A DNA stretch of 32,723 bases from Alphaproteobacteria bacterium (GTDB lineage: Bacteria; Pseudomonadota; Alphaproteobacteria; ATCC43930; CGMCC-115725): positions 1-32,723 of the forward strand of contig JAGXBG010000006.1 in assembly GCA_018971215.1 (NCBI GenBank). Reading direction: 5' to 3'. The notes under the pieces were generated by a model. It worked only from the letters and a program-made list of their open reading frames with translations. It was not told the origin of the DNA and searched no databases. Positions 1 to 32,723 of the stretch are shown here, piece after piece; within the stretch, counting starts at the first letter, position 1; each line of letters opens with the position of its first letter. Position numbers and translations under genes: made by a program.

Positions 1-2
1 GC

Positions 3-185
3 GAGGCTAAAATGGTTGGCGTAGGTCCACTGCGACTGTTCGTCGTTCCATTTGAACGCGTCGCCGGAAGCCCGATCCGGCAGCGGATAGACGTAGTCGC
101 GGGATTGAATGAGCGGCTCGTCGCTGACAAAGCAGCCGCCGACGAGCAGCGTGGCGACAAGCGCGAGACAAGGCCATGGCCGCAT
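3..185 (-). CDS. Putative lipoprotein, N-terminal part (C-terminus runs off the window)
   Basis: Reverse strand reads MRPWPCLALVATLLVGGCFVSDEPLIQSRDYVYPLPDRASGDAFKWNDEQSQWTYANHFSL; signal peptide with lipobox LVGGC; open to window edge so absent from the ORF track. Confidence 0.65.
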   Translation of the reverse strand, partial: MRPWPCLALVATLLVGGCFVSDEPLIQSRDYVYPLPDRASGDAFKWNDEQSQWTYANHFSL

Positions 186-224
186 CGCTTCCCCCCGGTT
201 GGCGATGAGTCCTGGGGGCGAAGC

Positions 225-1058
225 CTACTGCGTATACGGCGGCTTGGTCCAGCCCTTGGGCGACAGCGTGAAGATTTCGCAGCCGGTCGCGGTCACGCCG
301 ATCGTGTGCTCGAACTGCGCCGACAGCGACTTGTCCTTGGTCACCGCGGTCCAGCCGTCGCTCAGGACCTTCACCTCGTGACGGCCGGCGTTGATCATCG
401 GCTCGACGGTGAAGAACATGCCCTCGCGCAGCGCCAGGCCTTCGCCCCGCCGGCCGAAATGCAGGATCGACGGCGCGTCGTGAAAGATGCGACCGACGCC
501 GTGACCGCAGAAATCGCGCACCACCGAGAAGCGGAAGGATTCAGCGTAGGACTGGATGGCATGACCGATGTCGCCCAGCGTTGCGCCGGGCTTGACCACG
601 GATATTCCGCGCATCATCGCCTCGTAGGTGACGTCGACCAGCTTCGCCGCCTTGACGCTGACTTTGTCGCCGACCAGGAACATGCGGCTGGTGTCGCCGT
701 ACCAGCCGTCGACGATCGGCGTCACGTCGATATTGACGATGTCGCCTTCCTCGAGCACGCGATCGCCCGGAATGCCGTGGCAGACGACGTGGTTGACCGA
801 CGTGCAGATCGAGCGCGGAAACTGACGATAGCCGAGCGGTCCGGATTTGGCGCCGTGATCGCGCGTGAAGCTCTCACAGAGCCGGTCCAATTCGTCCGTC
901 GTCACCCCCGGCTTGACGTAGGGCGTAATGTAATCGAGCAGTTCCGCGGCCAGCCGGCCGGCCTTGCGCATGGCGGCGAAATCGTCCGGCCCGTGCAGGC
1001 GGATGCGGCGCTCGCCGGGTTCGTGGTCGCGCAGGGCAGGGGAAATCTGGTCGTTCAT
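225..1058 (-). CDS. map: Type I methionine aminopeptidase
   Basis: Motifs SVNHVVCHGIPGDRVLEEGDIVNIDVTPIVDGWYGDTSRMF, GHGVGRIFHDAP, FTVEPMIN; start chosen at MNDQISPALRD rather than the longer ORF start. Confidence 0.93.
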   Translation of the reverse strand: MNDQISPALRDHEPGERRIRLHGPDDFAAMRKAGRLAAELLDYITPYVKPGVTTDELDRLCESFTRDHGAKSGPLGYRQFPRSICTSVNHVVCHGIPGDRVLEEGDIVNIDVTPIVDGWYGDTSRMFLVGDKVSVKAAKLVDVTYEAMMRGISVVKPGATLGDIGHAIQSYAESFRFSVVRDFCGHGVGRIFHDAPSILHFGRRGEGLALREGMFFTVEPMINAGRHEVKVLSDGWTAVTKDKSLSAQFEHTIGVTATGCEIFTLSPKGWTKPPYTQ

Positions 1059-1126
1059 CACGCCGTCATAGGTAGTCGCTTTGCGACCCGCTCGCAAGGC
1101 GATGGGGGCGTCAGTATCATCGGCCG

Positions 1127-2185
1127 ATGACCTCGATTCGCGGCCTCAGCCGCGGCATTCCTTGCGCGCTCGGCGCGGCGGCGCTGTTCGGCGCGAGTAC
1201 GCCGTTAGCCAAGGCGCTGCTCGGCGAAATCAGCCCGTGGCTGCTGGCCGGATTGCTCTATCTCGCCTCCGGCATCGGCCTTGCCGCGATCGTCGGTTGG
1301 CGACGTTGGCGCAGCGCCGCGGAAGGCGCACCGCTGCGTGCGGCCGATCTGCCGTGGCTCATTGCGACGATTTTCGCCGGCGGCATCGGCGGCCCGGTGC
1401 TGCTGATGCTCGGCCTCGCCGAGACCCAGGCCGCGACGGCGGCGCTGCTGCTCAACCTCGAAAGCGTTTTCGCGCTGGCGATCGCCTGGCTGGTCTTCCA
1501 CGAGTTCGTCGATCTGCGGATCGGCCTCGGCGCGGCGGCCGTGGTCGCCGGCGGCGTGGTTCTGTCGTGGAGCGGACGCGCGGGCTTCGCCTGGGCCAAT
1601 TTGTGGATTGTCGCTGCCTGCTTCGCCTGGGCGATCGACGACAATCTGACGCGCAAAATTTCCGGCGTCGATCCGCTGCGTCTGACGGCGATCAAGGGCC
1701 TGGCGGCGGGTGCGGTCAACGTCGGCTTCGCGCTTGCGCGCGGCGGCAATTTTCCATCGCCGACGGCGATCGCCGGGGCCGGCATCGTCGGCTTTTTCGG
1801 ATACGGCGTGAGCTTGAGCCTGTTCGTCGTCGCACTGCGCGAACTCGGCGCGGCGCGCACCATGGCTTATTTCTCGACGGCGCCGTTCGTCGGCGCGGCC
1901 CTGGCGATCGTCGGCTTCGGCGAGCCGGTGACGGGTGCGTTTCTTGCCGCGGCCGCGCTGATGGCGGCCGGCGTCGTTCTGCATCTGACCGAACAGCACG
2001 AGCATGAGCATGTTCACGAGCCGATGGAGCACGAGCACTGGCATTGGCACGACGAACATCATCAGCATGCGCACGCGCCGAGCGATCCGCCGGGCGAGCC
2101 GCACAGCCATCGCCATGTCCATGCGCGACTGGTGCACCGCCATCCGCACTATCCGGACATCCATCACCGGCATCGGCACGGATGA
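1127..2185 (+). CDS. EamA/DMT-family transporter with histidine-rich C-terminal tail
   Basis: Multiple hydrophobic TM segments, LFGASTPLAKALLGEISPWLLAGLLYL; C-terminal HEHEHVHEPMEHEHWHWHDEHHQHAH tail. Confidence 0.88.
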   Translation: MTSIRGLSRGIPCALGAAALFGASTPLAKALLGEISPWLLAGLLYLASGIGLAAIVGWRRWRSAAEGAPLRAADLPWLIATIFAGGIGGPVLLMLGLAETQAATAALLLNLESVFALAIAWLVFHEFVDLRIGLGAAAVVAGGVVLSWSGRAGFAWANLWIVAACFAWAIDDNLTRKISGVDPLRLTAIKGLAAGAVNVGFALARGGNFPSPTAIAGAGIVGFFGYGVSLSLFVVALRELGAARTMAYFSTAPFVGAALAIVGFGEPVTGAFLAAAALMAAGVVLHLTEQHEHEHVHEPMEHEHWHWHDEHHQHAHAPSDPPGEPHSHRHVHARLVHRHPHYPDIHHRHRHG

Positions 2186-2246
2186 TGGCGCCGGCCGCGG
2201 GTCCGAGCCGATTGCCCCGGTACACGATTGGCGTTAAGGGAAACGC

Positions 2247-3011
2247 ATGAGCGATACCGCCGCGCCGGGCAAAATCTACACCGCCTGCGTTCTCGTCATC
2301 GGCAACGAAATCCTGTCCGGTCGCACCCAGGACACCAATCTTGCCTATATCGCGCAGGGCCTGGCGCAAGTCGGCGTCGTGCTCAAGGAGGCGCGCGTCA
2401 TTCCCGACGTCTGCGACACGATCGCCGCGACGGTGAACGAGCTGCGCACCAAGTACGATTATGTTTTCACGACGGGCGGCATCGGTCCGACGCACGACGA
2501 CATCACCGCCGAATGCGTCGCCAAGGCTTTCGGCGTCAAGAACGTGCTCAACCCCGAGGCGCTGGCGATCTTCCAGGCGGTGTTCAAGCCCGAGGATCTG
2601 AACGAAGCGCGGCTCAGGATGTGCCACACGCCCGAAGGCGCCGTGCTGATTCCCAATCCGGTGTCGCGCGCACCGGGATTCCGCAAGGAAAACGTCTACG
2701 TCATGGCCGGCATCCCGCGCGTGATGCAGGCGATGTTCGACGGCGTCAAACCGACCCTCAAAGGCGGCCCGCCCGTGTTGTCGCGTACGGTGGGGTGCGA
2801 TTTGCCCGAAGGGGCGGTCGCCCAGGGTCTGTCGGCGATCCAAGACCGCTATCGCGATCTCGACATCGGCTCCTATCCCGCCTTCCGCCGCGGCGGCGGC
2901 TTCTGGGTCAGCTTGGTGCTGCGCGGCCGCGATCGGGATCGACTCGATCTGGCGGCGGGCGAGGTGGCGGCGATGGTCAAGGGCCTCGGTGGCAACCCCA
3001 CCCTCGAATAG
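2247..3011 (+). CDS. Competence/damage-inducible protein A N-terminal (CinA/molybdopterin-binding, MoaB/Mog fold) domain protein
   Basis: VLVIGNEILSGRTQDTNLAYIAQGL and FTTGGIGPTHDDITAECVAKAFG motifs. Confidence 0.9.
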   Translation: MSDTAAPGKIYTACVLVIGNEILSGRTQDTNLAYIAQGLAQVGVVLKEARVIPDVCDTIAATVNELRTKYDYVFTTGGIGPTHDDITAECVAKAFGVKNVLNPEALAIFQAVFKPEDLNEARLRMCHTPEGAVLIPNPVSRAPGFRKENVYVMAGIPRVMQAMFDGVKPTLKGGPPVLSRTVGCDLPEGAVAQGLSAIQDRYRDLDIGSYPAFRRGGGFWVSLVLRGRDRDRLDLAAGEVAAMVKGLGGNPTLE

Positions 3012-3052
3012 GCCCATTTGGGGCTGATAGGATGCCCCCTGGCCGGGGTTGT

Positions 3053-3139
3053 GCCCGCGTGGCGGAACGGTAGACGCAACGGACTTAAAATCCGTGCCGG
3101 GAAACCGGAGTGCTGGTTCAAATCCAGCCGCGGGCACCA
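3053..3139 (+). tRNA. tRNA-Leu (anticodon TAA), CCA encoded
   Basis: Acceptor GCCCGCG/CGCGGGC, class II long variable arm, anticodon loop CTTAAAA, T-loop GGTTCAAATCC, discriminator A + CCA. Confidence 0.95.
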
Positions 3140-3450
3140 AGCTGAACCGGCATTTGCCAAGCCGCTCACTCGCTTTAGGGTAGGCGTATAAGTCATTGAT
3201 ACTATAGTTTTTATTTATACCCGTTTTGCTCCAAATTAGGGTCCGCCCAGAGAGCTATGGAAATAGCCCGTCGGGTCAGCTACTTATAGTCAAACACAAC
3301 CGAGCCACTCAGGACATCGGGGGAACGTTCGGGCGGCCGGCAAAATGCCGGAATTTCCAGATTGTATAAGCATTTAGCCGGTTTCTCTGGCTCGACTCAT
3401 AGGGCGGCACACGGATTTTGCGGGCCCGGCGCTCGCATCGGAGGGCATGA

Positions 3451-3930
3451 ATGAACACACGCAGCAAAGCCGCGCCCAAGAAAAAACCGGCGGCGAAGAA
3501 GGCGGCGCCGCCCCCGAAAAAGGTCGCTGCGTTGAAAAAGCCGGCCACGCCGTTGCCGTTGCCGCCGCGTCCCGGCATGCCCGCGCGGCCGCTCCCGGGT
3601 CAGCTCGCGCGGCCGATGGGTTCGGTGGCGTCGCTCGCGGCGAAACCGGCCAATGCCAAGCCCGTCACCAAGCCGGCCGTAGCGCGTCCCGGCGAGAGCC
3701 CGGCGCGCCAAGCCCTGGCACAACAGGCGGAGGAGCGGCGCAAGGCCGCAACCCGCAAGCTCTTCGCCCGACTACGGTCGCTCGAGGCGATCATCGGCGC
3801 GGATTTGCGCAAACGCGGCAGCCTGCTGCTGTCGCAGGCGGTCGATCAGTGGTACGCCGAGGCGATCAGCGCCACTGCGACCGATGTCAGCATCACCAAC
3901 GCCGCCCGGGCGGTGATTTCCCACATCTGA
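3451..3930 (+). CDS. Hypothetical protein with Lys/Ala/Pro-rich basic N-terminus and short folded C-terminus
   Basis: MNTRSKAAPKKKPAAKKAAPPPKKVAALKKPATPLP...; GGAGGG 5 nt upstream of this ATG; out of frame with the competing ATG at 3447. Confidence 0.7.
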   Translation: MNTRSKAAPKKKPAAKKAAPPPKKVAALKKPATPLPLPPRPGMPARPLPGQLARPMGSVASLAAKPANAKPVTKPAVARPGESPARQALAQQAEERRKAATRKLFARLRSLEAIIGADLRKRGSLLLSQAVDQWYAEAISATATDVSITNAARAVISHI

Positions 3931-3957
3931 GCCAACGCCGTTCGCGCGGCCGTTGGC
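3931..3957. terminator. Hairpin between convergent genes, possible terminator without U-tract
   Basis: GCCAACG-CCG...CGG-CCGTTGGC inverted repeat with one bulge between 3451..3930(+) and 3988..5412(-). Confidence 0.35.
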
Positions 3958-3987
3958 CTTCGACGTTGCGGCGCATTCGCGTCGCGC

Positions 3988-5412
3988 TTAGCGCGCGGCG
4001 GTGTGCTCGTCGGTGCGGAACAACGCCAGGCCGCGCAGCAGATCGACCGCACGCACGAACTGATAGTCGCTGTCGGTGGCGATCAGGTTGGGTTCGAGCG
4101 CGGCGTTGGCCGGCACCGGCAACGGCTTGGCGCCGGGCGGGAGAGAAGCGCCCGGTGCGGCCGCAGGCTTCGTCGTCGACTTGTCGCCCTTGGCGGGCAT
4201 CGCCGGCGTCGCGGCGGCCTCGGGCGGGGCGCTGCCGTCGGGGTTCTTGAGTGCGCCTTTGAGGTCTTCTTCGCGGATCACCGGGCCGAGCGCGATCTTC
4301 TCGATCTTGGCCGGCGGCACGACGACGTCGGGTTCGATGCCGGTGCCCTGGATCGAGCGACCCGACGGCGTGTAGTAGAGCGCGGTGGTGAGGCGGATGG
4401 CGCCGCCGCTTTCTTTCACCGGCAGGATGGTTTGTACCGAGCCTTTGCCGAATGAACGCGTGCCCATGATCACCGCGCGGTGCATGTCTTGCAGTGCGCC
4501 GGCAACGATCTCGGACGCCGACGCCGAGCCGCCGTTGACCAGCACCACCATCGGCACGTCGGCCGGCACCAGATCCTTGCCCGCCTCGGCGTTGTAGCTG
4601 TGGTTGTCGCCAGCGACGCGACCCTTGATCGAGACAATTTCGCCCTTCGGAACGAAGGTGTTGGCGACGGCCACCGCTTCGTTGAGCAGGCCGCCCGGGT
4701 TGTTGCGCAGGTCGAGCACCACGCCGGCAAGGTGGTTCTTCGACTTGGCGTTCAAATCCTTGATCGCCGTCGCCAGCGCGCCGCCGGCGCGCTCGGAGAA
4801 AGTGCTGATGCGGATGTAGCCGATATTGTCGTCGACGAGGCGCGACTTCACCGGATCGACCTTGATGTCGGCCCGCGTCAGCGTCAGTTCGAAGGGCTGC
4901 ACGCCTTGGCGGCGCATGGTCAGCGTCACCTTGCTGCCGATCGCACCGCGCAGCTTGTCGACCGCTTGCGACAGCGTCATTTCGCTCACCGGCGCGCGGT
5001 CGATGGCGACGATGAGGTCGCCGGGCAGGACGCCGGCCTTGGCGGCGGGCGTGTCGTCGATCGGCGACACCACCTTCACCGCGCCGTCTTCCATCGTCAC
5101 CTGCATGCCGAGGCCGCCGAATTCGCCTCGGGTCTGCGCCATCATGTCCTTGAATTCTTTGGCGTCCATATAGCTCGAATGCGGATCGAGCGCGGCCAGC
5201 ATGCCCTGAATGCTGCCTTCGACCAGCTTCTGGTCGGGCACCGGCTTGACGTAGTTCGCCTTCACCTCGTTGAAGACTTCGGTGTAGAGCGCGAGCATCT
5301 TGGACGCGCTTGCCTGTTCGGGTGCGGCGATGGTCACGCCGGCCGCGAAGGCGGCGATGACGAGGACGGCGCTGCCGGCGCCGAGCAGGAAATAACGCAG
5401 CGAGCGGTTCAT
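3988..5412 (-). CDS. ctpA: S41 family carboxyl-terminal processing peptidase
   Basis: PDZ region GGLGMQVTMEDGAVKVVSPIDDTPAAKAGVLPGDLIVAID; catalytic NGGSASASEIVAGAL and GKGSVQ motifs; start MNRSLRYFLLGAGSAVLVIAAFAAG. Confidence 0.93.
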   Translation of the reverse strand: MNRSLRYFLLGAGSAVLVIAAFAAGVTIAAPEQASASKMLALYTEVFNEVKANYVKPVPDQKLVEGSIQGMLAALDPHSSYMDAKEFKDMMAQTRGEFGGLGMQVTMEDGAVKVVSPIDDTPAAKAGVLPGDLIVAIDRAPVSEMTLSQAVDKLRGAIGSKVTLTMRRQGVQPFELTLTRADIKVDPVKSRLVDDNIGYIRISTFSERAGGALATAIKDLNAKSKNHLAGVVLDLRNNPGGLLNEAVAVANTFVPKGEIVSIKGRVAGDNHSYNAEAGKDLVPADVPMVVLVNGGSASASEIVAGALQDMHRAVIMGTRSFGKGSVQTILPVKESGGAIRLTTALYYTPSGRSIQGTGIEPDVVVPPAKIEKIALGPVIREEDLKGALKNPDGSAPPEAAATPAMPAKGDKSTTKPAAAPGASLPPGAKPLPVPANAALEPNLIATDSDYQFVRAVDLLRGLALFRTDEHTAAR

Positions 5413-5750
5413 GATTTGCCTACCAGATTGAAATCGTACGCGCCGACCCCTTGCAGGATGGCGAACTTGCAGCGGCCGCCGTCCTTGCCGGCGACGTGGT
5501 GCGCGCGCTTGGGCGGCACCACGGCCGTCTGGCCGGGGCCAATCTCGAGATGCGCAGTGGGCGCTCGGGTTTCGACCACGGTGACGCCCTCCATGCCGAA
5601 ATACGTGTCGGACACGTTCGTGTGCCAATGCCAGGGAATGTCCTGTCCGGCACCGACGGTGAACACGGTCATGCGCAAATCGGGGGTGTCCGCCAGCACG
5701 TCGACGGCTTCAATCGTATAAGGCCGTTTGAACGGCGATGGCGCGGTCAT
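5409..5750 (-). CDS. Cupin domain protein
   Basis: GQDIPWHWHTNVSDTYFGMEGVTVVETRAP..LEIGPGQTAVVPPKRAHHVAGKDGG cupin motifs; stop overlaps ctpA start (ATGA). Confidence 0.85.
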   Translation of the reverse strand: MTAPSPFKRPYTIEAVDVLADTPDLRMTVFTVGAGQDIPWHWHTNVSDTYFGMEGVTVVETRAPTAHLEIGPGQTAVVPPKRAHHVAGKDGGRCKFAILQGVGAYDFNLVGKS

Positions 5751-5800
5751 GATCTCCTGGCCAGGCTGTCAGCTTAGCCCGCTGCGCTGCCGCCGCAAAG

Positions 5801-8800
5801 TCATTCTGCCGCGTGCGCGGCCGGTGCAGGGGCACGGAACGCCGCCAGCAGCGCCGCTTCGCGCGCCTTGGCGACGACGATTGCGCGTTCCTTGACGTGG
5901 CCGAAGCCGCGGATGCGTTCGGGAACGCGCGCGATCTCGACCGCAAGATTATGGTTAGCGGGCGTGAGATTGGCGCTCAGTTCGGTCACGATCGCGCGAT
6001 ATTCGTCGATCAGACGCCGTTCCATCCGTCGCTCCGGCGTGCGGCCGAACGGATCGAACGATGTGCCGCGCAGGAATTTAAGCCGCGCCAACAGCTTGAA
6101 CGCGGTAAAGGCCCACGGGCCGAAAGCGCGCTTCTGTAGCTCGCCGGTGACGGGATCGCGCTTCGCGAAGGTCGGCGGCGCGAGATGGAATTGAAGCCGA
6201 TAGTTGCCGGCGAACTGGTGCCGCAGCTCTTTGAGAAACGTGCCGTCGGTATAGAGCCGCGCGACCTCGTATTCGTCCTTGTAGGCCATCAGCTTGAAAA
6301 GATTTTCCGCGACGGCTTCGGCGAGCGTCGTGCCGTGACCGAGCCGCGCGCGCTCGGCGCGTTCGACGCTGGCGACGAAGTCGCGATAGTTTGCCGCGTA
6401 GCCTGCATCCTGGTAGCGCGCGAGGAACGCGGCGCGGCGTTCGACCAGCGCGGCAAGACCCTTGGGCGCTTGCGGCGTCGCCTCGGATACGGGATGCACC
6501 AGCGCCTCAACGCGCGCATGGTCGTGCGCAGTCAAGCGTCCCCAGGCGAGCGCGTGCTTGTTCATCTCGACGGCGACGCCGTTCAATTCGACGGCGCGTT
6601 CGATCGCCGCGGCGCTCAGCGGCACCAACCCGCGCTGCACGGCGTATCCCAGCAGGAACAGGTTGGCGGCGATGCTGTCGCCCAGGAGCGCCGTCGCGAT
6701 GCCGGTGGCGTCGACAAAGTCGGTGCAGGATTCGCCGGCGGCATTCTTGATCGCCTTGGTCAGCGCCGCGGTCTCGAAATCGACGTCCGGATTCATCACG
6801 AAGGCGGCGGTCGGCTGATAGTCGCTGTTGACGACGCAACGCGTCACGCCGTGCTCGATCCGCGCCAGCGCCGTCGCGCTCGCCGTGACCACCATGTCGC
6901 AGCCGAGCACCAGATCGGCACCCCCGGCGGCGACGCGCACGGCATGCAGATCGTCGGGCTTGGGCGCGAGGCGCACATGGCTCAGCACCGCGCCGTTCTT
7001 TTGCGCGAGGCCGGTGAAGTCGAGCACCGAACAGCCTTTGCCTTCGAGATGCGCCGCCATGCCGAGCAGCGCGCCGACGGTAATGACGCCGGTGCCGCCG
7101 ATGCCGGCGATCAGAATGCTATAGGGCTCGCCCAGCTTCTTCGGCGCCGGTGGCGGCAGCGCGGCGACGTGCTCGGCGATCGAGCGCAACTGCCGGTGTT
7201 TGGCTTCGAGCCGACGCAGCTCGCCGCCGTGCACGGTGACGAAGCTCGGGCAAAAGCCGTTGAGGCAGGAGAAATCCTTGTTGCAGCTCGATTGATCGAT
7301 GGTTCGTTTTCTGCCGAACTCGGTCTCGAGCGGCTTCACCGCGACGCAGTTCGATTTCTCCGAACAGTCGCCGCAGCCTTCGCACACCGCCTCGTTGATG
7401 AACACACGCTTGGCCGGATCGGGATACGTGCCGCGTTTGCGGCGGCGGCGTTTCTCGGCCGCGCAGGTCTGGTCGTAGATCAGGATGGTTAGACCTGCAA
7501 TGTCGCGCAACTCCCGTTGAACGGCGTCGAGCTCGTCGCGATGGCGCACCGTCACGTCGTTGGCGAAGGTGCCGCTCGGATATTTGTCGGGCTCGTCGGT
7601 GACGACGACGATCTGCTTGGCGCCTTCGGCGGCGACCTGGCGCGCGATCTGGCCGACGCTGAGTTGGCCTTCGACCGGCTGGCCGCCGGTCATCGCCACC
7701 GCGTCGTTGAAGAGGATCTTGTAGGTGATGTTGACGCCGGCGACAGCGGCGGCGCGGATCGCCAGCAGGCCGGAATGCGAATAGGTGCCGTCGCCCAGAT
7801 TCTGGAAAACGTGTTTGTCCTCGGTGAACGGCGCCTGGCCGATCCAGGCGGCGCCTTCGCCGCCCATGTGGCTGTAGGTCGACGTCGCGCGCGGCATCCA
7901 GATCGTCATGAAATGACAGCCGATGCCGGCGAGCGCGCGGCTGCCTTCGGGCACGCGCGTCGAGGTGTTGTGCGGACAGCCGGCGCAGAAATAGGGCAGG
8001 CGCACCGATTTGTGGCCGGCGTCGGCGACCGCCTCGAACGACAGCAGCCGCTGCAATCGTTGTTCGATTTCCGGCGTCGCGGCGTCGAGCCGCTTGAGCC
8101 GCGTCACCAGCGCCTGCGCCACCATCGTCGGCGTCAGCTCGCCGGCACTCGGCAGCAGCGGCGCGCCGCTCTCGTCGGTCTTGCCGACGATGCGCGGCCG
8201 GCGCGACGCGTCGAGATTGTAGAGCGCGCGCATCAACTGATCTTCGATGAAGCCGCGCTTCTCCTCGACGACGAAAACCTCCTCGAGCCCGTCGGAAAAG
8301 CGTCGCGCACCGTCGGCTTCGAGTGGCCAGACCATGCCGACCTTGTAGAGCCGCAGGCCGAGTTTCAGGCATTGCGCCTCGCTCAGTCCGAGATCGTCGA
8401 GCGCCTGCCGCAGATCGAGATAGGCTTTGCCCGCCGCCATGATTCCGAGCCGAGCGCGCAGCGGCGCGAACACCAGACGGTCGAGCGGATTGGTGCGGGT
8501 GAAGGCGGCGACTGCCGCCATCTTCGGTCCGTGCAGCCGGCGCTCCTGATCCAATGGCGTGTCGGGCCAACGGATGTTGAGCCCGCCCGGCGGCATCTCG
8601 AAGTCGGCCGGCGTCGTCAGCCTCAGGCGCTGCGGGTCGATGGTGATCGAGGCCGAGCTTTCGACCGCCTCGGAGATTGCCTTGAATCCAGTCCACACGC
8701 CGGCGAAGCGCGACAGCGCGAAACCATAGAGGCCGTAATCGATGTATTCCTGCACCGTCGCCGGATTGAGCAGCGGCATCATCGCCGCCAGGAACATCTG

Positions 8801-9280
8801 CTCGCTCTGGTGCGCCGTGGTCGACGATTGACAGCCGTGATCGTCGCCGGCGATCGCCAGCACGCCGCCGTGTTTGGAGGTGCCGGCGAAATTGGCGTGC
8901 TTGAACGGGTCCATCGAGCGGTCGACGCCCGGCCCCTTGCCGTACCAGATGCCGAAAACGCCGTCGAACTTCGCCGTCGGATAGAGGTTGACCTGTTGGC
9001 TACCCCACAGCGCGGTGGCGGCGAGGTCTTCGTTGACGCCGGGCTGGAAATGGATGTCGTGGGCGGCAAGGTGGCTGCGCGCCTGGTGCAGCGCAGAATC
9101 GTAGACCGCGAGCGGCGAGCCGCGATAGCCCGAGATGAACCCCGCGGTCTTGAGGCCGGCGGCCTGGTCGCGCTCCTGCTGCAGCATCGGCAGGCGGACC
9201 AGCGCCTGCACGCCAGACAAGAAAACCCGCCCCGAGCGCAGGGTGTATTTGTCGTCCAGCGTGACTTGCGCGAGCGTCAT
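5801..9280 (-). CDS. Fused indolepyruvate ferredoxin oxidoreductase (TPP-dependent, 4Fe-4S) family protein
   Basis: MTLAQVTLDDKYTLRSGRVFLSGVQALVRLPMLQQERD; FISGYRGSPLAVYD; FCAGCPHNTST; NEAVCEGCGDCSEKSNC; GIGGTGVITVGALLGMAAHLEGKG. Confidence 0.94.
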   Translation of the reverse strand: MTLAQVTLDDKYTLRSGRVFLSGVQALVRLPMLQQERDQAAGLKTAGFISGYRGSPLAVYDSALHQARSHLAAHDIHFQPGVNEDLAATALWGSQQVNLYPTAKFDGVFGIWYGKGPGVDRSMDPFKHANFAGTSKHGGVLAIAGDDHGCQSSTTAHQSEQMFLAAMMPLLNPATVQEYIDYGLYGFALSRFAGVWTGFKAISEAVESSASITIDPQRLRLTTPADFEMPPGGLNIRWPDTPLDQERRLHGPKMAAVAAFTRTNPLDRLVFAPLRARLGIMAAGKAYLDLRQALDDLGLSEAQCLKLGLRLYKVGMVWPLEADGARRFSDGLEEVFVVEEKRGFIEDQLMRALYNLDASRRPRIVGKTDESGAPLLPSAGELTPTMVAQALVTRLKRLDAATPEIEQRLQRLLSFEAVADAGHKSVRLPYFCAGCPHNTSTRVPEGSRALAGIGCHFMTIWMPRATSTYSHMGGEGAAWIGQAPFTEDKHVFQNLGDGTYSHSGLLAIRAAAVAGVNITYKILFNDAVAMTGGQPVEGQLSVGQIARQVAAEGAKQIVVVTDEPDKYPSGTFANDVTVRHRDELDAVQRELRDIAGLTILIYDQTCAAEKRRRRKRGTYPDPAKRVFINEAVCEGCGDCSEKSNCVAVKPLETEFGRKRTIDQSSCNKDFSCLNGFCPSFVTVHGGELRRLEAKHRQLRSIAEHVAALPPPAPKKLGEPYSILIAGIGGTGVITVGALLGMAAHLEGKGCSVLDFTGLAQKNGAVLSHVRLAPKPDDLHAVRVAAGGADLVLGCDMVVTASATALARIEHGVTRCVVNSDYQPTAAFVMNPDVDFETAALTKAIKNAAGESCTDFVDATGIATALLGDSIAANLFLLGYAVQRGLVPLSAAAIERAVELNGVAVEMNKHALAWGRLTAHDHARVEALVHPVSEATPQAPKGLAALVERRAAFLARYQDAGYAANYRDFVASVERAERARLGHGTTLAEAVAENLFKLMAYKDEYEVARLYTDGTFLKELRHQFAGNYRLQFHLAPPTFAKRDPVTGELQKRAFGPWAFTAFKLLARLKFLRGTSFDPFGRTPERRMERRLIDEYRAIVTELSANLTPANHNLAVEIARVPERIRGFGHVKERAIVVAKAREAALLAAFRAPAPAAHAAE

Positions 9281-9488
9281 TGGCCCGATGCCCGCCTCCC
9301 AAATGAGAGAGTAGGAACTCCCGGCGGGCAAAACAACGGCGAGACAGACAGGCTTACCGAATTACCGGCTTGGCCGGTGGGCGGAGATAAAACTTCGCGT
9401 CGGCCGCACTGAGGGAAAGTTCCGATCCGGCCGGCGCGAAGCACAAGGGTCTAGGACGAGAATCCGCTTATGCGGCGGCCCTTCGTAC

Positions 9489-9812
9489 TTACTTCACGTC
9501 GCCGGCGCGATCGGTGCCGAAGTCGCGGTCAAGCGAGTTCGGACCGTTCGTATGCGACTGGCCTTGCGGGCTCATCACGTCGCCGGCTCGATTGGTACCG
9601 AAGTCGCGGTCCGTCGAATTGGGGCCGTTCGAGTTGTTGATGCCCTGGGGGCTGACGTGTGCGGCGGAGTTGCCGCCGAAGCCGCCGGCGCCAGCACCCA
9701 TTCCACCACCGCCCCCTCCGCCGCCCCCTCCGCCCGGTCCGGCCAAAGCGAGCGGCGCACTCACCGCCAGCGCGGCGAGCGTCATGCAAGTCGACGCAGT
9801 CAGTCGTCGCAT
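9489..9812 (-). CDS. Small secreted Gly-rich protein with two 27-aa tandem repeats
   Basis: Signal peptide MRRLTASTCMTLAALAVSAPLALA, poly-Gly, then SPQGINNSNGPNSTDRDFGTNRAGDVM / SPQGQSHTNGPNSLDRDFGTDRAGDVK. Confidence 0.7.
   Translation of the reverse strand: MRRLTASTCMTLAALAVSAPLALAGPGGGGGGGGGGGMGAGAGGFGGNSAAHVSPQGINNSNGPNSTDRDFGTNRAGDVMSPQGQSHTNGPNSLDRDFGTDRAGDVK
9492..9653 (-). repeat. Two 81-bp in-frame tandem repeats encoding 27-aa units
   Basis: Units 9492..9572 and 9573..9653; NGPNSxDRDFGTxRAGDV conserved in both. Confidence 0.85.
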
Positions 9813-10164
9813 CGTGTATCTCCTTGCGGGTTGATGCGCACGTTCCTCCTGGAACGCGAGCCATCCGCCTCTGGAGGCGGACGGCTGTGGACGATATGAA
9901 GTCGCTACGGATGTGCGACCAGTGACAATTCGGCGTCGCGCGGTGAGACGCGATGCCACCTCATCGCCACAATTGTCGGCTCGCCAGCCGCGCCCCGTCG
10001 CGCTTCGACCGTCGCGATGGCCGGTCAGGACGTTCACGCACAACAAGACTTACTGGTGATCTTCCGCCTTTGCGGCCGCCTGCCCGGATGAGCCTGAGGC
10101 ATCAGTGATGCGCCATTGACGCCGCCTGCTGACCCGTGGCCATGTTCCGCCGGGCAGGGGAGGA

Positions 10165-10929
10165 ATGGCGGAGTCGGCGAAGCTTTCTGCGCTGGTGGTG
10201 GCGCGCAACGAGGCGGCGCAGCTCGGCGCCTGTCTCGACGCGCTGCGGTTTGCCGACGAAATCGTCGTGCTGCTCGACCGTTCGACCGATGACTCGGCGG
10301 CGGTCGCGCGTGGTGCCGGCGCCAAGGTCGTCGAAGGGGCATGGGATCTTGAGGGGCCGCGCCGCAACGCCGGCTACGAGGCCTGCGCCGGTTCCTGGAT
10401 CCTCGAAGTCGACGCCGACGAGCGCGTCACGCCCGCGCTCGCAACCGAAATCGCCGCCACGCTGGCCGCGCCCAAAGCCGATTATTACCTCGTGCCGATG
10501 GCCAACCATATCGGCAGCCGGCTGGTGCGTTACGGCTGGGGCGCTTATAACGGCGTGGCTGCCAAGCCGGTGCTGTTCCGCAAAGGGGCGAAGCGCGTGC
10601 TTGGCGGCCGCGTCCATCCCAAGATCGAGCTCCACGGCAAGAGCCGCACCCTCGAGAACCCGATGCTGCACTTCGTCGACCGCGATTTCTCCGACATGTT
10701 CGCGCGGCTCAACCGCTATACCGATCTGGCGGCGCTCGACGCGCGCGACGCCGGCCGCACGCCGAACGTGGCGCAGGCCTTCCGCCGTTTCTGGAGCCGC
10801 GGCTGGAAAAGCTATGTCGCGCGCCGCGGCTATCGCGAAGGCGCTTACGGCATGGCGCTGGCGCTGTTCTCGGCGCTCTATCCGCTGCTGATCGAGCTCA
10901 AGCTGGCGACGCTGGGAGAGAAGGCATGA
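10165..10929 (+). CDS. Glycosyltransferase family 2 (WaaE/KdtX-like LPS core type)
   Basis: LSALVVARNEAAQLGACLDALRFADEIVVLLDRSTDDS; WILEVDADERVTPALATEI. Confidence 0.88.
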   Translation: MAESAKLSALVVARNEAAQLGACLDALRFADEIVVLLDRSTDDSAAVARGAGAKVVEGAWDLEGPRRNAGYEACAGSWILEVDADERVTPALATEIAATLAAPKADYYLVPMANHIGSRLVRYGWGAYNGVAAKPVLFRKGAKRVLGGRVHPKIELHGKSRTLENPMLHFVDRDFSDMFARLNRYTDLAALDARDAGRTPNVAQAFRRFWSRGWKSYVARRGYREGAYGMALALFSALYPLLIELKLATLGEKA

Positions 10930-11675
10930 GCGAACGCCGGCCGCTGTCGTGGAGCGAACGGCTCTATCGCCGCTTTGCGCTCAAGTATCACGGCCGCTAT
11001 CTCATCACCGGCCTGCAGACGCGGGCGCGCGAGCGCAGTCTCGATTACATCGAGAAATACATGCGCGACGCGACCATTTTCGCCGATCGCTGGGACCTGC
11101 TGTCGTTCGCGCTCGGCGCGGCGGCGAAGGACGGCCTGGCGCTCGAATTCGGCGTCGCCGACGGCGGCAGCTTGCGGCATTTAACTGTCACTTCGGGCCG
11201 ACAGTTTCACGGCTTCGACAGTTTCGAGGGCCTGCCCGAGGCGTGGTCCGGCACCTTCGAGCGCGCGGGAAAATTCTCGCGCCAAGGCACGCTGCCGCAG
11301 GTGCCGGCGAACGTGACGCTGCACAAAGGTTGGTTCGACAAGACGCTGCCCGAATTCCTGCGCGCGCAGGCTGGGCCGGTCGCTTTCCTGCACGTCGATT
11401 GCGATCTCTATTCCTCGACCAAGATCATATTCGACCAACTCGCACCGCGGCTCGGACCTGGCGCGATCATCGTCTTCGACGAGTATTTCAACTATCCGAA
11501 CTGGGAACGCCACGAGTTCAAGGCGTTTCAGGAATTCGTCCGCGACAACGGCTTCTCGTATCGCTATCTCGGCTTCGCGCAGAAGAACGGCCACGTTGCG
11601 GTCAAACTCGGCGACAAAAGCGACACGGCGAAACGGCTCGCGGCCGAGAAGCTTAAAACGATCGTCGGCGACTAG
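10926..11675 (+). CDS. TylF/MycF-like class I SAM-dependent methyltransferase
   Basis: LEFGVADGGSLRHL, FHGFDSFEGLPEAW, LHVDCDLYSSTKIIFDQLAPRLGPGAIIVFDEYFNYPNWERHE; ATGA overlap with upstream GT2. Confidence 0.85.
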   Translation: MSERRPLSWSERLYRRFALKYHGRYLITGLQTRARERSLDYIEKYMRDATIFADRWDLLSFALGAAAKDGLALEFGVADGGSLRHLTVTSGRQFHGFDSFEGLPEAWSGTFERAGKFSRQGTLPQVPANVTLHKGWFDKTLPEFLRAQAGPVAFLHVDCDLYSSTKIIFDQLAPRLGPGAIIVFDEYFNYPNWERHEFKAFQEFVRDNGFSYRYLGFAQKNGHVAVKLGDKSDTAKRLAAEKLKTIVGD

Positions 11676-12313
11676 CCGCGATAGAGCGCTTCGGGAATTT
11701 CGGCCAGCGTCGACGGATGCAGCTGGTCTGGTGTCAGGCCATAGAATTTCTGGAAGCTCATGATCAGCGGCCGCCATTTGTCGGGATCGATGCGGTTCGG
11801 CTCGCCGTCCACCAATATCGCTTCGTCGATATGGGCGCAGCGGATGCGCACTTCGAAGGCGATCTGACGGCCGCGCCGCGCCGGGTCATTCTGCGCCAGC
11901 GGATAGACCGCTTCGACCGTCGCTTCGAGTTGCACCGGACATTCGCGCACGCGCGGCGCGGCGACGATCTCCGACGGATCGGGCGTCAGGCCGGCGAGCC
12001 CGAATTTGTCGCGCACGAAGCGATAGCCGCGGCGTAGCTTCACGGCGGGGACGGTTTCGGTGCCGGTGGTCTTGGCCAGGCGATTGACGGCGGCGACCTC
12101 GTTGACGCTCGGCAGATTGAGCACGCATTCGCGCGTCCGCAGCATGTTCTGCGGCGTCTGCGATGATGCCGCGAGGCCGAGCAGACAGCGCCAGCCCAGC
12201 CACCAGGCCGACGACATCGGCGCGAGATTGTAGGAGCCGTCGTCGTTAACAGTGCTGATCAACACGACCGGTGTGCCGAAATAGAGGATCGCGGGTTCGC
12301 AAGTGCGGTGCAT
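11672..12313 (-). CDS. Flavin reductase (FMN-binding split barrel) family protein
   Basis: ILYFGTPVVLISTVNDDGSYNLAPMSSAWWLGWRCLLGL; TPQNMLRTRECVLNLPS. Confidence 0.85.
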   Translation of the reverse strand: MHRTCEPAILYFGTPVVLISTVNDDGSYNLAPMSSAWWLGWRCLLGLAASSQTPQNMLRTRECVLNLPSVNEVAAVNRLAKTTGTETVPAVKLRRGYRFVRDKFGLAGLTPDPSEIVAAPRVRECPVQLEATVEAVYPLAQNDPARRGRQIAFEVRIRCAHIDEAILVDGEPNRIDPDKWRPLIMSFQKFYGLTPDQLHPSTLAEIPEALYRG

Positions 12314-12396
12314 CGATTCGTCCTTTCGTTGTCGGACGAACGCTGCCGTGCCGGCGATGCAATTTCACTCCGCTGCTTGCCGCCGAATTCAGCGGC

Positions 12397-12714
12397 TCAA
12401 TCGCGCCCGTAGAGCTTACGCAGTTCGAGCTTGGCGCGCTGCAGCACCGTCTTTTGTGCCGCGGGCAAATTGCGTCCGGCGCGGTTGATGTAGAAGTTGA
12501 GCATCGACATCGCCGACTGGAACGGCCCCGCCTTGCGGCGCGCGCTCTTTTCGGCGGAGCGGCTGAGCGAGCGCGCGATGCGCTTCGGATCGCGCCAGGT
12601 GAAGACGTCACGGTCGAGATCGAGTGCGTAACTCGTTTGCGTCACCCGCTGCGACCAGCGTTTTGTGCCGCTACGCGGCTGCCGGGATGCAGTACGCCCT
12701 TTGGTGGCCAGCAT
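12397..12714 (-). CDS. DUF3175-like protein
   Basis: KRWSQRVTQTSYALDLDRDVFTWRDPKRIARSLSRSAEKSARRKAGPFQSAMSMLNFYINRAGRNL. Confidence 0.8.
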   Translation of the reverse strand: MLATKGRTASRQPRSGTKRWSQRVTQTSYALDLDRDVFTWRDPKRIARSLSRSAEKSARRKAGPFQSAMSMLNFYINRAGRNLPAAQKTVLQRAKLELRKLYGRD

Positions 12715-12759
12715 GATCTGACCTCGCGTTCTCGACGGTCGGACGCGTGACGCTCGCGC

Positions 12760-13311
12760 CTACAAGATGCGCGTCACGATACGGTCCGCCCAGGTGCCTT
12801 CCCAATAAAGCCAACGCACGACGCCGGCGGCGACAATTCCCGTGACGGCTCCGCCGAGCACGTCCGTCAAGTAATGCGTTCCGACATAAATGCGCGATGC
12901 GCAGACCAACAAAGCGCCAATTGCGAAGCCGAGCGCTCGCCTTTGCCATCCATGAAACAGGAAAGCGGCGGCAATCGCGACCGTTGCGGTGGCGTGATCG
13001 GACGGAAACGACCAGTCGCTACTCCGACCGATGATCAGATGCGTTAGGCCGGCGTCATAGGGGCGAACCCGGTGCACGAACAGAAGAACGATCTGGTTTA
13101 GCGCAAGCCCGATCAGGAAGGAGAGTCCGGCGGCGACGCAGGTATGCCGGACACGAAGTCTTTCATGCTTGCTCCACCATTGCAGGACGACGAGCAGCAC
13201 AAGGAGAGGAACGCCGAAATGGCTTGCCGCGATCATAAGCGGGTCGAGCAGAGTGCCGCTGCCGGCCGGCGCATTGATCCATCGCGTGATGGCTTGATCC
13301 ATTGGACCCAT
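12760..13311 (-). CDS. PAP2-superfamily phosphatase
   Basis: Motifs FVHRVRPYD, SFPSDHATAT, ASRIYVGTHYLTDVLGG; start at MGPMDQAITRWIN inside the longer ORF. Confidence 0.9.
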   Translation of the reverse strand: MGPMDQAITRWINAPAGSGTLLDPLMIAASHFGVPLLVLLVVLQWWSKHERLRVRHTCVAAGLSFLIGLALNQIVLLFVHRVRPYDAGLTHLIIGRSSDWSFPSDHATATVAIAAAFLFHGWQRRALGFAIGALLVCASRIYVGTHYLTDVLGGAVTGIVAAGVVRWLYWEGTWADRIVTRIL

Positions 13312-13313
13312 CG

Positions 13314-14261
13314 TTACCCGGTATAGCGCCCGAGCCGCACCGCGGTCTGGCCGCGCGCGAGGCGCATCGACGGCATTACCAGCACGCAATCGTCGTAGGG
13401 CGTGACAACGGCGCGACCGCCGTCGCGTGCGATTTCGGTACCGGCCTTGGAAATAACCTCGAGGCCGCGATAGGGCACGGCGAAGCGGAAGTCGTCGCTC
13501 GTCACCGTCACCGCTTCGGTGACGTCGATGACGCGCTGCGGCGGATACTGGCCGAGTCCATACGCGGCGGCTGGCGGCAGATCGATCGCGCCGCACGCCG
13601 CCAACAGACGATAGCAGGTCGCGGTTGCCAAATCGGCGGCGCGTTTTTCCCAATGCTGGCCGCATTCGACCAAGAGCGCCGTCTTGGGCGACGCCGGATC
13701 CGCGAAGGCGCCGTAATCGCGTAGCCGCGGTCCGGCGGCGTGGCCGCGGTCGCGCACGATCACTTCCGGCGTGCCGATCCGCCGCGCCAACGCGACGCTT
13801 TTCTCGACCATGCCGGCGAGAATCAGCGGCGTGTCGCCGAACTGCATCGAATGAAGGTCGAGCAGGATATCGGCGGCGTCGAAGACCGAGCGCAACACGC
13901 GCGCGCGCATCAGCTCGATGCTGTGCCGCTTGCCGTCGAGCGTGGCCCGATCCCAGACGCGGTTCATGTCTTCGTCGACATAACGCGACGCGTTGGGCTC
14001 GGCCGGATCGAAGCTGCGATAAGCCTCGACGTTGCAGAAGACGAAGGTGAGAGTGCCGCGCGCCGGCACGACGTTGTCGCGCAACAGACGATCGAGCGCA
14101 ACCGCGCCGCAGAGCTCGTTGCCGTGCATCAGGGCGTTGAGCACGACGTGCGGTCCCGGCGCATGGGCACGGAACGTCATGACATAGGGGACGCCGGTAT
14201 TGCCGGCGGCGTAGCGCCCGAGATCGGGCGCTTCGATCTCGATCGGCATCCACTCGGCCAT
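13314..14261 (-). CDS. Succinylglutamate desuccinylase/aspartoacylase family zinc amidohydrolase
   Basis: VVLNALMHGNELCGAVALDRLL, VDEDMNRVWD, ILLDLHSMQ, LLVECGQHWE; start at MAEWMPIEIEAPD. Confidence 0.87.
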   Translation of the reverse strand: MAEWMPIEIEAPDLGRYAAGNTGVPYVMTFRAHAPGPHVVLNALMHGNELCGAVALDRLLRDNVVPARGTLTFVFCNVEAYRSFDPAEPNASRYVDEDMNRVWDRATLDGKRHSIELMRARVLRSVFDAADILLDLHSMQFGDTPLILAGMVEKSVALARRIGTPEVIVRDRGHAAGPRLRDYGAFADPASPKTALLVECGQHWEKRAADLATATCYRLLAACGAIDLPPAAAYGLGQYPPQRVIDVTEAVTVTSDDFRFAVPYRGLEVISKAGTEIARDGGRAVVTPYDDCVLVMPSMRLARGQTAVRLGRYTG

Positions 14262-14266
14262 GACGC

Positions 14267-15421
14267 TCAGCGCGCGCAGCGTTCCAGCAACCGCTGAACG
14301 AACGCCTCGCATTGCTTCACCTGGTCGAGGGCGATGAATTCGTCCGGCCGGTGCGCCTGTTCGATCGAGCCCGGTCCGCAGATCACGGTCGGAATGCCGC
14401 CCTGCTGATAAAGCCCGCCTTCGGTGGTGTAGCTCACCTTGCCGGTGGCGTTGGCGCCCGACAGCGCCTGCGCGAGCTGCGCGATCTCGGCGTCGGGCGC
14501 TGTCGACAGCGGCGGCGTGACGTTGAGCTCGTCGAATTCGATGGCGGTATCGCCGCTCACCGCGCGCATCTCGGGCAACAAACCCCGGGCGAAACGCTCG
14601 ATCTCGGCGCGCACGGCGCCGGCATCGTCGCCCGGCAGGTCGCGGATCTCGAACTCGAAGCGGCAATCGCGCGGCACGATGTTGAGCGCCGTGCCGCCTT
14701 GGATGGTGCCGACGTGGATGGTGCTGTAGGGCGGCGTGAAGTCGGCGTCGAATGGGCCGTCCTTGCGCCGCTGGCGCGCCATCGCCTTGAGATGGGCGAC
14801 GATCTCGGCCGCGGTCTCGACGGCGTTGACGCCGACATGGGCGAGCGCCGAATGGCTTTCGTGGCCGCGCACGCGGCAGGCGTAGCTGTGCTTGCCCTTG
14901 TTGGCGATCACCGGCTGCATCATCGTCGGCTCGCCGATGATGCAGAGCCGCGGCTTCACCTGGCGTTTCGCCAGCGCGGCGATCAACGGCCGCACGCCGA
15001 GGCAGCCGATTTCCTCGTCGTAGGTGATGCCGAGGTGGATCGGCGTCTTGAGCGTGGCGGCGACGAAATCGGGCACCAGCGCCAGCGCGACGGCGATGAA
15101 GCTCTTCATGTCCGAGCTGCCGCGGGCGTAAAGCCGGTCGTCCTTCTCGATCGCCGTGAACGGCTCGGAATGCCAGTCCTGACCGTCGACCGGCACGACG
15201 TCGCTGTGACCCGACAGTAGAATGCCGGGCTTGTCCTCCGGACCGATGGTGGCGAACAAGTTGGCCTTGCGGCGCGTTGCGTCGAACACCAGCTCGGACT
15301 TGATGCCGAAGCCGTCGAGCCAGTCGCGCGCGAATTCGATCAGCGCCAGGTTGCTTTCGCGGCTGGTGGTGTCGAACCTCACGAGCTTGCGGATCATCGC
15401 GACCGGCGACAGTGTCTTCAT
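14267..15421 (-). CDS. argE: Acetylornithine deacetylase
   Basis: GILLSGHSDVVPVDGQDWHSEPFTAIEKDDRLYARGSSDMKSFIA; CGPGSIEQAHRPDEFIALDQVKQCEAF. Confidence 0.92.
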   Translation of the reverse strand: MKTLSPVAMIRKLVRFDTTSRESNLALIEFARDWLDGFGIKSELVFDATRRKANLFATIGPEDKPGILLSGHSDVVPVDGQDWHSEPFTAIEKDDRLYARGSSDMKSFIAVALALVPDFVAATLKTPIHLGITYDEEIGCLGVRPLIAALAKRQVKPRLCIIGEPTMMQPVIANKGKHSYACRVRGHESHSALAHVGVNAVETAAEIVAHLKAMARQRRKDGPFDADFTPPYSTIHVGTIQGGTALNIVPRDCRFEFEIRDLPGDDAGAVRAEIERFARGLLPEMRAVSGDTAIEFDELNVTPPLSTAPDAEIAQLAQALSGANATGKVSYTTEGGLYQQGGIPTVICGPGSIEQAHRPDEFIALDQVKQCEAFVQRLLERCAR

Positions 15422-15482
15422 GATGTCACTATGCCCCAGCGCCGACTGGCCGCGCTAGGCTGCACTGGCGTTCCGCCGGCGA

Positions 15483-16253
15483 TCAGGTCGCAAACTGCTC
15501 CTTCATCACCCGTTCGGCGAAATTGTGCTCGGGGTCGAACAGCAGGGTGAAGGAGACGTCGAGCGTCTGGCGCACGTCGACCGACAGCACGTCGTGCACC
15601 TCGGTATAGTCGGCGGCGACGGTCACCGGTCGGCGCTCGGCCTCGAGCGTCTCGAAGCGGAAGCGCGCGGTCTGCGGCAACAAAGCGCCGCGCCAGCGCC
15701 GCGGCCGGAACGTGCTCACCGGCGTCAGCGCCACGAGGTTCGAACCCAGAGGAACGATCGGCCCGTGCGCCGACAGGTTGTAGGCGGTGCTGCCGATCGG
15801 CGTCGCCACCAGCACGCCGTCGGCCATCAGCTCGGGCAACCGCACCTGATCGTCGACGATGATGCGCACCTTGGCGACCTGGCGGCCTTGGCGCGTGAGC
15901 GAGACCTCGTTGATAGCGAGCGCGCTGTGCGTTTGGCCGCGCGCGTCGCGCGCCGTCATCTCGAGCGGATTGATCGCGATCGGCTCGGCGCGCGCGATGC
16001 GCTCCTTGAGGCCGTCAGGGTCGTAGTTGTTCATCAGGAAGCCGACGCTGCCGCGATGCATGCCATAGAACGGCACCTTGCGGTCGAGGTAGCGGTGCAG
16101 CGTTTCGAGCATGAAGCCGTCGCCGCCGAGCGCGACGACGATGTCGGCCTGCTCGGGCGCGACGCCGCCATAGCGGCGCTTCAGCTCGGCGAGCGCCTTT
16201 TGCGCCTCGGGCGCCTCGCTGGCGGCGAAGCCTATGGAGCGGTCCGTACTCAC
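15483..16253 (-). CDS. nadK: NAD kinase
   Basis: [56 protein letters not shown]. Confidence 0.93.
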
Positions 16254-16263
16254 GATCGCGGAT

Positions 16264-17262
16264 TCAGCCGCCGGTGACGCTCATATGACGCGGCACCGCA
16301 GGCGCCGGATGGCGGCGGTCGATGACGAAGTCGTGGCCTTTCGGCTTGCGCGCGATCGCTTCGCGGATCGCCTCTTCCATGGGGGCGTCGCTTTCCGAGG
16401 CGCGCAGCGGCGCGCGCAGATCGGCGGCGTCCTGCTGACCGAGGCACATATAGAGCGTGCCGGTGCAGGTCAGCCGCACGCGGTTGCAGCTTTCGCAGAA
16501 ATTGTGCGTCAGCGGCGTGATGAAGCCGAGCCGCCGGCCGGTCTCGCGCACGACGTAATAACGCGCCGGCCCGCCGGTGCGGTAGTCGGTCTCGTCGAGC
16601 GTCCATTTGCTCTTGAGCTTGGCGCGCACGACCGAGAGGGGAAGATATTGTTCAAGTCTTGCGCCTTCGCCGATCTCGCCCATCGGCATGACCTCGATCA
16701 GAGTCTGGTCGAAGCCCCGCTCGCCGCACCAGGCGACGAGGCGATCCAGTTCGTCGTCGTTGACGCCTTTGAGCGCGACGGTGTTGATCTTGATTTCGAG
16801 GCCGGCGTCCTTGGCGGCGCGCAGTCCATCCAGGACTTGATCCAATTTGCCCCAACGCGTGATGGCGGTGAACTTGGCGGGGTCCAGTGTATCCAGCGAA
16901 ACGTTGATCCGCCGCATGCCCGCGGCTTTGAGCTCGCCGGCGTAGCGGCCGAGCTGGCTGCCGTTGGTGGTGATCGTCAGCTCGTCGAGATCGCCGGTCG
17001 TCAGATGGCGGCCGAGCGCACGGATGAGCGACATGACGTTGCGCCGTACCAGCGGCTCGCCGCCGGTCAGCCGCAGCTTGCGCACGCCCATGCGTACGAA
17101 CGCGCCGGCGGCGCGGTCGAGCTCCTCGAGCGTCAGCACCTCGGCCTTGGGCAGGAACGCCATGTCCTCGGCCATGCAATAGACGCAGCGGAAGTCGCAG
17201 CGGTCGGTGACCGAGACGCGCAGGTAGGTAATGTGGCGGCCGAACGGATCGATCATTGCCAT
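16264..17262 (-). CDS. moaA: GTP 3',8-cyclase (radical SAM)
   Basis: [68 protein letters not shown]. Confidence 0.96.
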
Positions 17263-17404
17263 AGGGAAGATATAAGGCGGCGAGGGCGCTTAGCATAGCG
17301 TTCGAGGTGGAATTGTCGCCCCCGAATTCTGCATGGGTATTCAGGGGGTTGGTTGCGGTCGCCCGGCCTTGCAGACGTCACGTACAAGTCCCATCATCTT
17401 GCGC

Positions 17405-18286
17405 ATGAAAGAATTCGCCATCCGGCCGAATCCCGACGATCCGCGCCTGACGCGCACGGTCCCGGGCGTCGACGAAAGCGGCCAGCGCATCGAAACCCAG
17501 GTGGTGGTCGAGCGGCCGCTGACCCTGTTCCTCAACGGGCAGGAGATCGTCACCATGATGACGGTCGGCGACTATCCCGATTATCTCGCCGTCGGCTATC
17601 TGGTGAACCAGAACATGCTGCGGCCGGACGACGTGATCACCGGCATCGACTACGACGACGAGCTCGAGACCGTCGTCGTGCGCACCAAGCGCAAGACCGA
17701 TTACGAGAAGAAGCTGCGCAAGAAGACGCTGACTTCGGGTTGCGCTCAGGGCACCGTGTTCGGCGACCTGATGGAGAAGTTCGACGACGTCCGGCTCGAT
17801 CCCGACGCGGTGCTCAAGACCTCGTGGCTCTATGCGCTGACCAAGAAGATCAACACCGCGCCGAGCCTCTACCTTGCCGCCGGCGCGATCCACGGCTGCG
17901 TGCTGTGCGAGGAAGACCGGCCGCTCGTCTACATGGAAGACGTCGGCCGTCACAACGCGATCGATAAGATCGCCGGCTATATGCGCATGAACGGCGTGTC
18001 GCCCAAGGGCAAGATCTTCTACACCACCGGCCGGCTGACCTCGGAGATGGTGATCAAGACGGTGCAGATGGGCATTCCCATCCTGGTGTCGCGTTCGGGC
18101 TTCACCGCCTGGGGCGTCGAGCTCGCGCGCAAGGCGAACCTGACGCTGATCGGCCGCGCCCGCGGCAAGCGTTTCGTCGCGCTGGCGGGCGAGGCGCGCA
18201 TCGTCCGTGACGACGACGGCGCGGCGGCCGAAAGCGAAAACCCGCGTCATCGGCGCAAGGCGTCGCTTGCCGAGGACGCGGTGTGA
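17405..18286 (+). CDS. fdhD: Formate dehydrogenase accessory sulfurtransferase FdhD
   Basis: ERPLTLFLNGQEIVTMMTVGDYPDYLAVGYLVNQ; AAGAIHGCVLCEEDRPLVYMEDVGRHNAIDKIAG; TTGRLTSEMVIK. Confidence 0.95.
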   Translation: MKEFAIRPNPDDPRLTRTVPGVDESGQRIETQVVVERPLTLFLNGQEIVTMMTVGDYPDYLAVGYLVNQNMLRPDDVITGIDYDDELETVVVRTKRKTDYEKKLRKKTLTSGCAQGTVFGDLMEKFDDVRLDPDAVLKTSWLYALTKKINTAPSLYLAAGAIHGCVLCEEDRPLVYMEDVGRHNAIDKIAGYMRMNGVSPKGKIFYTTGRLTSEMVIKTVQMGIPILVSRSGFTAWGVELARKANLTLIGRARGKRFVALAGEARIVRDDDGAAAESENPRHRRKASLAEDAV

Positions 18287-18897
18287 CCCAGCCGCCGACC
18301 ATCGCCGGCGTTCTTCTCGCGGGCGGACTGTCACGCCGCATGGGCGGCGGCGACAAGTCCCTACGCGTACTAGGCGGAGCGACGATCCTGGCGCGCGTGA
18401 TCGCACGCGCGCGGCCGCAAGTCGCCGCGCTGGTATTGAACGCCAACGGCGATCCGGCGCGGTTCCGCGAATTCGGTCTGCCCGTCGTCAGCGACAGCAT
18501 CCCCGACTTCGCCGGGCCGCTCGCCGGCGTGCTCGCCGGTCTCGACTGGGCGGCGGTGAACGTCGCCGGCGCAACGCATGTCGCGAGCTTCGCCACGGAC
18601 GCGCCGTTTCTGCCCACTGATCTCGTTGCACGGCTGGCCAATGCCGTCAAAGACGGGCGGCACGATCTCGCCTGCGCCGCATCGGACGGACGCAGTCATC
18701 CGGTCTTTGGCCTGTGGCCGCTCGACCTGCGCGAAGATTTGCGCGCGGCGCTGCATACGGGCATGCGCAAGGTCGATCAATGGACGGCGCGGCATCGGCT
18801 CGCGGTGGTCGATTTTCCGGTCCAGCCCGAAGATCCGTTTTTCAACGCCAATACGCCGGAGGATTTGGAGCGGGCCGCACGGTCGATCCGCGCGTAA
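18283..18897 (+). CDS. mobA: Molybdenum cofactor guanylyltransferase
   Basis: IAGVLLAGGLSRRMGGGDKSLRVLGGATIL; SFATDAPFLPTDLV; GTG start in GTGA overlap with fdhD stop. Confidence 0.93.
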   Translation: MTQPPTIAGVLLAGGLSRRMGGGDKSLRVLGGATILARVIARARPQVAALVLNANGDPARFREFGLPVVSDSIPDFAGPLAGVLAGLDWAAVNVAGATHVASFATDAPFLPTDLVARLANAVKDGRHDLACAASDGRSHPVFGLWPLDLREDLRAALHTGMRKVDQWTARHRLAVVDFPVQPEDPFFNANTPEDLERAARSIRA

Positions 18898-19049
18898 TCT
18901 GGGCCGTCCGAGGCCAAATTCACGGTTCACCCCTTGGTAACCACCGCTCGTTACGGTTAATAAATGGCCTACCGTCGATCGGCGGGATGGCTGGCCGGGC
19001 GCTGAAATCGCGACGGCATCCGGCACGGTAGTACGGGGATCGGGGGGAA

Positions 19050-19580
19050 ATGACACGACGGCGTTGGCGGAATATGGGAGCGATCGTGATCGCCTGCCTA
19101 CTCGCGGCCTGCACGTCGCCGCCGGCGACCACGCAAGGCATGGTCGCGGTGGATCCTCCGGCCGGTAAGCCGAACTGGGTGGTCAAAAACGCGGTCGCGA
19201 TCGGCGATGTGATCGGTAGCCAGGCACCTGACGCCTCGTCGCCACCCGCGGTCAGCGCCGACGCCTTCCGCCAAGCGCTGGAGCGCAGCCTCGAAGAAGC
19301 CGGCTATCTCGCATCCGGCCGGAAGCCGCACTACCACCTCGACGCCACGCTGCAAGAGCTCGATCAGCCGAAATTCTCGATCGCCGACGACACTACCGTT
19401 ACCGCGACGGTGCTTTATCGCCTGATCGGACCGGGAACCGATGCGCGATACACGGTCACCGCCAGCGGCACCGCGTCGTTCGACGAATCGGCCATGTTCG
19501 GCACGCGCCTTCGCCTTGCCGACGAGCGCGCGCTCCGGGCCAACATCGAAACGCTGCTCGAGAAGCTGCAGAAGTTCTGA
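19050..19580 (+). CDS. Putative lipoprotein of unknown function
   Basis: Signal peptide with lipobox LLAAC: MTRRRWRNMGAIVIACLLAACTSPP; G-rich SD just upstream. Confidence 0.8.
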   Translation: MTRRRWRNMGAIVIACLLAACTSPPATTQGMVAVDPPAGKPNWVVKNAVAIGDVIGSQAPDASSPPAVSADAFRQALERSLEEAGYLASGRKPHYHLDATLQELDQPKFSIADDTTVTATVLYRLIGPGTDARYTVTASGTASFDESAMFGTRLRLADERALRANIETLLEKLQKF

Positions 19581-19644
19581 GCGCCGCGTGGTCGCGGCAT
19601 GAGCGTTGTCGCGAATCGGGCCGGCATTATACGGTGCTCGGCGC

Positions 19645-20244
19645 ATGCAGCTGGAATTCCGCGTCCTCGAATTGCTCGCCTCGCGGCTCTGCCACGAGCT
19701 CATCAGCCCGGTCGGCGCGGTCAACAACGGCGTCGAGCTGCTTGGCGACGGCGACGCCGGCTTCGTGCGCGACGCCACGACCCTGATCGGCCAGAGCGCA
19801 CGGCGCGCAGCGCTGCGGCTGCAGTTCTACCGCTTCGCCTATGGCGCCGGCGGCGTCGGCGGCGGCGCGCCCGAGGCCAAGGCGCTGGTCGCCGGCATCC
19901 TCGAAGGCGGCAAGGTGCGCTGCGACTGGCCGGCCGAATTCGACGCGCTGTCGGTATCGTGGCAGAAATTCGCCTGCAACCTGATGCTGCTGGCGGTGGA
20001 GATCCTGCCGCGCGGCGGCACCGTGACGTTGGCGCGCGAAGGCAGCGGCGTCGCGGCAGTTGCGGCAGGCGAGGCGGTGAACCTGACGCAGGAACTGAAA
20101 GCGGCCCTGGCGCCAGCAGCCGAGGTCGCGGCGCTGACCGCGCGCACCGTGCATGCCTATTTCACTGCGCGGTATGCGGAGCATGTCGGCACCAAGCTGA
20201 TGCTGTCCGAGGCCGACAAAAGCGCGATGTTCGCAGCGAACTGA
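19645..20244 (+). CDS. chpT: Histidine phosphotransferase of the CckA-CtrA relay
   Basis: LELLASRLCHELISPVGAVNNGVELLGDG (HPt-like His in CHELISPVGAVNNG); adjacent to ctrA. Confidence 0.88.
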   Translation: MQLEFRVLELLASRLCHELISPVGAVNNGVELLGDGDAGFVRDATTLIGQSARRAALRLQFYRFAYGAGGVGGGAPEAKALVAGILEGGKVRCDWPAEFDALSVSWQKFACNLMLLAVEILPRGGTVTLAREGSGVAAVAAGEAVNLTQELKAALAPAAEVAALTARTVHAYFTARYAEHVGTKLMLSEADKSAMFAAN

Positions 20245-20295
20245 CTGTAATGTGGCGTCGCACGACGCCCGGCTGGTTCGCCCGGCTGTGCGACG

Positions 20296-20331
20296 CGCAA
20301 ACAAAAACGGCGGCGCTTTCTGCGCCGCCGT
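20296..20331 (-). terminator. Rho-independent terminator of ctrA (leftward)
   Basis: ACGGCGGCGC-TTTCT-GCGCCGCCGT, perfect 10-bp stem; on the - strand followed by TTTTTGTTTG. Confidence 0.8.
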
Positions 20332-20380
20332 CTTAAAACCCCCCGGAAGTTCACATCCCCGGAAAAGGGACAAACGAAAG

Positions 20381-21106
20381 TCAAGCTTTGACCGCAACCC
20401 GCGCCGGCTCGTTGGCCGGAACTTCGGCGCCCGGCGGGTCGCGCAGCACGTAGCCGCGGCCCCACACGGTCTCGATGTAATTCTCGCCGCTGGTGGCGTT
20501 GGCGAGCTTCTTGCGGAGCTTGCAGACGAAGACGTCGATGATCTTGAGCTCGGGCTCGTCCATGCCGCCGTAGAGATGGTTGAGGAACATCTCCTTGGTC
20601 AGCGTCGTGCCCTTGCGCAAGCTGAGGAGCTCGAGGATGCCGTATTCCTTGCCCGTCAAATGGAGGGGCGCGCCGTCGGCTTCGACGGTGCGGCTGTCCA
20701 GGTTGACGGTGAGCTTGCCGGTGCGGATCACCGATTCCGAATGGCCCTTGGCGCGGCGGACGATCGCCTGGATGCGGGCGATCAGCTCACGGCGGTCGAA
20801 CGGCTTGCCGAGAAAATCGTCGGCGCCGAAGCCCAAGCCCTTGATCTTGTTGTCGAGCTCGTTGAGTCCCGACAGGATCAGGATCGGTGTACGCACCCGC
20901 GCCGCGCGCAGACGGCGCAGAACCTCGTAGCCGTCGATGTCCGGCAGCATGAGGTCGAGCACGATGATGTCGTAATCGTAAAGCTTACCGATCTCGAGCC
21001 CATCCTCGCCGAGGTCGGTGGTGTCGCAAATGAAGCCCTCGCTCTTGAGCATCATGTCGATGCTGGCGGCGGTGGCTGAATCATCCTCGATCAGAAGCAC
21101 ACGCAT
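20381..21106 (-). CDS. ctrA: Cell cycle response regulator CtrA
   Basis: [112 protein letters not shown]. Confidence 0.97.
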
Positions 21107-21301
21107 GACGGACCCCCGACGAAGCGATTGTTTGGCAAATGGTAACTTTAATCATCCTTACCGACGCACGTAAAAAATCAGTTAATTTTAGAAATCCCGG
21201 AGCCTTTTTTTACCCCCGGTCCATACTTGTGATCGAAATGGGGCCGAGTCGGCCACAACTTCGTCACATATCGCGACTCGGAAACGTAGAATTGTCCTTA
21301 T

Positions 21302-21316
21302 TTAACAGGCAATTAA
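21302..21316. promoter_or_regulatory. Perfect CtrA box TTAA-N7-TTAA
   Basis: TTAACAGGCAATTAA, 186 bp upstream of the ctrA start and 161 bp upstream of the fliJ-like start. Confidence 0.8.
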
Positions 21317-21476
21317 GTTTACCGGGCGATGGTGGTCCGCGGCGTCCCGACGACTCGGACGGGGCCACATTCTGACAAAAGGACTGTGACCCATTGGCCA
21401 CGGAAGTTAACAAATGCGCATGTCCTAGCGTCGGCTTCGCCCGCGTATCGCCGCGCGCCGCAGCAAGGACCGGCGC

Positions 21477-21809
21477 ATGAAAGCCACCGACCAAATTCAG
21501 GCGATCTTCCGCCGGCAGCTCGAACAGCGGCGGCAGGAGATTGCCGGACTCGAGCGGTTGGTGCAGACGCTGCTGCAGCAGCAAGCCAAGCTCAACGTCG
21601 AGCAGAAGGCGGCCGAAGCCGCCGGCAGCGCGCCGCACTACGTTGCCGCCATGGTCGAGCGCCGGGCGCGAATCGTGCAATCGCTGGCCGAAGTCGACGT
21701 CAAGATCCGTCAGGCGCGCGACGGGTTGAGCGAGGCCTATCACGGCGTGCGCCGTTCCGAGATTGCCGCCTCGGCGCGTGCCGAACAGAACCGCCGCCGC
21801 GCCGGCTGA
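21477..21809 (+). CDS. FliJ-like flagellar export coiled-coil protein
   Basis: MKATDQIQAIFRRQLEQRRQEIAGLERLVQTLLQQQAKLN...YVAAMVERRARIVQSLAEVDVKIRQARDGLSEAYHGVRRSEIA; coiled-coil pattern of alphaproteobacterial FliJ. Confidence 0.65.
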   Translation: MKATDQIQAIFRRQLEQRRQEIAGLERLVQTLLQQQAKLNVEQKAAEAAGSAPHYVAAMVERRARIVQSLAEVDVKIRQARDGLSEAYHGVRRSEIAASARAEQNRRRAG

Positions 21810-21812
21810 ATG

Positions 21813-21840
21813 TTTCAGCTCTCAGCTTTCAGCTTTCAGA
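21813..21840. repeat. Four tandem imperfect TTTCAGC heptamers
   Basis: TTTCAGC TCTCAGC TTTCAGC TTTCAGA. Confidence 0.85.
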
Positions 21841-21913
21841 CGTCCGCCAGGTGCTGTCGTTCGGTCAGCGTCGAATGCTCGCACCTGATAGCGGAGAGCT
21901 GACGGTTTAGAGT

Positions 21914-22396
21914 CTAGAGCTTCACGTGCAGAAGGCGCGCGGCCAGGCTTTCGGCGGTGAACGCCTCGACGCCCTGGCCGAGCGCTCAGCGCCGCCACAT
22001 CCGCTACGATCTCGATCTCAATGCCGAGCGTCGCCGCGAAATGCCGTAGCTGTTCGACGCTCGCCCGACGTGTGCCGTCGCAGGTGACGAGGCGCACGGC
22101 GCAACCGCGCGTTCTGGCATGCGCCGCGAGCTTGGCGATCGCTAACGTCTTGCCGATGCCGGGCACACCGACGAAGAAGAACCGGCCGGCGGTGGCGCCG
22201 AGCGGATTGAACGGATAAAGCTGGGCGAGGGCGCGGTCGTTGGCGGCTACGACGCTGCAAGACGCACCAGCTTGCGGATTTGCGGCGTCCGAATGTCGTG
22301 GGCGGAAAGCGCGATTTCGAGCGCCATATCTTCCGGCAACGGCGTCAGCGCCGGACAGCGGACGACAGTTCCGGTGGTGTTGCTCGGAGGGGGCAT
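21914..22396 (-). pseudogene. FlhF-like/SRP-GTPase remnant, frameshifted and truncated
   Basis: MPPPSNTTGTVVRCPALTPLPEDMALEIALSAHDIRTPQIRKLVRLAAS* then, in another frame, NDRALAQLYPFNPLGATAGRFFFVGVPGIGKTLAIAKLAAHARTRGCAVRLVTCDGTRRASVEQLRHFAATLGIEIEIVADVAAL, then a third-frame GQGVEAFTAESLAARLLHVKL*. Confidence 0.65.
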
Positions 22397-22464
22397 GGCT
22401 CACCGCTCGCGCGGGCTTGGCGCCCGCGGCAAACGTAGAGCGGCGTGATGAAGGACCGCTTAAA

Positions 22465-22878
22465 CTACGGCAGGCGGCGCGCTGGCGGCCGGTTGGCTGG
22501 GACCGCGGAATTCGCCGGATTGGCCACATCGTTCGCCGGGCCGGTCCCGAGGCTGCGGTAATCCTGCAGCCGGGTGACGCGCAAGCCGGGCAAGCCATGA
22601 CTGTCGACCAGACGCTGCCAGGCGAGGAATTCCTCGATCGACAACGCGTAGCGCTTGCAAGCCTCTTCGAGGCTGATGACCCCTGCGCGCACTGCGGCGA
22701 CGACGACCGCCTTGCGGCGAATGACCCAACGTTTGGTCTCCGGCGGCGGCAGGCTGTCGAGCGACAGCACCGGTCCGATATCGACGAGCCAGTCGTTTTC
22801 GGTCTCGACCGGACGCACCGCAGGCGCAGCATTGGTGCGCGCGGCGGCGCTAACTGGATTGGAAAATCGCGTTTGCAT
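22465..22878 (-). CDS. sciP: CtrA inhibitor SciP (DUF1153)
   Basis: LDSLPPPETKRWVIRRKAVVVAAVRAGVISLEEACKRYALSIEEFLAWQRLVDSHGLPGLRVTRLQDYR. Confidence 0.92.
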   Translation of the reverse strand: MQTRFSNPVSAAARTNAAPAVRPVETENDWLVDIGPVLSLDSLPPPETKRWVIRRKAVVVAAVRAGVISLEEACKRYALSIEEFLAWQRLVDSHGLPGLRVTRLQDYRSLGTGPANDVANPANSAVPANRPPARRLP

Positions 22879-22902
22879 GACCCCAAATTTAGGGGGACCG
22901 GC

Positions 22903-22917
22903 TTAAAAAAGCCCTAA
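22903..22917. promoter_or_regulatory. CtrA-like box (one mismatch) upstream of sciP
   Basis: TTAAAAAAGCCCTAA = TTAA-N7-CTAA, about 25 bp upstream of the sciP start. Confidence 0.55.
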
Positions 22918-22958
22918 AACCGCGGCGACCAAACAGTGGCTAAGCGCTTGGACAATTG

Positions 22959-22973
22959 AGATAAAATTTATCT
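22959..22973. promoter_or_regulatory. Perfect dyad AGATAAA-A-TTTATCT in the sciP/flbT spacer
   Basis: 7-bp inverted arms with a single central base. Confidence 0.5.
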
Positions 22974-23000
22974 TTTCGGCATTTTAGTGCGAGTCCCGAC

Positions 23001-23015
23001 TTAACCCATTCCTAA
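23001..23015. promoter_or_regulatory. CtrA-like box (one mismatch) upstream of flbT
   Basis: TTAACCCATTCCTAA = TTAA-N7-CTAA, 65 bp upstream of the flbT start. Confidence 0.55.
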
Positions 23016-23079
23016 AGCTTCAACCTTAGAACGGACGACGGGGCACCGCGCAACGGCGCCAAACAAGTCAGGCCGTAGA

Positions 23080-23499
23080 ATGCCGCTGACCATCAATCTG
23101 AAGCCGCGCGAAAAGCTGATCCTCAACGGCGTCGTGATCGAGAATTCGGGTCCGATGGCCAAGATTCTGATCCACACGAATGCAGCCCTGCTGCGCGAGA
23201 AAGACGTGCTGCCCGAGGAGAAAGCAACGACGCCGGCGCGGCGAATCTATTTCGCCATCCAGTGCCAATATCTGTTCGCCGGCAAGGCGGAGATGTTCCT
23301 GGCCAGCATCGAACGGCAGCTTGCGGAATACGAACAAGCGCGCCCCGAATCGCGCGCGCTGCTCGTCGAGATTCGCCGCCTGCTCGCCGAGGATCAATTT
23401 TATCGCGCGCTGAAGACCGCGAAGTTGTTGATCCAGCACGAGGAAGCCGCTGCCGCCGCGTTGCCATCCGCGATGGCCACCAAGCCTACGCTGGCGTGA
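23080..23499 (+). CDS. flbT: Flagellar biosynthesis repressor FlbT
   Basis: MPLTINLKPREKLILNGVVIENSGPMAKILIHTNAALLREKDVLPEEKATTPARRIYFAIQCQYL. Confidence 0.93.
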   Translation: MPLTINLKPREKLILNGVVIENSGPMAKILIHTNAALLREKDVLPEEKATTPARRIYFAIQCQYLFAGKAEMFLASIERQLAEYEQARPESRALLVEIRRLLAEDQFYRALKTAKLLIQHEEAAAAALPSAMATKPTLA

Positions 23500-23646
23500 A
23501 CGAACCGTCCGGCGCCGGCGATAGTTGCCGGTAAAACCTAATAACATATTTTGAATCAATGTGTTGCGGTGCTTGCCCGCAAGCCCCGCGATTCATATAC
23601 TCCGCGCCGCTTTGGTCGATCCAGTGGGGCCTGCGAGGTTTTGGTA

Positions 23647-24063
23647 ATGCGGCCGATGCTTCCTCCCGACTATCACCCGTCGGAAGACGAAGAGTTCATG
23701 AATCCCGTCCAGCGCGAATACTTCCGCCAGAAGCTGCTGCGCTGGCGGGCCGAGCTGCAGGCGGAATCGAGCGCGACCTTGCAGCAGCTCAAGGAAGAGA
23801 GTTTGGCCGAGGCGGACATCTCCGATCGCGCCACGCTCGAAACCGATCGCTACACCGAACTGCGCACGCGCGATCGCGAACGCAAACTGATCTCCAAGAT
23901 CGATGCGGCGCTGATGCGCATCGAAGACGGCAGCTACGGCTATTGCGAGGAGACCGCCGAGCCGATCGGCATCCGCCGGCTCGAGGCGCGGCCGATCGCG
24001 ACTCTCTCGCTCGAAGCGCAGGAGCGCCACGAGCGCATGGAACGCACCCACCGCGACGACTGA
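23647..24063 (+). CDS. dksA: RNA polymerase-binding protein DksA (single-Cys, zinc-finger-less type)
   Basis: MNPVQREYFRQKLLRWRAELQAES...GSYGYCEETAEPIGIRRLEARPIATLSLEAQERHERMER. Confidence 0.93.
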   Translation: MRPMLPPDYHPSEDEEFMNPVQREYFRQKLLRWRAELQAESSATLQQLKEESLAEADISDRATLETDRYTELRTRDRERKLISKIDAALMRIEDGSYGYCEETAEPIGIRRLEARPIATLSLEAQERHERMERTHRDD

Positions 24064-24241
24064 CGCTGCGCGTCGCTGAATTCGTCCTGGGCAGACTCGC
24101 CGTACGAAGCGTAGCCTTGCTCTCGTTAACCATGCTACGGCGATTGTCGCTGCGCACCGCGATTGGGGTGCCGAGGGAAGTCGCTAAAGCCGCGCCTGCC
24201 GCCCGATCCGGTGGCCGACCGTGTGCTAGGCTGCGAGGCTG

Positions 24242-26788
24242 ATGGAGCTGCGGTATGAGGGGGATGTAGCATCCGGCGCCGGGACCGGTCCGGTCGCGAC
24301 GGCGGCTGCGGTGCTGCGTGACGACGCGGTCGCCGGCGGCGTCGCCGCCTGGATGCGCGCGCTTGGCGCGCTGTCCGTCGTCTTCTCGATGGTGGCGCTC
24401 GCGCTGACGGCGTTGTTGGTTTTCCACATCGGCAACGAGATCGCACTGCGCGCGGCTGCCGTGCTGGCGGCGACATTCGCGCTCAGCGCCGGTGTAGCCA
24501 GTGTCGTCACCAAGCAGATGTACCGCCTGTTGTCGCGCCGCATCGATCTGATGAGCCAGGCGATCGAAGCGACGCCGGGCGCGTATCTGATCCTGTCGTC
24601 CGACGACGCGATGGTGTACGCCAACGGTGCCTTCCGTCGTTTCTTTCCGGCGCTACGCGGCGCACCGCTCGCCGCGCTCGCTGCGCGCGCCGGCGGCGTC
24701 GATCTCGTGCGCCTGAAACACGACGCGCTGCGCGCCGGCCAGGCGCTCGGCGTGCTCGCTGTCGCCAACGCTGCGGGCGACACGCAGTGGTTCAACCTGA
24801 TCGTCGCGCCGCTCGCCGCCAGCCACGGCTACACGTTGTGGAGCTTCCAGGATGTCACGGCGCCCCACACGATGGAGCAGATGCTGCGCGACGAGCGCAT
24901 GAAGCTCGCGGATTTTCTGGATAATGCCCCCATAGGCTTCTATTCGGTCGACCAAGTCGGCCGGTTCCTCTTTGTCAATGAGGCACTGGCACAATGGCTC
25001 GGCCGCGGCGCGCAGGAGCTGGTCGACAGCGGCGACACGCTCGGCGATTTCCTCGATGAGAAACCGCCGTCCGGCGCGCCGCCCTATGCGCCGTTCGAAG
25101 GCGGCGAGACGCGCGGTGAAGTGGTGCTCAAAAGCGCTGACGGCCACCGCATCCACGCGCTCATCGGCCAGAGCGTGGTGCGCACCGGCGACAGTCTGCG
25201 CACGCGTTCGGTCGTGCGCGATCTGACGCCTGAGCGCCAATGGGAAGAGCAGCTGCGCGTCTCGCGCCAGCGCTTCCGGCGGTTCTTCGCCAACGCACCG
25301 GTCGGCATCGCGCTGATGGACGGCGACGGCCGCATCGCCGAAGCCAACGACGCGCTGTGCTCGTTAGTTGGGCTCGAGCCGGTCGGTGTCATCGGTCGGC
25401 CGCTGCTCGAGTTCCTCAAACCCGAGGACCAGGACGCCGCGTTCGGCCAGCTGCGCGCGGCGAGCGAGGGCCGCATTGCGCCGGGCCCCGTGGAAGTTAG
25501 GCTGGCAGGCGCCGGCAACAAGTCGGCGCAGATCTTCATCAGCCGCCTCGGCGACGCCGCCGCCGACACCGCCGCCGGCGGCGGATTCATCCTCCACTTC
25601 ATCGATCAGACCGAGCAAAAGAGCCTGCAGGCGCAATTCGCACAATCGCAGAAGATGCAGGCAGTCGGTCAGCTCGCCGGCGGCGTCGCGCACGATTTCA
25701 ACAACCTGCTGACGGCGATGATCGGCTTCTGCGACTTGCTGCTGCTGCGCTTCCGGCCGGACGAGGCATCGTTCGGCGACATCATGCAGATCAAGCAGAA
25801 CGCCAACCGCGCCGCCAATCTCGTGCGCCAGCTGCTGGCCTTCTCGCGCCAGCAGGCGTTGCAGCCGCGCGTCCTCGCGGTCAGCGATGCGCTCGCCGAT
25901 CTGTCCAACCTGCTGCGCCGCCTGATCGGCGAGAACATCGAGCTCAAGGTGGTGCAGGATCCCAAGCTGTGGTTGGTCAAGGTCGATCAGGGCCAGCTCG
26001 AACAGGTGATCATCAATCTCGCGGTCAATGCGCGTGACGCCATGCCCCAGGGCGGCGCGTTGTCGATCCGCACGGCCAATATCGCCAGCGACAGCGAGAC
26101 GCGCCGCGGCCACGAGGTCATGCCGGCAGGCGATTACGTGCTCATCGAGGTCAAAGACACGGGTCACGGCATCGCGCGCGAAATTCAGCACCGCATCTTC
26201 GAGCCGTTCTTCTCGACCAAGGAGATCGGTTCCGGCACCGGGCTCGGCCTGTCGACGGTTTACGGCATCGTCAAGCAGACCGGCGGCTTCGTCTTCGTCG
26301 ACAGCGAGATCGATCGCGGCGCGACTTTCTCCATCTTCCTGCCGCGCCACGAAGGTGCTGGACCCGAGCCGGTGCGTCCCGAGGCCGGCGAGACCAGCGC
26401 GCGCGATCTGACCGGCGCCGGCACCGTGCTCTTGGTCGAGGACGAAGATCCGGTGCGCTTGTTCTCGGCGCGCGCGCTCGCCAACAGCGGCTACAAGGTG
26501 CTCGAGGCGAAAAGCGGCGAAGCCGCGCTCGAGATCATGGCGCGCGGCGAAAAGATCGATCTCGTCGTCACCGACGTCGTCATGCCGAAGATGGACGGTC
26601 CGGGCCTGGTGGCGAAGTTGCGCCAGCGCCATCCCGACCTCAAGGTCATCTTCATCTCGGGCTACACCGAAGACTCGTTCCGCAAGCGGCTCGGCGACGA
26701 GCATGAGATCCATTTCCTGCCGAAGCCGTTCTCGCTCAAGCAGCTCGCGGGCAAGGTCAAGGAAGTGCTCACCGAACCCGTGGTGTGA
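24242..26788 (+). CDS. cckA: Hybrid sensor histidine kinase/response regulator CckA
   Basis: N-terminal TM segments, PAS domains, HisKA AVGQLAGGVAHDFNNLLTAMIGFCDLLLLR, HATPase NLAVNARDAMPQGG/STKEIGSGTGLGLSTVYGIVKQTGG, C-terminal receiver ILLV-type VLLVEDEDPVRLFSARALANSGYKVLEA. Confidence 0.94.
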   Translation: MELRYEGDVASGAGTGPVATAAAVLRDDAVAGGVAAWMRALGALSVVFSMVALALTALLVFHIGNEIALRAAAVLAATFALSAGVASVVTKQMYRLLSRRIDLMSQAIEATPGAYLILSSDDAMVYANGAFRRFFPALRGAPLAALAARAGGVDLVRLKHDALRAGQALGVLAVANAAGDTQWFNLIVAPLAASHGYTLWSFQDVTAPHTMEQMLRDERMKLADFLDNAPIGFYSVDQVGRFLFVNEALAQWLGRGAQELVDSGDTLGDFLDEKPPSGAPPYAPFEGGETRGEVVLKSADGHRIHALIGQSVVRTGDSLRTRSVVRDLTPERQWEEQLRVSRQRFRRFFANAPVGIALMDGDGRIAEANDALCSLVGLEPVGVIGRPLLEFLKPEDQDAAFGQLRAASEGRIAPGPVEVRLAGAGNKSAQIFISRLGDAAADTAAGGGFILHFIDQTEQKSLQAQFAQSQKMQAVGQLAGGVAHDFNNLLTAMIGFCDLLLLRFRPDEASFGDIMQIKQNANRAANLVRQLLAFSRQQALQPRVLAVSDALADLSNLLRRLIGENIELKVVQDPKLWLVKVDQGQLEQVIINLAVNARDAMPQGGALSIRTANIASDSETRRGHEVMPAGDYVLIEVKDTGHGIAREIQHRIFEPFFSTKEIGSGTGLGLSTVYGIVKQTGGFVFVDSEIDRGATFSIFLPRHEGAGPEPVRPEAGETSARDLTGAGTVLLVEDEDPVRLFSARALANSGYKVLEAKSGEAALEIMARGEKIDLVVTDVVMPKMDGPGLVAKLRQRHPDLKVIFISGYTEDSFRKRLGDEHEIHFLPKPFSLKQLAGKVKEVLTEPVV

Positions 26789-26855
26789 GGCTGCGGTAGC
26801 CGTCGACTCGTGAAACCTCCTTTAGTTCTAATAGTTTGATGGGATTTCAATCTAA

Positions 26856-26895
26856 GAACAAAACAAGCACTTGTGTTTAAGAACAAAGCATGTAC
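26856..26895. promoter_or_regulatory. Candidate tandem LexA/SOS boxes upstream of recA
   Basis: GAACAAAACAAGCAC (26856..26870) and GAACAAAGCATGTAC (26881..26895), each one mismatch from GAAC-N7-GAAC. Confidence 0.5.
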
Positions 26896-26898
26896 GAT
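26871..26898 (+). promoter_or_regulatory. Candidate sigma70-like recA promoter
   Basis: TTGTGT, 16-bp spacer, TACGAT, about 63 bp upstream of the recA start. Confidence 0.4.
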
Positions 26899-26960
26899 GC
26901 TGCGACTATCGGATCGGATTGATGGCCAGCGAGGCTTGGCCTAGGAAGAGGAGCGGGGGA

Positions 26961-28061
26961 ATGTCGCAGCAGCAGCCACAGCATTTGCGCCTTTTGAAAG
27001 ACGACAACAAGGAATCCAAGGACGCCGACCGGCAGAAGGCGCTCGACGCGGCGCTCGGCCAGATCGAACGCGCCTTCGGCAAGGGCTCGATCATGAAGCT
27101 CGGCGCCCATGTCGCGGCCCAGGGCGACATCGAGGTGGTTTCCACCGGTTCGCTCGGCCTCGATATCGCGCTTGGCATCGGCGGCCTGCCGCGCGGCCGC
27201 GTCGTCGAGATCTACGGGCCGGAAAGCTCGGGCAAGACGACGCTCGCACTCCAGGTCATCGCCGAGGCGCAGAAAGCCGGCGGCGCATGCGCCTTCATCG
27301 ACGCCGAGCACGCGCTCGATCCCGCTTACGCCAAGAAGCTCGGCGTTAACACCGACGACCTGCTGATCTCGCAGCCCGACGCCGGCGAACAGGCGCTCGA
27401 GATCGCCGACACGCTGGTGCGCTCCGGCGCGCTCGACGTGCTGGTGGTGGATTCGGTCGCGGCGCTGGTGCCGCGCGCCGAGCTCGAAGGCGAGATGGGC
27501 GAAAGCCACATGGGCCTGCACGCCCGGCTGATGAGCCAGGCGCTCCGGAAACTCACCGGCTCGATTTCGAAGTCGCGCTGCATGGTGATCTTCATCAATC
27601 AGATCCGCATGAAGATCGGCGTCATGTTCGGCAACCCCGAAACCACGACCGGTGGCAACGCGCTCAAATTCTACGCCTCCGTGCGGCTCGACATCCGCCG
27701 CATCGGCCAGATCAAGGAGCACGAGCAGGTCATCGGTAACCAGACGCGCGTGAAGGTGGTGAAGAACAAGATGGCGCCGCCGTTCAAGGTGGTCGAGTTC
27801 GACATCATGTACGGCGAAGGCGTCTCCAAGCGCGGCGAACTCATCGACCTCGGTATGCAGGCTGGCGTCGTCGAAAAATCCGGCTCGTGGTTCTCCTACG
27901 ACGGCGAGCGCATTGGCCAGGGCCGCGAGAACGCCAAGCAGTATCTCAAGGACCACCCTGAGATCGCCGGCAAGATCGAGACCGCGATCCGCGCCAATGC
28001 CGGGCTGGTCGCCGACGCCATGCTGGTGGCGGGCGCCGAAGGCGGCGCGGCCGAGGAATAG
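26961..28061 (+). CDS. recA: Recombinase RecA
   Basis: [67 protein letters not shown]; start at [12 protein letters not shown] preceded by AGGAAGAGGAG. Confidence 0.97.
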
Positions 28062-28113
28062 CCGCCGTCGAAGCTCCAATAGGGTTCTGGACGCCCCCCG
28101 ATGCGTCCTCTTG

Positions 28114-28154
28114 CCGGCGCCGTGCCCCCAACACGGCGCCGGTTTCCCTTTTTT
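28114..28154 (+). terminator. Rho-independent terminator of recA
   Basis: CCGGCGCCGTG-CCCCCAA-CACGGCGCCGG perfect 11-bp stem followed by TTTCCCTTTTTT. Confidence 0.9.
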
Positions 28155-28457
28155 GCAGGATGCTGGGGCGCTCGGCCAAAAATTAAAATCGACAAAACGA
28201 AGCCAATTTTGGATGAGTCGGCGAGCGATAGCCGGATTGCCGGACGAAGAAATCTAAGGAGGTTCGGACTAAAGACAAACTCCTCTATTCGCCGATCGAC
28301 ATGAACAAGGCGATGAATGCGGGCTTTTCGAAGCGGAAATGTGCCGCGCAAGCTTTAGTCCGTTTCGCGGCAAAGCTTCTTTCGGTCGGTATCGCTTGCC
28401 GCACCCGCGCTTCGGCGCCCGCTTGGCCCCGCGACGATCATCTGGCATGGTGCTCAC

Positions 28458-28736
28458 ATGCCAAAAAGACGCCGGAAATCTGGACGGATCGAAGCGCCGT
28501 CCGACGTTGCGGAACCGCAGGCCGAACCCGCACGCCCGGCGCCGAAGCCGGCCGTTCCCTGGTGGAAGGACCCGCCCAAGCTTTCAGCCCTGGCGCTGGT
28601 GATTTTGGTCGTGATCGAGCTCGGCGCCGGATCGCACCTGTCGCCTAAGATTGTCAGCTATCTCGATCCGCTCATCCTCTTCCTCGCCGTGCTGAGCATC
28701 GTCCTGTCGATCATCCGCCGCTGGGAAAACCGCTAG
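28458..28736 (+). CDS. Small membrane protein, two predicted TM helices
   Basis: Basic/Pro-rich N-term then LSALALVILVVIELGAG and YLDPLILFLAVLSIVLSIIRRW. Confidence 0.6.
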   Translation: MPKRRRKSGRIEAPSDVAEPQAEPARPAPKPAVPWWKDPPKLSALALVILVVIELGAGSHLSPKIVSYLDPLILFLAVLSIVLSIIRRWENR

Positions 28737-28857
28737 GGTCGTTGCCGGTCGCCAACTGGACAGCGCGGCGTAGCTTGGGCTTAATGCGGCCCAGCCGCGG
28801 CGGCGGGGAACGCCCGGCCCACTTGGTTCCGGTCGGGGGAAGGACCAGATTAGCGGC

Positions 28858-31533
28858 ATGCTGACCAACGACGTTCGCGCCCATTTTCTCGATTACTTCC
28901 GGCACGCCGGCCACGAGGTCGTGCCGTCGTCGCCGCTCGTTCCGAGAAATGACCCGACGCTGCTTTTCACCAACGCGGGCATGGTGCAATTCAAGAACGT
29001 CTTCACCGGCCTCGAGAAGCGGCCCTATGTGACGGCAGCCTCGTCGCAGAAATGTGTGCGCGCTGGCGGCAAGCACAACGACCTCGAGAATGTCGGTTAC
29101 ACCGCGCGGCATCACACCTTCTTCGAGATGTTGGGCAATTTCTCGTTCGGCGATTATTTCAAAGAGCGCGCAATCGAGCTCGCCTGGAACCTGATTACCA
29201 AGGAATTCAAGCTGTCGCCCGACCGGCTGGTCGCCACCGTCTTCGCCACCGACGACGACGCCTGGAAGCTGTGGAAGAAGATCGCGGGACTGCCCGACCA
29301 GCGCATCGTGCGCATCGATACGTCCGACAATTTCTGGGCGATGGGCGAAACCGGTCCATGCGGCCCGTGCTCCGAGATCTTCTACGACCATGGCGATAAG
29401 ATTCCGGGCGGTCCGCCGGGTTCGCCCGACGCCGAAGGCGACCGCTTTGTCGAGATTTGGAATCTCGTCTTCATGCAATACGAACAGGTGACGCGCGATC
29501 AGCGCGTCGACCTGCCGCATCCGTCGATCGACACCGGCATGGGGCTCGAGCGCATTGCCGCCGTGCTCCAGGGCAAGCACGATAATTACGACATCGACAT
29601 CCTGCGCGCACTGGTCGTCGCCTCGGCCGAGGAATCGCACACACCGCCCGATGGACCGAATGCCGTGTCGCATCGCGTCATCGCCGACCATCTGCGCGCC
29701 AGCGCGTTCCTGATCGCCGACGGTGTGCTGCCGTCGAAGGAGGGTCGCGGCTACGTGCTGCGCCGGATCATGCGCCGCGCCATGCGCCACGCGCACATGC
29801 TCGGCGTCAGCGAGCCCTTGATGTGGAAGCTGGTGCCGGCGCTGGTGCGGCAGATGGGCCAGCCGTTTCCCGAATTGGCGCGCGCCGAGGCGTTGGTCAC
29901 CGAGACGCTCAAGCTCGAGGAGACCAGCTTCCGCGAGACGCTGGCGCGCGGCCTCAAGCTCCTCGACGAGGAAGAGGGCAAGCTTGCCAAGGGCAAAGCG
30001 TTTCCGGGCGAGGTCGCGTTCAAGCTCTACGACACCTACGGTTTCCCGCTTGATCTGACCGAGGACGTGCTGCGCGGCCGCGGCCGCAAGGTCGAAACCA
30101 AAGCGTTTGATGCCGCGATGGCGCGCCAGCGCGAAGAGGCGCGCAAATCGTGGGTGGGCTCAGGCGAAGCGGCGACCGATCAGTTGTGGTTCGCGCTGCG
30201 CGAAGAACTCGGCGCGACCGAGTTCCTCGGCTATGACGCAACCGAAGCCGAAGGCAAGATTCTCGCCATCGTGCAGAATGGCAAGCGCGTCGATGCAGTG
30301 AAGGCCGGCGACGAAGCCGCCATCGTCATGTCGCAGACGCCGTTCTACGGCGAGTCCGGCGGTCAGGTTGGCGATACCGGCGCGCTATTCACGGCTAAGG
30401 GCGGCGAGTTTGCGGTATCCGATACCCAGAAACGCGGCGGCGAGCTGTTTGTCCATCTCGGCAAAGTGACCCGTGGCGGCTTCAAAATCGGCGACATCGT
30501 CGAGCTCCGCATCGACGAGGTGCGGCGCGACAAGTTGCGCGCCAACCATTCGGTCACCCATCTGCTTCATCAGGCGCTGCGCCGCCGGCTCGGCGAGCAC
30601 GTGACGCAAAAGGGCTCGCTGGTCGCGCCCGACCGGTTGCGCTTCGATTTCTCGCAGCCGCGCGCGCTCAGCGACGAGGACGTCGCCGCGATCGAAGCCG
30701 AGGTCAACGCCCGCATCCGCCAGAACGCCGAGGTGCATACACGGCTGATGACGCCGGACCATGCGGTCAAGGAAGGCGCGCTGGCGTTGTTCGGCGAGAA
30801 ATACGGCGACGAGGTGCGCGTCGTGTCCATGGGTGAAGACAACGGCGCCGATCATATGCCGCACGCTTTCTCAGTCGAACTGTGCGGTGGCACGCACGTC
30901 CGCCGCACCGGCGATATCGGCCTGTTCAAGATCGTGTCCGAAAGCGCGGTCGCTTCGGGTGTGCGCCGCATCGAGGCGGTGACCGGCTCCGCGGCCGAAA
31001 CTTACGTCGCCGACGAGGAAAAGCTGCTGCGTCAGGCCGCCGACGCCATCAAGACGTCGCCCGCCGAATTGCCGGCGCGGCTGGCGGCGCTTTTGGACGA
31101 ACGCAAGCGGCTCGAACGCGAGCTCTCGGATGCGCGTCGCGCGGCGGCGCTCAGCGGCGGCGGTGGCAAATCCGCCGATGGCGCGGCCAAGGACGTTGCC
31201 GGCGTCAAGTTCGCTGCCCGCGCGCTCGATAACGTTCCGGCGAAGGAATTGAAGAGTCTTGCCGACGATCTCAAGAAAGAATTGGGCTCGGGCGTCGTCG
31301 CGCTGGTCGCGCGCGAGGAAGGCAAGGCATCGATCGTCGTCGGCGTTACGACCGATCTCATCCAGCGTTTCGACGCCGTCGAGCTGGTGCGATTGGGCGC
31401 GGCAGCGCTGGGCGGCAAGGGCGGCGGCGGCCGACCAGACATGGCGCAGGCCGGCGGTCCCGATCCGTCGCAGGCCGAAGCCGCGCTCGCCGCAGTCGAA
31501 CGCGCGCTCGCCGAAAAATCGAAAGCCGCTTAG
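28858..31533 (+). CDS. alaS: Alanyl-tRNA synthetase
   Basis: [83 protein letters not shown]. Confidence 0.98.
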
Positions 31534-31539
31534 CACGCC

Positions 31540-31565
31540 GTGCGGCGGCTGCCTGGCCGCCGCAC
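31540..31565. terminator. GC-rich hairpin between convergent alaS and CBS gene
   Basis: GTGCGGCGGC-TGCCTG-GCCGCCGCAC perfect 10-bp stem; no U-tract. Confidence 0.4.
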
Positions 31566-31582
31566 CAGCACGCGGCGACTCC

Positions 31583-32026
31583 TTAATGCGTCACCGGCGC
31601 CGCATCATGCCGTGCGTCGCGCGAAACCAGCCGCGAGACATTGCGCGCGAGCTCCTGCGGCCCACGTAGCGCCAGATCGGAGAGCGACAGAATGCCGATC
31701 AGCCGCTTCTGGTGATTGATCACCGGCATGTGGTGAATCTTTTTTTCTTCCATGCGGCGAATCGCGCTTTCGATATCGTCGTCGTCGAAACACCAGATCA
31801 CGCCTTTGGTCATCACTTGCTTCGCTGTCGCCGTCGTAGGATTGAGGCCGTCGGCAACCGCACGGCACGCGAGATCGCGATCGGTGATCATGCCCACCAT
31901 GCGGTCGTTCGTGCCGACCGGCAGGCATCCGATGCCCTTGTCGCGCATCTTCTGCGCCACTTCGGCAAGCGACGTTTCGGGCACGATCCATTCGGCGTGC
32001 TGTGTCATGGCTTCGCGAACGAGCAT
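31583..32026 (-). CDS. CBS-domain-pair protein
   Basis: VPETSLAEVAQKMRDKGIGCLPVGTNDRMVGMITDRDLACRAV; IRRMEEKKIHHMPVINHQKRLIGILSLSDLA. Confidence 0.92.
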   Translation of the reverse strand: MLVREAMTQHAEWIVPETSLAEVAQKMRDKGIGCLPVGTNDRMVGMITDRDLACRAVADGLNPTTATAKQVMTKGVIWCFDDDDIESAIRRMEEKKIHHMPVINHQKRLIGILSLSDLALRGPQELARNVSRLVSRDARHDAAPVTH

Positions 32027-32372
32027 TGTTACCTCCTGCGCTGACCGGCGCCGCCTGCATGGCCCGTCGGCATTGGTCGCGCCGGACCTCGTTGGTGGCC
32101 GTGCGCGCCAGACGCTCCGCCGCTGGCGGCGGACCGACTGCTTCGCCGATCACGCCACGTCCCGGACGCCGGAATCGATTTTCAGGTCTGTTGCGGAGAA
32201 GGGGACATAGCGTCCCAAAAATCACCCCGCCGCGTTTATCGTATCGCATCGGCGGAGGACGGCCAACGGCAATTCGGTCTGGGCGTTCACCGAACGCGAT
32301 CGCGCGCCAGGAACAGTACGTCGCCCTGGCACGGCGCATCGAGCGGCGCCATGCCCGGTCCGCCGGTCATGC

Positions 32373-32723
32373 CTAGGCCATCTTCTGCTTCAGCCGCGCG
32401 TCGAGCCGGTCGAGGAACGGGATGGTGTTCAGGAACGGCGTCGTCGGGCTGATCAGGATGGCGAGGTCCTTGGTCATCTCGCCGGCCTCGACCGCTTCGA
32501 TGCACACCTTCTCGAGCGTCTCGGCGAAGCGCACCAATTCGGGCGTCTGGTCGAACGTGCCGCGATACCACAGGCCGCGCGTCCAAGCGAAGATCGAGGC
32601 GATCGGATTGGTCGACGTCTCCTTGCCCTGCTGATAGAGGCGGAAGTGACGCGTCACCGTGCCATGCGCCGCTTCGGCTTCGACCGTCTTGCCGTCGGGC
32701 GTCATCAGCACGGAGGTCATCAG
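32373..32723 (-). CDS. icd: NADP-dependent isocitrate dehydrogenase, C-terminal fragment (N-terminus beyond window)
   Basis: [44 protein letters not shown]; open at the window end. Confidence 0.92.

Follow-up and report, generated by a model that had tools for sequence, protein, structure and literature searches.

Two CtrA boxes in the divergent sciP-flbT spacer of an uncultured alphaproteobacterium: a probable pair of CtrA-activated promoters

The sciP and flbT genes of an uncultured alphaproteobacterium stand head to head around a 201-bp spacer that contains the sequence TTAA-N7-CTAA twice. This arrangement raises the question of whether CtrA governs both genes and, if so, whether each gene has a box of its own. 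We analyzed the 32,723-nucleotide stretch of DNA that carries the locus (referred to here as the window), which is contig 47 of a 2.5-Mb (2.54-Mb) genome. The nearest relatives found were REEB MAGs labelled Alphaproteobacteria, followed by uncultured Rhodospirillales MAGs. We consider it likely that the spacer holds two divergent promoters, both activated by CtrA and each with an independent box.

The gene cluster and the two boxes

The genes chpT, ctrA, sciP, flbT, dksA, and cckA all lie between 19.6 and 26.8 kb of the window, a distance of about 7 kb (Table 1). Judged from the family profiles, this cluster would comprise the CckA-ChpT-CtrA phosphorelay, the CtrA inhibitor, and FlbT, which regulates flagellin transcripts at the level of translation (PMC7591256). 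CckA and ChpT were the best profile matches, yet they scored under the lineage-specific cut-offs, whereas CtrA scored above the NCBIfam cut-off. The FlbT product scored under both NCBIfam equivalog cut-offs despite passing that of Pfam. CtrA, CckA, and ChpT, on which membership in the class of CtrA-activated promoters depends, are all encoded by the organism itself. The cckA-dksA-(flbT)-sciP-ctrA-chpT neighbourhood, partly with recA, was seen again in other families (L012/L097, L075, L094), which suggests an ancestral CtrA pathway cluster that was scattered later. The reading frame between ctrA and sciP (21822–22469) gave a partial GTPase-domain match to FlhF/SRP54-like GTPases and looks shortened or frame-shifted; FlhF/SRP54-like fragments, 62–73% identical, are retained across the genus.

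Table 1. Genes and predicted regulatory elements around the sciP-flbT spacer (window coordinates).
Feature	Position	Strand	Remarks
chpT, histidine phosphotransferase	19606..20244	+	PF10090
ctrA	20381..21106	-	NCBIfam NF045991, above cut-off
Perfect CtrA box upstream of ctrA	21302..21316	-	TTAATTGCCTGTTAA; read as TTAACAGGCAATTAA in the genome-wide site list
sciP, CtrA inhibitor	22465..22878	-	DUF1153 PF06627, 111 bits; NF051866, 118 vs cut-off of 100 bits
sciP start codon, predicted transcription start	22876..22878	-	25th base past box
Putative -10 element TAAATT, sciP promoter	22886..22891	-	11 nt past box
CtrA box, sciP promoter	22903..22917	-	TTAG-GGCTTTT-TTAA toward sciP; 5' base at about -38
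Third conserved spacer block	22938..22967	.	Genus sequence GGCTAAGCnnnTGGACAATTnAGnTAAAAT; no CtrA box
CtrA box, flbT promoter	23001..23015	+	TTAA-CCCATTC-CTAA; 5' base at about -37
Putative -10 element TTAGAA, flbT promoter	23026..23031	+	10 nt past box; [CT]TA[AG]AA in the genus
flbT	23080..23499	+	Pfam FlbT PF07378, 113 vs cut-off of 27 bits
dksA	23647..24063	+	Probable housekeeping promoter at 23573–23601
CtrA half site upstream of cckA	24126..24133	+	TTAACCAT; full box missing in the window
cckA, hybrid histidine kinase	24242..26788	+	Best profile match, under lineage-specific cut-off

The sciP-side box (TTAAAAAAGCCCTAA) is located 25 bp from sciP and the flbT-side box (TTAACCCATTCCTAA) 64 bp from flbT, with a gap of 83 bp between them (98 bp from start to start). 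The original prediction had placed the two occurrences at 22903 and 23001, had counted one mismatch from TTAA-N7-TTAA in each, and had named the flanking genes sciP and flbT. All of this was confirmed: the N7 spacing is exact in both boxes, and the two products matched DUF1153/NCBIfam "CtrA inhibitor SciP" and Pfam FlbT, respectively. Both boxes have the same + strand orientation. Read toward sciP (TTAG-N7-TTAA), the deviant half is therefore the promoter-distal one, and read toward flbT (TTAA-N7-CTAA), it is the promoter-proximal one.

The uniform-base estimate was about 0.07 boxes per spacer, and the spacer is AT-richer than that model assumes. When the 201-bp spacer was shuffled 20,000 times with its dinucleotides preserved, at least two boxes (≤1 mismatch) were obtained in 3.0% of the shuffles, and two boxes of the stricter form (TTAA-N7-[CT]TAA or TTAG-N7-TTAA) in 0.045% of the same shuffles. 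The whole 2.54-Mb genome has about 29 distinct sites of the form TTAA-N7-[CT]TAA, and the 1.7 kb at ctrA-sciP-flbT account for three. Each of the four genus members has the sciP-flbT arrangement, with both boxes at the same positions; a lack of conservation in relatives, which had been named beforehand as refuting, was thus not seen. The half-site bases were invariant in the four members (16/16, both deviant C residues included), compared with 102 of the remaining 185 spacer positions (55%). Pairwise identity to the spacer of the window was 70–84% among genus members. The claim that two boxes are not expected by chance is therefore upheld by their conservation, and the count alone argues for it less strongly than had been stated. 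On these alignments, it is conservation, rather than box count, that decides in favor of real boxes.

The sciP promoter in the genus and across the class

Each box is followed by a putative -10 element 10–11 nt downstream, on the side of its own gene, and the 5' ends of the boxes are at -38 (sciP) and -37 (flbT). These positions match the geometry of the CtrA-activated promoters of Caulobacter, in which full CtrA boxes lie near -35 and the ctrA P2 box at -39 (PMC4287350), and of R. sphaeroides, in which the box ends 23–24 nt from the transcription start (PMC6180460).

The 8-mer over the sciP -10 region (CCTAAATT, 22893–22886) was invariant within the genus. With the box-to-start spacing taken from PMC6180460, the predicted transcription start in the window is the A of the sciP ATG, and a leaderless mRNA is thus predicted. 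An in-frame ATG was present 0–2 nt from the predicted start (25 nt past the box) at 17 of 29 loci from several genera of the family, where chance would give about 1 in 64, implying that the sciP mRNA in the family of the window would usually be leaderless.

Upstream regions of sciP were gathered from the family and the class. Among the 151 regions left after the removal of redundancy, some of which perhaps belong to SciP paralogues, 128 contained a box with ≤1 mismatch (chance mean 16, maximum 25, in 100 simulations), and in 112 the box was followed by TA at 10–13 nt (chance 4.7, maximum 9). TTAG-N7-TTAA accounted for 71 of these 112, TTAA-N7-TCAA for 17, TTCA-N7-TTAA for 13, and the perfect box for 1; the core of the typical sciP box is TTAG-SSCTTTN-TTAA. 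The box persists without an adjoining flbT in nearly all relatives. These comparisons make the sciP box look ancient and the CtrA-sciP link ancestral.

CtrA control of sciP has been reported in Caulobacter, S. meliloti, Hyphomonas, and Brevundimonas (PMC7987155, PMC4433202, PMC7200025), and the sciP promoters of all four have the CtrA site upstream, as here. In Brevundimonas subvibrioides, the half-sites are TAAA and TTAG, the latter shared with the window, and replacing both abolished sciP transcription (PMC7987155). The sciP gene of the window differs from those of the known CtrA-activated promoters in its predicted leaderless mRNA and its head-to-head position with flbT. Taken together, the class-wide box, the -10 spacing, and the Brevundimonas mutation strongly support CtrA control of sciP through the box at 22903–22917, in line with the original prediction.

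The sciP box was perfect in 1 of 112 promoters, its variant half being TTAG, TTCA, or TCAA depending on the lineage, whereas the four genus members all keep a perfect box at ctrA itself, with a variable N7. One tentative reading, which we regard as possible rather than probable, is that selection holds the sciP box one base off the consensus and that the lower affinity would let ctrA fire first and sciP (here also flbT) later. This reading covers a class-wide, built-in delay on the negative feedback, together with the leaderless sciP mRNA in the family of the window. The idea that an imperfect box is peculiar to sciP was weakened by boxes downstream of sciP in other Rhodospirillales, which are also one base off, in the other half (TTCA/TTTA). 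These form a conserved TTAAC-N6-TTCA/TTTA box with TAnnnT about 60–200 bp past sciP in many Rhodospirillales (L040–L066). Judged from the start of the encoded protein, the gene behind this promoter directly downstream of sciP is apparently fliF.

The flbT promoter, its pairing with sciP, and further CtrA sites

In regards to flbT, the transcription start is predicted at about 23038–23040. Independent flbT promoters with a box (≤1 mismatch) and a -10 element were found in the sister genus g8, and four Kiloniellaceae MAGs have a perfect box and a -10 element at flbT. Genus g7 and three other MAGs have a one-mismatch box without a recognisable -10 element, and no box was found upstream of flbT in several genera of the same family; the flbT box is conserved in fewer lineages than the sciP box. 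CtrA control of flbT is supported by the conservation, the promoter geometry, and the flbT boxes of sister genera and Kiloniellaceae MAGs. In Caulobacter, CtrA occupies PflbT, and the activity of PflbT-lacZ increases with occupancy (PMC6169604). Two parts of the original prediction were modified by these results. A box was said to face each gene, which applies to the -10 elements and not to the boxes, since the latter share one orientation. The circuit was also said to be extended to flbT; the control of flbT is supported, but nothing is extended by it, since PflbT of Caulobacter has already been reported as bound by CtrA. The feedback part, in which SciP would act back on flbT, received no direct support from the spacer sequence.

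In the sister genera, flbT belongs to a flagellin-flagellin-flbT-flaF cluster located 6–10 kb from sciP, and sciP comes after fliK-flgD-flgE, whereas flbT in the window adjoins sciP inside the CtrA cluster. Given this distance, the head-to-head pairing is probably specific to the genus of the window, and the two promoters were probably once separate CtrA targets that were joined by rearrangement. The divergent flgB2p-fliI2p pair of R. sphaeroides likewise has a separate CtrA site near -35 at each of its promoters (PMC6180460), but it has a 6-bp spacing and serves structural genes, in comparison with 7 bp and regulator genes here. The ctrA, cckA, and chpT genes of Rhodospirillum rubrum likewise adjoin flagellar genes (PMC12363192); the window differs in holding chpT, ctrA, sciP, flbT, dksA, and cckA in about 7 kb and in having CtrA sites at ctrA, sciP, and flbT and upstream of cckA. 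CtrA control of sciP, CtrA binding at flbT, and divergent CtrA promoters are already known, and every link has a precedent. What is new is the physical pairing of sciP with flbT and its place in the compact chpT-ctrA-sciP-flbT-dksA-cckA cluster.

The full CtrA box that the window lacks upstream of cckA is present in three genus relatives, the dksA-cckA spacers of which (L031, L032, L033) contain a perfect TTAA-N7-TTAACCAT about 110–120 bp upstream of cckA. Boxes with ≤1 mismatch were also found upstream of cckA at four further loci (L021, L025, L029, L075), two of them perfect, suggesting that CtrA may control its own kinase CckA. It thus seems that the genes of the core pathway have CtrA sites of their own. 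A housekeeping-type promoter, TTGCCC-N17-TATACT (23573–23601), is conserved within the genus and probably serves dksA. The interval from flbT to dksA showed no terminator. Read-through from flbT to cckA is possible and is not required, because dksA has this conserved promoter.

The genome G003 (L032, L330; 99% complete) retains flbT, sciP, and both boxes and gave no match to the FlhA, flagellin N, and flagellar rod/hook C-terminal families; FlhA was only partial in G001. Either the bin lacks a flagellar contig or the CtrA-sciP-flbT module persists after the flagellum is lost. In the genome of the window, two flagellar contigs (C33 and C46 of G000; L328, L329; 27.5 kb) contained a single box (≤1 mismatch), so that most structural genes of the flagellum may not be direct targets of CtrA in this organism. 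A wide CtrA regulon was rejected for this genome on the basis of that one box in the 27.5 kb sampled. The genes beside most of the other perfect boxes were not obviously flagellar, judged from sequence starts only.

The spacer contains a third block (22938–22967), which is as conserved as the boxes themselves and shows that there is at least one further input to the spacer. It includes GGACAATT, and the same 8-mer occurs at 21290–21297, past the CtrA box of the ctrA promoter, in all four genus members. This 8-mer was rejected as a general CtrA-partner motif, its class-wide enrichment near sciP coming mainly from the genus of the window and Kiloniella. No conserved SciP-type motif was found in the spacer in the genus comparison. 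The candidate GCGAC at 22925–22929 (about -48 of sciP) is not conserved within the genus; the reference motif, GCGNC (or GCGNC-N5-GNCGC) at -60 to -90, comes from Caulobacter only.

Proposed mechanism and alternative explanations

From the sequence, conservation, and geometry of the two promoters, we infer that CtrA binds, that it activates and does not repress, that it depends on phosphorylation, and how it is timed, as follows. CckA and ChpT would phosphorylate CtrA, all three being encoded within 7 kb. CtrA~P would then bind each box across the -35 position and bring RNA polymerase to the -10 element on that box's own side. On the sciP side, transcription from TAAATT would start at or beside the sciP ATG and give a leaderless mRNA; on the flbT side, transcription from TTAGAA would start near 23039 and give a leader of about 40 nt. 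A single rise in CtrA~P would thereby turn on, at the same time, FlbT as the flagellin regulator and SciP as the inhibitor of CtrA itself.

It is improbable, in our estimation, that only the sciP box activates, with the flbT-side box secondary or repressing and flbT transcribed mainly from another promoter, for example via 22938–22967. The class-wide occurrence of the sciP box beside the patchy flbT box and the conservation of the middle block, equal to that of the boxes, agree with such an arrangement, and some promoters are known at which a CtrA site overlaps the -10 element and serves repression (PMC4287350). However, the flbT box is at -37 with its own -10 element downstream and does not overlap it, g8 and Kiloniellaceae show the same flbT geometry without a sciP spacer, and in Caulobacter PflbT becomes more active as CtrA binds (PMC6169604). 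A shared bidirectional operator, in which one box or both jointly govern the two promoters, is very unlikely: the boxes are 83 bp apart, each with its own -10 element at an activating distance, and nearly all relatives have the sciP box without flbT beside it, even though divergent flagellar promoters with a common CtrA site have been described, as at fliF2-fliL2 of R. sphaeroides (PMC6180460).

We give scarcely any credence to the view that the main protein on the boxes is SciP itself, MucR, a different regulator of the OmpR type, or some other factor. Although the ChIP peaks of Caulobacter SciP and MucR overlap CtrA motifs (PMC4287350) and the third block of the spacer is unaccounted for, the sequence, spacing, and -35 placement of the boxes fit CtrA activator sites, the ctrA gene lies 2 kb away, sciP of Brevundimonas is no longer transcribed once its box is mutated (PMC7987155), and the Caulobacter SciP half motif (GCGAC, 22925–22929) varies in the genus. 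Chance matches in an AT-rich spacer are the least probable explanation of all, since the 16/16 invariance in the genus and the class-wide recurrence at sciP contradict them despite the 3% of shuffles with at least two boxes.

A divergent pair of CtrA-activated promoters therefore remains the likely reading of the spacer, and the pairing would have merged pre-existing CtrA targets into a single divergent control region. The CtrA-sciP negative feedback link would reach past the few studied species, since about 85% of the sampled alphaproteobacterial sciP genes have the box upstream in a fixed geometry, and the idea that its timing is set by affinity may be tested directly in Caulobacter by a one-base change.
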